A DNA stretch of 64,000 bases from Natronorubrum tibetense GA33 (GTDB lineage Archaea; Halobacteriota; Halobacteria; Halobacteriales; Natrialbaceae). The DNA lies in contig NZ_KB913017.1 in assembly GCF_000383975.1 (NCBI RefSeq), positions 3,076,265 through 3,140,264 on the forward strand, in the 5' to 3' direction. Every line of letters begins with the position of its first letter. Positions within the stretch are counted from its first letter, which is position 1. Both the position numbers and the translations under genes were made by a program. Positions 1 through 64,000 of this stretch are shown one piece after another. Below the pieces are notes generated by a model. It searched no databases and had not been told where the DNA came from. It saw only the letters and a list, made by a program, of their open reading frames with translations.

Positions 1-77
1 AGGTCGTCTTCACCGAGCACGCGGGCGAGAACATGATGGGCGTCGACCGCGTCGGCGGCGAGTGGGACGACGAGTGA
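1..77 (+). CDS. C-terminal end of an unidentified protein
   Basis: An open frame enters from the left edge and stops at TGA 75-77. Only about 24 residues are visible, ending in GGEWDDE. The acidic tail fits a haloarchaeal cytosolic protein. The piece is too short to name a family. Confidence 0.5.
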   Translation, partial: VVFTEHAGENMMGVDRVGGEWDDE

Positions 78-208
78 GGGACAAGTGAGTGTCGAGTGGG
101 GCAGCGAGTGAGCGGGGGAACCGTGCGACGGTAGCAGCGTCGCGAGCCGGAACGTCTCTCCGCCACCGGGACAGTAAAGCGCGTACTCGAGAAAAGAGGC
201 GACGGTCG

Positions 209-1405
209 ATGGATCGGTCGTACTGGCGAACAGTCTCGCTCGTGTCGCTGTGGCAGGTGTCGGCGAGTATCTGTTACTACACGGTCTTCGCGGCGACGCC
301 GTTCTTTCGCGACGAGTTTGGGCTCTCCCGGCTCTCGGTGGGGTTCGTGGTGACGGCGCTGACGCTCGGCTACGCGGTCTGTCTGCTCCCCGTCGGCGCG
401 CTGATCGACCGTTTCGGCGAGAAGCGGTCGCTCACGCTCGGCCTCGTCGGACTAGCGGCCGGCGTCGTGATGGTCGCCGGCGCACCCACCTACGCCCTGT
501 TGCTCGCGGCTGCCTTCTTCCTCGGCTCGATGTACGCCTCCGCGATTCCGGGGACGAACAAGGCGATCTACGACGGCATCCCCGCGGGTCGCCAGAACTT
601 CGCGCTGGGAATCAAGCAGGTCGGCGTCACCGCCGGCAGCGGTATCAGCGCGTTGCTCGTGACCGGATTGGCGGGCGTGCTCTTTTGGCAAGCCGGCTTC
701 CTGATCGCGGCGGGCGTCGGGTTCGTCGTTGCCCTCCTCTTCGCGCTCCTCTACAGCGGCGCGGGCGACGGCGGCGCGGCGGAGTATCCGGACTTTCGGC
801 GACTGTCGCGCAACCGCCCGTACCGGGTGCTCGTCGCGGCGGGCTTTTTCCTCGGCGCGGCGCTCTTTACGACGACCGGCTACACCGTCCTCTACGTCGA
901 GGAGGATATCGGCGCGTCGGTGGCCTTCGGCGGCGTGGTGCTCGCGCTGGTACAGCTGTTCGGGAGCGTCGGCCGCGTCGTCACGGGCTGGCTGAGCGAC
1001 AACCTGCCCGGCGATCCGCAGACCCGGATCGGGGCAATCCTGCTCGTCCAGGTCATCGCGGGGACCGTCCTGTTCGTCGTCGTCGCGGCGACCGACAGCG
1101 CGCTGAACGCCGCCATCGCCTTCTCCGCCCTCGGCTTCTTCGTGCTCGGAAACACCGGCATCTACTACTCCTACATGGCGACGCTGGTCACGGCCGACGA
1201 GATGGGCGGGGCGACCGCCGCCGGCCAACTCTCGCTCGTGATCGGCTCGGTCGTCGCTCCCCCGGCGTTCGGTTATCTTGCGGACACTGTCGGCTACCAC
1301 GGTTCGTGGTGGCTACTCGCCGCCGGGATGGGTCTTGCCGTTGGCCTCCTGTTCTACGCGGTTCGGCTCGAGCCCCCGATCGACGAGCCGGCAATGCAGG
1401 AGTGA
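209..1405 (+). CDS. MFS transporter
   Basis: A 398-residue membrane protein with about 12 hydrophobic helices, the usual size for the major facilitator superfamily. The loop after helix 2 (residues 63-74, GALIDRFGEKRS) matches MFS motif A, and a weaker copy (GRVVTGWLSDNLPG) occurs in the second half. The ATG at 209 is preferred because the 40 codons upstream from 89 are Arg/Ser-rich with no membrane character, and residue 7 onward runs straight into helix 1. The substrate cannot be told; the arrangement resembles CynX/NarK-type carriers only generally. It stands alone, with a UspA gene about 110 bases downstream on the same strand. Confidence 0.88.
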   Translation: MDRSYWRTVSLVSLWQVSASICYYTVFAATPFFRDEFGLSRLSVGFVVTALTLGYAVCLLPVGALIDRFGEKRSLTLGLVGLAAGVVMVAGAPTYALLLAAAFFLGSMYASAIPGTNKAIYDGIPAGRQNFALGIKQVGVTAGSGISALLVTGLAGVLFWQAGFLIAAGVGFVVALLFALLYSGAGDGGAAEYPDFRRLSRNRPYRVLVAAGFFLGAALFTTTGYTVLYVEEDIGASVAFGGVVLALVQLFGSVGRVVTGWLSDNLPGDPQTRIGAILLVQVIAGTVLFVVVAATDSALNAAIAFSALGFFVLGNTGIYYSYMATLVTADEMGGATAAGQLSLVIGSVVAPPAFGYLADTVGYHGSWWLLAAGMGLAVGLLFYAVRLEPPIDEPAMQE

Positions 1406-1514
1406 CGGGGGCGAATCGGCTCGCCGATGGCGCACTCGGCGTTCGGACGCCACGCAACATCTCGACGCCGGATCCGGGAGACGACTTTTAATTCAGGCGA
1501 CCGAAGGAACGGCC

Positions 1515-1982
1515 ATGTACCGCATCCTGCTCCCGGTCGACGAAACCGAGGCTCGAGCGCGTTCCCAAGCGGAGTCGATCCTCGAGAACCCGGCCGCGCC
1601 CGACTGTACCGTCGATGTTCTATACGTTCACCGCGACGTTTCTGCACCGGACGCCGAGTGGGCTACCGGCGGTTTCTCCGAGACCTTCGCCGAGGAGATG
1701 GCCGAGAACGTCGAGAACCTCCAGCGGCTTCCGAACGCGGCCGAGGCCGCAATCAACGTCCTCGATTCGGGCGGCGTCGACTGGTCGCTCCACGAGACGA
1801 CGGGCGAACCTGCCGAGGCGATCCTCGAGTTCGCCGCGGAGGTCGACAGCGACGTGATCGTGCTCGGCATCGGGACCGAGTCGCCGGTCGGCAAGGTCCT
1901 CTTCGGCAGCGTCGCGCAGGCGGTGATCCTCGCGAGCGATCGACCGGTGACGGTCGTCCCGGAGGGCCGATCGGAGTCGTAA
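1515..1982 (+). CDS. Universal stress protein, UspA family
   Basis: A 155-residue single UspA domain. The N-terminus MYRILLPVDE is the typical first beta strand with the nucleotide-contacting Asp. Near the C-terminus, GIGTESPVGKVLFGS is close to the G-x2-G-x9-G-S ATP-binding signature, although the second glycine is displaced by one residue. The final strand (RPVTVVP) is standard. The ATG at 1515 is chosen because the family starts exactly there; an upstream in-frame ATG at 1278 lies inside the MFS gene. The T-rich stretch just before the start (acgacttttaattcag, around 1481-1496) could be the TATA box. Usp proteins are cytosolic, dimeric and stress-linked; a specific role is not shown. Confidence 0.9.
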   Translation: MYRILLPVDETEARARSQAESILENPAAPDCTVDVLYVHRDVSAPDAEWATGGFSETFAEEMAENVENLQRLPNAAEAAINVLDSGGVDWSLHETTGEPAEAILEFAAEVDSDVIVLGIGTESPVGKVLFGSVAQAVILASDRPVTVVPEGRSES

Positions 1983-2013
1983 CTGCGACGTGGGGCGGTG
2001 CCTTCGGTCTCCG

Positions 2014-2778
2014 CTACCAGTTCGCGTCGTCCCAGCGGTCGTCGTCGCGGTCGGTTCGCGTCCTGTCGTCGCTCGTCGACCCCCACCCATCGTCCTCCCG
2101 GGTGTCGTCACCGGTTGTCGATGTCTCGTCGGTTGGCCGGTTCTCGAGGTAGACGCGAGCGAGGGCGAACTGGACGACGGGGCTGACGACCGCGGTCAGG
2201 AGAGCTGAGAGGAACAGAAACGTGATGTAGAACTCGCTGTCGAAACCGGTGAACAGCACCGTGACGATCCCGACGCTACCGACGACGACGAGCGATGCGA
2301 GGAAGATGCCGAACAGCTTCAGGAGGTTTCCTTTCGCGACCGACCAGCTCGTGCTGAGACTCTCGAACGCGTCCTGATCGTCGATAACGCAGGCCGGAAA
2401 CGCAAGGGAGAGGCGAACCGCGAGGTAGATCCCCGGGAGAATCAGAAAGATGAATCCGATGGAAACCGCCACGACGTAGGCGATCCAGATACCGATCAAC
2501 GAGACGTACCGGGCGAGAACGGTCGAAGAGGCCCGCCCGAGATCCCCGGACTCTCCGGATGCTTCCTGTTCGCCGATCACGTGGACGAGGCCGTCGATGT
2601 AGGGCAACAGGAGCCAGCCGACGAGCGTGAGCACGACCCCGACGGGGCTGAGAAGTTCGGCACCGAGCTCAATCAGGCCGTACAGCAAGAACACGACGAT
2701 CAGTATCGGATTTCGACGGAGCCACTCGATTCCGTCGGCGATCGATCCGATCACACCTTTTCGCTGGAGGGATGTCAT
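2014..2778 (-). CDS. Haloarchaeal multi-pass membrane protein, DUF7847/DUF4013-like
   Basis: A 254-residue protein with a short cytosolic N-terminus, about six hydrophobic segments and a highly charged C-terminal tail of some 35 residues rich in Asp, Arg and Thr. The pattern (an amphipathic opening helix around IEWLRRNPILIVVFLL, then paired helices around a charged segment) resembles archaeal membrane proteins annotated as DUF4013 or glycerophosphodiesterase-type membrane domains. There are no catalytic motifs. It is transcribed away from the O-antigen-ligase-like gene at 2936. The function is not known and the family assignment is by resemblance only. Confidence 0.75.
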   Translation of the reverse strand: MTSLQRKGVIGSIADGIEWLRRNPILIVVFLLYGLIELGAELLSPVGVVLTLVGWLLLPYIDGLVHVIGEQEASGESGDLGRASSTVLARYVSLIGIWIAYVVAVSIGFIFLILPGIYLAVRLSLAFPACVIDDQDAFESLSTSWSVAKGNLLKLFGIFLASLVVVGSVGIVTVLFTGFDSEFYITFLFLSALLTAVVSPVVQFALARVYLENRPTDETSTTGDDTREDDGWGSTSDDRTRTDRDDDRWDDANW

Positions 2779-2935
2779 AGGTCAACCAGATTGAGATAAC
2801 GGTTAGGTGTTACTGTCTCGGCGTGAACTGGCCGGCAGTATCGAACGTCACATCGGTATCAGTTTCGGTGCGGAGATTCACCTGTGGAGAACGACCGAAA
2901 GCAAGCCGTTGTTGGATACGGAACGGTCAGTACCG

Positions 2936-4324
2936 ATGAGTGACTGGCGAGACACCGAGTATCTCTGGGGCCGATCGCCTGCTGATTCTCCGACGGTTCC
3001 GCTACACTATCCGCTACTCGCCGTATTCGCGATCGTCGTCAGCATCGCACCGTCGACGTGGTATTTCTCGACGGACCAGGGCTATCTGCTCTCGGCCGTC
3101 GTACTCGCTGCGATCACCGTATACGGGGTGGTGTTTACGGGCGTTCGGCTGTCGACGGACCCCGCATTTCTCGTTCTCTTCGGCGGGTACTGGCTCGGAC
3201 TAATGGTGCAGTATCGGTTCCACGCGCCGCAAACCGAACTGTTCTACGTCGCGCTCAGTGCGCCACTCGCGGTGTTCGCGACCGTGGTCGTCCTCCCCCG
3301 GTTCGTCGAGGGGCGACGGCAGACGTTCGCGATGGCCCTCACGCTGGCCGCCGTCGCCGTCGCCCTGGTCGGAATACTGGTGCTCTGGTGGGCCGGAACG
3401 GCTGACACCGACCTTCCCGACTTCATCGGCGAGGAGGTCATGGGACTGTACGCGATCCGGACCGTCTCGGTGTTCAGTAACCCCAATCCGTACGGCTTTT
3501 TCATGATGATCGGCTGTCTGGCGGCGCTGTACACCGTACTCGTTCGCGGCGGACTCGTCTGGATAGTCGCGCTCGGCATCTGCGTGCTCGGACTGATCAT
3601 GAGCGAGGGCGATGCCGCACTCGCCGGCGTGAGCGTCGGCACGATCATCGTCCTCGCCGGGCGACATCGACTGCTCTCGTTTCTGGGTATCGGTGTCGGC
3701 GTGGCCGTGCTGTACGCGGGGATCCGTATCGGTCACGTCTCCGAGGTGATGCAGACGACGCTGATGAGTCGCATCAATCTGTGGGTGCGTTCCGTGGAGC
3801 TACTCGCGGCCGACCCGCTGTGGGGGATCGGCTTTGCGGACGTCGGGTCCCAGATCGGCATCGGGAGGGAGTTCGACCACTCATCGATATACCCGCCGCT
3901 CAGTTCGGACACCGGAACCAGTAGCGGTCCGCACAACTCCTATCTCTATCCGCTGCTCAGCACGGGAGTGATCGCCGGGTCGCTGTACCTCGGCTCGCTG
4001 GTCTATGCGCTCGGTCGTGGGATCAGAGGACGCTGGACGGCCTGGAAGGGGTTCGTCGTCGGTACCGCGGCCGGGATCTACGTCTACATGGCCTTCGAAT
4101 CGCACTTCCTCGGTGGGCTGGGCGTCTCATCCGTCGTGTTCGGCCTGTTCGTCGGCCTCATGTTGCTGACCGAGCCTGAAGAATCCGAGCGGGAGTCCCG
4201 GCCCGCTACCGCGCGAGAGGCACTCGCGACCAGCCGACTCGCCAGCGCTCTCACTCGAGTTCAACAGCGGGCCGCCGAGCGCGACGGGACCGGTTCGCGC
4301 CGCGAGTCGAGGCGAAACGGGTAG
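2936..4324 (+). CDS. O-antigen ligase/Wzy-like polysaccharide membrane protein
   Basis: A 462-residue protein with about 10-12 hydrophobic helices and a large loop in the second half. That loop ends in GPHNSYLYPLLSTGVIAG, the H-N-x-x-L pattern typical of WaaL/Wzy polymerases and ligases, which act on lipid-linked glycans at the outer face of the membrane. The C-terminal 60 residues are charged and cytosolic. The ATG at 2936 (MSDWRDTEYLW) is preferred over the frame opening at 2807 because the 43 extra codons are not membrane-like. The nearby glycosyltransferase (5602-6591) is broken, so this may be the survivor of a reduced surface-glycan locus (inference). Confidence 0.8.
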   Translation: MSDWRDTEYLWGRSPADSPTVPLHYPLLAVFAIVVSIAPSTWYFSTDQGYLLSAVVLAAITVYGVVFTGVRLSTDPAFLVLFGGYWLGLMVQYRFHAPQTELFYVALSAPLAVFATVVVLPRFVEGRRQTFAMALTLAAVAVALVGILVLWWAGTADTDLPDFIGEEVMGLYAIRTVSVFSNPNPYGFFMMIGCLAALYTVLVRGGLVWIVALGICVLGLIMSEGDAALAGVSVGTIIVLAGRHRLLSFLGIGVGVAVLYAGIRIGHVSEVMQTTLMSRINLWVRSVELLAADPLWGIGFADVGSQIGIGREFDHSSIYPPLSSDTGTSSGPHNSYLYPLLSTGVIAGSLYLGSLVYALGRGIRGRWTAWKGFVVGTAAGIYVYMAFESHFLGGLGVSSVVFGLFVGLMLLTEPEESERESRPATAREALATSRLASALTRVQQRAAERDGTGSRRESRRNG

Positions 4325-4350
4325 CCGATTCGCTCCCGCGATCCTGAGAG

Positions 4351-5601
4351 TTATCGCAGACAGGCCGCGACGACTTCGAGCATCTCCTCCCCGCGAACCT
4401 CATCGGCAAAGAGCGGCACCCGCCGGACGTCGGTCCCGCGGAAGAGGTCCTGGGCCTCTGCGAGCGCGTTCTGCTGGACATCCCAGCGTCGCTGACAGAA
4501 CTCGCAGTCGTCCAGATTCGGCTGGAGGAACTCGCCTTCGACGTCATCGGTGACGTCCGAGAGCGGTTCCATGACGCGATTGACGACGAGGGTGCCGACG
4601 GGAATGTCGAACTCCCGGAGCTGTTGGCGCAGGCGTTTGGACTCGAGGACGCTCATCTCTTCGGGCACCATGACGATCCGGAAGTCCGTCCGCGCGGGAT
4701 CGCGGAGGACCGCTCGGAGCCGTTCGATTCGGTCTCGCAGTTCGTCCAGGTCGTCGAGGTCGTCCTCCTCGGGCGGCTCCTGTCCGCCGAACATCCCTTT
4801 CATGCCCTCGAGCATACCGCTCATCCGCTTGCGGAATTTGAGAATTTTTCCCATCATCGTATCCATCAGTTCGGGCAATTGGAGCAGCCGAAGGGTGTGG
4901 CCCGTCGGCGCGGTGTCGACGACCACCCGGTCGAATCGGGGGTCGTCCATGTACTCGAGGAGGAGTTGCATCGCGGCGGCCTCGTCGGCACCCGGCATCG
5001 CGCCGCCGAAGATGGCGTCCATAGGCGACTCGCCGCCGAGCATGTCGCCGAGTCCGCCCATGCCACCCATTCCGCCGCTCTCGGTGCCGCCGCCGAACGG
5101 TCCCTGATCACTGCCGCCGAACGCGTCATCGCTCCCACCGAAGCCGGCGCTCCCGTCGTCTGTCCCGGTGCTGTCTCCGCCACCACCGCCACCCAAAAAG
5201 GCGGCCTGTCCCCGTTCCATCGCGGCCTCTGGATCGATCTCGGCCGCGTAGAGGGGGATATCATCGCGGAGACGACCGGGCTCGGACGGCACCTCGGTCT
5301 CGAACGTATCGGAGAGGGAGTGTGCGGGATCCGTCGAAACGACGAGCGTACTGGTGCCAGCGCGGGCGCTGTCGAGGGCCGTCGCCGCGGCCATCGTCGT
5401 CTTTCCGACGCCGCCTTTCCCGCCGTAGAGGACGTAGTCGGGACCGTCGATCGGCTCGTCGGACGGCTCCACGTCGATCGTCTCGCGTTCGTCGTCCGCG
5501 ACGGAGTCCGTCGGCGTCACCTCGATAGTGTGTGCACCGTCGTCACCGCTCGAAGCGTCCTCGGCCTCCTCGCCGACCGGCTCGACGTCGATTCCACTCA
5601 T
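4351..5601 (-). CDS. Get3/ArsA-family ATPase
   Basis: A 416-residue P-loop ATPase of the ArsA/Get3 family. After an acidic N-terminal extension of about 55 residues comes the deviant Walker A GGKGGVGKTT (60-69), then switch I DPAHSLSD, the switch II/A-loop motif DTAPTGHTLRLL, and a CEFCQRRW motif near the C-terminus corresponding to the Get3 CxxC. A Gly/Met-rich insert (GGGGGGDSTG to GGMGGMGGLGDML) lies between switch I and the helical subdomain. Bacterial ArsA has two tandem domains; this has one, as in Get3. The ATG at 5601 (MSGIDVEP) is chosen because the same frame runs upstream into a broken glycosyltransferase. The likely role is tail-anchored protein handling or an ArsA-like function; no ars genes are nearby. 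Confidence 0.88.
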   Translation of the reverse strand: MSGIDVEPVGEEAEDASSGDDGAHTIEVTPTDSVADDERETIDVEPSDEPIDGPDYVLYGGKGGVGKTTMAAATALDSARAGTSTLVVSTDPAHSLSDTFETEVPSEPGRLRDDIPLYAAEIDPEAAMERGQAAFLGGGGGGDSTGTDDGSAGFGGSDDAFGGSDQGPFGGGTESGGMGGMGGLGDMLGGESPMDAIFGGAMPGADEAAAMQLLLEYMDDPRFDRVVVDTAPTGHTLRLLQLPELMDTMMGKILKFRKRMSGMLEGMKGMFGGQEPPEEDDLDDLDELRDRIERLRAVLRDPARTDFRIVMVPEEMSVLESKRLRQQLREFDIPVGTLVVNRVMEPLSDVTDDVEGEFLQPNLDDCEFCQRRWDVQQNALAEAQDLFRGTDVRRVPLFADEVRGEEMLEVVAACLR

Positions 5602-6591
5602 GCCAGCCGGTTCTCCGTCCCGACACGAGTATTCGTCGGTCTCTCGGTCCGATTTCCCGGGCCAGTCACGTTCGTCCTCGAGTGGCACGTCGCCGTCCGC
5701 CTCGCGCTGCCAGCGATCCAGGTCGGCCAGCACGCGCGCTTCGGTGAAGAACGCCGAGCCCAGGAGGTAGGACGGTCCCTTGCTCGACTTGTAGCACAGG
5801 TCCGACCAGCCCGCACTCGCCATCGACTCGAGCAGCGGCAGGACGCCGTCGTCGGCGTTCCCGACCGTCCGCTTGGCCTGTACGATATCGTACTCCGCGA
5901 GCCCGGCGACGGCGAGTTCGAACGTGTCGACGGGCAGTCGCGTGCCCGCCTCGAGAACGGTGACGACATTGTCGTCCGCGAACGTCCGGGACTGGCTCTC
6001 GTAGGCGGACGTGAGCGCACGGGCTTGGGGCTGCGAGACACCAGTTCCGGAAAAACACCACTCGTCCGGAGACCGCTCGCTTGACAGTGCATCGGGGTCG
6101 GTTTCGATGGTCACGACCTCGAGCCCCGGCGGTCGGCCCGAGCCAATCGCGCCCTCGAGTTCCGGCGCGGCCGTTTCGCGGGGGTCGTACGCGACGATCA
6201 CGCGCACGAGCGACACCGGATAGCTCTGGGAGGCGATACTCGTGAGGGTCCGCTCGAGGAGTCTCAATTCGTCGTGTCCGACCGACACCAGGACGTGCAT
6301 CTACGGGAGTTGCACGGCGGGAAGCCGACATCGGGGGCCGGGGCCGTACTCGAGAGGGGGGTCGACGGCGATTCGATCGAGCGGCGGTGGCTGTTCGGAG
6401 CCGCCGTCGGCGCGGGCTTGAATCGGTTGTCGGTCGCGCCGTCTGTTCACCGTCTCGAGGGCGCGTCCGAGCGTCCGTTCGTCGACCTCGTTCGCCGGCC
6501 GGCGGACGAGCAGTCCGAGCAGTCCGCAGTTGACGAGGGCGTAGCACAGCTGCGTCAGGACGAACGCGGCGACGACGGCCTCGAGCAGCAT
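5602..6591 (-). pseudogene. Glycosyltransferase family 2 remnant, stop-interrupted and truncated
   Basis: Reading from 6591, a 96-codon segment has one N-terminal membrane helix (MLLEAVVAAFVLTQLCYALV) followed by a charged region. It ends in TAG at 6303-6301. The next codon in the same frame is ATG at 6300, and reading continues with MHVLVSVGHDELRLLERTLT, the first strand and helix of a GT-A domain. The usual acidic DxD-type motif is degenerate (VLEAGTRLP). After a segment matching the GT acceptor region (YLLGSAFFTEARVLADLDRW) the family's second half, with its ED and QxxRW motifs, is missing and the frame runs into the Get3-like gene. The stop, degenerate motif and truncation together indicate a decayed gene. 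Confidence 0.72.
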
Positions 6592-6788
6592 CTCCCTGCA
6601 ACACTCTCGGCCGCTCGTATCTGTATTGCGGCCGGAGCGCAGGTTGCGGTCTCCGTCGATTGCTCACTACGTCTGTTTACTGTACGGTGTGATTAAAGGA
6701 GATTAGGACGATACCGAGTGTTCTGCTATCGTGGCAACAGGGAATCGCCACGTCCTCCCCAGCCGATTCGCTCACTGCGTCTGCTCAC

Positions 6789-6835
6789 GGGCGCGAAGCG
6801 CCCGTTCGCATGGTATGCGGGACCTTCGGTCCCGC
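6789..6835. repeat. Pair of perfect hairpins in a 460-base gene-free stretch
   Basis: The interval 6592-7051 has no convincing gene. It contains two perfect short hairpins: GGGCGC-GAA-GCGCCC at 6789-6803 and an 8-bp stem GCGGGACC/GGTCCCGC with a TTC loop at 6817-6835. The surrounding sequence (about 6750-6990) has the look of a dispersed haloarchaeal intergenic repeat that yields spurious open frames on several strands. That it is dispersed is recollection, not something shown here; only one copy is in this window. Confidence 0.5.
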
Positions 6836-7051
6836 ACTATTCGCTCATCCCTCGCGCATATTCGAGCCGCGGTTCGCTAGCCACTCACCGCGACTCAGCG
6901 CGCGCCACCGCACGCCGGCTGGTCGGCGGTAACTCCTTCCCGGTACTGACCGTTACAGGTACTGAACCGATTACTTACTGCGGGTTTCGACGAGCCGTTG
7001 GATCCTGTATCCGACGTGGCTCGCCGTCGAACTCGAGGGTCGGCAGTCGAG

Positions 7052-8152
7052 TCAGTCGAAGTACGCGGCCAGCCGCTCGGCCGCCTCCTCGACACGCGGC
7101 GTGACGAGGGCGAATCGGAGCCACTCCGTCCGCGAGTCGCCGAAGGCTTCCCCGGGCATCCCGGCGACGCCGGCCTCGTCGATCAACCGTTTCACGTTCT
7201 CGAGCGTCCCCGGATAGCCGTCGAAGCGGGCCATAACGTAGAACGACCCCTTCGGCGTGGTGTACTCCGCTCCTGCGGCGTCGAGCGCGTCGGTGAACGT
7301 CGCGACGCGCTTGCGGAGCAGGTCGCGGTTTTCCTCGTAGTAGTCCGGATCCGTCTCGCGAAGGGCCTCCAAGACCGCGTACTGACCGGGCCGGGTCGTG
7401 GCGACGTTGACCAGCATGTGTCGGCTCTTGGCGTTCTCGACGAGGTGGGGCGGAAAGATCGCGTACCCCACGCGCACGCCGGTGATCGCCATTGACTTCG
7501 AGTACGCGTTGGTGACGATCCGGTGGTCCGAATCGAACTCGAGCGCGCTCGAGAACTCCCCCGAGAGGTCGAAGTGGTCGTAGACCTCGTCGCTGACGAG
7601 GATCGCGTCGTACTCCTCGGCGATGGCGACGAGTTCCCGAATCGTCTCCTCGGGGTAGACCGCCCCGGTCGGGTTGTTCGGCGAGTTAACCACGATCGCC
7701 GCGGTCTCCTCGCTCGCGGCCTCGCGCACGTCGGCCGGATCGAGGCGACCCTCATCGTCCGCCGCGACGAACCGCTGCGTGCCGCCGAGCATCGTCGTCT
7801 TCCCGGGATAGTAGGGATAAACCGGATCGGTCAGGATAATCTCGTCACCGCGGTCGCGCTCGAGCGCCCGCGCCATCGCGAGGTAGTTCGCCTCGCCCGC
7901 GCCGTTCGTGATTACCACCTGTTCGGCGTCGACGCCGCGGCGTGCAGCGATCTCCTCCCGCAACTCGAGCAGCCCCTCACTCGGCGGGTACTGGAACTGA
8001 TCTGGCTCGAGGTCGGCGTACTCACGCAGGCCGTCCCGAAGCGCTTGGGGCGGCTCCCAGTCGGGGTTCCCGCTGACCATGTCGATAACGTCGCGATCAG
8101 CCCGGTCGGCGTATTGCATGACGTGAAAGAACAGCGGCGTCTCGTACTCCAT
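7052..8152 (-). CDS. PLP-dependent aminotransferase, class I/II
   Basis: A 366-residue fold-type I aminotransferase, slightly shorter than the usual 380-400. Seen in order: the substrate loop MVSGNPDWEPP, the cofactor-phosphate segment NGAGEAN, the NSPNNPTGAVY motif (Asn that contacts the PLP oxygen), SDEVYDHF (Asp/Tyr of the PLP pocket), and the Schiff-base lysine in NAYSKSMAITGVRVGYA with its phosphate-binding Arg. The C-terminal carboxylate-binding Arg is likely in TEWLRFALVTPR. The ATG at 8152 (MEYETPLFF) is used; the frame continues upstream without family resemblance. The amino-acid substrate is not determinable. It is divergent from pncC. Confidence 0.9.
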   Translation of the reverse strand: MEYETPLFFHVMQYADRADRDVIDMVSGNPDWEPPQALRDGLREYADLEPDQFQYPPSEGLLELREEIAARRGVDAEQVVITNGAGEANYLAMARALERDRGDEIILTDPVYPYYPGKTTMLGGTQRFVAADDEGRLDPADVREAASEETAAIVVNSPNNPTGAVYPEETIRELVAIAEEYDAILVSDEVYDHFDLSGEFSSALEFDSDHRIVTNAYSKSMAITGVRVGYAIFPPHLVENAKSRHMLVNVATTRPGQYAVLEALRETDPDYYEENRDLLRKRVATFTDALDAAGAEYTTPKGSFYVMARFDGYPGTLENVKRLIDEAGVAGMPGEAFGDSRTEWLRFALVTPRVEEAAERLAAYFD

Positions 8153-8260
8153 GTGGTAGAAAGGGTGGTCCCGGACCGTCGTTCTTTCCGTTCGTCGCCG
8201 CGGAACCGCTCTCGTGAAACCCGTGCTTTGACACGTCGCCGGACCCTGTACTCGAGCACG

Positions 8261-8773
8261 ATGAACGACGACATCGATCGCGAACTGCCGATGGCGGTCG
8301 CCGACGCGCTCCGGGACCGCGAGGAGACCCTCGCCGTCGCCGAGTCCTGTACCGGCGGGTTGATCGGCGCGGCGATCACGGCCGTCCCCGGTGCGAGCGA
8401 CTACTTCGACTCCGGACTGACGACCTACGCCTACGATGCAAAGCGACGCCATCTCGGCGTCAGCCGCGAAGCCCTTGACGAGCACGGGGCCGTCTCCGAA
8501 CCCGTCGCGTACGAGATGGCCCGCGGCGTGCGAGACGTCGCGGACGTCACGTGGGGGATCGCCACGACCGGCGTTGCCGGACCGACCGGCGGTACGGAGG
8601 AAGACCCGGTCGGTACCGTCTACATCGGCGTCGCGTACGCCGGTCCGTGGGGGAGCGAGTCCTCGTTTTCGGTGGTCAATCGGTACGTCTTCGACGGCGA
8701 CCGGGCGACCGTCCGGTCGAAAACCGTAGATCAGGCGCTCGAGGACTTGCTCGAGGCGATCGACGCTCAGTGA
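8261..8773 (+). CDS. pncC: Nicotinamide-nucleotide amidohydrolase, CinA C-terminal domain
   Basis: A 170-residue stand-alone CinA C-terminal domain, the PncC type that hydrolyses nicotinamide mononucleotide to nicotinate mononucleotide in pyridine-nucleotide recycling. The characteristic AESCTGGLIGAAIT segment near residue 30, SGLTTYAYDAKRRHLGV, and the GIATTGVAGPTGGTEEDPVGTVYIG motif are all present. The ATG at 8261 is used because the protein then begins directly before the domain; the upstream frame overlaps the divergent aminotransferase. There is no MoCo-binding-like COG1058 domain, so this is the short form. It likely acts in the cytosol. Confidence 0.92.
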   Translation: MNDDIDRELPMAVADALRDREETLAVAESCTGGLIGAAITAVPGASDYFDSGLTTYAYDAKRRHLGVSREALDEHGAVSEPVAYEMARGVRDVADVTWGIATTGVAGPTGGTEEDPVGTVYIGVAYAGPWGSESSFSVVNRYVFDGDRATVRSKTVDQALEDLLEAIDAQ

Positions 8774-8902
8774 TCGTCTGATCGGGCGGCGAGCGCGTCC
8801 ATCAGTCGCGAGGGTGTTTTCCGTCGACAATTTCAGACAGCCGGCGACCGTTTTCGACGAATAGACCAGAACCGGCTTTTGAATTAACAGGGTAGTGAGC
8901 GT

Positions 8903-9457
8903 ATGAACCGTCAACACGCCGTCTTTGTGGCTGGCGCTCTCGCGCTCTTCACCGCGGTCATTCATCTGGTGTTCGGCGTACTCGATCTGTACAACTGGCT
9001 CGTCAACGGGGATTCGCTCTCGATACTGCCGTTTGCCTTCGTCGCGCTCTCGCTGATCGTCTTCCTCCTGATATACACGTACTCCAAGGGGCTGCTCCGA
9101 GAAGCACAGGCGTACGCCGCGGGTGCGGCCGTCATGTTTCTCCCGATCGTCGGCTACGCCGACTGGCACGCGGCGGGAATCACCGAACCAGCCCTCGGTC
9201 TCGACGATGCCGGACTGGGGCACGAGCACAGTCACAACGGCGACGGTCACGACCACAGCCATGACGACGATCACGATCACAACGGAGACGACCACGATCA
9301 CAACGGAGACGACCACGGTCACAGCCACGACGACGAGGGCGGCGTCATCGAGGTCACGATCGACCACCTTCGAGACGATATGATAGGCCTGTCGACCAAA
9401 GTCGCCGAGTTCGTCGCCTTGGCGCTCTTTACTGCGCTCGCGATCACCGAACGGTAA
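8903..9457 (+). CDS. Membrane protein with histidine-rich metal-binding loop
   Basis: A 184-residue protein with three N-terminal hydrophobic segments (about residues 7-27, 43-60 and 70-90), then a hydrophilic loop of about 40 residues dominated by repeated DHDHNGDDHDHNGDD-type His/Asp units (about 109-148), and a final hydrophobic helix near the C-terminus. Such loops in ZIP and CDF transporters bind zinc, nickel or cobalt, but the scaffold here does not match those families. An AT-rich box at about 8876-8889 sits 15-27 bases before the ATG. The downstream gene also encodes a metal-dependent enzyme. A role in metal binding or sensing is inferred from composition only. Confidence 0.8.
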   Translation: MNRQHAVFVAGALALFTAVIHLVFGVLDLYNWLVNGDSLSILPFAFVALSLIVFLLIYTYSKGLLREAQAYAAGAAVMFLPIVGYADWHAAGITEPALGLDDAGLGHEHSHNGDGHDHSHDDDHDHNGDDHDHNGDDHGHSHDDEGGVIEVTIDHLRDDMIGLSTKVAEFVALALFTALAITER

Positions 9458-9615
9458 TTCGGGTCGAGATCACCGACTCGAGCGAGCCGACGACACCGAA
9501 ACTCGAGACGAGAACGGACCCTCACTCGCCCCCGTCTCGCACGGCGCGACCGACACGAGTCGATGACAGTCATCGAAAGAAACCTTTTCGGCGGTTGCGT
9601 CTCCAGTAGCGGTAG

Positions 9616-10101
9616 ATGAACAAGAAGGGACACGTTCTCAACGCCATTCTCTTGAGTCTCGGACTGGGCTACCTCCTCGAGCCGGCGGGCGACCTCGAGA
9701 CGTTCCGGACGATCGTTATGATTGGCGTCCCGGTAACGCTGGGGGCCCTCTTTCCGGATGTCGATACGGCCTTCGGCAAACACCGGAAAACGCTGCACAG
9801 TCTTCCGGTACTGGCCGGATTCATCGCCTTTCCGTACGTCTTCGGAAACCTCGAGTACGTCTGGATCGGCGTATTGACCCACTACGTACTCGACGTGGCG
9901 GGGAGCAAACGCGGCATCGCGCTCTTTTACCCCCTCTGGAAGAAGGAGTTCGGACTGCCTGTCGGCGTCGCGGTCAGCAGCAAACACGCCACTGCCGTGA
10001 CGGTCGTCATCACCGTCCTCGAACTGGTACTCGTCGCGATGGTTCTCTACGAGGTTCCTCAGTGGGGGCTCGAGCTAGGGCGGCAGGCGGTCGGAATCTA
10101 G
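9616..10101 (+). CDS. YdjM-like membrane-bound metal-dependent hydrolase
   Basis: A 161-residue, four-helix membrane protein. The family's presumed metal ligands are visible: His near the N-terminus (NKKGHVLNAI), the LFPDVDTAFGKHRKTLHSL motif in the first loop, and LTHYVLDVAGSKRG in the second half. This matches the YdjM/LexA-regulated, membrane-bound metal-dependent hydrolase family in order and size. In bacteria the family is SOS-linked, but its chemistry is not established. The gene follows the His-rich membrane protein by 158 bases on the same strand and could share a message with it, although the gap is long enough for a separate promoter. Confidence 0.85.
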   Translation: MNKKGHVLNAILLSLGLGYLLEPAGDLETFRTIVMIGVPVTLGALFPDVDTAFGKHRKTLHSLPVLAGFIAFPYVFGNLEYVWIGVLTHYVLDVAGSKRGIALFYPLWKKEFGLPVGVAVSSKHATAVTVVITVLELVLVAMVLYEVPQWGLELGRQAVGI

Positions 10102-10315
10102 CGCCTCCGTCGACACTGTGCGTCTCGGAGCCGGATGTTCTCAGTGACGCTATTCACGAGAGTTCGTGACTACTTGGGTCCCTACCCGTGTGGCGCCACC
10201 ACGTAGCGTACGGTAACCGTGTCGTCACAGTACGTAGCGTATGACCACCATGTCGCGTCGAACGATCGGTAACACGGCCATCGCTGTTGGAAGCTCCTGG
10301 CTGTTCTTCGGTCTT

Positions 10316-10396
10316 ATACGGTCTGCTGTAGCGATGTACCGGTGCAACCGCGACCGTCCTGCGGTTGTACCGGAACTGACGTACAGCGATCCGTAT
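10316..10396. repeat. 81-bp imperfect palindromic intergenic repeat, family A copy 1
   Basis: Outer arms atacggtctgctgta (10316-10330) and tacagcgatccgtat (10382-10396) are inverted copies with two mismatches. Inside, an inner stem around ccggtgcaaccgc (10339-10351) pairs with gcggttgtaccgg (10361-10373) with one mismatch around a short loop. A second copy with the same organisation lies at 29535-29616. The gene-free interval 10102-10508 contains this element and little else: an open frame at 10241-10441 overlaps it and is probably not a gene. Confidence 0.75.
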
Positions 10397-10508
10397 CATT
10401 CATATGGTGGATGTGATCCGCGGACGAAGGAGCTGTTATAGTCGGTACTCTCGGCGGTTGGATGTCCCAAAACGAGTAATTTCGAGCGTGAAAACGAAAA
10501 CCGCGGTG

Positions 10509-11510
10509 TCAGTTGTTTGGTGTCCACTCTTGGCAGGCGTCCATATCGTCCATCGCTTCGTCGTGGCGGCCACAGTACGGGACCATCCCCTCGGACGAAC
10601 GGACGTACTCGAAGTGGCCACAGTTCCCGCAGTACTGGTCCGTCGGTTCGTTCGGCGTGTCCGACTCCGAGCCGACGATTTCGGCGTCGCGGCCGTCACC
10701 GGCGTCGAGCGGCGAGGAGAGATCCGACGCCGCCGTCCCGCCGTCGCTGGTCGGGGTACCGGCGGTCGGCGCTCGAGGACGCGTCGAGCCACCGGAACGC
10801 CCGGTACTAGCGCTGGATCCGGTCGGCGACCGAGATTTCGATTCGGAGACGCTCGCAGATTCGTCGTACGATAGTTGTTTTCCGCCGGACTCGGGTTCGT
10901 TGGTCTGCGTTTCGACATCGCCGTCCGGCGTGCCGCCGAAGAAGCCGATGCCGCCGAAGCCGGTTGACTCGTTCGATTCGGTGACTTCGACGACGGTCTG
11001 GTTGTGCCGGGTGACGTTCATCTCGAGTGCACCGCCGGGATCGTTTCGGGTCTTGAAGTTGACGACGGCGGTGAACAGGCTCCAGAGGGCCGTAAACAGG
11101 CCGAGAAGGTAGATTGCGGAGACGCGGAGCGTGTGATCGTCGCCGTAGGATCGCCAGTCGTTGGGGTAGGCCCCCCAGAAGAGGACGACGCCGAGCAGAC
11201 ACAGGCTCACGCTGATCGCCGCGGCGGCCTGGATCCGGCGGCCCGCCGGGAGGACGATGAAGACGCCGACGAGTGCGGTCGGGACTCCGAGACCGGCAAG
11301 CACGCCGGCGAGGCGGACCGCCGCGAAGTGCTCGTCGATGTTTGGGGAGAGCGATGCGGCGAGCCCGCTCCAGAGGTCGGTCGTCGCCACGAGCACGGCC
11401 GCGACCGCCAGGATCGCGCCGACGAGGACGAGTGCCGTCCCCGCGTACAGACGCTGGGGGCTCGCCACCTCCCCCGCGCTCCCGTCGTAGGCCTCGGTCA
11501 GGCTTGTCAT
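10509..11510 (-). CDS. Four-helix membrane protein with C-terminal zinc ribbon, DUF7139-like
   Basis: A 333-residue protein. Four hydrophobic helices occupy about residues 20-160. A 110-residue Ser/Thr/Gly/Glu-rich low-complexity linker follows, and the last 45 residues form a zinc ribbon with CGNC, then C in VPYCGRH and a final C in DACQEWTP. The ATG at 11510 (MTSLTEAYDG) is preferred to an in-frame ATG nine codons upstream because it opens directly into the conserved-looking region. It resembles haloarchaeal proteins annotated DUF7139, a recollection rather than a search. No enzymatic motifs are visible. The membrane domain plus cytosolic zinc ribbon suggests an adaptor or sensor, but the function is unknown. 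Confidence 0.78.
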   Translation of the reverse strand: MTSLTEAYDGSAGEVASPQRLYAGTALVLVGAILAVAAVLVATTDLWSGLAASLSPNIDEHFAAVRLAGVLAGLGVPTALVGVFIVLPAGRRIQAAAAISVSLCLLGVVLFWGAYPNDWRSYGDDHTLRVSAIYLLGLFTALWSLFTAVVNFKTRNDPGGALEMNVTRHNQTVVEVTESNESTGFGGIGFFGGTPDGDVETQTNEPESGGKQLSYDESASVSESKSRSPTGSSASTGRSGGSTRPRAPTAGTPTSDGGTAASDLSSPLDAGDGRDAEIVGSESDTPNEPTDQYCGNCGHFEYVRSSEGMVPYCGRHDEAMDDMDACQEWTPNN

Positions 11511-11709
11511 GCACGGGTGTTCGGACTCCCACCACAAAACGATACGTCAGACACACGTCGTGCGAAAGAGCGGTCACGCCACGCCGAACTGACGGGGACA
11601 CCCACCGTTGTCGGGCCGATCGACCGGCGAATCGAACCCGAACCAACGACGCCGGAACCGCCCCTCGGGAAACGAAAGCTTGAATCGATGCGCTCGCAAA
11701 ACCCCGTTC

Positions 11710-11994
11710 ATGAGCGACGAGGACGACGAGGAGCCAGCCGTGATACTCGGAGCATCGACCCCCGTCGAGGGCGCCCCCCTCGCCCGCGTCACGTCCCGTC
11801 TGGTCTGGCCCAAAGAGAAGAGCGAGATCGATCGACTCGAGGGCGATAGCGTCGTCCGGACGCCCGACGGGCCACAGGAGCTGTCGACTATCCTCGAGGA
11901 CATCGACGAGACGTACTTCCAGCGCCACCAGGAGTTCGAAAATCACGTTCGAGCAGTTATCGGCACCGGACCGATCCCGACGGCGGACGAGTAA
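11710..11994 (+). CDS. Small haloarchaeal protein, DUF5789-like
   Basis: A 94-residue acidic protein with no membrane segment. The pattern ASTPVEGAPLARVTSRLVWP, then TPDGPQELSTILEDI and ETYFQRHQEF, ending in VIGTGPIPT, matches the small haloarchaeal DUF5789 family as I recall it. The ATG at 11710 (MSDEDDEEP) is used; the frame is open upstream to 11608 but encodes an Arg/Asn-rich, non-haloarchaeal stretch. It is followed after six bases by the CPBP protease-like gene, so the two are probably co-transcribed. The function is unknown. Confidence 0.8.
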   Translation: MSDEDDEEPAVILGASTPVEGAPLARVTSRLVWPKEKSEIDRLEGDSVVRTPDGPQELSTILEDIDETYFQRHQEFENHVRAVIGTGPIPTADE

Positions 11995-12000
11995 CTAGCC

Positions 12001-12699
12001 GTGGCGACCGAGGGTGCCCGGAGCGGCGGTCGGTGGCTTCGCGACCAGTTCGATCGACTCTCGTGGTTCCAGAAGTCGCTGCTGACCGGTGCGATCCTGA
12101 CGATTCTCTGGATGCAGTACGTTCCTGGCGACCTCGAGCGACGGGTCTGGGTCGACGGACTCCTGCTGATCGGTGGCCCGCTCGCCCTCGGTCTCACACA
12201 CGGGAACCACATCGGTTGGAACATCAACCGCGTCGCCGTTCGCAACGCGGTGCTACTCTCGCTGTTTGTTCTTCCCTTCTATCTGGTCGGCTCGACACTG
12301 CCGACGATCCGAGAGTTCTATCCGATGTGGGAGACCTCGGCCGCGCTGGGAGAGTTCGTGCCGCACGCAGTCCAGCTATTCATCCTTGCGCTGGCCGCTG
12401 AGACGTACTATCGTGGTCTGCTCTGTGTTGGCGTCAGGGAGATCGGGTTCAAGGCAGTTCTCATCAGCCCCGTCGTCTACATGATCCACCACGCCGGGAA
12501 ACCGCCGATCGAATTCCTGCTGTCGGGTCCGACCGACATCCTCTTCGGCGCGGTGGATTACCAGTCCAACTCCATCCTCCCCTCCGTCATCGCTCACGGT
12601 GCGGGCCTCGTCTTACTCGACTGGCTCGTAGTCCACGACCCGCTGTTCGATCCCACGTCGGTGTTGGAGCACCTCGAGTGGCTGCCGGTTCCGTTGTGA
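12001..12699 (+). CDS. CPBP (CAAX/bacteriocin-processing) family membrane protease homologue
   Basis: A 232-residue protein with about seven hydrophobic helices. The three CPBP/Abi motifs are present with changes: AETYYRG where EExxxRG is usual (the first Glu is Ala), VYMIHHAGKP for the FxxxH motif, and SVIAHGAGLVLLD for the last His motif. The likely start is GTG at 12001, six bases after the preceding stop; no ATG is available before the first helix. It sits in a probable two-gene unit with the DUF5789-like gene. The family includes intramembrane glutamic proteases; loss of one Glu leaves activity uncertain. Confidence 0.82.
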   Translation: MATEGARSGGRWLRDQFDRLSWFQKSLLTGAILTILWMQYVPGDLERRVWVDGLLLIGGPLALGLTHGNHIGWNINRVAVRNAVLLSLFVLPFYLVGSTLPTIREFYPMWETSAALGEFVPHAVQLFILALAAETYYRGLLCVGVREIGFKAVLISPVVYMIHHAGKPPIEFLLSGPTDILFGAVDYQSNSILPSVIAHGAGLVLLDWLVVHDPLFDPTSVLEHLEWLPVPL

Positions 12700-12755
12700 C
12701 TCGAGTTCGAAAAACGAAGAAATCCATCGCGACCGGGACGGTCACGGCTCGATCG

Positions 12756-12807
12756 GCGACCGACTGTGTATCGGCCGATTAGCGACCGACCGTGTATCGG
12801 TCGATCA
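12756..12807. repeat. Tandem duplication, 2 x 26 bp
   Basis: Two adjacent 26-bp units, each starting GCGACCGAC and containing GTGTATCGG, lie at 12756-12781 and 12782-12807, with four base differences between them and a five-base start of a third. They sit in the space between two convergent genes and just reach the stop codon of the PGF-CTERM protein gene. Replication slippage is the simplest origin. Confidence 0.85.
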
Positions 12808-13506
12808 GCGACGATTCGCGGCGAGCAAGGCGACGGTGAGACCGACGGCGACGAGTGCAACACTCCCGGTGAATCCGGGAGTTCCATCGCTCGCGTCGTC
12901 GCTCGCCGTCGTCGCTTCCGAAACCGTCAGCTCGAATCCGTCGAGATCGGTTTCGGCGTCCCACGCCGCTCGAGTCTCGTCTTGCGTCGTCGGTTCCGGT
13001 GTCGACGATTCGATCGTCGCCTCAGTTGGTGCGGTCACGACGAGTGATCGATCGGCGTCGAACCCGCTTGCGAACGGTTCCGTGACAACGAGCGTGTCGT
13101 CTTCGACGGCCGCCAGTCCCTCCCAGGTTACGGAGAGCGTCACGATTCCGCGGTCGTCGGAGACGGAAACGTCGGCCGATTCGGCAGACACCGTCATCTC
13201 ACGCTCGACGTTGGCTTCCGCGTTCGTCGCAACTGAATCGAACCGATCAGCGGCCCGGTCCAGTAATTTTTCCTGTGCTGATTCGTCCTCGCGAAGCGTC
13301 TCGAACGCATCACGCTCGTCCGGATCAGTGAGGTCGTAACTCGAAACCAACGATACGGTGGCATCTCCGTCTGCCTCGAGGTCGACGTGAACCGCCGATT
13401 CCTCGACGGACTCACTGCTGTTCGGACTCGATGCTGCGACTGGCAGTGCGAACGCGCTCACGAGGAGCAACGAAATGACGCCCACGGTAGCGAGTTCGCG
13501 CTGCAT
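12805..13506 (-). CDS. Surface protein with PGF-CTERM anchor, DUF7345-like ectodomain
   Basis: A 233-residue exported protein. Residues 1-25 are a Sec-type signal peptide ending near PVAASS. A soluble domain of about 150 residues follows, including the pattern VTWEGLAAVEDDTLVV. The last 30 residues are an acidic/Thr-rich spacer, the PGF motif in DGTPGFTGS, a hydrophobic helix and RR, which is the archaeosortase-processed PGF-CTERM sorting signal. The ectodomain resembles that of the membrane-anchored regulator at 14558-15649 (compare TFTWHGFAAADGDELH). Only two bases separate it from the upstream gene at 13509-14291, so they are co-transcribed. The ligand is unknown. Confidence 0.83.
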   Translation of the reverse strand: MQRELATVGVISLLLVSAFALPVAASSPNSSESVEESAVHVDLEADGDATVSLVSSYDLTDPDERDAFETLREDESAQEKLLDRAADRFDSVATNAEANVEREMTVSAESADVSVSDDRGIVTLSVTWEGLAAVEDDTLVVTEPFASGFDADRSLVVTAPTEATIESSTPEPTTQDETRAAWDAETDLDGFELTVSEATTASDDASDGTPGFTGSVALVAVGLTVALLAANRR

Positions 13507-13508
13507 CG

Positions 13509-14291
13509 TTACTCGCCACCACTGTGGCGGTCGGTTTCTTCGTGCTCAGTTTCGTTCGTCGTTTCCGCGTCGTCGCTATCGGATTCCGTCTCGTCCGTTG
13601 ACTCCGCGTCATCGTCGGCCGATTCGGTATCACCGTCACGATCAGCGGCGGCATCGTTGCTCTGATCCGTTCCTGGGGTGTCTATCGGGGCCCCTGGCTC
13701 GCGGTCCGCAACGGGTGACTGACCGACGCTGTCACCGGCAATCGACTGTGCGATTGCAGCGACATCGCCACCACTGAGTTCTGCCGCGTTATTTTGCAGT
13801 TCTTCGATCGCGCTCACGTCGATCCCCCGATCCTCGAGGACCGATCCGTTCAGTTCGCCTGCGGTTGCGTTCGCATCCCCTGCGAGGCGTTCGACGGTCG
13901 CCGTTTCAGCGGCGATCGTCGCTACTTCGGCCCGGTACTGCCCCTCGGTGATTTCACCGGAGTCGCGGGCGTCCTCGAGTTCCTCGAGTCGCTGTTCGTG
14001 TGCTGCGAACCGATCCTCGGCGTCAGCGAACTGCTTCTCGACGACGTCCGCTCGCTCGTCGTCGGATTGGGCGTTCGCGAGTTCGATGCCGTAGGTTCGC
14101 TCCGTGAGTTCACCCTGTATCTCCGCCTCCTGGACGCCGACCGCACCGGAGAGCTGTTCGCCGGGCGCAACCGATTCCGTTTCGTCTGTCTGTTCGTCTC
14201 CGTCCGCGAGGGCACCCGCTGCGCCGAGTGGCATCGCTGCCAGCGCGACGACGAGTGCGATCGCCAGTACGATCGTCGGTAGTCGGTTCAT
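13509..14291 (-). CDS. Exported coiled-coil protein, DUF7096-like
   Basis: A 260-residue protein with a Sec signal peptide (residues 1-28, ending near GALAD), a helical and probably coiled-coil middle (about 60-140, with EKQFADAEDRFAAHEQRLEELEDAR-like heptads), and a C-terminal tail of about 70 residues almost entirely Asp, Glu, Ser and Thr. There is no C-terminal membrane anchor, so it is either secreted or held by its partners. Haloarchaeal proteins of this plan are annotated DUF7096 as I recall. It is translated two bases upstream of the PGF-CTERM gene, implying joint expression. The function is unknown. Confidence 0.8.
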   Translation of the reverse strand: MNRLPTIVLAIALVVALAAMPLGAAGALADGDEQTDETESVAPGEQLSGAVGVQEAEIQGELTERTYGIELANAQSDDERADVVEKQFADAEDRFAAHEQRLEELEDARDSGEITEGQYRAEVATIAAETATVERLAGDANATAGELNGSVLEDRGIDVSAIEELQNNAAELSGGDVAAIAQSIAGDSVGQSPVADREPGAPIDTPGTDQSNDAAADRDGDTESADDDAESTDETESDSDDAETTNETEHEETDRHSGGE

Positions 14292-14557
14292 GACAGCCCA
14301 TCCTACGGACTAACCGGTGATATACGTCCGAGTTGATTACTCCGGTTCAACGACCGTTTCCGACGTTTTCTCCCATTTTCGATCCGTTGCAGTCCGTCGG
14401 TTTTACCGAAATTGGTACTCGAGAACAGTGACAGCGTTCCGCTGCGAGCGTATCCCGCCGAGACGATCAGTGGGCGTTCGATCGTGCCTCTCGAAGCGTC
14501 GCCGGCCAACCCCCACCCGAGGAGTCGGGGTTTGCATAGCGTCGTCCCACTACACGG

Positions 14558-15649
14558 TCACCCCTTCTGTACCGGGTCACGCGTCGTATCGGAGGCCTCG
14601 TCGTCCGTCGGAAGCGACAGCACGTTCTCGCGTCCGAGACGGAACGACTCCAGTTCTCCTTCCTCCCGGAGGGCGCTTACGACCTTGCTCGTCTTCGCGT
14701 CGGTCCACTCCAGTTCCTCGACGACGGTCTGCTGTTTCATCCGCCCGCCGTACTCCTCGAGCAGGCGGAGAACCTGTTCTTCGTTGCTAAGCAGGTCGTC
14801 CCGCGGATCGGGTGTGGCGTCGGTCCCCGCGGCTACCGTCCGGGAATCGGCGTCGCTCGCCGCCGCAGCGGACGGTGACGTGGGGGCGTCTGCGGGTTCG
14901 CTCGCGGTGGACGAACGAGTTCGGTACCACCAGATCCCGCCGGCTCCCATGGCGACGACGACCGCGGCCGCACCGATGGCTATCGTTCCGAGGCCGAGTC
15001 CACCAGAGGAGACGACGACGCGGGGCTCCCCGGAGACGAAGTCGGTCTCGCTTCCGTGCCAGATGACGGTTCGGTCACGCTCCTCGTCGGGCCCGGGGTC
15101 GACCGAGACGAGGTCGTACGCATCGGGCCAACTAATCGACAGCCGCGTTTCGTCGTCGAGATACAGCCCCTCGATCGCGTCGCCGGCGTGGAGTTCGTCG
15201 CCGTCGGCCGCGGCGAAGCCGTGCCACGTGAACGTGTATCTGACGACTCCGTACTCGGCACCTAACGACTGACGAGCGGTGTCGACGGTGAACTCCTCGG
15301 CCGACATCTCCCGATCCGTTGCGCTGACCGCCGTCGCCACGGTGTCGTCGACTCGATCCGCGAACTGGTCCGTGTACGCGTCCGGATCCTCATCGATATC
15401 GTCCCTGATGGATTCGAAGGCCTCGGTGCTCTCGTCATCGTCGAGACGAACCCAGAACTCGACGGACCACTCGGCGCTGCCGTCTTCCCCCAGCGAAATA
15501 TCGAGTCGCGTCTCGTCGGCGTCGATCTCTTCCGGTTCTCCCGCGACGGAGGCCGACTCCGAGCTACTCGGTTGGGCAGCCGCCATCGGCACGGCAGCGA
15601 TGGTCCCGAAACCAACGAGGAGGACCACCAGCGCGACGCGGAGATTCAT
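14558..15649 (-). CDS. Membrane-anchored winged-helix transcription regulator with exported sensor domain
   Basis: A 363-residue protein. In order: a signal peptide (1-26), an exported domain of about 190 residues, a membrane helix (IAIGAAAVVVAMGAGGIWWY, about 222-242), a Ser/Ala/Asp linker, and a C-terminal winged helix (about 285-350) with LLSNEEQVLRLLEEYGG, KQQTVVEELEWTDAKTSKVV and a wing ending in VLSLP. The C-terminal part matches the MarR-like DUF7343 type and the outside part the DUF7345 type, as I recall. This is a one-component design with the sensor outside and the DNA-binding domain inside, without a kinase. The neighbouring PGF-CTERM protein carries a related ectodomain. Confidence 0.88.
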   Translation of the reverse strand: MNLRVALVVLLVGFGTIAAVPMAAAQPSSSESASVAGEPEEIDADETRLDISLGEDGSAEWSVEFWVRLDDDESTEAFESIRDDIDEDPDAYTDQFADRVDDTVATAVSATDREMSAEEFTVDTARQSLGAEYGVVRYTFTWHGFAAADGDELHAGDAIEGLYLDDETRLSISWPDAYDLVSVDPGPDEERDRTVIWHGSETDFVSGEPRVVVSSGGLGLGTIAIGAAAVVVAMGAGGIWWYRTRSSTASEPADAPTSPSAAAASDADSRTVAAGTDATPDPRDDLLSNEEQVLRLLEEYGGRMKQQTVVEELEWTDAKTSKVVSALREEGELESFRLGRENVLSLPTDDEASDTTRDPVQKG

Positions 15650-15761
15650 ACGCCACCGTGCTACCAGCGGTGCTTAAAATAATCGGTCCTCGCTAATTCT
15701 TGTCAAAACGGTAGTCAACGTGTTAGATGTTTCAACTCTCGGTACCCGAATCCACGACGAT

Positions 15762-16022
15762 TTACGCACCGGATGGTGGAGCATCGCCGGCAGCCGGGAC
15801 GATACGTTGGATGGCCTCACCGAGTGCGGAGAGGACGCCGCTAACGAAGTCGCTAATCGACTGAAGCAGATCCGTCACGAAATCGGGAACCGGGTCGGGC
15901 AAGTCGACCGGCGGCCCCTCTCCCTGAGCTGTCGTCTCATTAGTTGGCTGTGCCGTCGCTGCAGCCGTCCCCCCGACGAGGACGACGAGAGCGATCGTGA
16001 CCACGAGTAGGTATCGGTTCAT
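15762..16022 (-). CDS. Small exported protein
   Basis: An 86-residue protein with a clear signal peptide (MNRYLLVVTIALVVLVGG, cleavage likely after ATAQ at 22-25) and a mature part of about 60 residues rich in Pro, Asp and small hydrophobics, with an amphipathic helix in the second half. It lies 112 bases upstream of the membrane-anchored regulator on the same strand and is followed by three more exported or membrane proteins, so it may belong to the same surface module. No family is recognised. Its signal peptide resembles that of the protein at 13509-14291. Confidence 0.65.
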   Translation of the reverse strand: MNRYLLVVTIALVVLVGGTAAATAQPTNETTAQGEGPPVDLPDPVPDFVTDLLQSISDFVSGVLSALGEAIQRIVPAAGDAPPSGA

Positions 16023-16261
16023 TACACCGGTTCAGAGGACCTTCATCGATATTAACCGGTCAGCTCGTTGCCTCGGTTTGCACCGATTCTTCGACGATTT
16101 GTTTCCCGTTTTCCCCCAGTTTCCTCGGGATATCTCGGTCGAGGCCCGTCACCGAGTGAGACTCCACAAACCGCGTTCCGGTTCCCGCTCATGGACACGA
16201 TCCGCCGACTGCCAGCCGCGTTCGACCACACGTATTTGAGCCACGACGGCGAAGAGCGAGT

Positions 16262-16726
16262 ATGTCACTGCCAATCGACCCCGCGACGCTCGACCCGGAG
16301 GATTTCGGCGAGAAACAGGCCATCCTCGAGATGGACCACGAGGACGCCATCGAACACGTCCGCGAGGTCTGTGAAGACGTCGGCTTCGGCATTCCCGTCG
16401 AGTTTTCGCCGTCGGAACTGTTGAACGAGAAGGTCGATGCCGACAGAGATCCCTACTACGTCCTCGGGGCCTGCAATCCCAATATCGCCGATCAAGCGCT
16501 CGACGAGACGATGAAGATCGGCGGCCTCTTTCCCTGTAACATGATCGTCTGGCAGGAAGAGCCGGGACGCCAGCGAGTCTACCATCTCTCGATTATGAAG
16601 GTCGCCCGACTGCTCGGCACGGCGCCGGACAACGAGGCGTGGGACGACATCATCGATACTACCGGCGAGCTCACAGAGGAAGCATTCGAGCGGTTCGACT
16701 CGGTCGACACCGACATCACCGACTGA
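16262..16726 (+). CDS. DUF302 family protein
   Basis: A 154-residue cytosolic protein of the DUF302 family, known structurally as a small alpha/beta fold but not by function. The family signature is visible as HEDAIEHVREVCEDVGFGIPVEF followed by YYVLGACNPNIADQALDE and the central GGLFPCNMIVWQE. The Cys residues in GACNP and FPCN are those usually conserved. The ATG at 16262 follows a short space with no alternative start. It stands alone; DUF302 proteins often accompany sulfur or metal genes, but none is adjacent here. Confidence 0.9.
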   Translation: MSLPIDPATLDPEDFGEKQAILEMDHEDAIEHVREVCEDVGFGIPVEFSPSELLNEKVDADRDPYYVLGACNPNIADQALDETMKIGGLFPCNMIVWQEEPGRQRVYHLSIMKVARLLGTAPDNEAWDDIIDTTGELTEEAFERFDSVDTDITD

Positions 16727-16897
16727 CGCCCCGAGCGGCTGTCGGCTCGGACCACGACCGCGTTGGCGCTTGTTCTCTCTCTACACTGGCACTCGTCTAT
16801 TCTCCGCGCTGACTCGCTCGAGCCATCGCATTCGGCTCTCGAGATCGTTTGCATCCCAAATGTCAATCTTTACGTATTGTTCGCCACACGTGACTGT

Positions 16898-17980
16898 ATG
16901 GACGCTCGAACCGCGTTTTTCGCCCTCCTGCTCGCCACTCTCGGCGTGATTTGCGCTCTGCTGGTCGCCCCGCTGTTGCAGTACGTGCTGGCTGCAGGTC
17001 TCCTCGCGTTCGTCCTCTACCCAGCCCACGAACGACTCGAGAGGCAAATTGGCGCCCGACCCTCGGCGCTCGCGCTCACCGCCTTTGCGATCGTCGCCGC
17101 CGTCGTTCCACTGATTTACTTTTCGATCGTCGTGCTCCAGACCGTCTTCTCGTTTCTCGACGATTTCGACGAACTCGCCGCCGTCGAAGAACTCAGAACC
17201 GCCGCGCTCGAACTCGGCATCGAGGCGGAGGTGCTCGACGAACTCGAGTCCGAACTCCTCGCGGAGATCGAGGGCTCGCTCTCCGGCTCCGTCGAGATCG
17301 TCTTACAGGAACTGGTCGGCCTCCTGAACGCGAGTATTCGGATGAGCTTCGGGCTCCTCGTGCTCGTGTTCCTCCTGTACTATCTGCTGGTCGACGGCGA
17401 CCGGTTCGTCGCCTGGGTCAGCGACATCGCACCGCTCGAGGACAACGTTCGCGACGAACTGTTCGACGAGATCGAGGTCGTCACCTGGGCGGTCATTTAC
17501 AGTCACGTCCTCGTCGCCGTCGTGGAGGGGCTGTTAGGCGGACTCGGATTCTACCTGCTCGGCGTTCCGAACGTGGCGTTCTGGACCGTCGTCATGATCG
17601 TCGTCTCGTTCCTGCCGGCAGTCGGCGTCTGGCTGGTCTGGGGGCCGGCCGTCGTCTATCTCGCCATCACGGCCGATCCGCTCACTGCGGTCGTAATGCT
17701 ACTGTACGGCGTTGTCGTCCTCTCGATCGTCGACAACTACCTGCGGGCGATCTTCGTCGATCGCGGGTCGGGACTCCATCCGGCGGTGGTCCTTATCGGC
17801 GTCATCGGCGGGATCTACTTGCTCGGAATCATGGGGCTGTTCCTCGGCCCGGTTCTGCTCGCGGTATTCAAGGCGGGACTGAACGTCTTCAGCACGATGA
17901 ATCTGGCCGCCGAGGAGCGCGACTCGCAACCGGCCGATGCGGAGTCCGACGGAGAGCTCGTGGAGATGGAACAGCCGTAG
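16898..17980 (+). CDS. AI-2E/PerM/YtvI-family exporter
   Basis: A 360-residue membrane protein with about eight hydrophobic segments in the AI-2E transporter layout: two helices, a long amphipathic region (about 75-140), then a dense block of helices from residue 145. The family's PxxG-type loops are visible as GVPNVAFWTVVMIVVSFLPAVGVWLVWGPA and DNYLRAIFVDRGSGLHP. The ATG at 16898 (MDARTAFFALL) is chosen because helix 1 starts at residue 5; an upstream in-frame ATG at 16763 adds a non-membrane stretch. Members include sodium/proton antiporters and proposed AI-2 exporters; archaeal substrates are unknown. Confidence 0.88.
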   Translation: MDARTAFFALLLATLGVICALLVAPLLQYVLAAGLLAFVLYPAHERLERQIGARPSALALTAFAIVAAVVPLIYFSIVVLQTVFSFLDDFDELAAVEELRTAALELGIEAEVLDELESELLAEIEGSLSGSVEIVLQELVGLLNASIRMSFGLLVLVFLLYYLLVDGDRFVAWVSDIAPLEDNVRDELFDEIEVVTWAVIYSHVLVAVVEGLLGGLGFYLLGVPNVAFWTVVMIVVSFLPAVGVWLVWGPAVVYLAITADPLTAVVMLLYGVVVLSIVDNYLRAIFVDRGSGLHPAVVLIGVIGGIYLLGIMGLFLGPVLLAVFKAGLNVFSTMNLAAEERDSQPADAESDGELVEMEQP

Positions 17981-18032
17981 CGAGGCTCGATCGTCGCCCG
18001 TCAGCCGGGTCCCGAGTCACGTGCCCTCGGCT

Positions 18033-18088
18033 GCTCGTCGTCCCGATTCGCCTGCTCACCGCCGCTCGTCGTCCCGATTCGCCTGCTC
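18033..18088. repeat. Direct duplication of 25 bp with 31-bp period
   Basis: The 25-base word beginning gctcgtcgtcccgattcg occurs at 18033-18057 and exactly again at 18064-18088. The second copy codes for the C-terminal residues of the small membrane protein on the minus strand; the first lies just after its stop. The duplication may have shortened or extended the gene's 3' end. Confidence 0.8.
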
Positions 18089-18250
18089 GCCCTCCCTCGT
18101 TTCGACCTCCTCGAGGTACTGTTCGGCGTCGAACCGAACGTACGCCGAGAAGACCGCGATCACGCCGACGACGAACAGCGGGACCCCGACGAGCAACGCG
18201 AGCATCGCGATCACGGTGAGCAGTTCGGTACTGACGAGTGCGAGCCACAT
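18056..18250 (-). CDS. Small single-helix membrane protein
   Basis: A 64-residue protein. Residues 2-38 are strongly hydrophobic (one long or two short helices), and the rest is charged (FDAEQYLEEVETREGEQANR). The acidic cytosolic tail and good hydrophobic profile make it a credible gene although it is short. Its 3' end carries a 25-bp direct repeat. It is convergent with the AI-2E-like exporter and upstream of nothing on the same strand. The function is unknown. Confidence 0.65.
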   Translation of the reverse strand: MWLALVSTELLTVIAMLALLVGVPLFVVGVIAVFSAYVRFDAEQYLEEVETREGEQANRDDERR

Positions 18251-18399
18251 GCTCGATCATACGGCTCTAGACGGTTTAGAGGCGCGGATTCTCGACAGCG
18301 CGTGTCGAGGAGACCAATCCCGTCAGGGCCACTCGAGAAAGCAAAACGGTTCAGATCCCGTGACGTGGCGTCGACCGTCGATCGGTGCGATCGGTGGGA

Positions 18400-19701
18400 C
18401 TACCCGCCTCGAGAGAACGCGCTGAGGTTCGACTGTAACCCGGCGGCGAGTTCGGACTTTCGCCGGAGGCGGGCGTAGGAGACCGGAAGCTGCGTCGAAA
18501 CCTCCGCGACGGCCTCGTGGAAGGTCTCGGCCTCGCCGTAGTTGCCTTCGAAGGCGTTTCGCACGCTCTCGCGAACCTGCCAGACGCCCACGGGGGCCCA
18601 GTAGTCGTCGCTCACTTCCCGGAGGACTAGACACTTCGCCTGACGACCGATCGACTCGAGGTACTCAAGTACCCCCAGCCGTGCGGCGTAGTAGGCCCCG
18701 GCAGTCTCCTCGACGTAGCTCGAGCGTCCTTCGTACCCCTCGGACGCGCTCTGGAGCCAGATGTCGTCGTTCGGATTGGGGTTCCAGATGCTGCCGGGTG
18801 CTTTCATCTCGACGAGTTCGAACTCCCAGTTGCCCGGCGCGAGAACGATCCAGTAGCGGTTGCCGACGTACTCGTTGGCCCAGACCTGGACCTCGTCGAT
18901 GCTAGGTTCGTTCCGAATGCCGCCGCGGAGGTACTGTCCGACGGTGTCGTCGACGGCGGTGATCGACCACCGCGTGGGGACGAGGCGACGCTGTTTGGCC
19001 TCGCCGAGCGCACCCGCAGAGAGGATCGAGTTGATCTCGTAGACGTCGAAACCGCGCCGATAGAGGTAGGTCATCGCCCCCTGGGCCTGCCAGTCGTCGT
19101 CCTCGAGGGTCTTCTTGACCTGTTTCGGGACGTAGGGATTTTCCCGCAGTTCGGCGTTGCGAGCGTTGGCCCGCGGACCGCGGGGCGTCGCGACGTCCGT
19201 CCCCGCGTCGAGTCCGAGATCAGGCGCGTCGTCCAGGCCGATCTCGAGGTCGACCGGTTTGCCGGCGATGGCGACCTCCCGCTGGACGCCGACGAAACCG
19301 TCCCAGGTGTCGTGGACGGACGGTGCCAGGCGACTCGCGATGCTCGGCGAGTCGACGTTCGCACGCTTGCTTGAGTTCAACAGCCCCGTGCGTCGCTGGA
19401 GCACGTCCGGGATGTCGTACCCCTGTTGGTACCAGTTGCCGTCGGTGACGTACTCCTCGGCCGCGTCCTCGTCGCCGACCGGCGAGAGGAGTCCCACGGG
19501 GATGTCGGGGTAGTTCGACCGGCCGACGAAGATCGACGGGGCCGTCGATCCCACGAGGGAGTCGCCGCTGAGCGCGCTGTCGAACCGCTGTTCGAACTCC
19601 TCGAGATGGTCCGTGATCGCGTAGGACTTCTCCTTTGCGAGGCGCCGTCGCTCGGCTTCTTCGTCGGGCTCTAAATCCTCGATGTAGTCGTCGAGGCGCA
19701 T
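18400..19701 (-). CDS. nreA: DNA repair protein NreA
   Basis: A 433-residue archaeal NreA protein. Recognised features include the central PSIFVGRSNYPDIPVGLLSP segment, the VDLEIGLDDAPDLGLDAG region and the long conserved block ending in the C-terminal QSNLSAFS, which matches the PCNA-interacting QxxLxxFF motif. NreA acts in DNA-damage repair with PCNA, shown genetically in Haloferax. The family's N-terminal zinc-binding segment seen in NreB or crenarchaeal forms is not evident; this one opens with an acidic MRLDDYIEDLEPDEEAE helix. The ATG at 19701 is chosen because the upstream frame is Arg/Thr-rich and unlike the family. Confidence 0.93.
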   Translation of the reverse strand: MRLDDYIEDLEPDEEAERRRLAKEKSYAITDHLEEFEQRFDSALSGDSLVGSTAPSIFVGRSNYPDIPVGLLSPVGDEDAAEEYVTDGNWYQQGYDIPDVLQRRTGLLNSSKRANVDSPSIASRLAPSVHDTWDGFVGVQREVAIAGKPVDLEIGLDDAPDLGLDAGTDVATPRGPRANARNAELRENPYVPKQVKKTLEDDDWQAQGAMTYLYRRGFDVYEINSILSAGALGEAKQRRLVPTRWSITAVDDTVGQYLRGGIRNEPSIDEVQVWANEYVGNRYWIVLAPGNWEFELVEMKAPGSIWNPNPNDDIWLQSASEGYEGRSSYVEETAGAYYAARLGVLEYLESIGRQAKCLVLREVSDDYWAPVGVWQVRESVRNAFEGNYGEAETFHEAVAEVSTQLPVSYARLRRKSELAAGLQSNLSAFSRGG

Positions 19702-19804
19702 TCGGTGACGTGTAGGAGTGGCCCGGGTTTGAATGTTGAGTTGGGAGCCGACGATCGGTCGTCGTCGCATCGGTGTTTCAGGGTCCGGAATCGGCCGAGA
19801 CGTT

Positions 19805-21685
19805 ATGTACTGCTTCGTGGTACATCTCGACACACCCGTGGATCTCCTGTCAGTCGTGATCGCAATCCTCGCGCTCGGCATCGGCGCGCAGGTGCTCGCC
19901 AAACGCCTGCAGGTCCCCAGCGTGCTCTTTCTCATCGGCATCGGCGTCGTCGTCGGTCCCGAAGGGTTCGGTTTCGTCACCATCGAAACGTTCGGCGATG
20001 GCCTCTCGACGGTCGTGGGCGTCAGCGTTGCCATCATCATCTTCGACGGCGCCTTTCACCTCCGACGTGAGAAACTCGAACAGGCCCCACAGGCCGTGGT
20101 TCGACTGATGACGATCGGTGCGGCGCTGACGTTCGTCGGAACGGCGCTCGCGGTTCGATTCTTCCTCGGCACCGAGTGGGACGTCGCCTTTCTGATCGGC
20201 GCGCTGTTGATCGCGACCGGCCCGACGGTGATCACGCCGCTGCTCGAGGTGCTCACGCTCCGGGAACACGTCGGGACCGCCCTCGAGGCCGAAGGGATTT
20301 TCAACGACGTGACCGCCGCGGTGCTCGCGATCGTCATCTTCGAGGTCCTCGTCGTCGGGGACTCGCCGGAACTGATTCCGCCGGCGTTCCTCCAGCGGCT
20401 GGCGGCGGGGATCGGTATCGGGATCGTCGTCGCGCTCGTCGTTCGGACGATTCTCGTTCACGCCACGACGCCGGCCGGCAACGCGCCCCAGCTGGCGCGG
20501 CTGGTGACGCTCGTCGGCGCGCTCGTCGCGTTCGGGCTCGCCGAGTCGGTGTTCTCCGAAACCGGCGTGGCCGCGGCCGCGACTGCCGGTTTCGTCCTCG
20601 GTAACGTCGATCTCCCCCACCGCGAGGAGATCCTGCAGTTCAACCGCGACCTCACGCTGGTCGTGCTCTCGTTCGTCTTCATCTCGCTCGCGGCGCTGAT
20701 CGACTTCGACTCGCTGCTCGGGCTCGGAATCGGGGGTATCGCTGTCGTCGTGGCGGTCACCCTGTTCATCCGTCCGATCCTCATGGCCGTCTCGGCGACC
20801 GACCGGCAGTTCAGTCGTGACGAGCGGTTGTTCCTCTCGTTCGTCGGTCCCCGGGGAATCATTCCGGCGTCGGTGGCGACGCTGTTCGCCATCGAACTTG
20901 AGGCCGCGGGCCAGTTCGAGGCCGCCCAGACGCTCGCTGGAACCGTCTTTCTCGTCATCTTCATCACGGTCGTCTTACAGGCGGGGTTCGCCCGTCAGAT
21001 CGCAGAGTACTTTCAGGTCATTCCAATGCGCACCATTATCGTCGGCGGCGGCCGAGTCGGCCGGTCGCTCGCCACACGACTGGAGAATCGCGGGGAAAAC
21101 GTCGTCCTGATCGACGAGGACCCGACCGTGGTCGAGAACCTTCGGCGGGACGGGTACACCGCCCACGAGGGCGACGGCACCGACGACGAAACGTTGCGAG
21201 AGGCGGGAATCGAGGATGCCAAGATCGCGGTCGCGACGACGGCCGACGACGACACGAACCTGCTGGTCTGCCAGCTTGCACGGACGAAGTACGACGTCGA
21301 AACCGTCGTCGCGCGGGTCAACACGCCCGGCAACGTCGACGCTTTCGAGACGCTCGACGTCCGGGCGATCGACGTCTCGAGTGCGACAGCGTGGTCGCTC
21401 GACAACCAGATCGAGCGACCCGCACTCGCCCAGTGGATGACCCAGATCGGGGAGGGCCACGACGCCCAGGAGATCTCTGTCACCGCCAGCGATCTGGGCG
21501 GGTCGACCATCGCCGAACTGGACGCCGAGATCCCCGACGGCTGTATCGTCGCCGTCATCGCACGCGAGGGCGAGACGTACGTCCCCAGCGCTGAGACGGT
21601 GCTCGAGGAGGGGGACAAGGTGACGTTCCTCGGTCGCGAGGACGCGGTCAAAGCAGCCGTCCGGCGGTTTCACCCGCACGACTGA
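19805..21685 (+). CDS. CPA-type cation:proton antiporter with TrkA-N and TrkA-C domains
   Basis: A 626-residue protein. Residues 1-405 form a 12-13-helix Na+/H+ exchanger domain, with [22 protein letters not shown] and [14 protein letters not shown] as the recognisable CPA1 motifs. Residues from about 412 form a Rossmann TrkA-N domain ([16 protein letters not shown], then IDEDP), and the last 80 residues form a TrkA-C domain. Fusion of the regulatory RCK module to the exchanger suggests gating by nucleotide or ligand. The ATG at 19805 (MYCFVVHLD) is chosen as it lies just before helix 1. It is divergent from nreA with a 103-base gap. Confidence 0.9.
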
Positions 21686-21920
21686 CGGCTGCAGTTTCGA
21701 CCGCAGAATGTCAGAGGCAGAGGTCCGGTCTGGCGTTCACCCACCGAACCTCATCCTTCCCTTTCGGCTGGAATATAAAGTATCCAGACGGGCGTTTTCT
21801 GGCTCAGAAAACGCTGGGGCAACCGTCACATACCCCTCGTCAACACGCACCGTGGACAACGTATCGGTCTCGAGCCCCCAAAAGACAACCGTTAAAAACG
21901 GCGGGCGGGAAGGGAGGGGT

Positions 21921-22100
21921 ATGAGTACGACGGACGACAAGCAGACCCGATCCTGCGTCTCCTGCGGGATCAACATCGCGGGCACAAACGCTGCCGCCTT
22001 CAAGTGTCCCGACTGTGGCGCCCAGATCTACCGCTGTGCCAAGTGCCGCAAGCAGAGCAACCTCTACGAGTGCCCCGACTGCGGATTCACCGGCCCGTAA
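21921..22100 (+). CDS. CPxCG zinc-finger microprotein, HVO_2753-like
   Basis: A 59-residue protein with four cysteine knuckles: CVSCG, CPDCG, CAKC and CPDCG, making two zinc fingers. Size, spacing and position directly before EF-1 beta match the Haloferax volcanii protein HVO_2753, reported as needed for swarming and biofilm formation. A strong purine-rich ribosome site (gggagggg, 21912-21919) lies directly before ATG 21921. A TATA-like cgttaaaaac is about 25-30 bases upstream. Eight bases separate it from the EF-1 beta gene, so the pair is one transcript. A link to translation is suggested by context only. Confidence 0.92.
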
Positions 22101-22107
22101 GATACCC

Positions 22108-22374
22108 ATGGGAAAAGTAGCTGCCAAAATCAAGGTCATGCCGGACAGCCCAGAGATCGACCTGGATTCGCTCCAGGAGCGTCTCGAGAGTGCCCTCCCT
22201 GAGGGTGCGAAGATCAACGGCGTCGAACGCGAAGACGTCGCATTCGGACTCATCGCGCTCTACCCCACCGTGATCGTCCCTGACGGCTCGGGCGGGACGG
22301 AGACCGTCGAGGAGAACTTCTCGGAAGTCGACGGCGTCGAGAGCGTCGGCGTCGAGAACGTCGGCCGTATCTAA
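22108..22374 (+). CDS. ef1b: Translation elongation factor 1-beta (aEF-1B)
   Basis: An 88-residue archaeal EF-1 beta, the nucleotide exchange factor for aEF-1 alpha. It has the family's usual length and features: [20 protein letters not shown] at the N-terminus, the central [21 protein letters not shown], and a C-terminal [16 protein letters not shown] strand. The ATG at 22108 follows the zinc-finger microprotein stop by eight bases. The family is conserved across archaea and the identification is firm. Confidence 0.97.
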
Positions 22375-22558
22375 TCCGGTTTTCGGCCGCCTTCTTCAGC
22401 AGGAACCCACTCCCGAAGAGCCGTCAGCATCGCCTCATGACTCGCCGTAGCGTGACTCGTTGGACGGTCGTCGCCGCGGCGATTCGGTCTCGAGTCGCAT
22501 TCCGCCAGCCACGCGGCTCTCGGAATTCTTACCACCCCGCCTGAGAAAGAGTCCCGAC

Positions 22559-23875
22559 GTGAACGTCCTGTCGGATCCGACGAAACGCCGCTGGCTCGCG
22601 TGGGGAGCGCTGGTGATCGTCTTCTTGCTCGTCAATCTCCACCGGCTGTCGACGGCCGTCCTGTCGGAACGGCTGACCACCGATTTCGAGACGACGGCGG
22701 CACAGCTCGGGACGCTGCACGCCTCGTTCTTCCTCATCTACGCGGCGATCCAGATTCCCACGGGCGTCCTCGCCGATCGCCTCGGGCCGCGGTACGTCGG
22801 CTCGATCGGGGCCCTCGTCCTGAGCGCCGGGGCCGTCGGCTTCGCACTCAGCGGGAGCTACCTCGCGGCGTTCGGCTCGCGTGCGCTCATCGGCCTCGGC
22901 AGCGGCGTCATCTTCGTCTCGATCCTTCGATTCTGTGCGAACTGGTACCGTGCCGACGAGTTCGCGACGATGACGGGGCTAACCGGCAGCGTAGCCGGTC
23001 TCGGCGCGATCCTCGCGACGACGCCGCTCGCGGTCACCGTCGGACTGTTCGGCTGGCGGGAGACGATGCTCGGTCTCGCGGCCGTCGGGTTCGTCGCGGC
23101 CGGAGCCGTCTACGTCCTCGCACGTCAGTCGCCGGCCGACGCCGGGCTGGAACCGATCGAGGGCGTCCCCGAACAGCCGTCGGTCACGCTCGAGGAGATC
23201 GGCGGCCACCTGCGGACGCTCGCGCGCGATCTCGACCAGTGGCTGCTCTCGATCGTGTTCTTCGCGGGCAACGGCGCAATGTTGACGCTGGTGGGGATGT
23301 GGGGCGTGCCGTACATCGTCGTCGTCTACGACGTGAACGTCACGACGGCATCGTACTTTACGCTCCTCGCATCGATCGGCGTGCTGTTCGGTCCGACGGC
23401 CATCGGCTGGCTCTCGGACAGGCAGGGGCAGCGACTGCTGCCGATGACGATCGGAATCGGGCTGTTCGCGGTCGCGCTCGCCGCGGTTCCGATTCTCGGT
23501 CGACCGCCGCTGGCCGTCGTCGCCGTCTCGTATCTGGCCTGTGGCTTCCTCTTCGGCGCCGCGATGCTCTCGCTGTCGGTCGTCAAGGAACGGTATCCGG
23601 CCGGCGCCAGCGGCGTGGCGACGGCGACCGTGAACACGGCGGGGTTCATCGGCGGGACGATTCTCCCGACGGTGATGGGGATGGCCCTCGACGCCTATCA
23701 GACCGGCGAGACCGTCGGCGGCACCGTCGCCTACACCGAGTTCGGCTACCGAATCGCCTTCGGTATCCTCGCTGGCACCGTCGCGGTCGGGTTTCTGTGT
23801 TCGTGCTGGTTGCTCGTCCGGGATCGCAGGGAGGGGACATCGCCGCCGAACCAGGCGGTCTCGAGTTCCGACTAG
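22559..23875 (+). CDS. MFS transporter
   Basis: A 438-residue, 12-helix major facilitator protein. Motif A (TGVLADRLGPRYVGS) follows helix 2, and a second half-copy (IGWLSDRQGQRLLP) occurs after helix 8. The start is uncertain: the frame has no ATG near helix 1, and the GTG at 22559 is favoured because it leaves a short charged lead (VNVLSDPTKRRWLAWG) before the first helix. The ATG at 22460 would add 33 Arg-rich residues. It has a short charged tail ending in SSSD. The substrate is unknown. Confidence 0.86.
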   Translation: MNVLSDPTKRRWLAWGALVIVFLLVNLHRLSTAVLSERLTTDFETTAAQLGTLHASFFLIYAAIQIPTGVLADRLGPRYVGSIGALVLSAGAVGFALSGSYLAAFGSRALIGLGSGVIFVSILRFCANWYRADEFATMTGLTGSVAGLGAILATTPLAVTVGLFGWRETMLGLAAVGFVAAGAVYVLARQSPADAGLEPIEGVPEQPSVTLEEIGGHLRTLARDLDQWLLSIVFFAGNGAMLTLVGMWGVPYIVVVYDVNVTTASYFTLLASIGVLFGPTAIGWLSDRQGQRLLPMTIGIGLFAVALAAVPILGRPPLAVVAVSYLACGFLFGAAMLSLSVVKERYPAGASGVATATVNTAGFIGGTILPTVMGMALDAYQTGETVGGTVAYTEFGYRIAFGILAGTVAVGFLCSCWLLVRDRREGTSPPNQAVSSSD

Positions 23876-23988
23876 CGATATCACAGTCGGTCGATCGGTT
23901 CGAGTCGGCCGTCGCACCTCGACTCGAGCGGCCGGCGAAAAGCGGGTGCCGGAACCGACCTCGTCGACTCGAGCCGACGCACCGGACG

Positions 23989-24429
23989 TTACGGCTGCTT
24001 TTCGCGGTCCGCGCCGAGACCGGCGCTGGAGATGATCTCTGCGCCCTTCGGCGAGAGGTCGACGGTAACGTCGCCGGGGACAGCCTTGCTGATTTCGTCG
24101 ACGTTGCCCGCAAGAACTGTCAGGATGTCATCGGGGTTCGCGTACAGCAGCATGTTGCCGTCCTGTCCCTCCGCGACGAGTTGCGTGTCGTTCAGGACGA
24201 TCTGGTTGTTCTGAATCGTCGCCGCGACGACCGGCAGCGCCTCGGGTTTCCCCTGCTCGGTGTCCTTGACTTTCCGGATGTGGACGTCTTCGAGGTCGAG
24301 TACGTCCTTGTGCTCTTGAATTACTTCAGCGCACGCGACCATATCCTGGAGCAGCGCCGATTTGTGGTGGCCGCCGTGTCCGTCGTCGCCGTCCAGACAG
24401 TGCTGGCAGACGCGAAGTTCGATTCGCAT
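23989..24429 (-). CDS. Haloarchaeal protein of unknown function with Cys/His-rich N-terminus
   Basis: A 146-residue protein starting MRIELRVCQHCLDGDDGHGG, where two Cys and several His residues could bind a metal. The remainder is a compact alpha/beta-looking sequence (VAATIQNNQIVLNDTQLVAEGQDGNMLLYANPDD) ending in an acidic/Lys-rich tail. No membrane helices and no recognised family. The ATG at 24429 is used because the Cys motif follows directly; the frame remains open upstream to 24513 without resemblance. It lies 84 bases downstream of the MBL hydrolase on the same strand and may share its transcript. Confidence 0.72.
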   Translation of the reverse strand: MRIELRVCQHCLDGDDGHGGHHKSALLQDMVACAEVIQEHKDVLDLEDVHIRKVKDTEQGKPEALPVVAATIQNNQIVLNDTQLVAEGQDGNMLLYANPDDILTVLAGNVDEISKAVPGDVTVDLSPKGAEIISSAGLGADREKQP

Positions 24430-24513
24430 TGTGCGAGCGTTGTCGCTCGAGCCCGATGAGAATTCCGTTTCGGGGGCTGCGACCCGATGGCCGGAGTGTC
24501 CAACCGGACCCAC

Positions 24514-25203
24514 TCAGTCCCGGTGGGTTTCGGTAATTTCTCCAATAGCCTCGGAGCCGCAGTCGACGTAGCCGCCGTGGAAGCAGACGACGTGTTCGAT
24601 ATCGCGGTCAGCCAGGTCGGCCACCGACTCGAGCGCGCGGTCCATGTTCGGTGTGAACTCGGGCTTCGGGCCGTCTATCGGCCCATCCCCGTCCGCGACG
24701 AGCGCGTCACCGGCGAGCAACAGGCCATCTTCGGGGAACTGCAACGAGATGTGACCCGGAGAGTGGCCGGGGGTGTCGACGACTTCCATCGGTCCTGCGA
24801 GGGTCGGGATTCGGACGCCCCCGGTGAGCTCTAAGTCGACGGAAGCCGGCGGATACCGATCGCCGTCGCCCTTGATCGGCTCCCGTTTCCCCGTCACGTA
24901 CGGCGCTTCGTTCCGGTGGGTCGCGACGGCCGCGTCGACGTGCTCGAGCAACTCCGCGAGACCCCCGGCGTGGTCGCCGTCGTGGTGGGTCAGGAGGACA
25001 AGCCAGATATCCTCGAGTTCGTACCCCAGCGATCGGAGATGCGTTCGAACGGCGTCGACGGCCCCTTCCGGGCCAACGTCGATCAGGATCGGTCCGCGCT
25101 CGGTTTCGACGAGCGTCGGGGTGATCGGCAACGCTCGGCCGCCGTAGTCGACCGTGATCGGGAGCGCGTGAACGCCCGCCTCGCGATTTTCGTTCGTTCC
25201 CAT
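24514..25203 (-). CDS. MBL-fold metallo-hydrolase
   Basis: A 229-residue metallo-beta-lactamase-fold protein. The metal motif is LTHHDGDHAGG (HxHxDH: the first His of the pair, Asp and His; about residues 71-81), then the third-ligand His in VDTPGHSPGHISLQ, the bridging Asp in LLAGDALVADGDGP and a last His in VVCFHGGYVD. This is the glyoxalase-II-like/hydrolase branch of the superfamily. It is cytosolic. It reads away from the terpene-synthase-like gene with a 150-base gap holding that gene's promoter. The substrate is unknown. Confidence 0.92.
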   Translation of the reverse strand: MGTNENREAGVHALPITVDYGGRALPITPTLVETERGPILIDVGPEGAVDAVRTHLRSLGYELEDIWLVLLTHHDGDHAGGLAELLEHVDAAVATHRNEAPYVTGKREPIKGDGDRYPPASVDLELTGGVRIPTLAGPMEVVDTPGHSPGHISLQFPEDGLLLAGDALVADGDGPIDGPKPEFTPNMDRALESVADLADRDIEHVVCFHGGYVDCGSEAIGEITETHRD

Positions 25204-25319
25204 ACGCCAGTCGTCGACCGCCAGAACGAAATGATTGTCCGTCGGCTCCCGGTTCCCAATCCGCAGACCAACGGTCGGTGCCGGAAGTGGGTCGGTTTCA
25301 GAAGTTCGGTACTAATGAA

Positions 25320-25330
25320 AAATAATAAAT
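25320..25330 (+). promoter_or_regulatory. TATA box of the terpene-synthase-like gene
   Basis: The run aaataataaat, in an AT-rich island (25312-25352) within GC-rich DNA, is centred about 30 bases before ATG 25355. With an archaeal spacing of 25-27 bases to the transcription start, the message would begin at or just before the start codon, giving a leaderless transcript. Confidence 0.6.
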
Positions 25331-25354
25331 CTAATAGATGTAAATACTACAACA

Positions 25355-26350
25355 ATGACGAACATCGCCAGTGTTCCACGACTCGAGGTCGAGATCGACC
25401 CGTTCGCCGACGCCGCTTCCCAGACGCTCCCCGAGGTGGTTCGTCCGCTGGCAGACGCGTACGACGAGCAGATTGCGGATCGAGACCGATCGCTTTGGCG
25501 TTGGTTCTACCGGGCGACGGCCGAGTTCGGCCTCTCGTGTGTCGATACGGACCGCGTCCGACGGACTCGAAGCGCGAAGGTCCTCGCCACGATGTTCATC
25601 ACCGTCGTCGACGACGTCGCCGAACGATACGGCGACCGGGCGACGTTCGCAGAGCTGTTGAAAGTGCCCTTCGAGCATCAGGACGCCGATCCGACTCGAG
25701 CGGGCGTCGCGGGCGAGTACGTCCGATTTCAACAGGAGCTCTGGGCGGCGTTGCAAGCGCTGTACGACGACGGTCCGCGAGCGGAGGAGTTCGCGGCGCT
25801 GTTCCGGTTCGACCTCCGGCAGGCGCTTCAGTCGGTCGACTACTCCGCGCTGTTGGCCCAGCACCCCGGGCTCGCCTCCGAGCGCGAACTCTGGACGTAC
25901 GACGCGCACAACATGATGGTACTCTGTTTCGCCGATATCGATCTCGCCGCCTCGTTGTCGTTCGACGCGGCCGAACTCGCGGCGGTTCGGGAGGTCGTCA
26001 CGCGGGCACAGCGGATGGCTCGAGTCGGCAACTGGATCGCGACCTGGGAGCGCGAACTCGCCGAAGGCGACTACAGTTCGGGCGTCGTCGTCCGCGCGCT
26101 CGAGTCCGGCGTCGTCTCGATCGACGAACTGCGAGGGCTCGAGACCCGGCCGACGGGCGACGCCGTCGATCCGATCGTTACGGCGATCCGTGAGTCCGAG
26201 ATCGAGGCCTACTTCGTCGATCGCTGGCGCAGCGAGTACGACGAGGCGGTGCAGTTCGTCGGGGCGGTGGACAGTGTCGATCTTCGGACGTATCTCGAGG
26301 GGTTCGAGACGATCTTTCGGGCGCAACTGGCGAACCGCCCGTCGAACTGA
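25355..26350 (+). CDS. Putative class I terpene synthase-like protein
   Basis: A 331-residue all-helical soluble protein. Two metal-binding motifs of class I terpenoid synthases are present at the expected spacing: DDVAE at 86-90 (the aspartate-rich DDxxD/E) and NWIATWERE at 226-234 (N-x3-T-x3-E, the NSE/DTE triad), preceded by Arg 223. The total length matches bacterial monodomain sesquiterpene-type synthases (about 300-350). A trans-prenyltransferase would have a second DDxxD instead, so cyclisation of a prenyl diphosphate is the better guess. An AT-rich promoter is directly upstream. No P450, phytoene or IDI gene is next to it. The product is unknown, and the assignment rests on motifs only. 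Confidence 0.72.
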   Translation: MTNIASVPRLEVEIDPFADAASQTLPEVVRPLADAYDEQIADRDRSLWRWFYRATAEFGLSCVDTDRVRRTRSAKVLATMFITVVDDVAERYGDRATFAELLKVPFEHQDADPTRAGVAGEYVRFQQELWAALQALYDDGPRAEEFAALFRFDLRQALQSVDYSALLAQHPGLASERELWTYDAHNMMVLCFADIDLAASLSFDAAELAAVREVVTRAQRMARVGNWIATWERELAEGDYSSGVVVRALESGVVSIDELRGLETRPTGDAVDPIVTAIRESEIEAYFVDRWRSEYDEAVQFVGAVDSVDLRTYLEGFETIFRAQLANRPSN

Positions 26351-26569
26351 CCGGATCGCCCACCGCGACTGTTGGGACGGGCATGGGCACTGAGGTCTGC
26401 GAGCGGCCGAACGGATACGACCTCGTGAGACACTGTACGGTTGAGCGAGCGAATCGGCTGCGGAGGATGGAGAAATCGCTGCCATCACTGTGGGAACAAC
26501 GCTCGAGCCGGTCTGATTCGCTGCTCGTCGACCGACGGAACGGGGATCCTCGTTCCGAGATCGATTCGA

Positions 26570-27757
26570 TCAGTGAAGCGCCGATTCGATCGCCGCGTCG
26601 AGATCGTCGATCAGGTCGTCGACGTGTTCGATGCCGACGCTTACGCGGATCAGGCCGTCCGTGAGACCGGCGGCGATGCGCTCCTCGCGGGGGATCGCTG
26701 CGTGAGTCATCGGGGCGGGCTGTTCGATCAGGCTCTCGACGCCGCCGAGGCTCTCCGCGAGCGTGAAGATCTCGGTGTTCGAGACGGCCTCGCTCGCCTC
26801 CTCGAGGCTCGCATCGAGTTCGAAACTCAGCATCCCGCCGAAGTCGTCCATCTGCTCGGCGGCGATCTCGTGACCGGGGTGGGATTCGAGGCCGGGATAA
26901 TAGACGCGGTCGACGTCGGGGTGGTCCTCGAGCCACGCCGCGATCGCGCGGGCGTTCTCGCAGTGGCGGTCCATGCGGACGGGCAGCGTCTTCGTCCCCC
27001 GGAGGACGAGGAAGGATTCGAAGGGGCCGGGCGTCGCACCGACCGAGTTCTGGTAGAATCCGAGTCGCCCATCCAGGTCCTCATCGTTCGTTAGCAAGGC
27101 CCCGCCGACGACGTCCGAGTGACCGCCGAGGTACTTCGTCAGGGAGTGGGAGACGATGTCGGCACCGAGATCTAGCGGCCGCTGGAGGTACGGCGTCGCG
27201 AACGTGTTGTCGATTGCACACAGCGCGTCGTGTGCGTGGGCGATCTCGGCCGCGCCCGCGATGTCGACGATCGACATGAGCGGGTTGGTCGGCGTCTCGA
27301 GCCACAGCAGTTCCGTATTGTCCTGAAACGCGGCCTCGATCTCGTCGAGATCGGTCATATCGACGAAGGAGAACTCGATATCGTACTCCTCGTACACCTG
27401 CGTGAAAATGCGGTGAGTGCCGCCGTAGACGTCGGTGCCCGTAACGACGTGATCGCCGGCCGAAAGGAGGTTGAGGACGGTGTTGATCGAGGCCATGCCG
27501 CTGGCGAACGCGCGGCCGTAGTCGGCGTTCTCGAGGCTCGCGAGGTTCGCCTCGAGATCGGTTCGGGTGGGGTTCCCGGTTCGAGAGTACTCGTAGCCCC
27601 GGTGTTCTCCGGGCGCGTCCTGCTCGTAGGTCGAGTTGGCGTGGATCGGCGTCATCAACGCCCCAGTTTCCGCGTCGGGTTCCTGTCCGGCGTGGATCGA
27701 ACGGGTCTCGAGTCGGTACTGCTCGCCATCGTCGCCGTCGCGCTCGCGGTCGTCCAT
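26570..27757 (-). CDS. Trans-sulfuration PLP enzyme (cystathionine gamma-synthase/lyase family)
   Basis: A 395-residue Cys/Met-metabolism PLP enzyme. Visible: TRSIHAGQEPDAETGA at the N-terminus, YEYSRTGNPTR (phosphate/substrate Tyr and Arg), SGMASINTVL, the EtPTNP motif in WLETPTNPLM, DNTFATPYLQRPL, and the Schiff-base Lys in SHSLTKYLGGHSD. The C-terminal SLGGVESLIEQPAPMTHA is the typical substrate-carboxylate segment. Whether it is a synthase, lyase or methionine gamma-lyase cannot be decided from motifs. ATG 27757 (MDDRERDG) precedes the family's start. Methionine synthase genes lie at 33.6-35.6 kb. Confidence 0.93.
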   Translation of the reverse strand: MDDRERDGDDGEQYRLETRSIHAGQEPDAETGALMTPIHANSTYEQDAPGEHRGYEYSRTGNPTRTDLEANLASLENADYGRAFASGMASINTVLNLLSAGDHVVTGTDVYGGTHRIFTQVYEEYDIEFSFVDMTDLDEIEAAFQDNTELLWLETPTNPLMSIVDIAGAAEIAHAHDALCAIDNTFATPYLQRPLDLGADIVSHSLTKYLGGHSDVVGGALLTNDEDLDGRLGFYQNSVGATPGPFESFLVLRGTKTLPVRMDRHCENARAIAAWLEDHPDVDRVYYPGLESHPGHEIAAEQMDDFGGMLSFELDASLEEASEAVSNTEIFTLAESLGGVESLIEQPAPMTHAAIPREERIAAGLTDGLIRVSVGIEHVDDLIDDLDAAIESALH

Positions 27758-27827
27758 ACCGGGCCCAACGGACTGCAGTGGGGTTACTCTTGCTTTCGAC
27801 GTCGATCGGAACGGGTCGTCGAGATCC

Positions 27828-28514
27828 CTACAGTTGCTGGGGCGTCGTCGACTCGGAGATCGGTTCCGAGACGACGTGATCGACGAGTTTCGCCTCGATC
27901 TTCCGGAGGTGTTCGCCGACCGTCCCGCCGGCGATACCGACCTCGCTGCCGATTTCCTCGTACGTCGTCTCCCGCGGCGAGGCATAGTAGCCGAGATCGA
28001 TCGCCGTTCGAAACAGTCGGCGCTGTTGTGCAGTGAGGGTCGCGAGGAAGACGTTCTCGTCGGGTTCGAACGCCTGTTTCGTCTCGAGAACGATGTCAAC
28101 ATCGTCGGGGACGACGGCCATCGCCCGCTGGAAGGCCGGCTCCGTCGCGAGGTAGGTCACGCGCAGGTCGCCGTCGCGGACGTAGATCATCGGCGGGTCG
28201 AGGAAGACGCGAAACTCGCGGGTGATCCGGAGGAGTGCGTGGACGGTCTCGTTCGGGACGAACAGCGAGCAGAGCAGGATTCGGTCGCCGAAGGCCTCGA
28301 GCCAATAGTCGAACGGACCGAGTTCGTCCGCCACGAACGCCTCGACTCGATCGAACTCGCCGCCCAGTTCGTACAGCACCAACCCGAGTTCGTCGGTCGC
28401 GAGGCGGATCCTGTGAATCGCGACGCGTCTGACTCCCTCCCGCTGGTCGAGTCGCTTCTCGAACGGGTGAAACCACCCGTCCGTCGGAGAGAGCCGAACG
28501 TCGTAGTGCCGCAT
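27828..28514 (-). CDS. HTH-10 (Bat-like) transcriptional regulator
   Basis: A 228-residue haloarchaeal regulator of the bacterioopsin-activator type without PAS or GAF domains. The C-terminal 60 residues form the HTH-10 motif: LTAQQRRLFRTAIDLGYYASPRE, then TTYEEIGSEVGIAGGTVGEHLRKIEAKLV. The N-terminal 150 residues are the mixed alpha/beta sensing region common in this family. It lies about 70 bases upstream of the trans-sulfuration enzyme on the same strand, and may control it (inference). The ATG at 28514 is taken; the signal sensed is unknown. Confidence 0.9.
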   Translation of the reverse strand: MRHYDVRLSPTDGWFHPFEKRLDQREGVRRVAIHRIRLATDELGLVLYELGGEFDRVEAFVADELGPFDYWLEAFGDRILLCSLFVPNETVHALLRITREFRVFLDPPMIYVRDGDLRVTYLATEPAFQRAMAVVPDDVDIVLETKQAFEPDENVFLATLTAQQRRLFRTAIDLGYYASPRETTYEEIGSEVGIAGGTVGEHLRKIEAKLVDHVVSEPISESTTPQQL

Positions 28515-28645
28515 ACCCTACCAACCGGAGCCATTGCCCATAACTATCCGTCCACAAAAGAACGGTTAAGTCGTGGTTTCCCGAACCGGCAAATCTCCCG
28601 ATTCGATGGCCGAGACGGGGGACGAAGGCAGACCGACTCGAGTTC

Positions 28646-28729
28646 TATAGTAGCCACTGAAAGTCAATGCACACCTGATCGCACGACAGCTGTGCGATCA
28701 GTGTGTACATCGTTTCAGTTGTTACTATA
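28646..28729. repeat. 84-bp palindromic intergenic repeat, family B copy 1
   Basis: Outer arms tatagtagccactgaaa (28646-28662) and tttcagttgttactata (28713-28729) are inverted copies with two mismatches. A perfect 10-bp inner stem CTGATCGCAC/GTGCGATCAG surrounds a seven-base loop. Related elements are at 48151-48232 and, as a half, at 29763-29793. Together with the L21e promoter it fills the 349-base gap 28515-28863; nothing else is evident there. Confidence 0.75.
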
Positions 28730-28825
28730 CCCCCGGTGGGATCACCACTGGGATGAGAGTCCGTTCCGGAGGTGTCGGTCCGTGTGGACGAGTGCCGATG
28801 TGGAAACGGTGGCCGGAAGACGTGC

Positions 28826-28836
28826 GTTTTATAACC
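28826..28836 (+). promoter_or_regulatory. TATA box of the L21e-RpoF operon
   Basis: The box gttttataacc lies 28-38 bases before the L21e ATG at 28864, the normal archaeal distance for a short-leader message. It probably drives the ribosomal/RNA-polymerase unit. A separate downstream promoter is possible at DUF655 because a repeat-filled gap follows RpoF. Confidence 0.6.
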
Positions 28837-28863
28837 ATCACCGCTCAAGAGGGCCGTACGACT

Positions 28864-29172
28864 ATGCCACACTCTAATGGCCCTCGTCAAGGAACCCGGA
28901 GAAAACTCGCGAACGCTCCTCGAGACCGCGGTACGTCGCCGCCACAGCGAGCGATCCAGGAGTACGAGAACGGAGAGAAAGTCCACCTGAAGATCGACCC
29001 GAGCGTTCCGAACGGACGCTACCACCCGCGCTTCGACGGACAGACCGGCGAAGTCGTCGGCAAACAGGGCGACGCTTTCAAGGTACAGATCAGCGACCGC
29101 GGAAAGGAGAAGACGCTGATCGTCACCGCGGCACACATGCGCGCACAGAACCAGGACAAAAACCGGATCTGA
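28864..29172 (+). CDS. rpl21e: 50S ribosomal protein L21e
   Basis: A 102-residue archaeal ribosomal protein L21e, basic as expected for an rRNA-binding protein. The start [20 protein letters not shown] and the block [20 protein letters not shown] are diagnostic. It opens the conserved archaeal run L21e-RpoF-DUF655-KsgA. ATG 28864 is fixed by the family's N-terminus. The RpoF gene begins six bases after its stop. Confidence 0.96.
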
Positions 29173-29178
29173 GCCAGG

Positions 29179-29535
29179 ATGACGATCTTCAAAGAGATCG
29201 TCGACGAGGAGTTCCTGACGGTCTCGGAGACGAAGGAGCTACTCGCCGACATCGAAGCCGAACGCGCGATGGACGAAGAGCGAGAGCTGCGCTACGAACT
29301 CGCGCGAGCGATCGAACACGTCAACCGTTTTACGGTCTTGGAGCCAGAAGAGGCCCAGGACCTCGTCGACGACCTGCAGGAACTCGAGAAAGTCGACGAG
29401 CCCACGGCGTACAAGATCGCGAACCTCTTGCCGCGCAACCGTGACGAACTTCGTTCGGTGTACGCCCAGCAGCGGTACTCGCTGTCGGGCGACGAACTCG
29501 ACGAGATTCTCAACGTCCTCGCGCAGTACGTCTGA
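29179..29535 (+). CDS. rpoF: DNA-directed RNA polymerase subunit F (Rpb4)
   Basis: A 118-residue archaeal RpoF, the Rpb4 homologue that forms the polymerase stalk with RpoE. It begins MTIFKEIVDEEFLTVSETKELL and ends with the HRDC-like helical part (YKIANLLPRNRDELRSVYAQQR). It follows L21e by six bases, as in other euryarchaea. The last base of its stop codon coincides with the first base of a family A palindromic repeat. Confidence 0.95.
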   Translation: MTIFKEIVDEEFLTVSETKELLADIEAERAMDEERELRYELARAIEHVNRFTVLEPEEAQDLVDDLQELEKVDEPTAYKIANLLPRNRDELRSVYAQQRYSLSGDELDEILNVLAQYV

Positions 29536-29616
29536 TACTGTCTGCTGTACGTCATTTCCGGTAGGACCGCGAACCGTCCTGCGGCCCCACCGACAACTCG
29601 GTACAGCAAACCGTAT
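29535..29616. repeat. 82-bp palindromic intergenic repeat, family A copy 2
   Basis: Arms atactgtctgctgta (29535-29549) and tacagcaaaccgtat (29602-29616) are inverted with few mismatches. The central word ccgtcctgcgg is identical to the copy at 10316-10396, and overall length and layout agree. It starts at the last base of the rpoF stop codon, so it may sit in the 3' end of the mRNA. The gap 29536-29871 holds this copy, a half copy of family B and the DUF655 promoter region. Confidence 0.75.
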
Positions 29617-29762
29617 GAGCCAGCGCCGTTCGGGGCGTGCGTTTTCTGGCGACGACGGTTCGGTACGACCCGAGCAGTCGCATTTCGAGCCATCGTCGGC
29701 GATTGGACCTGCCACTGATCCGGTTCGACCGTCACGCCCGCGGGTCGCCAACCGGAGCGATC

Positions 29763-29793
29763 GGGTGTACACTGACTTCCAGTGGCTACTATA
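29763..29793 (-). repeat. Half copy of palindromic repeat family B
   Basis: Read on the minus strand, 29793-29763 begins tatagtagccactgg and continues to a gtgtaca word, matching the left arm of the elements at 28646 and 48151. The inner stem and the other arm are missing, so it is a truncated copy. It lies about 80 bases before the DUF655 start. Confidence 0.6.
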
Positions 29794-29871
29794 CGATGGC
29801 CGGGCACGGCAGTTCCCGTCCCACGATGGCGGGCCGACTCTTTAAGTACGCCCTCGACGTATTCAAAACCA

Positions 29872-30468
29872 ATGAGCGAAGCCGACAGCGACGGGACGGA
29901 TGTCCGCCGCGCAGTCGTGTTGGACTATCTCGCACACGGGCTCTCGGACGACGGCCGGCCACAGTACGAGAAGTCACCAGCAGGATACGCCCTCGGAATC
30001 GACGATTTCCAGCTCTATCAGGTCGCTTTCGACGAAGAGGAGCGACTCACGATCGGGAGCGAAGTCGTCGTCGAGCCGCCGGGCGAGCGCGAGATCGTGA
30101 CCGAAGCCCACCGGGTCGACTACGAGAACCTCTCCTCCGGTGCCCAGACGGAACTCGAGTACGTCGTCGCCGACCTCGTCGAGGAGGACGAACAGCGGTT
30201 CGTCGACTTCTACAACGACGCCCAGCCGATCACGCTGCGTCTCCACCAGCTCAATCTCCTGCCGGGGATCGGGAAGAAACTCCGCAACGGGATCCTCGAC
30301 GAACGCAAGCGCAAGCCCTTCGAGAGCTTCGAGGAGCTTTCGGAACGCGTCTCCGGACTCCACGATCCCGACGAGGTGTTAGTCGAGCGCATCCTCGAGG
30401 AACTGCGCGACGACGACCTCAAATACCAGACGTTCGTCGGGCGGCGCGAGCAGGAACAGAACCAGTAA
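29872..30468 (+). CDS. DUF655 family nucleic-acid-binding protein
   Basis: A 198-residue archaeal DUF655 protein. The N-terminal half (VVLDYLAHGLSDDGRP, DDFQLYQVAF, TIGSEVVVEP) matches the OB-like part of the family. The C-terminal half has a helix-hairpin-helix motif, LHQLNLLPGIGKKLRNGILDERK, suggesting RNA or DNA contact. Position between RpoF and KsgA is conserved in archaea and points to rRNA or ribosome work. ATG 29872 (MSEADSDG) is preferred to the earlier in-frame ATG because the latter lies in the intergenic repeat zone. KsgA follows after 64 bases. Confidence 0.92.
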   Translation: MSEADSDGTDVRRAVVLDYLAHGLSDDGRPQYEKSPAGYALGIDDFQLYQVAFDEEERLTIGSEVVVEPPGEREIVTEAHRVDYENLSSGAQTELEYVVADLVEEDEQRFVDFYNDAQPITLRLHQLNLLPGIGKKLRNGILDERKRKPFESFEELSERVSGLHDPDEVLVERILEELRDDDLKYQTFVGRREQEQNQ

Positions 30469-30532
30469 CTACTTTTCGACGCCAAATCCGCGAGACGGTG
30501 CGTTTACACCGCCCCCATCCGTAGCGCAGCCA

Positions 30533-31438
30533 ATGAGAGACCCAGACGGACTGATCGCGCGGGCGGGCGTCCGCGGCGATCCGGACCGCGATCAGCACTT
30601 TCTCGTCGACGACCGCGTCCTTGATCGACTGCCGACGTATCTTGAGAGCGAGGCGCAACGCGCCTCGGATGAAGCGAGCGGGGATTCCCCGCGAGCCGAT
30701 GAGATCGACGCCGACACCTCCCACCTGCTCGAGATCGGCGGCGGAACGGGCGCGCTGACGGACCGCCTGCTGGCGATGGGTGACGAGGACGACGAAGTTA
30801 CGGTCGTAGAGCGGGACCGGAAACTCGCTGGGTTCCTGCAGGAGGAGTTCCGCGAGGAGATCGATGCGGGCCGGCTGACCGTAATCGAGGGCGACGCCCT
30901 CGAGGTCGACCTTCCCGACTTTACGGCCTCTGTATCCAATCTTCCCTACGGCGTCTCGAGCGAGATTACGTTCCGACTCCTGCCCGAAAAACGGCCGCTG
31001 GTGTTGATGTTCCAACAGGAGTTTGCCGAGCGGATGGTCGCCGGACCCGGAACGCCCGAGTACGGCCGCCTCTCCGTCTCGACCCAGCACTACGCGGACG
31101 CCGAACTCGTCGAGTCCATCCCGAAAGAGGCATTCTCGCCGCCGCCGGCCGTCCAGAGCGCGGTCGTCAGACTCGAGCCCCGCGATCCGGACTACGAGGT
31201 CGACGACGAGGACTTTTTCCTGCGGTTCGTCAAAGCGCTGTTTACCCAGCGCCGGAAAACGATCCGGAACGGGATTCGGAACACGGCCCATATCTCGGGG
31301 CTCGAAGCGCCCGACGCAGTCGTCGAGGCGGCCGACGAGGAGATCCTCCAGAAGCGTGCCGGCGCGATGACACCGGTGGAGTTCGCGGCGCTGGCCGAAC
31401 TCGCCGCCGCTGTCAGCGAAGTAGGCGAGGGACAGTAA
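30533..31438 (+). CDS. ksgA: 16S rRNA dimethyladenosine transferase KsgA/RsmA
   Basis: A 301-residue SAM-dependent rRNA adenine dimethylase that modifies the 3'-terminal hairpin adenines of 16S rRNA. Seen: the N-terminal GVRGDPDRDQHFLVDDRVLD, motif I EIGGGTGALTDRL, acidic motif II VVERD, and the catalytic NLPYGVSSE (NLPY). The C-terminal region (LFTQRRKTIRNGIRN) is the rRNA-binding lobe. Archaeal homologues have this size. It is part of the L21e-RpoF-DUF655-KsgA run. Confidence 0.95.
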   Translation: MRDPDGLIARAGVRGDPDRDQHFLVDDRVLDRLPTYLESEAQRASDEASGDSPRADEIDADTSHLLEIGGGTGALTDRLLAMGDEDDEVTVVERDRKLAGFLQEEFREEIDAGRLTVIEGDALEVDLPDFTASVSNLPYGVSSEITFRLLPEKRPLVLMFQQEFAERMVAGPGTPEYGRLSVSTQHYADAELVESIPKEAFSPPPAVQSAVVRLEPRDPDYEVDDEDFFLRFVKALFTQRRKTIRNGIRNTAHISGLEAPDAVVEAADEEILQKRAGAMTPVEFAALAELAAAVSEVGEGQ

Positions 31439-31546
31439 GGCCGTGGCGGCCACGTTCAATCGGACGGGAACCGTTGGCAGTATCGACACCGACCGACGGA
31501 TACTCGTAGCTACGCGGACGACAGCCTCGAGAGACGACGACCACCT

Positions 31547-32761
31547 ATGTCCGAGATACTGATGGGGTTCGACTGGCTGTCGAACGTCTTCGAGACGACC
31601 AACGGCAGGCTCGCGGTCACGTTCGCAGCGGTCGGCGTCCTGCTCGTCGTCCTGCTCTCCTACCGCCAGCTACAGGGCTGGCTCATCGAGCGAACGCGAC
31701 CGCTGTACAGCGACATCATCTCGATGGGCGTATTGATTTTGACCTGTCTACTCAGTCTCGCAATCGTCCTTGGCGTCTGGGACCAGACCAGCGAAATTCA
31801 GTCGATTTACACAGATCTGGATCTCGGTAGCGACGTCATCGCGCGCGGCGTGTTCACGTTCGTTCTCGTTATCGGGACGCTCATCGTGACCCGATTCGTC
31901 CGCCGAGTGCTCCAGGAGGTGCTCGCCTCGGCGACGGCCGTCACCGACCATCAGCGAGAGATCACGCATCGACTCTCCCAGGTGCTGATCTGGTCAGTGT
32001 CGCTCATCATCGTTCTGGGCGTCTGGGTCGACGACCTCGGCGGCCTGCTCGTCGGGGCCGGGTTCGCCGGTATCGTCATCGGTATGGCCGCCCGACAGAC
32101 GCTCGGCACGGTCATCGCGGGCTTCGTCCTGATGTTCGATCGACCGTTCGAGATCGGTGACTGGATCGAGGTTGACGACGAGGAAGGGATCGTCACCGAC
32201 ATCTCGATCGTCAACACTCGCCTCCAGTCGTTCGACGGCGAGTACATCATGATCCCCAACGACCTCATCTCCTCGAGTATGGTGACCAATCGGTCGAAAC
32301 GCGGCCGACTGCGCATCGAAGTCGACGTCGGCGTCGATTACTCGACGGACGTCGAGCGAGCCGCCGAGATCGCGAGGGCGGAAGTCGAGGAGCTCGACGA
32401 ATCGCTGACGGCACCGTCACCGCAAGTCATTACGAAGGAGTTCGCCGACTCGGCGGTCGTGCTGGGCGTGCGATTCTGGATCGACAACCCCAGCGCCCGC
32501 CGGTTCTCGAAGTCGAAGACGGCCGCGATTCACGCGATCAAGCGCGCCTTCGAGGACGAGGGGGTCAAGATCCCGTACCCGCAGCGCGAACTGACCGGCC
32601 GAGCCGAAACCGGTGGGTTCCGGATCGCCGAGGACGATAATCGAGACGCGGGTGACTCCTCGCTAAATCCCCAGGACAACGATATCGACGATTCAGCGGA
32701 CGACAGGATCGAGGAACCGAAACGGGAGAGTCAGGCGGGAACGCCCGCGGAGGACGACTGA
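31547..32761 (+). CDS. Mechanosensitive channel, MscS family
   Basis: A 404-residue small-conductance mechanosensitive channel. About four N-terminal helices are followed by the pore-lining TM3, seen as GGLLVGAGFAGIVIGMAARQ with TLGTVIAGFVLMFDRPFEIGDWIEV. Then comes the beta domain and alpha/beta C-terminal domain (KEFADSAVVLGVRFWID), ending in an acidic tail. It releases solutes on osmotic downshock and is common in haloarchaea. Its TGA overlaps the ATG of the next gene by one base, so the two are translationally coupled. Confidence 0.93.
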   Translation: MSEILMGFDWLSNVFETTNGRLAVTFAAVGVLLVVLLSYRQLQGWLIERTRPLYSDIISMGVLILTCLLSLAIVLGVWDQTSEIQSIYTDLDLGSDVIARGVFTFVLVIGTLIVTRFVRRVLQEVLASATAVTDHQREITHRLSQVLIWSVSLIIVLGVWVDDLGGLLVGAGFAGIVIGMAARQTLGTVIAGFVLMFDRPFEIGDWIEVDDEEGIVTDISIVNTRLQSFDGEYIMIPNDLISSSMVTNRSKRGRLRIEVDVGVDYSTDVERAAEIARAEVEELDESLTAPSPQVITKEFADSAVVLGVRFWIDNPSARRFSKSKTAAIHAIKRAFEDEGVKIPYPQRELTGRAETGGFRIAEDDNRDAGDSSLNPQDNDIDDSADDRIEEPKRESQAGTPAEDD

Positions 32762-33393
32762 TGGGGCTCGAGGACCGACGCGGCGTCGATACGGACGTCT
32801 ACCAGCCAGCTGAGGACTCCCACCTGCTCGCACAGGCAGCCTGCGATCGGCTTACGGACGATGGCAACGGGACGCGAGATGACGAGACGCGAAACGACGA
32901 ACCGCGAGACGGAGCGACCGGACCGCTCGTCCTTGAGGTCGGCACCGGCTCCGGTTACGTTGCGGGCCGGATCGACGCGGAGACGAGCGCGCGCGTAGTC
33001 GCCGCGGATCTGAACCCACACGCGGTTCGGCAGGCTCGCGAGAAGGGCCTCGAGGCGGTCCGTGCCGACCTTGTCGCGCCCTTCGCCGACGGCGCGTTCG
33101 ACGCCGTCGTCTTCAACCCGCCGTACCTCCCGACGGACCCGGAAAACGAGTGGGACGACTGGATGGAACGCGCCCTGTCGGGCGGCGAGGACGGTCGGGC
33201 CGTCATCGACCCCTTCCTCTCCCGCGTCGGTCGCGTGCTCGCACCTGACGGTGTCGTTTACCTGCTCGTCAGCAGCCTGACGGGGGTCGACGAGGTCGTC
33301 GAGGAGGCCGGCGAACACGGGTTCAGCGCCGTGGCGATTGCGGACGACTCCTTCCCCTTCGAGACGCTGACGGTGCTCGAACTACTTCGCTAA
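32761..33393 (+). CDS. HemK2/PrmC-like class I methyltransferase
   Basis: A 210-residue SAM-dependent methyltransferase. Motif I is LEVGTGSGYVAGRID, and the catalytic NPPYLPTDPENE motif is the N-P-P-Y of HemK/PrmC/Mtq2 glutamine methylators, here with the PEN continuation typical of the short archaeal/eukaryotic Mtq2 type. The N-terminal YQPAEDSHLLAQAA also fits. The target is probably the GGQ glutamine of aRF1, by family knowledge. An Asp/Arg insert (around residues 38-58) precedes motif I. Its start overlaps the stop of the MscS gene (TGATG). Confidence 0.9.
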   Translation: MGLEDRRGVDTDVYQPAEDSHLLAQAACDRLTDDGNGTRDDETRNDEPRDGATGPLVLEVGTGSGYVAGRIDAETSARVVAADLNPHAVRQAREKGLEAVRADLVAPFADGAFDAVVFNPPYLPTDPENEWDDWMERALSGGEDGRAVIDPFLSRVGRVLAPDGVVYLLVSSLTGVDEVVEEAGEHGFSAVAIADDSFPFETLTVLELLR

Positions 33394-33575
33394 CCGCGAC
33401 CGCACCATATCGACCAGCAGTCGGAACTACCGGCGGACGCTGGAACTACCGCGGAGGACGCGTACAGCTATCACGCCCGCCGAAAGCGCGGTAACGGAAA
33501 CCTCGTGAGAATTACTGTCGTGTATTAACGAGGATGGAAAATATTAAGCGTCGGTATAGCCTAGCCGCATCCACG

Positions 33576-34580
33576 ATGACTGAGTACGTTTCGACCACGC
33601 CGGGACTCTTTCCGCTCCCGGACTGGGCGAAAGACGACCTCTCGGACCTGAAGGGACACCAGAAACACGATCTCATCGGCGGCGACGAAGGCGGCGAGAT
33701 CGCTACCGCCTACGAGAACGCACGTATCGACGTGATCGAGGACCAGCAAGAGGCCGGTCTCGACCGAATCGTCGAGGGACAACTCCGGTGGGACGACATG
33801 CTCGCCCACCCGCTGGCCGTCCACGACGCCGTCGAAACCCGCGGCATCGTCCGCTACTACGACAACAACAACTTCTACCGAGAGCCGGTGGTCTCCGGCG
33901 ACCTCGAGTTCTCGGGAGACGTGGCGAACGAACTCGAGGCCGCAAGCGAGTTGATCGACGGCGACGACCTGCAGGCCGTCCTCCCCGGCCCGTACTCGCT
34001 GGCCGAGCTCGCCACCGACGAACAGTACGGCGACGACGCCGAGTTCCTCAGCGCCATCGCGGACTTCCTCGCGGGCGAGGTCGACGCCTTCCCCGCCCAC
34101 GAGACGCTGTTCCTGCTCGAGCCATCCCTCGTCGAGGAGCCGCCGGAAGACGGTGCCGACGAGCGCGCGAGCGAGGCGATCGACCGGGTCGCGAGCGCGA
34201 CCGACGCCGACGTCGTCGTCCAGCCCTACTGGGGCGCACTCGAGGAGAAAGTCTACGCCCACCTGCTCGACGCCGATATCGACGCGGTCGGCTTCGACTT
34301 CGTCGCGAACCAGGACGACAACATCTACAACATTCAGGAGTACGGCGCGACCGGCGACATCTCGCTCGGACTCGCCGACGGCCAGAACACGCTCGTCGAG
34401 GATCCCGAAGCGATCCGCGACCGCGTCGACTGGGTCGAAGACCAACTGCAGGTCACCGAGTTCGAGACGGTCTACCTGACCACGAACACGGAGACGTTCT
34501 ACCTGCCGTACGCGAAGTACCAGGAGAAACTCGAGGCGCTTGCCGAAGCCGCGGATCTCGCGGAGGTGACAGCCGCATGA
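33576..34580 (+). CDS. MetE-like protein lacking the zinc ligands (N-terminal half-like partner)
   Basis: A 334-residue TIM-barrel protein of the cobalamin-independent methionine synthase family. At the place of the zinc His-x-Cys it has VVQPYWG, and the last ligand region reads YLTTNTETFYLPY rather than a Cys motif, so it cannot bind the catalytic zinc. In E. coli MetE a degenerate N-terminal barrel precedes the catalytic one; here the two barrels may be separate genes. ATG 33576 is chosen because a TATA-like aaaatatta (33537-33545) lies about 30 bases upstream. The next gene starts inside its stop (ATGA overlap). Confidence 0.85.
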   Translation: MTEYVSTTPGLFPLPDWAKDDLSDLKGHQKHDLIGGDEGGEIATAYENARIDVIEDQQEAGLDRIVEGQLRWDDMLAHPLAVHDAVETRGIVRYYDNNNFYREPVVSGDLEFSGDVANELEAASELIDGDDLQAVLPGPYSLAELATDEQYGDDAEFLSAIADFLAGEVDAFPAHETLFLLEPSLVEEPPEDGADERASEAIDRVASATDADVVVQPYWGALEEKVYAHLLDADIDAVGFDFVANQDDNIYNIQEYGATGDISLGLADGQNTLVEDPEAIRDRVDWVEDQLQVTEFETVYLTTNTETFYLPYAKYQEKLEALAEAADLAEVTAA

Positions 34581-35653
34581 GCACGAACGTAAACCGAGAC
34601 CAGTTCCGACCGGAGGATCACCCGAACGACCACTTCATCCTCACGGGCGTGGTCGGCTCCTATCCCAAACCGAAGTGGCTCAACCGCGCGAAGGAGCTCT
34701 ATCAGGACCCCGACCACAGCTTCGACGAGGACGACTACCAGGAGGCCAAAGACGACGCCGCTCGCCTCATCACGAACGAACACGAGCGTGCGGGTCTCGA
34801 CGTCGTCGTCGACGGCGAGATGCGGCGCAACGAGATGGTCGAGTTCTTCGCCCACCGCATCGAGGGCTACGAGTTCAACGGTCCCGTCAAGGTCTGGGGC
34901 CACAACTACTTCGACAAACCGTCGGTCGTAAGCGAGGTCGAGTACGACGAGAGCTGGCTCGTCGACGAGTACGAGTTTACCGCCGAGGCAGCGGATCGTC
35001 CGGTGAAGGTACCCATCACGGGCCCCTACACCCTCGCCAACTGGTCGTTCAACGAGGCCTACGATGACGACGACGAACTCACCCTCGCGCTCGCCGACCT
35101 CGTCAACGAGGAAGTCGAGAAGCTCGTCGACGCCGGAGCCCGATACATCCAGATCGACGAGCCCGCGCTCGCGACCACGCCCGACGACCACGCCATCGTC
35201 GGCAAGGCCCTAGAGCACATCGTCGCCGACATTCCCGAGGAGGTCCGCATCGGCCTCCACGTCTGTTACGGCGACTACTCGCGGATCTACCCCGAGATCC
35301 TCGACTACCCCGTCGACGAGTTCGACCTCGAACTCGCGAACGGCGACTACGATCAGCTCGACGTCTTCAAAGATCCCGCGTTCACCGCCGACCTCGCACT
35401 CGGCGTTACGGACGTCCACGTCGCCGAGGTCGAGTCCGTCGAACAGATCGAGGAGAATATCAAGAAGGGACTCGAGGTCGTCCCGCCGGAACAGCTCGTC
35501 GTCTCGCCGGACTGCGGGGTGAAGCTGCTTCCCCGCGATGTCGCCTACGGCAAGATGGCAAACATGGTCGAAGCCGCCCGCAACGTCGAGGCCGACCTCG
35601 ACGAGGGCAACATCGATATCGAGCGCGGTGCGCCGACGCCGGCCGACGACTAA
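34577..35653 (+). CDS. metE: Methionine synthase, MetE catalytic-domain protein
   Basis: A 358-residue MetE catalytic domain that transfers a methyl group to homocysteine. All four zinc-site residues are present: His 228 and Cys 230 (LHVCYGD), Glu 252, and Cys 313 (SPDCGVK). Their spacing (22 residues from Cys to Glu, 83 to the second Cys) is the same as in E. coli MetE. The N-terminal GVVGSYPKPKWL is also typical. Archaeal short MetE proteins may use a methyl donor other than methyltetrahydropteroyl-triglutamate. It overlaps the upstream barrel gene by four bases, strongly suggesting a coupled pair. Confidence 0.92.
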   Translation: MSTNVNRDQFRPEDHPNDHFILTGVVGSYPKPKWLNRAKELYQDPDHSFDEDDYQEAKDDAARLITNEHERAGLDVVVDGEMRRNEMVEFFAHRIEGYEFNGPVKVWGHNYFDKPSVVSEVEYDESWLVDEYEFTAEAADRPVKVPITGPYTLANWSFNEAYDDDDELTLALADLVNEEVEKLVDAGARYIQIDEPALATTPDDHAIVGKALEHIVADIPEEVRIGLHVCYGDYSRIYPEILDYPVDEFDLELANGDYDQLDVFKDPAFTADLALGVTDVHVAEVESVEQIEENIKKGLEVVPPEQLVVSPDCGVKLLPRDVAYGKMANMVEAARNVEADLDEGNIDIERGAPTPADD

Positions 35654-35771
35654 CCTCGAGCGCGCGGTTCAAATCAGCCCCGGTTCTGTTGTGAGGAGCT
35701 CCGAAGACAGCTCCTTCAGTGGATCTACCGGTCACTGCGCGGTACGTTTCTTTTATCCACCCTCGAGTGGC

Positions 35772-36563
35772 CTACACCATCGCGACCGCGAGGAAGGCAA
35801 TTCCGGCGATGCCAGCGACCACGCCGATCGTCTTCGCTAATTGTGGACCCCACGATACCGTTCGTTCGAGTGAGAGTGCGAGGGCGATAACCGCCATCCA
35901 GAGGACGTTCATCGAGCCGGCGACGACCATGAACCCGAACAGTGCCCAACAGCATCCCACACAGAAGAGGCTAAATCGTAGACCCATCCACGCCGCGCCG
36001 TAGACCCCGGGGCGATGATACGTCATCAGAAATCCGAAGGGTGATCGACACTTATCTAGGCATTGATACTTGTACGACGATAGTTGGTATCCCCCGAGCA
36101 GGAGTAACACGCTTCCGAAGAGGAGCGGTCCACGGTCGTCGGCGAGCGCTGCGAGTGGGACCACCGTATTGACTACCAGCGGGATCAGGCCAGTGACCGT
36201 CCAGACGAGCGTATATACCCCGAGCAACGCGCTCAATCTGACCGCCTTCGCGGATCTGGACGCATCCCGAAGCGTTCCGTTATAGAGTCTGAACAACGGG
36301 ACCGTCGACGGATACATCATGGCGATCATCATCGTCCCCCACATGAGCAGATAGAACCCGACGCCGACGAGACCGTGTCCGATCGCCATCGCCTCCGGGA
36401 CACCCGGATCGGACATCTGCATGTCCATCTCCCCTCCCGGCATCGGAACCCACCGCCAGAGAATTGCGATCCACGCGCCGAGCGCGAGCACGTACATCGC
36501 GACGGCGATGAGCGGAAGCTGGCGACCGGTGAGGATCTGCGTTCTGGTCTCTCGTGTAGCCAT
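35772..36563 (-). CDS. DUF2182 family membrane protein
   Basis: A 263-residue integral membrane protein with about seven helices. The DUF2182 signatures are present: a Met-rich loop (MPGGEMDMQMSDPG), MWGTMMIAMMYPS at helix 2, and the segment SSYKYQCLDKCRSPFGFLM with GLRFSLFCVGCCWALF. The conserved Met, Cys and His residues suggest soft-metal (copper-like) handling, but the family is uncharacterised. It is 27 bases downstream of a DUF1326 gene on the same strand, a pairing known in many bacteria. Confidence 0.92.
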   Translation of the reverse strand: MATRETRTQILTGRQLPLIAVAMYVLALGAWIAILWRWVPMPGGEMDMQMSDPGVPEAMAIGHGLVGVGFYLLMWGTMMIAMMYPSTVPLFRLYNGTLRDASRSAKAVRLSALLGVYTLVWTVTGLIPLVVNTVVPLAALADDRGPLLFGSVLLLLGGYQLSSYKYQCLDKCRSPFGFLMTYHRPGVYGAAWMGLRFSLFCVGCCWALFGFMVVAGSMNVLWMAVIALALSLERTVSWGPQLAKTIGVVAGIAGIAFLAVAMV

Positions 36564-36590
36564 CGTTCGGGGAGGGTGTGAGTCGCCGGT

Positions 36591-37196
36591 TCAGGTGCTT
36601 GCCATCTCGAACTCGCCAAAGTACGAGTTATTGCCCCCGACGTCCCACGAGAAGTCGTCTTCGAAATCGACGGTCGCTTCGGTCGTCTTGCCAACGTTTG
36701 CTGTTTCGCCCGGTGGAATAAACGGGTGGGGGTATGCCGTTCCCTGACTGTCTCCGAAGCCGACACTTCTGTCGGTTTCGATCGTAACGATATCGCCGGC
36801 GCTGAACGAGAGGTTGCCGTTCTCCGTCGAGTAGCTGATGGGAACTACGACACTATCTTCGACGGTCTCGATCAGCGGCGCAGCGGCTTCGAACAATCCG
36901 CCCGCCTGGCCGGTGAATATGGTCTCGAGTGCCTCCGCTTGCCGTTCATCAGCAGCTTCGTCGATCACGAGGACGACGTGCCATCCGCCCTCGAGGAGGA
37001 TTCCATCTTCCCAAACGAGCATCCCGGCTCCCAGCCCGTCTAACGATACGTCGCCGTACGTTCCGTCCGTGATATTCCAGAACCCAGCGAACGTGCATTT
37101 GTCGTCATCCGCCGGTTCGTACCACAAACACTGGCACGGGACCGAACAGTTGCACGCTTCGATGAAGTTGCCTTTCAGGCTCCAGTCTTGTGTCAT
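36591..37196 (-). CDS. DUF1326 family protein
   Basis: A 201-residue soluble protein of DUF1326. The N-terminal Cys cluster EACNCSVPCQCLW, with a further Cys near residue 34 (DKCTFAG), is the family's hallmark and suggests metal or redox binding. The rest is predicted beta-rich (LLVWEDG-like strands, VVPISYSTENGNLSFSAGD). It has no signal peptide, so it is cytosolic. It precedes the DUF2182 gene by 27 bases on the minus strand, and the pair is probably one transcript. The function is unknown. Confidence 0.92.
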   Translation of the reverse strand: MTQDWSLKGNFIEACNCSVPCQCLWYEPADDDKCTFAGFWNITDGTYGDVSLDGLGAGMLVWEDGILLEGGWHVVLVIDEAADERQAEALETIFTGQAGGLFEAAAPLIETVEDSVVVPISYSTENGNLSFSAGDIVTIETDRSVGFGDSQGTAYPHPFIPPGETANVGKTTEATVDFEDDFSWDVGGNNSYFGEFEMAST

Positions 37197-37497
37197 TGGT
37201 GTTCTCCTCTTCCCCCTCCACGGTTTCTTCTGTACGCGATCCGGTCTGGATGAGGGCTGAATGTGAGGTTACACGAACGGTCACAAGTAGTCACCCACCG
37301 ACGTTCTCGCAGTTGCTGCCGTTCGTGCAGCCACTGAAACGGGACGGCTAACTCCTCTGGTGGTCGTGATCGGCCATCCCCATACTGAACAAATTATCCA
37401 GGAAAGACGGCGGAAATAAGCGAAGACGATCCCTCTTGACTCGAGTCCACCGCTCGGACGTACACACTCTCAAATAGAGCGACCAACAGTATTGGGT
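37197..37497. other. Gene-free divergent spacer
   Basis: This 301-base interval separates the divergent DUF1326 and methyltransferase genes. I see no open frame with credible codon use and no repeat from the two palindromic families. The only notable parts are pyrimidine-rich DNA next to the DUF1326 start and an AT-richer patch at 37385-37415. Promoters for both genes are presumably here. Confidence 0.4.
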
Positions 37498-38280
37498 ATG
37501 GGAAGCAACGAGTCGCGACCAAACGACTGGAACGCCGACGATTACGACGAGAATCACTCGTTCGTCGCCGAGTACGGAACGGACGTGCTCGAGCTTCTCG
37601 CTCCGGAGCCCGACGAGCGGATCCTCGATCTCGGCTGCGGGACGGGCCATCTCACGGCCCGGATCGCGGCCACCGGCGCCACCGCAGTCGGCGTCGATAG
37701 CGCCGCCGAGATGATCGAACGGGCCCACGAGGCGCATCCGGACACCCTGTTCGTCGCGACCGATGCCCGCACGATGTCGTTCGACACACCCTTCGACGCG
37801 GTCTTCTCGAACGCCGCCTTGCATTGGATTCCCGACGAGGAACAGGACGCCACCCTCCGGGCTGTTCGCGATGCGCTCCGCCCCGGCGGTCGGTTCGTCG
37901 CGGAACTCGGCGGAACGGGCAACGTCGAGCGGATCGTCGACGCGACGCTCGCGGAACTCGAGGGTCGCGGCTACGACGCCGACAGTCCGTGGTACTTCCC
38001 GAGCGTCGGCGAGTACGCCGGCCGGCTCGAGGACCACGGCTTCGAGGTCCGCTTCGCGCGGCTGTTCGACCGGCCGACGGAACTCGATGACGGCCAAAGG
38101 GGGCTCCGGAACTGGCTCGAGATGTTCGGTGACAGCCTCTTCGAGTCGGTGCCGGCCGACGAGCAGGCAGCCGTGATCGGGGCCGTGGAGGATCGACTCG
38201 AGTCGGACCTCTACGACCGCGACGAGGAAACGTGGACGGCGGACTATCGTCGGCTGCGGTTTCGTGCGGTTCGTCGCTGA
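37498..38280 (+). CDS. Class I SAM-dependent methyltransferase, Tam-like
   Basis: A 260-residue methyltransferase with the motif I DLGCGTGHLTARIA, motif II acid VDSAAEMIERA, the motif III region VATDARTMSFD and the motif IV FDAVFSNAALHWIPD. The N-A-A-L-H-W segment and overall length resemble trans-aconitate and small-molecule O-methyltransferases. ATG 37498 is taken over a TTG six bases upstream. It stands between divergent and convergent neighbours as a single gene. The substrate is unknown. Confidence 0.9.
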   Translation: MGSNESRPNDWNADDYDENHSFVAEYGTDVLELLAPEPDERILDLGCGTGHLTARIAATGATAVGVDSAAEMIERAHEAHPDTLFVATDARTMSFDTPFDAVFSNAALHWIPDEEQDATLRAVRDALRPGGRFVAELGGTGNVERIVDATLAELEGRGYDADSPWYFPSVGEYAGRLEDHGFEVRFARLFDRPTELDDGQRGLRNWLEMFGDSLFESVPADEQAAVIGAVEDRLESDLYDRDEETWTADYRRLRFRAVRR

Positions 38281-38310
38281 TCGGCGCTCGAGATTTTCGG
38301 ACTGTACCGA

Positions 38311-39147
38311 TCAACGCTCGGCGTCCTCGAACGTGTAGAACCGTTCGTCGCAGGCGGGACAGCGTAGCTTCTCCGACGGGAGACTACCGATCGGCGTGAC
38401 CTCACCGCAGCAACTCGAGCGGCTGATGGTTACCTCCTCGTCACAGAGTGGACACCGCTCGAGGACCGTTCGGAGCGGCCGACCCGCGGCGCGACGGATC
38501 GCGTCGGACTCGACGCGGGACTCGAGGGCGCGCGCGGCGGCGAGTTCGGCGATTGCGATCCCCCGCGAGAGCGTGACTGGTGCGCCGGTTTCGGGCATGA
38601 GAACGATCACGGATCGGCCCCAACTGCGCCGCGACTGCGCGTCGACCGACGGATCGGTCTGGCGGCCGGCCACCCGTGCGAGAGCTTCGAGATCGGTCTC
38701 GCGCAGCGTTCGCATCTCCTGTCGCCAATCTTCGCGAAAGTCGGACTCGAGGGCGATCTCGTCGCCGTGAAATTCGACGACGCCGGCCTCGACGAGTCCG
38801 GCGACGATTTCCTCGCCGGACGGCTGTTCTCGCGTCGCGTCGTCGGGTTCGCCACCCGGATCCGAGAGCGATCCGTCGTCGGCCGACGCCTCGGCGTGGA
38901 ACGGATCGATCGGGAGCGCGGCGACGAGCCGTGGGGCGAATCTGGGCGTGTACGGCACAACGTAGCCGCGAAGCGCAATCGCGGCGGTCCCGATGACGAC
39001 GACCGAAGCGGCGAGGCGTCGACGGCCCCGGAGCGTGGCGACGGCGACGAGAATGGCGAGTACCACACCGTTGGAGATCGTACACGGCCAACAGCGGTTC
39101 TCACCGGTGTACTCGGATCGTCGAATCGGCTCGAGCAGGTCGAACAT
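38311..39147 (-). CDS. Membrane-anchored zinc-ribbon protein, unknown family
   Basis: A 278-residue protein with two N-terminal hydrophobic helices (about residues 24-42 and 46-62), a long soluble region, and a C-terminal zinc-binding part: CPLCDEE, then SCCGE and CPACDERFYTFED, giving six or seven cysteines near the end. The acidic linker around residue 90-110 is disordered-looking. A TATA-containing spacer of 200 bases with a perfect palindrome separates it from the divergent TrmB gene. No named family is recognised; the C-terminal pattern is like rubredoxin-type zinc ribbons. Confidence 0.75.
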   Translation of the reverse strand: MFDLLEPIRRSEYTGENRCWPCTISNGVVLAILVAVATLRGRRRLAASVVVIGTAAIALRGYVVPYTPRFAPRLVAALPIDPFHAEASADDGSLSDPGGEPDDATREQPSGEEIVAGLVEAGVVEFHGDEIALESDFREDWRQEMRTLRETDLEALARVAGRQTDPSVDAQSRRSWGRSVIVLMPETGAPVTLSRGIAIAELAAARALESRVESDAIRRAAGRPLRTVLERCPLCDEEVTISRSSCCGEVTPIGSLPSEKLRCPACDERFYTFEDAER

Positions 39148-39192
39148 ACGCCCTGCGTTCCGATCGAATCCCCTTCAGTGTACTGTCTCAAC

Positions 39193-39215
39193 AACAGGTT
39201 TTTACAACACCTGTT
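39193..39215. promoter_or_regulatory. Perfect palindrome in the spacer before the TrmB gene
   Basis: AACAGGT (39193-39199) and ACCTGTT (39209-39215) form perfect 7-bp arms around nine bases, directly followed by the AT-rich tatattt. The nonamer ACACCTGTT within it occurs again at 40672-40680 upstream of the ABC operon. This is a candidate operator, possibly for autoregulation by the TrmB protein. The nonamer also occurs by chance in coding sequence (for instance near 41968), so the evidence is weak. Confidence 0.45.
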
Positions 39216-39347
39216 ATATTTGACTGACAATGGACGAGCACGTGATACGGACACGAGACACTGCTTCGGCTCGAAGCCGGTGGCGTCAGCCGACCCTCCG
39301 CCGTCGGTCGAGCGGTGCGCGCGCGAGCTACGCAACGGTGAGTATCG

Positions 39348-40424
39348 ATGGACGCTGATGAACTCGTCGAGACGCTCGAGGACGCCGGACTGTCGCCGTA
39401 CCAGGCCGACGCGTTCGTGACGCTGCTCGAGCTCGGCTCTGCCTCGGCGACCGACATCGCGCAGGCGAGTTCGGTGCCCGATCCGCGCATCTACGACGTT
39501 CTGCGGGGGCTCGAGGACCAGGGGTACATCGAAACCTACGAGCAGGATAGCCTGCACGCCCGCGCCCACGATCCGGCGGAGGTGCTGGCGGACCTCCGGT
39601 CCCGAGCCGATCGGTTCGAGACGGCGGCAGGTGAGATCGAGGATCGCTGGAGCCAGCCCGATATCGAGGAGCACAAGGTAAGCATCGTCAAGCGCCTCGA
39701 CACGGTGCTGGCGCGGGCCGACGAACTGATCCGTGAGGCCAGCAATCAGGTCCAGATCGGCCTGACGCCCGGACAGTTCGCCGACCTCTCGGACGCCCTC
39801 GCGACGGCCCGGGAGAACGGCGTCGACGTCAAGGTCTGTCTGTTTCCGGAACTCGGTACCGAGCCGACGCTGCCACCGACGGACGCGCTGGCTCGTGCCT
39901 GTACGGAGGCGCGCTACCGCGACCTCCCGTCGCCGTTTCTGGCGCTGATCGACCGCTCGTGGACCTGTTTCTCTCCTCACGGCAACTCAACGAACGAGTA
40001 CGGCATGATCGTCAACGACCGAACCCACGCGTACGTCTTCCACTGGTACTTCCTCACCTGCCTCTGGGAGGTCCACGAGACGATCTACTCGGCCCGGCGC
40101 GACGAGCCACCGATCACGTACGTCGATCTCCGGCAGTGTCTCCGAGACGTCGAACCGCTGCTCGAGCAGGGGGTGACGATCGAAGCGACGGTCGTCGGGT
40201 ACGACACCGAGACCGGTCGAGAGGTGACGAAACGGGGGACGATCACCGACGTCGCGTACGCCGGCGTTTCGGCCAGTGACGAACGCGTGATGCCGCTCTC
40301 ACAGCTCGCGGGAAAGGCGGCGATCACGCTCGAGAACGGCGAGGAACGCACCACGGTCGGCGGTTGGGGGGCGATGCTCGAGGATCTCGAGGCCGTTCGG
40401 ATTACGATCGAGTCGCTCGAGTGA
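39348..40424 (+). CDS. TrmB-family sugar-responsive transcriptional regulator
   Basis: A 358-residue regulator. Residues 1-70 are the TrmB winged helix: LEDAGLSPYQADAFVTLLELG, SATDIAQASSVPDPRIYDVLRGLEDQGYIE. A coiled-coil linker (about 80-115) follows, then the TrmB effector domain with its phospholipase-D-like fold (VQIGLTPGQFADL, VKVCLFPELG) and a C-terminal segment rich in beta strands. TrmB proteins bind sugars and control ABC sugar importers and glycolysis genes in archaea. It lies 293 bases upstream of the ABC sugar operon on the same strand, which strongly suggests local control. Confidence 0.93.
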   Translation: MDADELVETLEDAGLSPYQADAFVTLLELGSASATDIAQASSVPDPRIYDVLRGLEDQGYIETYEQDSLHARAHDPAEVLADLRSRADRFETAAGEIEDRWSQPDIEEHKVSIVKRLDTVLARADELIREASNQVQIGLTPGQFADLSDALATARENGVDVKVCLFPELGTEPTLPPTDALARACTEARYRDLPSPFLALIDRSWTCFSPHGNSTNEYGMIVNDRTHAYVFHWYFLTCLWEVHETIYSARRDEPPITYVDLRQCLRDVEPLLEQGVTIEATVVGYDTETGREVTKRGTITDVAYAGVSASDERVMPLSQLAGKAAITLENGEERTTVGGWGAMLEDLEAVRITIESLE

Positions 40425-40667
40425 GGTGTCGGGTGGGTCGGCCACTGGTGGCTCCGATTCAGACCGGCTCGATCAGTGGTGCTTGTGACCCGCAAGGGGT
40501 GTCGGTCCCGCCCTGTCCGCGCATTTTTCCGCGAGTGTGGCTGCTGTGTTGAACGGCTGTCGGGGACGTAGAAACTGTGTGTGAAGTCGTGCGTATTCGT
40601 CCGTGAGGCCACGAAACGCACGTCTTGGCCGCTTATTCATGTTCTTCTGAGTCTATTAGTTGCCATT

Positions 40668-40706
40668 AACTACACCTGTTGTACACTGACCAGTAAATAT
40701 AAATAG
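40668..40706 (+). promoter_or_regulatory. Promoter region of the ABC sugar operon with possible operator
   Basis: The octamer AACTACAC (40668-40675) and the overlapping ACACCTGTT are followed by an AT-rich TATA region (cagtaaatataaatag, 40691-40706). The box is only 13-27 bases before ATG 40718, which suggests either leaderless transcription or that the second ATG (40730) is the true start. AACTACAC recurs before the second Gfo/Idh gene (48307-48314), and AACTACGC occurs on the minus strand before the isomerase (46846-46853). Confidence 0.5.
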
Positions 40707-40717
40707 TAATATCTATC

Positions 40718-42202
40718 ATGTCTCCTTATATGCCTGGCAAGCACTCACAGGGGAGAAGTCGTACTGACTCGAACGTCTCGCGGCGAACGTTCGTCAAGGC
40801 AGCCGGTGCAGGCGGGGCCGCCGTCGGCCTGGCTGGCTGTATTTACGGAAGCGAGACGTCCGAGGACGCCGTCGTCTGGGGAATCGACCCGACCGCCGAG
40901 GAGGCGGTCGGCGACGAAATCCTCGACCTGCTGGCGGAGAACGGTGCCGACGGAGTCGACGTTCGGCTGCAGCCCGGCGACGAGGACACGGGCGACCGGC
41001 GAGATGCCTACACGAACCTGCTGCAGGCCGAGGAAACCCAGCCGGATCTGTTCCTGATGGACAACGGCTGGGTGAACGTCTTCATCCAGCGCGGACAGAT
41101 CGCCAACCTGAGCGATGAACTCGACGACGAGGACCTCTCGCAGGTCGACGACGAGTACTTCGAGTCGTTCACCGAGACGGCTCGAGATCCGGATTCCGGC
41201 GATCTGTACGGGATCCCGATCTTCCCGGACTACCCGACGATGCAGTACCGCAAGGACTACGCGAGGGAAGCGGGGTACGACGACGAGGACTTCGACGAGT
41301 GGGCCACCGAGCCGATGACCTGGTCGGAGTGGGCCGAGGTTACCGAAGAAATCGTTGAGGCCTCCGACGCCGAGTACGGACTCGCGACCCAGTGGGACCA
41401 GTACGAGGGTACCGCCTGCTGTACGTGGAACGAGGTCATGTCCTCGTTCGGCGGCGCCTACTTCGGCGGCTTCGACACCCTGTTCGGCCCGGTCGGGGAC
41501 CGCGACGTGACCGTCGACGAACCGGAGTTCGTCGAGGGGCTGGAGATGATGCGGACGTTCGTCGCCGAGGAGGCGGACGAGCACACCCTCGAGGACGAGT
41601 ACCCACTCGGACTCGCGACGTCGAACATTACCTCCTGGCAGGAGGAAGACGCCCGCGAGGCCATCCTCGAGGGCGACGCCGTCATGCAGCGCAACTGGCC
41701 CTACACGATCAATTCGAACCTCGAGAGCGACGAGGGCGACGACCTCACGGTCGACGACTACGGCGCGATGCCGATGCCCTACGCCGTGAGTCAGGACGAG
41801 GCCGCCCAGCCTGGAACCGGCGGATCGACGTCCGCACTCGGTGGCTGGCACATCGTCCTCAACCCCAACTCCGAGAACAAGGAAGAAGCCCTCGAGGTCA
41901 TTCGCGCGACGATGACCGACGAGTTTAATCTCGGCATGTTCGATCTCTTCGGCTGGATTCCACCGAAGCCACACCTGTTCGAGACCGAGGAGGCGGAACA
42001 GGTCGAACCGATGGGTAACTACATCGACACCCTTCGCGTGGCCGGTGAAAACGCCATGCCGCGTCCGGTAACGACGGTGTGGTCGAACCAGTCCAGTCGA
42101 ATTGCCGAGGAAGTCAACCTCGCCGTCGCCGGCGACAAGAGCCCTGCGGACGCCGCAGCGGATCTTCAGGGCGCACTCGAGGACATCGAAGAGCAAGGAT
42201 GA
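40718..42202 (+). CDS. Sugar ABC transporter substrate-binding lipoprotein (Tat)
   Basis: A 494-residue extracellular solute-binding protein, family 1. The N-terminus has a Tat motif SRRTFVKAAG (21-30) and a lipobox LAGC with lipidated Cys at 41, so it is folded before export and anchored outside. The mature part shows sugar-binding-protein features: DLFLMDNGWVNVFIQRGQIANL, GIPIFPDYPTMQYRKD and GTGGSTSALGGWHIVLNP. ATG 40718 is used, but 40730 (MPGKHSQG) is possible given the TATA position. The next gene starts inside its stop codon (ATGA). It belongs to the maltose/trehalose-type class; the ligand is unknown. Confidence 0.94.
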   Translation: MSPYMPGKHSQGRSRTDSNVSRRTFVKAAGAGGAAVGLAGCIYGSETSEDAVVWGIDPTAEEAVGDEILDLLAENGADGVDVRLQPGDEDTGDRRDAYTNLLQAEETQPDLFLMDNGWVNVFIQRGQIANLSDELDDEDLSQVDDEYFESFTETARDPDSGDLYGIPIFPDYPTMQYRKDYAREAGYDDEDFDEWATEPMTWSEWAEVTEEIVEASDAEYGLATQWDQYEGTACCTWNEVMSSFGGAYFGGFDTLFGPVGDRDVTVDEPEFVEGLEMMRTFVAEEADEHTLEDEYPLGLATSNITSWQEEDAREAILEGDAVMQRNWPYTINSNLESDEGDDLTVDDYGAMPMPYAVSQDEAAQPGTGGSTSALGGWHIVLNPNSENKEEALEVIRATMTDEFNLGMFDLFGWIPPKPHLFETEEAEQVEPMGNYIDTLRVAGENAMPRPVTTVWSNQSSRIAEEVNLAVAGDKSPADAAADLQGALEDIEEQG

Positions 42203-43212
42203 GCACCGAAGACCGGACGACCGGCCCGGCTCGACAGTCGAACCGCTCCGGGCCGATCGTCGCGATCACGCGCTGGATGGAGAACCTCGGCGAAACCGGG
42301 TTCGCCTATCTGCTGTTGACGCCGGTGATGCTTCTGCTCACCACGATCGCACTCTATCCGCTCTTGCGGACGTTCGAGCTGTCGCTGTACCAGAACGTGC
42401 TCTCGAATCCGGAGTTCGTCGGCCTCGAGAACTACGTCCAGCTGTTTACGGGCACGGCAGACTCGCGGTTCCCCGGATCGACCACGTTCCTTCCCGGCGT
42501 CAGCACCAGTGGGAGTTTCCCGTTCGTTCATTTCGAGGGACTGCTACGGAGCGCGCTCGCGGTGACGATCATCTTCACCGTCGTGAGCGTTTTCTTCGAG
42601 ACGATTATCGGCTTCGGACAGGCGCTCGTCCTCGATCAGGACTTCCGGGGCCGCCGGTGGGTCCGCGCCGCGATCATCATCCCGTGGGCGATCCCGATCG
42701 TCATCCAGGGGATGATCTTCTACCTGATGTTCCATCCGAGCGCCGGCTTCCTCACGGGGCCGCTGTCCGACTGGGGAATCATCGCCGGATCCAACACGCT
42801 CAACGATCCGTTCAGTTCGCTGCTGATCATCACGGTCGCCGACATCTGGAAGACGACGGCGTTCATGGCGTTGCTGATCCTCGCCGGCCTCCAGAGCATC
42901 GACCGGAGCCTCTACGACGTGGCGAAGGTCGCCGGCGCGTCCAAGTGGCAGCAGTTCAGGTACATCACGTTCCCGCTGGTTCTGCCAGCGCTCGGCATCG
43001 CGATCCTGTTCCGAACGATCGACGCGATGCGGATCTACGGGCTCATCGACTCGGTGTCGGGCTGTACGACCGTCCCGTCGCTGTCGTGTATGGTCGTCGC
43101 GACGTTCGACACGAACCGCGGTCTCGCGGCCGCCGTCGCGTTCGTGACGGCCGGGATCATCGGCATCGCCGTTCTGGGCGTCATCTACCAGCAGTACAGG
43201 GAGGGGTTCTGA
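42199..43212 (+). CDS. Sugar ABC transporter permease, MalF-like
   Basis: A 337-residue permease with six to seven membrane helices and an external loop of about 70 residues after helix 1 (residues 65-115). The cytosolic EAA loop reads VAKVAGASKWQQFRYITFPLVLPAL, the contact site for the ATPase. Position just after the binding protein and before a second permease is the usual MalEFG order. Its start overlaps the binding-protein stop by four bases, and its stop is one base before the next start. Confidence 0.94.
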   Translation: MSTEDRTTGPARQSNRSGPIVAITRWMENLGETGFAYLLLTPVMLLLTTIALYPLLRTFELSLYQNVLSNPEFVGLENYVQLFTGTADSRFPGSTTFLPGVSTSGSFPFVHFEGLLRSALAVTIIFTVVSVFFETIIGFGQALVLDQDFRGRRWVRAAIIIPWAIPIVIQGMIFYLMFHPSAGFLTGPLSDWGIIAGSNTLNDPFSSLLIITVADIWKTTAFMALLILAGLQSIDRSLYDVAKVAGASKWQQFRYITFPLVLPALGIAILFRTIDAMRIYGLIDSVSGCTTVPSLSCMVVATFDTNRGLAAAVAFVTAGIIGIAVLGVIYQQYREGF

Positions 43213-43213
43213 A

Positions 43214-44218
43214 ATGACGACCGCATCCGAACCGACCGAGCAGTCGACGGACGAGATGGGGCCGCTCGAACGGTGGACCCACGGCGTCGTCAACGAGCCC
43301 GAAAAGCGCAAGCGGCTGTACCGGGCCCTGTTCTACGTCGCGGCGGCGTTTTTCCTCGTCACGACGCTGTTCCCGTTCTACTGGCTGCTGGTGCTGGCAC
43401 TGACCCCGAGTGGCGCGATTACGCGTGGCGACTGGAACGTGACCGTCCCGCTTCTCGGCGAGATCCCGTTCCCGACGCCCCAGGGGTTCAAGGTCGCCTC
43501 CTTCGTGGAGGTGTTCCAGCAGGTGCCGTTCCACCTCTACGTGTTCAACAGCTTCGTGCTCGCGACGGCGACGACGATCATCGTCCTGATCCTCGCGAGC
43601 CTCGCGGGCTACGTCTTCGGTCGACTCGAGTTTCCCGGTCGCGGGCTGATGATGCTCGGCATCTTGGCGGTCTCGTACTTCCCGCCGGCGGCGTTCCTGA
43701 TCCCGCTGTTCGACGCGTTCCTCGGGAACGCGGTCGTCGTTCCGTTTCTGGGGATCGAACTGTTCGAGCCGCCGCGGCTGGTCAACACGCCGGGCTCGAT
43801 GATCATGCCCTTCAGCGCGCTGTTCCTGCCGCTGTCGATCTTCATACTCACCACGTTCTACGCCCAGATTCCGGACGGGTTAGAGGACGCGGCGCGCGTC
43901 GAGGGGACGACCCGACTCGGTGCGCTGTTCCGCGTGATCATGCCGCTGTCGGCACCCGGCGTCGCGACCGCCGCCGTGTTGACGTTCATCGCGGTCTACA
44001 ACGAGTACTTCTTCAGCTCGATCATGGCGCTCCAGAACCAGCCCGAGCAGTGGTCGCCGCTGGTTGGCGGGATCTTGAGCTACCAAACGCAGTACACGAC
44101 GGACTTCAACCTGATGGCTGCAGCGAGCATCGTCGGCGTGTTACCGATGTTGATCATCGTGGTCGTCGCGCAGGAAAAGATTGTCAGCGGACTCACTGAC
44201 GGAGCACTCAAAGAGTAA
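43214..44218 (+). CDS. Sugar ABC transporter permease, MalG-like
   Basis: A 334-residue permease with six helices and a cytosolic N-terminus of about 45 charged residues. The EAA loop is EDAARVEGTTRLGALFRVIMPLSAPG. An insert of about 20 residues (GIELFEPPRLVNTPGSMI) between helices 3 and 4 is a mild length variation. It lies one base after the MalF-like gene and three bases before the ATPase gene, so the four genes form one transcript. Confidence 0.94.
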   Translation: MTTASEPTEQSTDEMGPLERWTHGVVNEPEKRKRLYRALFYVAAAFFLVTTLFPFYWLLVLALTPSGAITRGDWNVTVPLLGEIPFPTPQGFKVASFVEVFQQVPFHLYVFNSFVLATATTIIVLILASLAGYVFGRLEFPGRGLMMLGILAVSYFPPAAFLIPLFDAFLGNAVVVPFLGIELFEPPRLVNTPGSMIMPFSALFLPLSIFILTTFYAQIPDGLEDAARVEGTTRLGALFRVIMPLSAPGVATAAVLTFIAVYNEYFFSSIMALQNQPEQWSPLVGGILSYQTQYTTDFNLMAAASIVGVLPMLIIVVVAQEKIVSGLTDGALKE

Positions 44219-44220
44219 CA

Positions 44221-45435
44221 ATGGCACGAGTACGACTCAACGACGTTACGAAACGCTACGAAGACATCGTCGCCGTCAACGAGATGAATCTCGACATCGA
44301 GGACGGCGAGTTCATCTGTCTCGTCGGCCCGTCTGGCTGTGGGAAGTCGACGACGATGGAGACCATCGCCGGGCTCACGAAGCCGTCCGACGGAACGGTC
44401 CACATCGGCGACACCGACGTGACGAAACTACCGCCGAAAGACCGCGGGGTCTCGATGGTGTTCCAGAACATCGCCCTGTTTCCGCACATGGACGTCTACG
44501 AGAACATCTCGTTCGGCCTCCGACTGCGGAAGTACGACAAAGACGAGATCGACCGCCGAGTCGACCGGGCGTCCGACATTGTCCAACTCGAGGGGATGTT
44601 AGACCGGATGCCAAACGAGCTGTCCGGCGGCCAGCAACAGCGGGTCGCGATCGCTCGCGCGATCGTCCGCGAACCGGACGTCTTCCTGATGGACGAGCCG
44701 CTGGCGAATCTCGACGCGAAACTCCGCGTCCATATGCGAACGGAACTCCAGCGACTCCACAAACAGCTGGACACGACGATTATCTACGTCACCCACGACC
44801 AGGCCGAAGCGATGACCATGTCCGATCGGATCGCGGTCATCAACGGCGGGAAACTCCAGCAGATCGATCCGCCGCTGGTCTGTTACAACGAGCCCGCGAA
44901 CCTGTTCGTCGCGGGCTTCATTGGCTCCCCGTCGATGAACCTCGTCCGGGGCGAACTCGCCGCCAACGGCCTGCGGACCGATCACTTCGACCTCGAGTTC
45001 GCCGTCGACGACCTCGAGTCCGCCGTCGGCGACGGCGTGACGATGGGGATCCGACCCGAGGATATCTACCTCATGAAGAACGCGGATTCCGTCGATAGCG
45101 CGTCCGAGGTGATCGAGGCGCGAACTGACGTCCTCGAACCGATGGGCGACGAGATTTTCGTCTACCTCTCGCTCGACGACACGAGCAGCGAGATGATGAC
45201 CAGCGAGGAGGTGTCGACGGCCTCGAATCAGTTGCTGATGAGCGTCGATCCCGACACCGTCATCGACGCGGACGAATCGGTGTCGGTCGTCCTCGATCGC
45301 TCGAAGATCCACCTGTTCGAGACGGCTTCGGGGACGGCGATCACGCACGGCATCGCGGACCTGTCGTCTCGGCCGACAGCCGTCGAGGCGGAGCCGACGC
45401 CGACGGAAGCGGAATCGGGTGGGCAGCATGAGTGA
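44221..45435 (+). CDS. Sugar ABC transporter ATPase, UgpC/MsmX type
   Basis: A 404-residue ATPase. Walker A GPSGCGKSTT, Q-loop VFQNIALFPHMDV, signature LSGGQQQRVAIARAIV, Walker B VFLMDEPLANLDAKLR and the switch His in YVTHDQAEAM are intact. The last 150 residues are a TOBE/OB regulatory domain, longer than usual and ending in a Thr/Glu-rich tail. This class pairs with sugar importers. Its last eight bases overlap the start of a tiny downstream membrane-protein gene. Confidence 0.95.
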   Translation: MARVRLNDVTKRYEDIVAVNEMNLDIEDGEFICLVGPSGCGKSTTMETIAGLTKPSDGTVHIGDTDVTKLPPKDRGVSMVFQNIALFPHMDVYENISFGLRLRKYDKDEIDRRVDRASDIVQLEGMLDRMPNELSGGQQQRVAIARAIVREPDVFLMDEPLANLDAKLRVHMRTELQRLHKQLDTTIIYVTHDQAEAMTMSDRIAVINGGKLQQIDPPLVCYNEPANLFVAGFIGSPSMNLVRGELAANGLRTDHFDLEFAVDDLESAVGDGVTMGIRPEDIYLMKNADSVDSASEVIEARTDVLEPMGDEIFVYLSLDDTSSEMMTSEEVSTASNQLLMSVDPDTVIDADESVSVVLDRSKIHLFETASGTAITHGIADLSSRPTAVEAEPTPTEAESGGQHE

Positions 45436-45631
45436 ACTCGTTCCACTCGTCTACTACGGCGGACTGACCGTCCTGTTTTTCTTCTGGATCTACGGGATCG
45501 TGTCGTTCGCACTCGACCTAAAGCACAAGCTCGTTCCAGGAATCCGGCAGTATCGGCGCGGACGAACGCAGCGCGACCAACGACACCAAGATGACCATGA
45601 ACGCAAAGAGAACGAAGAGCAGTTGTACTGA
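45428..45631 (+). CDS. Small membrane protein at the end of the ABC operon
   Basis: A 67-residue protein: a hydrophobic helix in residues 5-30 (LVPLVYYGGLTVLFFFWIYG) followed by a very basic, then acidic tail. It starts inside the ATPase gene (eight-base overlap, different frame), which implies coupled translation. It could be an accessory subunit of the importer; small single-helix partners of this kind are not part of the textbook complex. The frame shift relative to the ATPase and good membrane profile argue that it is real. Confidence 0.72.
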   Translation: MSELVPLVYYGGLTVLFFFWIYGIVSFALDLKHKLVPGIRQYRRGRTQRDQRHQDDHERKENEEQLY

Positions 45632-45694
45632 GCGAAGCGCCGTCGCCCGGCGACACCCGACCGCAGTCGGCAGAACTAACCTCCCGGAGGGCCG

Positions 45695-46771
45695 ATGACG
45701 CGAGAATCGGCGTCACCGGCCGTTCCGACCGGCATCGTCGGTCTCGGAAACATCGGCCACCACCACGCCGAGCGGCTCGTCGATCTCGGCGTGCCGCTGG
45801 TCGGCGGGATGGACGTTTCCGCGGAGGCGCGAGAGCGGTTCGCGAACCAATACAGCGCCAAGAGCTACGCAGATCACCACGCGCTCTACGACGACGTCGA
45901 CGCCGTCGTCATCACCACTCCCAACAAGTTCCACGAAGAGTACGCCGTCGCCGCGTTCGAACGCGACCTCCACGTCCTCCTCGAGAAGCCCCTGGGCCAC
46001 ACCGTCGAGAGCGCGGCGCGGATCAGCGAGGCCGCAGCGAAAAGCAGCGGAACGTGCATGATCGGCTTCAACAACCGGTTCATGAACGCCGTGAAACTCC
46101 TCCAGAAGCGGATCGAGCGCGGCGACCTCGGAGAGGTAACGCACGTCGAGGCGAACTACGTCCGTCGTCGGGGCATTCCCGGCCGCGGCTCGTGGTTCAC
46201 TCGCAAAGAGGTCTCCGGCGGCGGGGCGCTCATCGATCTGGGCGTCCACGCGATCGATCTCTCGCTGTACCTGCTGGGCTACCCGGCGGTCGAGGAGGTG
46301 TCGGGCGTCACCCGTTCGGAGTTCGGCTCCCGCGAGGAGTACTCCTACCTCGAGATGTGGGGCGACGATCAAGGTGCCACGGCATTCGACGTCGACGACT
46401 CCGCGAGCGCGTTCGTCCGCTGTGCCGACGATCGAACGATTTCGCTCGAGGTCGCGTGGGCGACGAATCGCCCGCCGACCCACGAGTTCATCGTCCGCGG
46501 AACGGAGGCCGCCGCGCGGTTCGACCTCCTCACGAACGAACTCACCATCCACTCCGCAAGCGCGGACGTCACCGACCACATGCTGGATACGACGGTCGAG
46601 ACTCGTGAGAACGACACGCACGCCGATGAGCAGGCCGCGTTCTTCGATATGATCGAGAACGGCGGTGACGCGGGCTCCAGCGTCGAGGAGGCGTTGACCG
46701 TCCAGCGGATCGTCGACGGGATCTACCGCTCGAGCAAGGACGGGCGGTCGGTCACACTCGACGACACCTGA
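45695..46771 (+). CDS. Gfo/Idh/MocA-family oxidoreductase 1
   Basis: A 358-residue NAD(P)-dependent sugar oxidoreductase. The N-terminal Rossmann fold opens GIVGLGNIGHHHAERL; the catalytic Lys is in LLEKPLGH (about residues 94-101), and the C-terminal domain includes GGGALIDLGVHAIDLSLYLLG with the conserved Asp and His. Family members oxidise hydroxyls of cyclic sugars, inositols or glycosides. It lies 63 bases after the small membrane gene on the same strand, so it may be on the importer transcript. The substrate is unknown. Confidence 0.93.
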   Translation: MTRESASPAVPTGIVGLGNIGHHHAERLVDLGVPLVGGMDVSAEARERFANQYSAKSYADHHALYDDVDAVVITTPNKFHEEYAVAAFERDLHVLLEKPLGHTVESAARISEAAAKSSGTCMIGFNNRFMNAVKLLQKRIERGDLGEVTHVEANYVRRRGIPGRGSWFTRKEVSGGGALIDLGVHAIDLSLYLLGYPAVEEVSGVTRSEFGSREEYSYLEMWGDDQGATAFDVDDSASAFVRCADDRTISLEVAWATNRPPTHEFIVRGTEAAARFDLLTNELTIHSASADVTDHMLDTTVETRENDTHADEQAAFFDMIENGGDAGSSVEEALTVQRIVDGIYRSSKDGRSVTLDDT

Positions 46772-46845
46772 CGGCTCGAGTGTGGGCGGTCCCCGCGGGG
46801 ATGCGCCGTCGGACGATCGGAAGGTCACGCAACCGATCGATGACA

Positions 46846-46898
46846 GCGTAGTTGCTACTACAGTTTTATTTTTACTATAATAGATAGAAATATATTTG
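46846..46898 (+). promoter_or_regulatory. Promoter region of the isomerase gene
   Basis: A short palindrome GTAGT-TGCT-ACTAC (46848-46861) precedes two candidate TATA boxes, tttactataatag (46869-46881) and gaaatatatttg (46887-46898). The second is 25-35 bases before ATG 46923 and fits a leaderless message. The minus-strand octamer AACTACGC (46846-46853) resembles the AACTACAC before the ABC operon and the second oxidoreductase. Confidence 0.5.
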
Positions 46899-46922
46899 CC
46901 ACTGGCTCCGCTACCGATTCGT

Positions 46923-47891
46923 ATGGACATCGGTGTACACACGCCACCGCTGGCGGACGAATCGCTCGAGGGTGCACTCGCGTACCTCTCCGAGATCGGC
47001 GTCGACGCGATCGAACCGGGCGTCGGGGGTTATCCCGGCGACGACCACCTCGTTCGACGGGAGTACCTAGACGACGAGGACGCACAGGCCGAGTTGGCGG
47101 AGCTGCTCGAGACCTACGGGATGCGGATCAGCGCGCTCGCGACGCACAACAATCCGCTGCATCCGGACGACGAGCAGGCAGCCGCGGCGGACACCGAACT
47201 CCGCGAGGCGATTCGGCTCGCCGACCAGTTGGGTGTGAACACGGTCACTTGCTTCTCCGGGCTGCCGGCCGGCGGTCCCGAGGACGAGGTTCCGAACTGG
47301 ATCACGGCTCCGTGGCCCTCGGAACACGCCGACGCCCACGAGTACCAGTGGGATGTCGCCCTCGAGTACTGGTCGGACCTCGCCGCACACGCAGACGAGC
47401 ACGGTATCGACCTCGCCATCGAGATGCACCCGAACATGCTGGTCTACGAACCCCACGGGATGGCTCGCCTGCGCGAGGAGACGAACGACCGGGTCGGCGC
47501 GAACTTCGACCCCTCGCATCTCTACTGGCAAGGAATCACGATCAGCGACGCGATCCGATACCTCGGCGAGCGCGACGCGATCCATCACGTCCACGCGAAG
47601 GACACTCGAGTGTACGAAGAACAGGCCCGCGAGAAGGGTGTTCTCGACACGACGGCGTACGACGATGAGTCGAATCGGTCGTGGCTCTTCCGCTCGGTCG
47701 GCTACGGCCACGACGAATCCCACTGGAAGGAGATCGTCTCGACGCTCCGGATGGTCGGCTACGACGGCGCGCTGAGCATCGAACACGAGGACTCGCTGAC
47801 GAGTTCGCGCGAGGGTCTCGAGAAAGCCGTCGATCTGCTCGAGCGAGCAGTGTTCCGCGAGCAACCCGGGGACGCGTACTGGGCCGAGTAA
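46923..47891 (+). CDS. Sugar phosphate isomerase/epimerase-like TIM-barrel protein
   Basis: A 322-residue AP-endonuclease-2-like TIM barrel (IolE/xylose-isomerase-like superfamily). Metal-site residues are visible in LAIEMHPNMLV (Glu and His), ANFDPSHLYWQ (D-P-S-H), HHVHAKDTRVY (H-x-K-D) and LSIEHEDSL (final Glu). Members isomerise, epimerise or dehydrate sugars, and some cleave 3-keto glycosides by elimination. The ATG at 46923 is chosen because an AT-rich TATA region ends 25 bases upstream. It is flanked by two Gfo/Idh oxidoreductases, the classic pairing for such pathways. Confidence 0.92.
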   Translation: MDIGVHTPPLADESLEGALAYLSEIGVDAIEPGVGGYPGDDHLVRREYLDDEDAQAELAELLETYGMRISALATHNNPLHPDDEQAAAADTELREAIRLADQLGVNTVTCFSGLPAGGPEDEVPNWITAPWPSEHADAHEYQWDVALEYWSDLAAHADEHGIDLAIEMHPNMLVYEPHGMARLREETNDRVGANFDPSHLYWQGITISDAIRYLGERDAIHHVHAKDTRVYEEQAREKGVLDTTAYDDESNRSWLFRSVGYGHDESHWKEIVSTLRMVGYDGALSIEHEDSLTSSREGLEKAVDLLERAVFREQPGDAYWAE

Positions 47892-47943
47892 GGGCAGGTG
47901 ACGCAGCTCCTGCTCAGACGGATGATCGATATGCCAGAACTGG

Positions 47944-48102
47944 TCAGTATCCCATCATGACGAACACGATAATATAGGAGATCAATCCAAAGATGGCGGT
48001 GACCCCCAGCCAGACGAAGACTATGAGAACTGCCTGTCTGCCGGTCATTCCCTCTCCATCGAGGATTGTACTAAATTGGGCAAGGACATCGTCTCCCCTC
48101 AT
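47944..48102 (-). CDS. 52-residue single-helix membrane protein
   Basis: A very short gene reading from ATG 48102 to TGA 47944. The product starts MRGDDVLAQFSTILDGEG and then has a long hydrophobic helix (about residues 22-50) with few charges, ending in MMGY. The AT-rich ttacatatt-type box at about 48119-48127 (minus-strand reading) is 17-25 bases before the start, fitting a leaderless transcript. It lies between the isomerase and the second oxidoreductase on the opposite strand. Codon use is less GC-biased than the neighbours, so it may be of different origin or a small stress peptide. The function is unknown. Confidence 0.62.
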   Translation of the reverse strand: MRGDDVLAQFSTILDGEGMTGRQAVLIVFVWLGVTAIFGLISYIIVFVMMGY

Positions 48103-48150
48103 AATTGGGCTTAGTTGGTAATATGTAAAACGTTACTTGATTTTTGGGCG

Positions 48151-48232
48151 ATAGTAGCCACTGGATATCACTGAACACCCGATCACAGAACAGCGTTGCG
48201 ATCGGTGTGTGAATCGTTTTCTAGAGATGATT
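48151..48232. repeat. Palindromic intergenic repeat, family B copy 2 (diverged)
   Basis: The left arm atagtagccactgg (48151-48164) matches the copy at 28646. The middle keeps the gatcac/gcgatcggtgtgtg stem in diverged form. The right arm (tttctagagatgattg) is poorly conserved, so this is an old copy. It lies about 100-180 bases upstream of the second oxidoreductase. Confidence 0.6.
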
Positions 48233-48312
48233 GTTCAGTGCGCACGTCGACTGTGCACGTATTCCTCGAGTGCCCCACGGAAAACTCCCTCGCGACGAAA
48301 ACCACTAACTAC

Positions 48313-48329
48313 ACTCGTTGTGAACGAGT
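48313..48329. promoter_or_regulatory. Perfect palindrome directly before the second oxidoreductase
   Basis: ACTCGTT (48313-48319) and AACGAGT (48323-48329) are perfect 7-bp inverted arms around GTG, ending four bases before ATG 48334. This position overlaps the likely transcription start and suits a repressor. It contains the TACT/GAGTA-like ends reported for haloarchaeal TrmB sites only partially, so the regulator is unclear. Confidence 0.55.
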
Positions 48330-48333
48330 ACGT

Positions 48334-49461
48334 ATGTCACTCGAAGTCGGGGTTCTTGGCTATCGGTTCATGGGCAAAGCACACGCGAACGCGATGGCGC
48401 GGCTGCCGATGTTCTTCCCGGACGCACCGGAGATCGAGCGCAGCGTCCTCGTCGGCCGCGACGAGGCGGCGTTAACCGACGCGGCGGATCGACTCGGCTT
48501 CGACTCGATCGCGACGGACTGGACCGAGGTCGTCGACGACGTCGACGCCTTCTACAACCTCGGACCGAACCACGTCCACGCCGAGCCCTCGATCGCGGCG
48601 CTCGAGGCCGGCACGCCGGTCTTCTGTGAGAAACCGCTCGCGCCGACGCTCGAGGACGCCGAAACGATGGCCGAAGCGGCCCGAGACGCCGGGAGCGACG
48701 TGCCCGCCGGTTGTGCGTTCAACTATCGGTTCGTCCCCGCGATTCGGTACGCGAAACGGCTGCTCGAGGCGGGCGAACTGGGCGAGATACACCACGTCCG
48801 CGGACGGTACCTGCAGGACTGGCTGGTCGACCCCGAGGCCCCGTGGTCGTGGCGCAACGACGAGGAACTGGCTGGCTCGGGCGCGCTCGGCGACCTCGGC
48901 GCGCACACGGTCGATCTGCTCCGATTCCTGGTCGGCGACGACGACCTCGCCGGCGAGATGGTCGGCGTCAGCGGCCACCTGCAGACGTTCGTCGACGAGC
49001 GGCCGGTTCCGGATTCGGACGAGTCGCGACCCGTCACCGTCGACGACGCCTACTCCGCGCAGGTCGAGTTCGAAAACGGTGCGATGGGGACGCTCGAGGC
49101 CTCGCGCTTTGCTACCGGCCACAAAAACGACCACACTGTCGAAATCCACGGCTCAGAGGGCAGCCTCCGGTTCTCTCTCGAGCGACTGAACGAGCTCGAG
49201 GTCCTCCGGACGGACGAGAACCGCGGCTACGAGACGATTCTGGTCACCGACGCGGACGACCCCTACGTCGACCACTGGTGGCCGCCGGGCCACGTGCTGG
49301 GCTGGGAGCACACCTTCGTCCACGAGAACTACGAGTTCCTGAGCGCAGTCGAGAGCGGTGGCGAGTTCGAGCCGAGCTTCGAGGACGGCCTCGCTGCCCA
49401 GCACGTGCTCGCAGCCATCGAGGAGAGCGACGAGAATCGGGAGTGGGTCTCGCTCGAGTAG
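48334..49461 (+). CDS. Gfo/Idh/MocA-family oxidoreductase 2
   Basis: A 375-residue oxidoreductase, more distant from the one at 45695 but with the same plan. Rossmann motif GVLGYRFMGKAHANAM, EKP motif FCEKPLAPTLED, sugar-site segment GSGALGDLGAHTVDLLRFL and a C-terminal VHENYEFLSAVESGGEFEPSF that is typical of the family. ATG 48334 follows the palindrome; the open frame upstream to 48196 runs through repeat DNA. With the other oxidoreductase and the isomerase it suggests sequential oxidation and rearrangement of one sugar. The cofactor is NAD or NADP; the substrate is unknown. Confidence 0.93.
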   Translation: MSLEVGVLGYRFMGKAHANAMARLPMFFPDAPEIERSVLVGRDEAALTDAADRLGFDSIATDWTEVVDDVDAFYNLGPNHVHAEPSIAALEAGTPVFCEKPLAPTLEDAETMAEAARDAGSDVPAGCAFNYRFVPAIRYAKRLLEAGELGEIHHVRGRYLQDWLVDPEAPWSWRNDEELAGSGALGDLGAHTVDLLRFLVGDDDLAGEMVGVSGHLQTFVDERPVPDSDESRPVTVDDAYSAQVEFENGAMGTLEASRFATGHKNDHTVEIHGSEGSLRFSLERLNELEVLRTDENRGYETILVTDADDPYVDHWWPPGHVLGWEHTFVHENYEFLSAVESGGEFEPSFEDGLAAQHVLAAIEESDENREWVSLE

Positions 49462-49634
49462 GGCCCACTCGATTGAGCAGTGCTCTCGCACCACGTATTT
49501 TGAGTACGTCAGCGCGCCACCGAACGTAACGTCGAGCGCTTCGGGCGAGATATCGCGCTGCCACCGACTGCTCATCGAACGGCTCGCACCGTGAGAATCA
49601 CTTTTACCGACTCCCGACGAAGTATCAACTCAGT

Positions 49635-50078
49635 ATGGGGAACAGGCTCCGTGAGTTCGTCGCCGAGGATTTCTGGCTGCTGATCGGGATCGTCACCTTT
49701 GCGCTGATCAGTCTCGCCGGACTCGCCGGACTCGAGGCGCTCGCCGGCGCGATCACGATACTCGGCTGGTTCCTGCTGACGCCGCTGTTCCTGTTCTGGG
49801 GTGAGGAGATCGCCGCGCTGTACTTCGGTGATGAAGAGACGATTCCGGATACGGACGACACCGAAATGGACGCGCTCGAGGACCTCAAGCGCCGCTACGC
49901 GGCGGGCGAAATCGACGACGACGAGTTCGAGCACCGCCTCGAGCGACTGGTGGCAGTCGACGAACTTCCCGACGACGTGTTCGCCGCCGAATCGTCCACG
50001 AAGGCGGACGCCGGAGGGTCGTCCGGGGAAACGGACGCCACAGGCGATCGACACGAGCGCGAGTACGACCTGGAGTGA
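49635..50078 (+). CDS. SHOCT-domain membrane protein
   Basis: A 147-residue protein. Two hydrophobic segments (about residues 13-35 and 36-58) precede a SHOCT (short C-terminal) domain, DALEDLKRRYAAGEIDDDEFEHRLERLV (about residues 79-106), and then an acidic Ser/Thr/Gly tail. SHOCT domains assist oligomerisation of small membrane proteins. ATG 49635 is preceded by a TATA-like acttttacc (49601-49609). It sits alone; the function is unknown. Confidence 0.85.
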   Translation: MGNRLREFVAEDFWLLIGIVTFALISLAGLAGLEALAGAITILGWFLLTPLFLFWGEEIAALYFGDEETIPDTDDTEMDALEDLKRRYAAGEIDDDEFEHRLERLVAVDELPDDVFAAESSTKADAGGSSGETDATGDRHEREYDLE

Positions 50079-50109
50079 GTGCCGCGAACGCTTCCATCGT
50101 TCGAACCGA

Positions 50110-50370
50110 CTACGCCTTCTCGTCGGCCGTTTTCGCTCTGATGACCGTATCGATCTCGTCGTAGCGAACGCTCTTGTTTTTGGGCGACTGGCCGTCGATC
50201 TCGAGGTAGGCCGGCTCGAAGCTCGTCACCGCGCCAGAGTGTTCAGGATCTTCGGCGTCCGTTCGTTCCCGTTTCCAGATTTCGACGACGTCGCCGACGG
50301 AGATGTGTTCTCGGACGAGCGCTGCGGCTTTCTCCTCGTCGGCGTCCGGCGGGACAGTGAGTTCGGTCAT
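50110..50370 (-). CDS. Small haloarchaeal protein of unknown function
   Basis: An 86-residue soluble acidic protein. The middle (VGDVVEIWKRERTDAEDPEHSGAVTSFEPAYLEIDG) has alternating hydrophobic strands like a small beta-barrel (KOW/SH3-like) domain. No name can be assigned. Spacing to both neighbours is short. It is convergent with the SHOCT gene and divergent from the HD gene. Confidence 0.68.
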   Translation of the reverse strand: MTELTVPPDADEEKAAALVREHISVGDVVEIWKRERTDAEDPEHSGAVTSFEPAYLEIDGQSPKNKSVRYDEIDTVIRAKTADEKA

Positions 50371-50494
50371 GTCTTCGGACAGACGGCGGCGATGTCAGTA
50401 AGTGGCCACGCGTCGGTTGACGGCCGTTTTTAACTGACCGCACCATCCCCGGCCCGAACGACAGTTTTTGTACGATAGCGCCGAACCGAGGGGT

Positions 50495-51727
50495 ATGACC
50501 ACGATCAAGGACAGCGTCCACGATCATATCCGGGTCGACGGCGTGGCCCGTGCCCTCCTCGATACGCCCGCCGTCCAACGACTTCGGAATATTCGCCAAC
50601 TCGGTACCGTCTCGCTGGTCTACCCCTCCGCCAACCACACCCGGTTCGAACACAGTCTCGGCGTCTACCACCTCGCCTGTGAAGCCCTCGATAACCTCGG
50701 CATCGACGGCCAACAGGCCGAACGCGTCCACGCCGCGGCGCTCCTTCACGACGTCGGCCACGGCCCGTTCAGCCACAATCTCGAGGCGGTCACTCACCGA
50801 CGAACGGGCCGCTATCACGATGATGTCCACAGCCTGTTGGCGGAGGGTGATGTTGGCGACGTCCTTCGGAGCCACGACCTCGAGCCGGCGGCAGTCGCGG
50901 ACCTCGTCGCGGGCGAGGGGCGGTTCGGACAGCTCGTCTCGGGCGAACTGGACGTCGACCGGATGGACTACCTGGTGCGAGACGCCCACCATACGGGCGT
51001 TCCCTACGGTACCATCGATCACGGCCGGCTCGTCCGCGAACTCACCTTTACCGACGGCGAACTCGTCCTGGACGAGGGGAACGTCCAGGCCGCCGAGAGC
51101 CTGCTGGTCGCCCGGGCACTGATGAACCCGACCGTCTACAGCCACAGCGTCGCCAGACTCACCAAGGCGATGCTCCGGCGGGCGAGCGAACGGTTGCTCG
51201 AGTCCCCCGACACCGATGTCGACGCCGGAACGCTCCAGCGGATGGACGATCACGACCTGATCGTCGCCCTGCGGACCTGTACGGAGACGAGCGAGTTCTC
51301 GCGACGGTTAGACCAGCGAGATCTGTACAAACGAGCGGTGTGGGCGGAGATAGATGACGTTCCAGGCGGGATCATCGAGTCCGAGCACGAGTCGATCCGG
51401 GAGTTCGAACGTGAGGTCGCCGATACGGCGGATGTCGATCCGGAGTGCGTGATCCTCGATGTTCCCGGACGGCCGTCGATGAAGGAGTCGACGACGCGCG
51501 TGCTGGTCAACGGCGACATTCGTCGGCTGGGCCAGCAGTCGCCGCTCGTCGAGGCGCTGCGAGCCGCCCAGTACTCCCAGTGGCGACTCGGCGTCTACTC
51601 GCCACCGGAGATGCGCGAACGGGTCGGCCGAGCGGCCGTCGACGTGCTGGGGCTGGATATCGAGGGCGCGCTCGTGCGGGAGGTTCGAAACGGACTGGAC
51701 TCGACGCTCGATCAGTTCGTCGACTGA
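50495..51727 (+). CDS. HD-domain phosphohydrolase, dNTPase-like
   Basis: A 410-residue HD-superfamily protein. Metal ligands are His 53 (TRFEHSLGV), His 85-Asp 86 (LLHDVGHG) and a later Asp (VDRMDYLVRD). The arrangement IKDSVHDHIRVDGVARALLDTPAVQRLRNIRQLG at the N-terminus is that of the archaeal/bacterial SAMHD1-like and dGTPase-related family (COG1078). Such enzymes hydrolyse deoxynucleoside triphosphates or nucleotides. ATG 50495 is used; the frame extends nine codons upstream. A TATA-like agtttttgta precedes it. Confidence 0.92.
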   Translation: MTTIKDSVHDHIRVDGVARALLDTPAVQRLRNIRQLGTVSLVYPSANHTRFEHSLGVYHLACEALDNLGIDGQQAERVHAAALLHDVGHGPFSHNLEAVTHRRTGRYHDDVHSLLAEGDVGDVLRSHDLEPAAVADLVAGEGRFGQLVSGELDVDRMDYLVRDAHHTGVPYGTIDHGRLVRELTFTDGELVLDEGNVQAAESLLVARALMNPTVYSHSVARLTKAMLRRASERLLESPDTDVDAGTLQRMDDHDLIVALRTCTETSEFSRRLDQRDLYKRAVWAEIDDVPGGIIESEHESIREFEREVADTADVDPECVILDVPGRPSMKESTTRVLVNGDIRRLGQQSPLVEALRAAQYSQWRLGVYSPPEMRERVGRAAVDVLGLDIEGALVREVRNGLDSTLDQFVD

Positions 51728-51784
51728 CTTCGCGGCTGCCGGTACCCGGTTTCGAGGTGGTCCGGCCGTGGCCCGTTCTCCCCC

Positions 51785-52573
51785 TCAGTACCAGGCGCCG
51801 CCGGAGGAGACGTTGATGTCTTGGCCCGTCACGTGACGGGCGTCCGGACTCGCGAGCTGGATAGCCAGTGCGGCGACCTCTTCGGGCGGAACCAGTTCGC
51901 GGATCGCGAGATTGTCGAGCACTTCGCCTTTGGCCTCCTCGAACTCGATCCCTCGTTCGTCGGCCTGTCGCTCGAAGACGCTCCGGATGCGCTCGCCCTC
52001 GACCGGACCGGGACAGATCGCGTTCGCCGTGACGTCGTCTTCGGCGAACTCGAAGGCCAGTGCGCGCGTCAGCCCGATGACGCCCATCTTCGAGGCCGCG
52101 TAGGGCGTCCGATTGGGGTAGGGCCGTTTGCCGCCGATCGAAGAGAGGTTGACGATGCTGCCGTGATCGGACTCGCGGAGGTGTGGCGAGGCTTCCCGAA
52201 CCGCTCGAGCGATACCGACGACGTTCACGTCGAGCGTCTCGAGCCAGTCTTCGTCGGTCGTTCGCTCGACGGGGGCGGTCGGTCCGGCGATGCCGGCGTT
52301 GTTCACCAGACAGTCCAGTCCGCCGAACTCGTTGACGGTGGCCTCGATGGCGTCGGCGACGGAGTCGGAGTTCGTGACGTCCGTTTCGACCGCCAGCGTT
52401 CGTTCGGGTGCGTCGATCAATTCCTCGGTCTCGTAGATCCCGTCGCCACGGGCCGCGAGTGCGACGTTCGCACCCGCGTCGGCGAACGCGACGGCGATTT
52501 CGCGACCCAATCCCTGACTCGCACCGGTGACGAACGCTGTGGTATTCTCCAGCATACTCGAGTCGTCGGGCAA
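51785..52573 (-). CDS. Short-chain dehydrogenase/reductase
   Basis: A 262-residue classical SDR. The cofactor motif TGASQGLG, NNAG in LVNNAGIAGP, catalytic Ser in SIVNLSSIGG, and YAASKMG (Tyr-x-x-x-Lys) are all present, and it ends with the usual TGQDINVSSGGAWY. The acidic residue after strand 2 is not obvious, so NAD versus NADP preference is open. The start could be the first ATG (52573) or the seventh codon (52555), which opens directly into the fold. It is divergent from a zinc alcohol dehydrogenase gene. The substrate is unknown. Confidence 0.92.
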   Translation of the reverse strand: MPDDSSMLENTTAFVTGASQGLGREIAVAFADAGANVALAARGDGIYETEELIDAPERTLAVETDVTNSDSVADAIEATVNEFGGLDCLVNNAGIAGPTAPVERTTDEDWLETLDVNVVGIARAVREASPHLRESDHGSIVNLSSIGGKRPYPNRTPYAASKMGVIGLTRALAFEFAEDDVTANAICPGPVEGERIRSVFERQADERGIEFEEAKGEVLDNLAIRELVPPEEVAALAIQLASPDARHVTGQDINVSSGGAWY

Positions 52574-52669
52574 GAGTCCCTAAAGCGTTCCTGCCGGTGA
52601 ACCGCCACGTAACTCCCGACGGTTCCGCGTCCCTCATCGTCTTTGCGCTCGAGACCGACTCCTGTACCG

Positions 52670-53683
52670 ATGCGAGCCGCAGCCTTCACCGATCTGATCG
52701 GCCCGGACGGCGTGAGCGTGATCAACCAGTCGGAGCCCGACCCCGGCCCGGACGAGGCCGTTGTCGACGTCGAAGCGAGCGCGATCAACCGCCACGACCT
52801 GTGGATTCTCGAGGGCGACTCGGCGATGGTCGACGCGGCCGACCTCCCGTTCGTCACGGGGTTGGACGTCGCGGGCGTCGTCAGCGAGACTGGTGACGAG
52901 GTCCGCGGTGTCGAACCGGGCGACAGGGTCGTGCTCTGTCCGAACGAGACCTGCGGCGCCTGTCGGTTCTGCAGCGAGGGTCCCGAGAACACGTGCGAGC
53001 GATTCTCACTGTACCACGGTGGCCTGGCCGAGCGGGCTCGAGTCCAGGCCGATCGACTCATCGTCTTGCCGGACGAGGTCGATACGACCGCGGCCGCCGC
53101 GCTGCCCACGGCGTACATGACCGCCTATCACATGCTCCGGCGGGCCGACGTCGGCCCGGGCGATCTGGTCTTCGTTCCCGGCGCGACGGGTGGAGTTGGC
53201 GTTGCGACTATTCAGTTGGCCGACCTTCTCGGTGCACGAACGATCGGGACCTCGTCGTCGGAGACGAAACTCGAGCGCGTTCAGGAACTCGGCCTCGACC
53301 ACGCGATTCAGACGACCAACGTGGACGAGATTCAGGATGCCGTGGCCGATATCGGCGATCCCGACGCGGTCATCAACCACCTCGGCGGCGAGTACACGAA
53401 ACTCGGCCAGCACGTACTGGCCCGCGGCGGGACGATGGTGATCTGTGGCCGCACAGCCGGCAACGAGTCGACGATCGACGTTACGAATCTGTTCCTCGGA
53501 CACAAGCGCGTCGTCGGTTCGACGATGGGAACCCAGGACGATCTGCGACGACTCGTCGAGTTGACCGCTTCAGGAGAGCTATCGCCGGAGATCGACCGGA
53601 CGTTCGCACTCGAGGAGACCGGCGACGCCTTCGCGACGATGCAGGACCGCGAGAGCGTCGGCAAACTGGTCGTCCAACCGTAG
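52670..53683 (+). CDS. Zinc-binding alcohol dehydrogenase family protein
   Basis: A 337-residue medium-chain dehydrogenase. The structural-zinc lobe is CPNETCGACRFCSEGPENTC with four cysteines; the nucleotide-binding motif is FVPGATGGVGVATIQLADLLG. Residues RHDLWILEGD and LPFVTGLDVAGVV are typical of quinone-reductase/alcohol dehydrogenase members. The classical catalytic-zinc Cys-x-Gly-Thr/Asp-x-His is not preserved (NRHDLW at the first ligand position), so it may act without a catalytic zinc. ATG 52670 is chosen because the family starts at MRAAAF. Confidence 0.9.
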   Translation: MRAAAFTDLIGPDGVSVINQSEPDPGPDEAVVDVEASAINRHDLWILEGDSAMVDAADLPFVTGLDVAGVVSETGDEVRGVEPGDRVVLCPNETCGACRFCSEGPENTCERFSLYHGGLAERARVQADRLIVLPDEVDTTAAAALPTAYMTAYHMLRRADVGPGDLVFVPGATGGVGVATIQLADLLGARTIGTSSSETKLERVQELGLDHAIQTTNVDEIQDAVADIGDPDAVINHLGGEYTKLGQHVLARGGTMVICGRTAGNESTIDVTNLFLGHKRVVGSTMGTQDDLRRLVELTASGELSPEIDRTFALEETGDAFATMQDRESVGKLVVQP

Positions 53684-53865
53684 CTCAGCAGCCTTCATTC
53701 GGGCAGATTTCGGCCACCCGGCCATCCACCGCCGCGTGGGAATGAAAGGGGCTTTCAGGGTGTTCGCGTCCGCGCTCACGCAATCCGTATCAATTCACAC
53801 GCTATTTAGTACTAGCCGGAACGCGCTGGCCGGAGCTATTTCCGCCGTCCCGATGTCGAACGCCC

Positions 53866-54633
53866 ATGACCGATATCGCCATCACTGGCGCGTCAGGACG
53901 GGTGGGACGGGAGGCTATCGAGGCGCTCTCCGACGCGAATCTCACGCTTTTTTCCCACAGCGAGGCCGAGGATCTGGACACCACGCCGATAGACGTCGCG
54001 GACCGCGAGACGTTCGTCGACGCCCTCGAGGGCCAGGACGTCTTGATTCACCTCGCGGCCAACCCGAACCCGCGGGCGGAGTGGGACGAGGTTTCGGGAC
54101 CGAACGTCGACGGAGTGTACAACGCCTACGCGGCCGCGGCGGAAAACGACGTAAAGCGGGTCGTCTTCGCGAGTTCGAACCACGCGGTGAACATGAAAAA
54201 CACCGTCTCGCCGATCCGGCCGGAGTCGACGGTCGGCAAGCCCGAGATCGTCCGGCCCGACGACGAGATGGATCCCGACACCTACTACGGCGTGACGAAG
54301 GCATTCGGGGAGGCGATGGGCCACTACTACGCCAACCGCCACGGGATCGACGTGGTGAACCTGCGGATCGGCTGGCTGCTCTCGGAGGACGAACTCGAGC
54401 AGGAAGTCGCCGATCGGGACGGCGCGGGCGAGCGCTTCGCCCGCGCGATGTGGCTCAGTGACGGCGACTGCCGGCGGGTGATCGAGGCCGCGGCGACGGC
54501 GAGCCTCGAGTCGAATCCGACGACGGCCCACGGCATCTCGGACAACTCCGAGCGGTTCCTTTCGCTGTCGGAGACGATGCTCGAGTTGGGCTATCGGCCC
54601 CAAGACGACTCGGCGGACGTATTGGGAGACTGA
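53866..54633 (+). CDS. NAD-dependent epimerase/dehydratase-like SDR (uronate dehydrogenase or Azf-like)
   Basis: A 255-residue extended SDR with TGASGRVGREA at the N-terminus, HLAANPNPRAEWDEV, catalytic SSNHAVNM and Y-x-x-x-K in YYGVTKAFGEAMG. These match bacterial uronate dehydrogenases and Azf, the haloarchaeal NAD-dependent glucose-6-phosphate dehydrogenase. The segment after K is typical (VNLRIGWLL). Which substrate applies cannot be decided. It stands alone on the plus strand. Confidence 0.85.
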   Translation: MTDIAITGASGRVGREAIEALSDANLTLFSHSEAEDLDTTPIDVADRETFVDALEGQDVLIHLAANPNPRAEWDEVSGPNVDGVYNAYAAAAENDVKRVVFASSNHAVNMKNTVSPIRPESTVGKPEIVRPDDEMDPDTYYGVTKAFGEAMGHYYANRHGIDVVNLRIGWLLSEDELEQEVADRDGAGERFARAMWLSDGDCRRVIEAAATASLESNPTTAHGISDNSERFLSLSETMLELGYRPQDDSADVLGD

Positions 54634-54724
54634 GGGGATAGGGGACTCGAGGCGAGTGGGCCGTTCGGCGTCGGCCGATTCGTGGACCGTAAGACGGATT
54701 AGCGACTGGTCCGTACCGAGACAT

Positions 54725-54940
54725 ATGACACGGGTAAGCGAGTCGACGGGCTACGGACCGAACACCCAGATGTCCCTGTTCGGGTACATCATGGCGGCGG
54801 TTCTCGTGATGATTGCGCTACCGTTGCTTCCGGTGATCGTTCCCGCGTATCTCATCTGGCGAGTGTTCTCCGCCGACAAACCCGAGCACAGCTTCGAGAC
54901 GTGGCGAAAGGAGCGGGGGCGACCGCCGAGCAGTTCGTAA
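54725..54940 (+). CDS. Small membrane protein, DUF7535-like
   Basis: A 71-residue protein: a polar lead (about 1-17), one long hydrophobic stretch (about 18-48), and a polar Arg/Pro/Ser tail. The pattern TGYGPNTQMSLFGYIMAAVLVM is common in a haloarchaeal family that I recall as DUF7535. ATG 54725 follows a TATA-like patch. It is convergent with the next gene. The function is unknown. Confidence 0.75.
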   Translation: MTRVSESTGYGPNTQMSLFGYIMAAVLVMIALPLLPVIVPAYLIWRVFSADKPEHSFETWRKERGRPPSSS

Positions 54941-55073
54941 GCGGTCAGTACCGTCGCATTTCTCACGACCGCTCCGCTGAATTCGATACCGGAAGCGAGC
55001 GGTACGCTGCTCACACTGGCAACGAGGAGCGCCACGTCCCGCGCGCCACCGCACGTCGGTCGTCGAGCGAGCC

Positions 55074-56081
55074 TCAGTCGTCCGCACTCACGCCGGCCAG
55101 CGCCGACGGCGGGCCGCCCGGCAGTTCGTCGCGATCGTGTGGGGCCCCGAACGCGAGATCCGGGCCTCGAGCGACGATCCGATTGGGGTTCACGTCGGGA
55201 TGGGTCGTGTAGTAGTGTTCTTTGATGTGGTCCATGTTCACCGTCTCTGCAACGCCCGGCGTTTGGTAGAGGTCGCGCAGGTACGGCCAGAGGTTCTCGT
55301 ACTCGCGGACGTACTGGACGTTACACATAAAGTGCGTGTGGTAGACGTTATCGAATCGGACGAGCGTCGTGAACATCGCGATATCGGCTTCCGTCAGCCG
55401 GTCTCCGGCGAGATACCGCTGGTCCGCCAGCACGTCGTCCCAGTGATCGAGCGCGGCGAACAGGTCGTCGACCGCATCGTCGTAGGGTCCCTGTTTCGTC
55501 GCGAAGCCCGCCCGGTAGACGCCATTGTTGATCGGCTCGTAGATCTCGTCGATGATTCGGTCCACGTCGTCCCGATACCCGTCCGGGTAGAGATCGACGT
55601 CTCGGTCGGCGATCTCCCCGAACTCGGTGTCGAGCATCCGCATGATCTCCCTGGACTCGTTGTTGACGATCGTGCCTTCCTGCGTGTCCCAGAGGACGGG
55701 CACCGAGACGCGACCGGTGACGTCCGAGTCGGCCTCGACGTACAGCTCTCGGAGGTAGTCAGCGTCGAGGACGGGATCGCGCGTACACCCCTCTTTGTCC
55801 GGGGTAAACTGCCAGCCGTCCTCGTCGCGGTAGGGGTCGACGACCGAGACGGAGATGGCGTCCTCGAGCCCCTTCAGCGCCCGGACCACGAGCGTTCGGT
55901 GCGCCCACGGGCATGCGTAAGAGACGTAGAGGTGGTACCGGCCCGCTTCGGCCCGGAACCGGGCGTCCGGATCGTCGCGGACCCGGTCGCGAAACGTCGT
56001 CTCCTGGCGTTCGAACGAGCCGTCGTCGTCGGTGTACTCCCCGGCATTCGTGCGCCACTCGCCGTCGACGAGCATGTTCAT
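55074..56081 (-). CDS. Glutathione S-transferase family, glutathionyl-hydroquinone reductase-like (Xi class)
   Basis: A 335-residue Xi-class GST, full length for glutathionyl-hydroquinone reductases. The active Cys is in YVSYACPWAHR (Cys 57), the diagnostic CPWAHR motif, followed by the GST N-terminal fold region VSVPVLWDTQEGTIVNNESREI and the C-terminal helical domain with FDNVYHTHFMCN. Haloarchaea lack glutathione and make gamma-glutamylcysteine, so the thiol partner must differ. The start is ATG 56081 (MNMLVDGEW) or the second ATG at 56075. It is cytosolic. Confidence 0.93.
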   Translation of the reverse strand: MNMLVDGEWRTNAGEYTDDDGSFERQETTFRDRVRDDPDARFRAEAGRYHLYVSYACPWAHRTLVVRALKGLEDAISVSVVDPYRDEDGWQFTPDKEGCTRDPVLDADYLRELYVEADSDVTGRVSVPVLWDTQEGTIVNNESREIMRMLDTEFGEIADRDVDLYPDGYRDDVDRIIDEIYEPINNGVYRAGFATKQGPYDDAVDDLFAALDHWDDVLADQRYLAGDRLTEADIAMFTTLVRFDNVYHTHFMCNVQYVREYENLWPYLRDLYQTPGVAETVNMDHIKEHYYTTHPDVNPNRIVARGPDLAFGAPHDRDELPGGPPSALAGVSADD

Positions 56082-56186
56082 GCTCGAGCGTACGGCTCGA
56101 AGGTACAAAGCGTCCCGCTGACATCCGTGTTACCACCGTGGAACGACGCTTCGGGCGGTCAGCCCACGGCAGCCCCGCCCGGTATC

Positions 56187-57245
56187 TCAGCCCGCGGCAG
56201 TCACGACCCAGTAACTCGAGCCGATGGCGACGAGGAGGCCACCCTCGAGGCGCGTCACGCGCCTCCCGGTCGCGAGCAGCCCCGTCGCGACGACGGTCAG
56301 AGCGACTAGCCAGATGACGCCGGGGAAGACGGCGGGATCGACGGTCATGGGACGCACGACTGCCGCAAGGCCGAGCACGCCGAGCAAGTTGAACACGTTC
56401 GAGCCGATGATGTTGCCCGCGGCGATGGCGACCCCGCCCCGCCGCGTCGCGACGACCGCCGTGACGAGTTCCGGCAACGAGGTGCCGGCGGCGACGATCG
56501 TCACGCCGACGAGCCACGGCGAGATCCCGAACGAGAGTGTGATTGTCGTGGCCGAGACGACCAGGATGCGACCGCCGAGGACGACCAGCGCGAGGCCGAG
56601 GAGCAGCCGGAGCCCCTCGCGACCGAGGCGAACGGAATCCTCGGCCGTAGCGGTCTCGTCGGTGACGGCACCGTTCTCGTCCCCCGTTCCACCGATCGCT
56701 TCGATCTCGGGACTGTCGATTTCCTCGACTTCCTCGATCGCCGTCCCACCGTCTGAATCACCTGCCTCCGTACTCGAGTCCGAAGCCGACGACCGCCGGA
56801 TCGCCATCCCGAGCGCCCCGAGATAGCCGAACAAAAGGACGAGGAGGAGCGCGCCCTCGAGTCGCGACACCGATTGATCCGCCAGCACCAGCGCGGCGAT
56901 AACGGTCGCACCGGCCATCACGAGCGCGTCGCGGCGGAGCAGCGTCGTCGTGACCCGGAACGGGGCGAGGAGGGCGACGATCCCGAGGATCACGCCCAGG
57001 TTGAACACGTTCGAACCGACGACGTTGCCGACCGCGACGTCGCTCTGGCCCTCGAGTGCGGCGGTCGTCGAGACGGCGATCTCCGGCGCGGAGGTGCCGA
57101 AGGCGACGACGGTGAGACCGACGACGAGCGGCGAGATCCCGACCGACTCGGCGAGCCTCGAGGCGGCCGCGACGAGCCACGTGGCCCCGAGCCAAAGGGC
57201 GATCGTACCGACGACCAACAGTGCGACGCTCTCGAGGACTCCCAT
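56187..57245 (-). CDS. CaCA-family sodium/calcium exchanger
   Basis: A 352-residue membrane protein with two homologous halves of about five helices. The alpha repeats are both clear: GISPLVVGLTVVAFGTSAPEIAVS and GISPWLVGVTIVAAGTSLPELVTA, with GNVVGSNVFNLGVILG and GNIIGSNVFNLLGVLG closing them. An acidic loop of about 70 residues joins the halves (DGGTAIEEVEEIDSPEIEAI), which may be a regulatory or calcium-sensing site. ATG 57245 (MGVLESVAL) is chosen; earlier codons are non-membrane. Exchange of Ca2+ for Na+ is expected from the family. Confidence 0.93.
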   Translation of the reverse strand: MGVLESVALLVVGTIALWLGATWLVAAASRLAESVGISPLVVGLTVVAFGTSAPEIAVSTTAALEGQSDVAVGNVVGSNVFNLGVILGIVALLAPFRVTTTLLRRDALVMAGATVIAALVLADQSVSRLEGALLLVLLFGYLGALGMAIRRSSASDSSTEAGDSDGGTAIEEVEEIDSPEIEAIGGTGDENGAVTDETATAEDSVRLGREGLRLLLGLALVVLGGRILVVSATTITLSFGISPWLVGVTIVAAGTSLPELVTAVVATRRGGVAIAAGNIIGSNVFNLLGVLGLAAVVRPMTVDPAVFPGVIWLVALTVVATGLLATGRRVTRLEGGLLVAIGSSYWVVTAAG

Positions 57246-57435
57246 CAGTTCCTCTCTCTCCCGGACCCGACAAAAGCACCGGGCCGACACCCCGTGACTC
57301 GTGGAGGTATGTGTGCGCTGGAGGGACGATTTTCGGCAGACGGCCGGTAGATCGTCGCAGAGACCTATCGGCTGGCGGTATTCCTCTGGGTAAGACTTTT
57401 CAGCGAGAGTTTGATTGTACATATTGGGACTTCAA

Positions 57436-59007
57436 ATGAGTGGTGTCAGTGATGATTCAGCTGATGACGATCCGACGGACGCATTCGTCCAAGGAACGGA
57501 CGATGATGACCCACGAATAACGTTTTACGGCGGTCGCGGGATGAGCGCGTTCCCGATCGCCTTTTTCATCGTCTGGGCCGTCGCACAGACGGCGCTCTGG
57601 CGGATTTCCGACACCGGCGGACTGATCGTCGGTATCCTGATCGGCCTCATCGTCGGGATGTTCTTCGTCCGCGGGAACTGGAAATCGTACGCGAACACCA
57701 TCTTCGAGGGGATGACCCAGCCCGTCGCGGTGACGGCAATCGTCGCCTGGATCTGGGCGGGAATGTTCGCTGAAGTGTTACAGGACGGCGGCTTCGTCGA
57801 CGGACTGGTTTGGTTCGCCGACATCGCGGGGATCGGTGCGACCCTCTTCCCGGCGATCACCTTCGTCCTCGCAGCGCTGTTCACGACGGGAATCGGGACC
57901 GGATACGGCGCGGCCATCGCGTTCGTCACGCTGTTTTTCCCGGCGGGCATCCTGCTCGGCGCGAACCCGGTCTTGCTGTTCGGCGCGATCCTGTCGGGTG
58001 CGATCTTCGGCGACAACCTCGCGCCGGTCAGCGACACGACGATCGTCAGCGCCGTCACGCAGGACTCTGACATCGGTGGCGTCGTCGCGTCGCGATTCAA
58101 GTACGTGATAATCGCTGCGCTCATCGCGTTCGTCGGCTACGTCGTCGCCGGACAGTTCATGAGCGGGCTCGAGATCGCCGGTGATGCCCAGGAGATTCTG
58201 GTCGCCCAGAGCGAACCCATCGGTCTGATCCATCTCGTCTCGATGGGGATCGTCATCGGTGCCGCAGTCGCCGGCCGGCACATCGTCGAAGCGATCTCGT
58301 GGGGGATCGTCTCCGCGATCGCGTTCAGCCTCGTGCTGGGGCTGATGAGCGTCGGCGACATCGTGACCTTCAACGCGCCCCAGGACGCACCGGTGGCCGA
58401 ACCGCTCGAGTTCCTCCCGTTTCTCACCATCGTCGACAACCCTGACGCGGTCGGCGTCGGCGGGAGCCTGATCAACGGCGCGGCGGGCTTCTTCGAACTC
58501 GCGATTCTCGTCCTGTTGATCATCGCGGCGGCACAGATCATGATCCGGGGCGGCGCGTTCCAGGCGATCCTGGACTGGTCGATCGAGAACCTCGCGACGA
58601 ACGTCCGAAACGCCGAACTCACGATGGTCGGCTCCGCGGCGCTGATCAACGCCGTCATCACGATCAACACGGCCGCCGAGGTCGCGATCGGGCCCTACAT
58701 CTCGAAGATCGGCGAACGGTTCAACCTGAACGGCTACCGTCGAGCGAACATCTTAGACGGACAGACCGCCGCGCTCGGCTACATCTTCCCGTGGTCCGGC
58801 GGCGTCCTCGCGGGCTATACCGCGATGCAGGATCTGCCCGACGCGTACGACTGGTTCGACACGGGCATGCTCGTCACGCCGATCGACGTCGTCCCGTTCG
58901 TCTTCCAGGGCTGGCTGCTGGTCGCGGTGTTCGTCGTCGCGGCGATCACCGGCTTCGGCCGCGAGTACGTTACCGACCGCGAAACTGAGGAGGTGGCACG
59001 AATATGA
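57436..59007 (+). CDS. NhaC-family Na+/H+ antiporter
   Basis: A 523-residue protein with about 12 helices. It opens with a 38-residue acidic tail and then GGRGMSAFPIAFFIVWAVAQ. The NhaC signatures are visible, for example FTTGIGTGYGAAIAFV, GAIFGDNLAPVSDTTIVSA and INAVITINTAAEVAIGP. ATG 57436 is preceded by the AT-rich tgtacatattggg patch. A 91-residue gene starts inside its stop codon by a four-base overlap. NhaC proteins exchange sodium for protons in halophiles; lysine or malate/lactate variants exist. Confidence 0.92.
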   Translation: MSGVSDDSADDDPTDAFVQGTDDDDPRITFYGGRGMSAFPIAFFIVWAVAQTALWRISDTGGLIVGILIGLIVGMFFVRGNWKSYANTIFEGMTQPVAVTAIVAWIWAGMFAEVLQDGGFVDGLVWFADIAGIGATLFPAITFVLAALFTTGIGTGYGAAIAFVTLFFPAGILLGANPVLLFGAILSGAIFGDNLAPVSDTTIVSAVTQDSDIGGVVASRFKYVIIAALIAFVGYVVAGQFMSGLEIAGDAQEILVAQSEPIGLIHLVSMGIVIGAAVAGRHIVEAISWGIVSAIAFSLVLGLMSVGDIVTFNAPQDAPVAEPLEFLPFLTIVDNPDAVGVGGSLINGAAGFFELAILVLLIIAAAQIMIRGGAFQAILDWSIENLATNVRNAELTMVGSAALINAVITINTAAEVAIGPYISKIGERFNLNGYRRANILDGQTAALGYIFPWSGGVLAGYTAMQDLPDAYDWFDTGMLVTPIDVVPFVFQGWLLVAVFVVAAITGFGREYVTDRETEEVARI

Positions 59008-59279
59008 GTGTCTTCAAAAAGTATCTCAAAGGATGGACGTTCCGGAGTACCAACCCGTCGTTCGACGTGGGCGACGAGATTAGCGTGTTCGTCTCCGAGA
59101 CGAACGGTACCGACGCGGGACTGGCCTACGTCGGTGACACGCGACTGATCATCGATGGTGCCGGTCCGGAGACCGTCGAGAAGCGCGTCCGACTCCGGGT
59201 GACCGAGTTCGACGAGGCGGAGTCGACCGGACGCGGCGAGTTCCTCGAGGTCGTCGGCGAGAGTTCCTACACGCAGTAA
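59004..59279 (+). CDS. Small protein coupled to NhaC, DUF7513-like
   Basis: A 91-residue acidic soluble protein with alternating beta strands (ISVFVSETNGTDAGLAYVGDTRLIIDGAG and KRVRLRVTEFDEAESTGRGEF), which suggests an OB- or TRAM-like barrel. It overlaps the NhaC gene by four bases (ATGA), so it is probably made with it. TRAM-like companions bind RNA, but no claim is made. I recall haloarchaeal homologues as DUF7513. It ends before a promoter region at 59330. Confidence 0.75.
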   Translation: MSVFKKYLKGWTFRSTNPSFDVGDEISVFVSETNGTDAGLAYVGDTRLIIDGAGPETVEKRVRLRVTEFDEAESTGRGEFLEVVGESSYTQ

Positions 59280-59366
59280 TCACTCCGCAGTTTCGATCAC
59301 GGTTTTTCGCCACTCGGGCGACCGAGAGACACACGTTTAAGCGACCCGAGTGAGCACTCGAGGTAT

Positions 59367-60449
59367 ATGGCAGAGGACGGGGACCGGCACCGACAGAGTC
59401 GCCTGTTCACGGACGACGACGGGGGATTCGACGCCGAACGCGCTCGAGACGAGTCGCTCCCGGTCGAGGACGGCGAACTGATCGATACTGACGAACTCGC
59501 CGATCACCAGCGCTACGTCGAGGGACGTGGGATCTACGACGAGCGTAATCGGGTCAACGACCTCACGGGCAAGGAGTGGAAGTACGCGACGAAGTCCGTG
59601 ATTGCGGAGAGCTATCCGCCCGACGTCCAACACGACCTGCGGAGCGAACACGGCGGCCAGAAGCCACCGCGACTCTGTGCCGACCTGATCGAGCGGTTCA
59701 GCAAGGCCGGCGACACCGTCCTCGACCCGTTCGCCGGCGTTGGTGGGACGCTGCTCGGGGCGAGTTTCTGTGAGCACGAAGGGACGGGCCTGCGCGAGGC
59801 GATCGGTTTCGAGCAGACCCGTCGCTGGATCGAGATCTACGAGACGGTCCTCGAGCGCGAGAACGAGGAACGGCGGAGCCGCGGGGAACCGCCGCTTTCC
59901 GAACAGGACGTGCGCCACGGCGACTGTGCGGACCTGATCGGGGAGATTCCGGACGACTCGGTCGACCTGCTTCTGACCGACGTTCCCTACTGGAACATGG
60001 ACGAACTCGAGCAGACCCGAAACGAGCGCGCAACCCGGGAGAGCAAACTCGGTGCGTTCGACGCGGACGAAGACGCCGGAAGCGCCGGAAACGCCGAAGA
60101 CACCGAAAACGTCGCCGAAAGAGCCGACGACGCAGCGAGCGACGAATCGGACACGCAGTCCAAAGCCGAGTGGCTGGCCGACATGGCCGAGAAGTTCGAC
60201 CGATTTGCCGACGCTGTCGCGCCCGATGGCCACCTCGTCGTCTTCATCGGCGACATGTACCGCGAGCAGTCCTACGAGTTCCTCTCGGCCGATCTCGCGC
60301 AGGCGATCGAGTCGACGGCACCGGTGACACTCGCGGCGAACCTCATCTGGTACGACCCGACGAAGGACCTCCACGTCTACGGCTATCCGTTCTCGTTCGT
60401 CCCGTCGATGGTCCACCAGAACGTCCTCGTCTTCCGACCGAATAGCTGA
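59367..60449 (+). CDS. Orphan DNA methyltransferase (N4/N6 type), Zim/CTAG-like candidate
   Basis: A 360-residue amino-methyltransferase. Motif I DPFAGVGGTLLGAS (120-133) precedes motif IV DVPYWNMDEL (205-214), the order of beta-class enzymes. The usual (D/N/S)PP(Y/W/F) reads DVPYW, so the second position is Val instead of Pro. An acidic low-complexity insert (about 230-262) is typical of halophile insertions. No restriction enzyme is adjacent, so it is an orphan. Conserved haloarchaeal orphan methylases include Zim, which marks CTAG; I think this may be that family, but cannot verify it. An RNA (TRM11-like) target is the alternative. Confidence 0.78.
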   Translation: MAEDGDRHRQSRLFTDDDGGFDAERARDESLPVEDGELIDTDELADHQRYVEGRGIYDERNRVNDLTGKEWKYATKSVIAESYPPDVQHDLRSEHGGQKPPRLCADLIERFSKAGDTVLDPFAGVGGTLLGASFCEHEGTGLREAIGFEQTRRWIEIYETVLERENEERRSRGEPPLSEQDVRHGDCADLIGEIPDDSVDLLLTDVPYWNMDELEQTRNERATRESKLGAFDADEDAGSAGNAEDTENVAERADDAASDESDTQSKAEWLADMAEKFDRFADAVAPDGHLVVFIGDMYREQSYEFLSADLAQAIESTAPVTLAANLIWYDPTKDLHVYGYPFSFVPSMVHQNVLVFRPNS

Positions 60450-60654
60450 TTCTCCCGCAGGCTGACCCGTGTCATTCGGGCGTCTGACGCGGTTTTATTG
60501 ACTCTCGAGACGATCGTTCAACTGGCGCGCAGTGGCGGATTCGCTCCCCATCCCACTCCAATCCACCCCATCCGCGCGCCAGCATTCCTCCCCTCTCACT
60601 TTCGTGTGGACGACCGAACCGTACAGAAGGACGGCTCGTCTCCGCGACGCAGCC

Positions 60655-61317
60655 TCAGGCGCTCGCCGGCAACAGCGCCGCCCGAACGTCGTCCGCCCGA
60701 TCGGTTTCGGTGATGATCGCGACCTCGTCGCCGCTTGCGAGCTCCGTCCCGGGTAACGGAATCGTCAGCGACTCGCGTGCACGACCGTGCGCGTAGATCC
60801 GCGCGTCCGCGGGCAAGTCGAGTTTGCTGATCCGCTTGCCGACGGCCGGCGAATCGTCCGTGATCTCGAGGACGGTCAGTTGCAGATTCGTCGCGAGATC
60901 CGCGACGACGTTGAAGTCGCCGCCGAGCATGGCCGTCTTGGCACCCGCCGCACCGAGTCGCTCGGGATAGATTATCTCGTCGACGTCCGCGGCGTACTTC
61001 TCGTAGATGTCCTCGCGGTAATCCTCGTCGATCCGCATGACGGTGCGGCAGTCGTGGTGCTCGCCCACCATACAGGCCGCGAAGTTGACGTTGAGATCCG
61101 GCGAGAACGCGCCGATAGCGTCGGCGGTATCAACCCCGGCGTCGATGAGGATGTCCTCGTCGGACCCGCTACCGTGGACCGTCTCGAATCCCTCGCTTTC
61201 CGCACGCTCGATGCGATCGGGATCGTTGTCGACGACGATGGCTTCGTGACCTTCGTCGCTCAGAATGCGCGCCGTTCGCGACCCGACCCGTCCGTAACCC
61301 ACGATGACGAATCTCAT
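60655..61317 (-). CDS. TrkA-type NAD-binding potassium channel regulator
   Basis: A 220-residue RCK/Ktn protein. TrkA-N: MRFVIVGYGRVGSRTA, VDNDPDRIERAE, GSDEDILIDAGVDTADA. TrkA-C: the last 80 residues with LEITDDSPAVGKRISKLDLP. It is the peripheral cytosolic partner of Trk/Ktr transporters that senses NAD(H) or ATP; no membrane subunit is adjacent. ATG 61317 is chosen because the family starts MRFVIVG; five upstream codons are in frame. A related domain is fused to the antiporter at 19805-21685. Confidence 0.93.
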   Translation of the reverse strand: MRFVIVGYGRVGSRTARILSDEGHEAIVVDNDPDRIERAESEGFETVHGSGSDEDILIDAGVDTADAIGAFSPDLNVNFAACMVGEHHDCRTVMRIDEDYREDIYEKYAADVDEIIYPERLGAAGAKTAMLGGDFNVVADLATNLQLTVLEITDDSPAVGKRISKLDLPADARIYAHGRARESLTIPLPGTELASGDEVAIITETDRADDVRAALLPASA

Positions 61318-61408
61318 GGTACAGTAGTACACGCTCCGAGGTCAAATACGTTGGCTCGAGGACGGGGAAAGCGGACGCGAGCGTCGCATTGTCCCTACGC
61401 CGCATCCG

Positions 61409-62785
61409 TCAGTCGCCGTTCGTCGACGCCGACTCGACGACAACCACTCGCAGATCGTTCAGGTTCGTGCCGGTCGCGCCGGTTCGAATCAGTTCGTCTC
61501 GGGCGGCCAGATACGGCGAGACGTCGTTGTTTTGTAACGCATCTCGAGCGCTCTCTCGCTCCTCGACGGTTGTCTCGTCGACGAGCGCCCCCGCCACATC
61601 GATTGGGCCGTCGATTCCGTCCGTGTCGACGGCTGCGACGGTGATCGCCCCCTCGAGGAGTGCGTCGTCCGCGAGTTCGATCGCCGCGCTCGTCGCGAAC
61701 TCCTGGTTCGGCCCGCCGGTTCCGTCGCCGGTGACCGTCACGGTCGTCTCGCCGCCCGAAAGGAGCACGGTCGGCGGCGACAGCGGGACTCCCGTCGCCA
61801 GCACCTCCTCCGCGATGGCCACGTGTGTCGTCGCCGCCTCGCGGGCCTCGCCGCGGATGCGCGAGGAGAGTACGAGCGGTTCGTAGCCGCGGTCGACGGC
61901 GACCTCGCGGGCCGCCTCGAGCACCGTCATCCCATCGGCGACGATATGCGTCGTCGCGTTCCCGAAAACCGGATCGTCGGCGCCCGGCGTCTCCGGAACC
62001 TCGCCGGTGGCACCGCGATCGAGCCGATTGGCCACGGCTCCGGGAACGTCGGTCTCGTACCGCTCGAGCACCGCAATCGCGTCCGTGAACGTCGACTCGT
62101 CAGGGACCGTCGGCCCGCTCGCGATCACGCTCGGATCGTTGCCGACGACGTCGCTCAAAAGCAACGAGACGACGGTCGCGGGGGCTGCGCGACGAGCCAG
62201 TTGGCCCCCTTTCAGCGCCGAGCAGTGCTTTCGGACCGCGTTGATCTCGCGGATGTCCGCACCGCTCTCGAGCAGCGCGGTGGTTACTGCCCGAAGATCC
62301 GCGAGCGAGATGCCTCTCGCGGGCGCGGGCATGAGCGCGCTCCCGCCGCCGGTGATCGTCGCCAGCACGAGCGTCCGTTCGTCCGCGGCGTCTGCGGCCG
62401 CGAGCAGTTCGCGCGTGCTCTCGACGCCGCGCTCGCTCGGGACCGGGTGGTCGCCCTCGAGCACCGCGACGCGGTCGGTCTCGGTCGGATCGTCGGTGAC
62501 GACGACGCCGCCGTCGATCCGATCGCCGAGGAGGTCCTCGAGCGCCGCGGCCACGTGTGCGGCGGCGTTCCCGCCGCCGAGCACGATGATCTCGTCGTAC
62601 CCGCCGAGGTCGTATTGTGCGAGATCGTCCGTCCCGCCGGCGACGCGAAGGGTATCGTCTCCCTCGAGCGAGACGGCCTCGCGGATCACTCGCCGCGGGT
62701 GGCCGGCCGCGATTCCCGCTTCGATACACTCGAGAGCGAGGTCACGAGCGTCGGTCGTCGCCAGCCGATTTCGGTTCTCGATCAT
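61409..62785 (-). CDS. gckA: Glycerate 2-kinase, MOFRL family
   Basis: A 458-residue DUF4147/MOFRL protein that phosphorylates glycerate to 2-phosphoglycerate in archaeal sugar degradation. The N-terminal glycine-rich IIVLGGGNAAAH and the ITGGGSALMPAPARG motif mark the kinase, and NAVRKHCSALKGGQLA is highly conserved. The C-terminal MOFRL motif region includes GTGGPNQEFATSAAIEL and AVDTDGIDGPIDVAGALVD. ATG 62785 is fixed by an in-frame stop three codons upstream. A 24-bp tandem repeat lies in its 5' region. Confidence 0.92.
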   Translation of the reverse strand: MIENRNRLATTDARDLALECIEAGIAAGHPRRVIREAVSLEGDDTLRVAGGTDDLAQYDLGGYDEIIVLGGGNAAAHVAAALEDLLGDRIDGGVVVTDDPTETDRVAVLEGDHPVPSERGVESTRELLAAADAADERTLVLATITGGGSALMPAPARGISLADLRAVTTALLESGADIREINAVRKHCSALKGGQLARRAAPATVVSLLLSDVVGNDPSVIASGPTVPDESTFTDAIAVLERYETDVPGAVANRLDRGATGEVPETPGADDPVFGNATTHIVADGMTVLEAAREVAVDRGYEPLVLSSRIRGEAREAATTHVAIAEEVLATGVPLSPPTVLLSGGETTVTVTGDGTGGPNQEFATSAAIELADDALLEGAITVAAVDTDGIDGPIDVAGALVDETTVEERESARDALQNNDVSPYLAARDELIRTGATGTNLNDLRVVVVESASTNGD

Positions 62786-62808
62786 AGGCGATCACCCACC
62801 GAACGATC

Positions 62809-62880
62809 CGGTGACCGTCGCAGCAAACGGTCCGGTGGCCGTCGCAGCAAACGGTCCGGTGGCCGTCGCAGTAGTCGGTC
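62809..62880. repeat. Tandem repeat, 3 x 24 bp, upstream of the glycerate kinase
   Basis: Three adjacent 24-bp units start CGGTGACC (62809-62832), CGGTGGCC (62833-62856) and CGGTGGCC (62857-62880). The first two differ at one base, and the third diverges near its end. The array begins 24 bases upstream of the kinase start and could be in the promoter or leader. The gap 62786-63132 holds this array and the promoter of the purine permease (tttaacta, about 63096-63103), with no gene seen. Confidence 0.88.
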
Positions 62881-63132
62881 GTCGGTGTGTCGCGGTTCGA
62901 TGGCCGAATCGCCGGCGAACGGCCCGTACACCGTCTCCTCCATAGTCAGGCGTTTCTCCCGAAGCCGATAAAGGTGATCCTGATCCGGCCTCCCTCGAGT
63001 CTTCGACGGGAGACCGAACCGAAATCCCCGAAAGCGGTTGTCGCGAAATTATTGCACGAACGTGTCTATCAGCTATCGGCTCTCGGACGGGAAGCTTTAA
63101 CTAATCGCTCTTGTTATGCTCGATCGTCCAAT

Positions 63133-64000
63133 ATGGGGGCTTCCGATACAATCGCGGCCTACTTCGGATTCGACGAACACGAGACAGACTATCGAACTGA
63201 GACGCTCGCCGGCGTGACGACCTTTCTGGCGATGGCCTACATCATCGTGGTCAACCCCGCGATTCTGGCCGAAGCGATCACCATCGACGGCTACACCGAT
63301 GCCCAGACGCGGGACGTCATTGCGATCGCGACGATCCTCGCGTCCGTTCTGGCGATCGGCGTGATGGCGTTCTGGGCAAACCGCCCGTTCGGACTGGCCC
63401 CCGGGATGGGGCTCAACGCCTTCTTCGCGTTCACCGTCGTGATCATCCTCGGCGTGCCGTGGGAACTCGCTCTCGCCGCCGTCTTCGTCGAGGGAATCAT
63501 CTTCATCGCACTGACGGCCGTCGGGGCCCGAAAGTACATTATCGAGCTGTTCCCCGAACCAGTTAAGTTCGCCGTCGGGGCTGGTATCGGTGTCTTCCTG
63601 CTCTTTCTGGGACTCCAGGAGATGGAGGTCGTCGTCGGCTACGACGCGACGCTGCTGACGCTCGGGAACGTCCTCGAGAGCCCCGTCGCGGCGCTCTCGC
63701 TCACCGGTCTCGCGCTGACCTTCTTCCTCTACGCCCGCGGTATCCGCGGCTCGATCATTATCGGGATTCTCTCGACGGCAGTCGCCGGCTGGCTGCTGAC
63801 GCTCCTCGATGTCGTCTCTCCCGGCTCGCTGGTGCCGGAACCCGCGTACGATCAGGCGACGAACGACGGGCTTTTCAGCATGCTGCTCTCCGTCGAGTAC
63901 GACATCACGCCGCTGATTTCGGGCTTCATCGACGGACTGGGGATGATGGCCGACGATCCGCTCGTCTTCGCGCTCGTCGTCTTCACCTTCTTCTTCGTCG
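63133..64000 (+). CDS. NCS2/AzgA-family purine permease (5' part, cut by the window end)
   Basis: About 289 residues of a permease are visible. It begins GASDTIAAYFGFDEHETDYRTE, then the typical ETLAGVTTFLAMAYIIVVNPAIL, GLAPGMGLNAFFAF and AVFVEGIIFIAL segments of AzgA/PbuG-type hypoxanthine, guanine or adenine carriers (usual length about 430-480). At least six or seven helices are in view; the reading frame is still open at the right edge. A TATA-like tttaacta lies about 30-37 bases before ATG 63133. Confidence 0.92.
   Translation, partial: MGASDTIAAYFGFDEHETDYRTETLAGVTTFLAMAYIIVVNPAILAEAITIDGYTDAQTRDVIAIATILASVLAIGVMAFWANRPFGLAPGMGLNAFFAFTVVIILGVPWELALAAVFVEGIIFIALTAVGARKYIIELFPEPVKFAVGAGIGVFLLFLGLQEMEVVVGYDATLLTLGNVLESPVAALSLTGLALTFFLYARGIRGSIIIGILSTAVAGWLLTLLDVVSPGSLVPEPAYDQATNDGLFSMLLSVEYDITPLISGFIDGLGMMADDPLVFALVVFTFFFV

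Follow-up and report, generated by a model that had tools for sequence, protein, structure and literature searches.

A class I terpene synthase-like gene of a haloarchaeon belongs to a family whose members repeatedly adjoin sensor and regulator genes

THE LOCUS

The window, that is, the whole 64,000-nucleotide stretch of Natronorubrum tibetense GA33 DNA that was analyzed, carries on its forward strand a gene whose 331-residue product resembles class I terpene synthases. The gene, its motifs and its immediate surroundings are laid out as follows.

24514..25203, minus strand: metallo-beta-lactamase-fold hydrolase gene, divergent, directly upstream of the synthase gene (PF00753, 9.6e-27)
25204..25354, no strand: AT-rich divergent intergenic region, promoter region of the synthase and hydrolase genes (by composition)
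25355..26350, plus strand: class I terpene synthase-like gene, 331 aa, ATG start (PF19086 above cut-off; AlphaFold2 model; structural neighbors are class I terpene cyclases)
25610..25624, plus strand: codons of the first metal motif, DDVAE (aa 86–90), which closes predicted helix 65–91 (sequence; relatives; AlphaFold2 helix)
26021..26023, plus strand: codon of R223, a candidate diphosphate-contacting Arg located three positions ahead of the NSE Asn (133/139; Met in six Methanosarcina members)
26030..26056, plus strand: codons of the second metal motif, N226-W-I-A-T230-W-E-R-E234, of the NSE/DTE type, within predicted helix 205–236 (conservation; AlphaFold2 helix)
27828..28514, minus strand: gene for an HTH_10 (Bat-type) regulator with an HVO_0513_N domain, two genes downstream of the synthase gene and the nearest regulator (PF24278, PF04967)

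The coordinates, strand and length of the open reading frame, together with both metal motifs (D86-D87-V-A-E90 and N226...T230...E234), are those given in a preliminary description of this DNA, and the 331-residue protein indeed lacks the second DDxxD that this description had reported to be absent. The synthase gene is single-copy in the host genome, and its closest relative, a protein of Natronorubrum texcoconense, is 89% identical.

The intergenic region upstream has a GC content of 48%, as compared to 64% for the window. The divergent layout of synthase and hydrolase genes is kept in the Natrialbaceae, with little conservation of the intergenic sequence itself, and a cis-element common to the two genes was considered and set aside, as intergenic comparison shows no clear conserved box beyond the AT-richness. 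Across the family, a hydrolase gene of this type occupies position −1 in 17 loci, 16 of which are divergent members of the window's own neighbor cluster, and an HTH_10 reading frame is also found near the synthase gene in three loci of the window's clade (L082, L086 and L094). No histidine kinase gene adjoins the window synthase gene. The argument for signaling developed below thus comes from relatives and is weaker for the window locus, whose own link to signaling, comprising the divergent hydrolase and the HTH_10 regulator two genes downstream, is weak.

CONSERVED RESIDUES AND PREDICTED FOLD

In an alignment of 139 distinct relatives, the distant Methanosarcina ones included, D87, N226, T230, W231, E234 and D239 are invariant (139/139), residue 86 is Asp in 135 (Asn in three, Glu in one), and residue 90 is Glu or Asp in 138. 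Trp follows N226 in 131 of the 139, where other class I enzymes carry Asp; this position provides no metal ligand in class I enzymes. R212 and R223 are each present in 133 of the 139 and, in this alignment, both are missing from the Methanosarcina members, so the chemistry may be altered in some of the wider family. The candidate role of R223 in contacting the diphosphate is one that we presume from plant and bacterial class I enzymes. The published consensus of the second motif likewise has Asp at its second, non-ligand position (PMC7192455), and the roles of the metal motifs in class I terpene synthases, as well as the contacts that basic residues and an effector triad make with the diphosphate, have been described (PMC10563020). 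The two motifs occur at this spacing in 122 of 125 family members, in none of 412 other proteins of 250–450 aa encoded in the surrounding loci, and in nine of 2500 shuffled family members, so that chance in an acidic haloarchaeal proteome does not account for them.

The window protein matches the Pfam profile PF19086 (Terpene_syn_C_2) over aa 80–253 at 26.1 bits, a narrow margin above the curated cut-off of 23.7, and 25 of 31 haloarchaeal members match the same profile. No NCBIfam model matching the protein was found, a phmmer search of the PDB returned no significant match, and a profile-only search of the PDB placed the pimarane-type diterpene synthases Sat1646 and Stt4548 first at E values of 0.13 and 0.87, which are not significant. 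Since these PDB sequence searches were not significant, family membership rests on the Pfam match, the motifs and the fold. The AlphaFold2 model of the window protein, built from an alignment of 31 archaeal relatives, has a mean pLDDT of 92.1 and a pTM of 0.91. Foldseek matches it best to the diterpene synthase VenA (E 4.7e-6), and in VIA-align it scores Z 21.7 against bornyl diphosphate synthase (285 residues at 3.5 Å) and Z 21.1 against Sat1646 (255 residues at 2.9 Å). Terpene cyclases make up nearly all of the best 50 VIA-align matches; a solanesyl diphosphate synthase also reaches a Z of 19.4, as prenyltransferases share the fold. Both metal motifs fall at the expected places in predicted helices 65–91 and 205–236. 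A fold unlike that of terpenoid synthases, which the preliminary description had named as grounds for abandoning its assignment, is therefore not what was predicted; the model instead resembles class I terpene cyclases, with Z scores of about 20–22.

Among known systems, the bacterial PF19086 synthases share with the window protein the predicted alpha-helical fold, the DDxxD/E and N-x3-S/T-x3-E motifs, and a single domain of about 330 aa. The window protein differs from them in having NW in place of ND in its second motif and in a family signature comprising R43, W50, D196, R212 and W231; no C-terminal RY pair like that of many bacterial cyclases can be recognized in it, and the records examined give its family no annotation beyond hypothetical. 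Sat1646 (7e4n) and Stt4548 (7e4m), the top profile-level matches in the PDB, likewise have an Arg three residues before the Asn of the second motif, followed by N-x3-S-x6-GD, but are only about 13% identical to the window protein. These two enzymes act downstream of a class II cyclase; a similar position for the window enzyme was considered and set aside, as no SQHop_cyclase_N gene was found in the genome, using the N-terminal model only. The alpha domains of plant terpene synthases such as bornyl diphosphate synthase, which give the highest Z score, carry Thr in the second motif and an Arg three residues before it; they are about 10% identical to the window protein, which lacks the beta domain. 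Isoprenyl diphosphate synthases (PF00348) have the superfamily fold and the first Asp-rich motif in common with the window protein, which has N-x3-T-x3-E instead of their second DDxxD and does not match PF00348 at E ≤ 1; it was not assigned to that group. Nor was it assigned to the squalene/phytoene synthases (PF00494), as it has no match at E ≤ 1 and 17 distant relatives yielded a single sub-threshold match.

The Pfam match, motif conservation and predicted fold thus all agree with the initial assignment as class I terpene synthase-like. Given a PF19086 score above cut-off, the AlphaFold2 fold and the invariant metal ligands, the window gene very probably encodes a genuine class I terpene synthase, and we have good confidence, judging from these profiles and models, that the encoded enzyme would be catalytically competent and belongs to a widespread, unnamed archaeal clade.

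NEIGHBORS ACROSS THE FAMILY

Sensor and regulator genes adjoin members of this family far more often than expected from background. In a census of 123 loci, mostly haloarchaeal, such genes account for 79 of 242 at positions −1 and +1, whereas four to six genes away, in either direction, they account for 21 of 490. As the home-made HMMs behind these counts had been seeded from genes already found adjoining the synthase gene, this census was biased; a second count therefore took a single locus from each of 46 lineages, delimited at 60% identity, and used the whole of Pfam. The 89 adjacent proteins then included PAS (10), HATPase_c (8), HalOD1 (5), BAT (4), FilR1 (4), DUF7344 (3) and HisKA_7TM (3) matches, and none of these families was among the matches listed, the smallest of which had two members, for 138 proteins of those loci encoded at a distance of four or five genes. 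A Bat-type regulator gene lies within three genes of the synthase gene in 39 of the 123 loci, and 21 linked Bat genes stand at −1 on the opposite strand. BAT domains are not scarce in genomes of this kind, the one to which the window belongs having 28 that exceed the cut-off. In a tree, the synthase-linked Bat domains fall in several clades, mostly apart from 16 background Bats of that genome, which indicates that the association arose more than once; a single origin was rejected, as the tree forces at least three changes. The haloarchaeal loci were also searched for a 7TM domain, and none turned up; the linked kinases there are soluble PAS kinases.

A cytochrome P450 gene lies within three genes of the synthase gene in six loci (L046, L073, L074, L076, L118 and L171), and a FAD monooxygenase gene in four (L051, L056, L118 and L123). 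Such neighbors are the usual make-up of terpenoid clusters, which supports biosynthesis and marks these loci as candidate haloarchaeal terpenoid clusters. In an archaeal MAG, a gene for a FIST-domain protein shares 4 bp with the 5′ end of the synthase gene (L162:6643-8930). A further sensor type, a protoglobin chemoreceptor (MCP), is encoded directly 3′ of the synthase gene in L077:7974-9602. DUF7344 genes are found directly 5′ of it in L032–L034 and L146, with a 4-bp overlap in L032 and L033 and HalOD1 downstream. Paired synthase genes also occur, in tandem in L090:6956-9341 and about 4 kb apart in L074:5725-12218.

Methanogen and bacterial loci show tighter arrangements. In all six full-length Methanosarcina-type loci (L202, L203, L204, L206, L207 and L208), a PAS-type kinase gene of about 490–515 aa lies directly upstream of the synthase gene on the same strand, and PAS_3, HisKA_2 and HATPase_c were found in the two of these kinases that were scanned with Pfam. 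A seventh Methanosarcina-type synthase copy, in L205, is interrupted and has a PAS/HATPase reading frame upstream; the Methanohalobium synthase gene has a PAS kinase gene directly downstream. As in haloarchaea, the linked Methanosarcina kinases are soluble PAS proteins, so that any sensing in these two groups would be intracellular. The bacterial loci (L224–L231) come from eight Patescibacteria-type MAGs of 0.5–1.2 Mb, with common ancestry and short contigs. In all eight, a gene for a 7TM histidine kinase, or for its 7TM part where the contig ends, begins no more than 30 bp downstream of the synthase gene; four of the eight clusters also include a polyprenyl diphosphate synthase gene, two have a methyltransferase gene nearby, and one a gene for a receiver-domain protein. 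HisKA_7TM kinases, which contain a known sensor domain (PMC5847659), occur in 100 of 188 genomes of the bacterial class, mostly in single copy. As these kinases are so few in the class, their adjacency to the synthase gene in every bacterial locus is not due to chance, with the proviso that the eight loci share ancestry and lie on short MAG contigs. The synthase-linked 7TM domains are 33–44% identical to the reference one, whereas the remaining 7TM kinases of that class reach 14–24%, and by this measure of sequence the linked kinases form their own subfamily. An AlphaFold2 model of a linked 7TM domain (pLDDT 94.2) resembles GPCRs, with a best Z of 17.3 and 3.6 Å over 217 residues, a likeness that concerns the fold and says nothing of a ligand.

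DISTRIBUTION AND DESCENT

Of 392 genomes sampled from the order, 118 (about 30%) carry the family, which spans 42 of 95 genera and has two or three copies in several genomes. A search of the phylum located it also in methanogen-side families, including the Methanohalobium locus, and within the class to which one Patescibacteria MAG belongs, six of 188 genomes proved to have it; plasmid-borne homologues are annotated “hypothetical protein.” The view that terpene cyclases are rare in archaea thus holds for the literature searched, but not for the genomes. A literature search that covered few subscription papers found no characterized archaeal class I terpene synthase, and “terpene clusters” have been predicted in haloarchaea (PMC8600319).

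In the protein tree, the haloarchaeal members form one clade (support 97/97), the small-genome bacterial members form their own (97/99), and the Methanosarcina members lie on a long separate branch (100/100). The earlier suggestion that an isolated gene had been acquired horizontally could draw on the patchy occurrence of the family, which is missing from four of nine listed genomes of the genus, a set in which the host's own is counted, and on its relatives in methanogens and bacteria. However, the window gene is placed within the Natrialbaceae, where descent is vertical, inside the single haloarchaeal clade, its GC3 of 0.82 equals that of its neighbors (0.80–0.87), and the divergent hydrolase neighbor is kept across the Natrialbaceae. 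By tree position and GC3, recent horizontal gain by this haloarchaeon fails as an explanation, and we regard it as extremely improbable.

WHAT THE ENZYME MAY DO

If the enzyme works as its class I homologues do, DDVAE and N226/T230/E234 would bind three Mg2+ ions, which together with Arg residues, R223 being a candidate, would hold the diphosphate of a prenyl diphosphate, presumably C15–C25. This substrate would be supplied by the host's own polyprenyl synthases, and a profile search of the host genome revealed three strong polyprenyl synthetase genes. Ionization of the diphosphate would then yield a carbocation to be cyclized or quenched inside the hydrophobic helical barrel, and a terpene or terpene alcohol would be released. 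Judging from the neighbors of relatives, the product may be made under, or feed into, a dedicated sensory circuit.

Fold and metal motifs cannot tell cyclization from simple ionization and quenching, and terpene cyclases have been reported to act as aromatic prenyltransferases (PMC7414894). It is therefore conceivable that the enzyme uses a prenyl diphosphate without cyclizing it, as an acyclic prenol/olefin synthase or a small-acceptor prenyltransferase of the same fold; yet the missing second DDxxD and the failure to match either PF00348 or PF00494 count against this, and we consider it unlikely. The strong association with signaling genes could also be accounted for if the protein were a catalytically inactive relative, able to bind prenyl diphosphate and serving as a sensor protein for the adjoining regulators. 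Metal ligands that are invariant in 139 sequences, however, are less likely to have been kept by a binding-only protein, and the prenyl synthases and P450s in some clusters suggest biosynthesis, which leaves such a sensor very improbable.

If the product is indeed a terpene made by a class I synthase, two leading options exist for its role. The family's product may be an ordinary specialized metabolite, such as a pigment, membrane or antioxidant terpenoid, with the adjoining sensors and regulators only switching transcription. Bat, FilR1 and HTH_10 are transcription regulators and often divergent, as the 21 Bat genes are; P450 and FAD monooxygenase neighbors appear in some lineages; the linked Bats fall in several separate clades, as expected of recruited local regulators; and no sensor gene directly adjoins the synthase gene in the window clade. 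The regulated specialized metabolite envisaged in the preliminary description is accordingly plausible, and the regulators that adjoin relatives strengthen it; the ordinary-metabolite reading comes close to an even chance. It sits less easily with the eight bacterial loci, in which the synthase gene is paired with a codirectional 7TM receptor kinase gene of its own subfamily within 30 bp downstream, since it is signal synthase/receptor pairs that more typically show such a layout, with the receptor kinase co-transcribed with the synthase. We propose that many family members make a terpenoid tied to signaling. A more tentative option, which we hold with some doubt, is that the terpene is itself a signal molecule, and it is similarly doubtful that the family founds a terpene-based signaling module common to archaea and small-genome bacteria, in which the linked sensor perceives a lipophilic terpene signal. 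In such a module, the signal would come from the terpene synthase, which some bacteria pair with a dedicated prenyl-diphosphate synthase. The sensors would be the GPCR-fold 7TM histidine kinase in the Patescibacteria-type genomes and PAS kinases in methanogens; in haloarchaea they would be PAS/GAF Bat regulators, HalOD1 proteins or PAS kinases.

A functional analogy may be drawn with luxI/luxR-type pairs, in which a small-molecule synthase gene also adjoins a sensor or regulator gene; the proteins are unrelated, however, and the partner types here vary by lineage. The adjacency of synthase and sensor is conserved in the family, as seen in the census enrichment and in all eight bacterial and all six Methanosarcina-type loci, but not at the window locus. 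The same literature search, with its few subscription papers, found no terpene synthase–kinase module.

What is new here is the repeated occurrence of sensor and regulator genes next to the synthase gene, which hints that terpene signals may be both produced and perceived by some microbes. If active, the synthase would add a class of cyclized or modified isoprenoids to the haloarchaea; archaeal membranes are themselves made of isoprenoids. Archaeal signal molecules are little known chemically, and one compound reported from Halorubrum is still of unknown identity (PMC10223598). If the link to the sensors is functional, this family would provide a genetically testable candidate for cell–cell or intracellular signaling in archaea.
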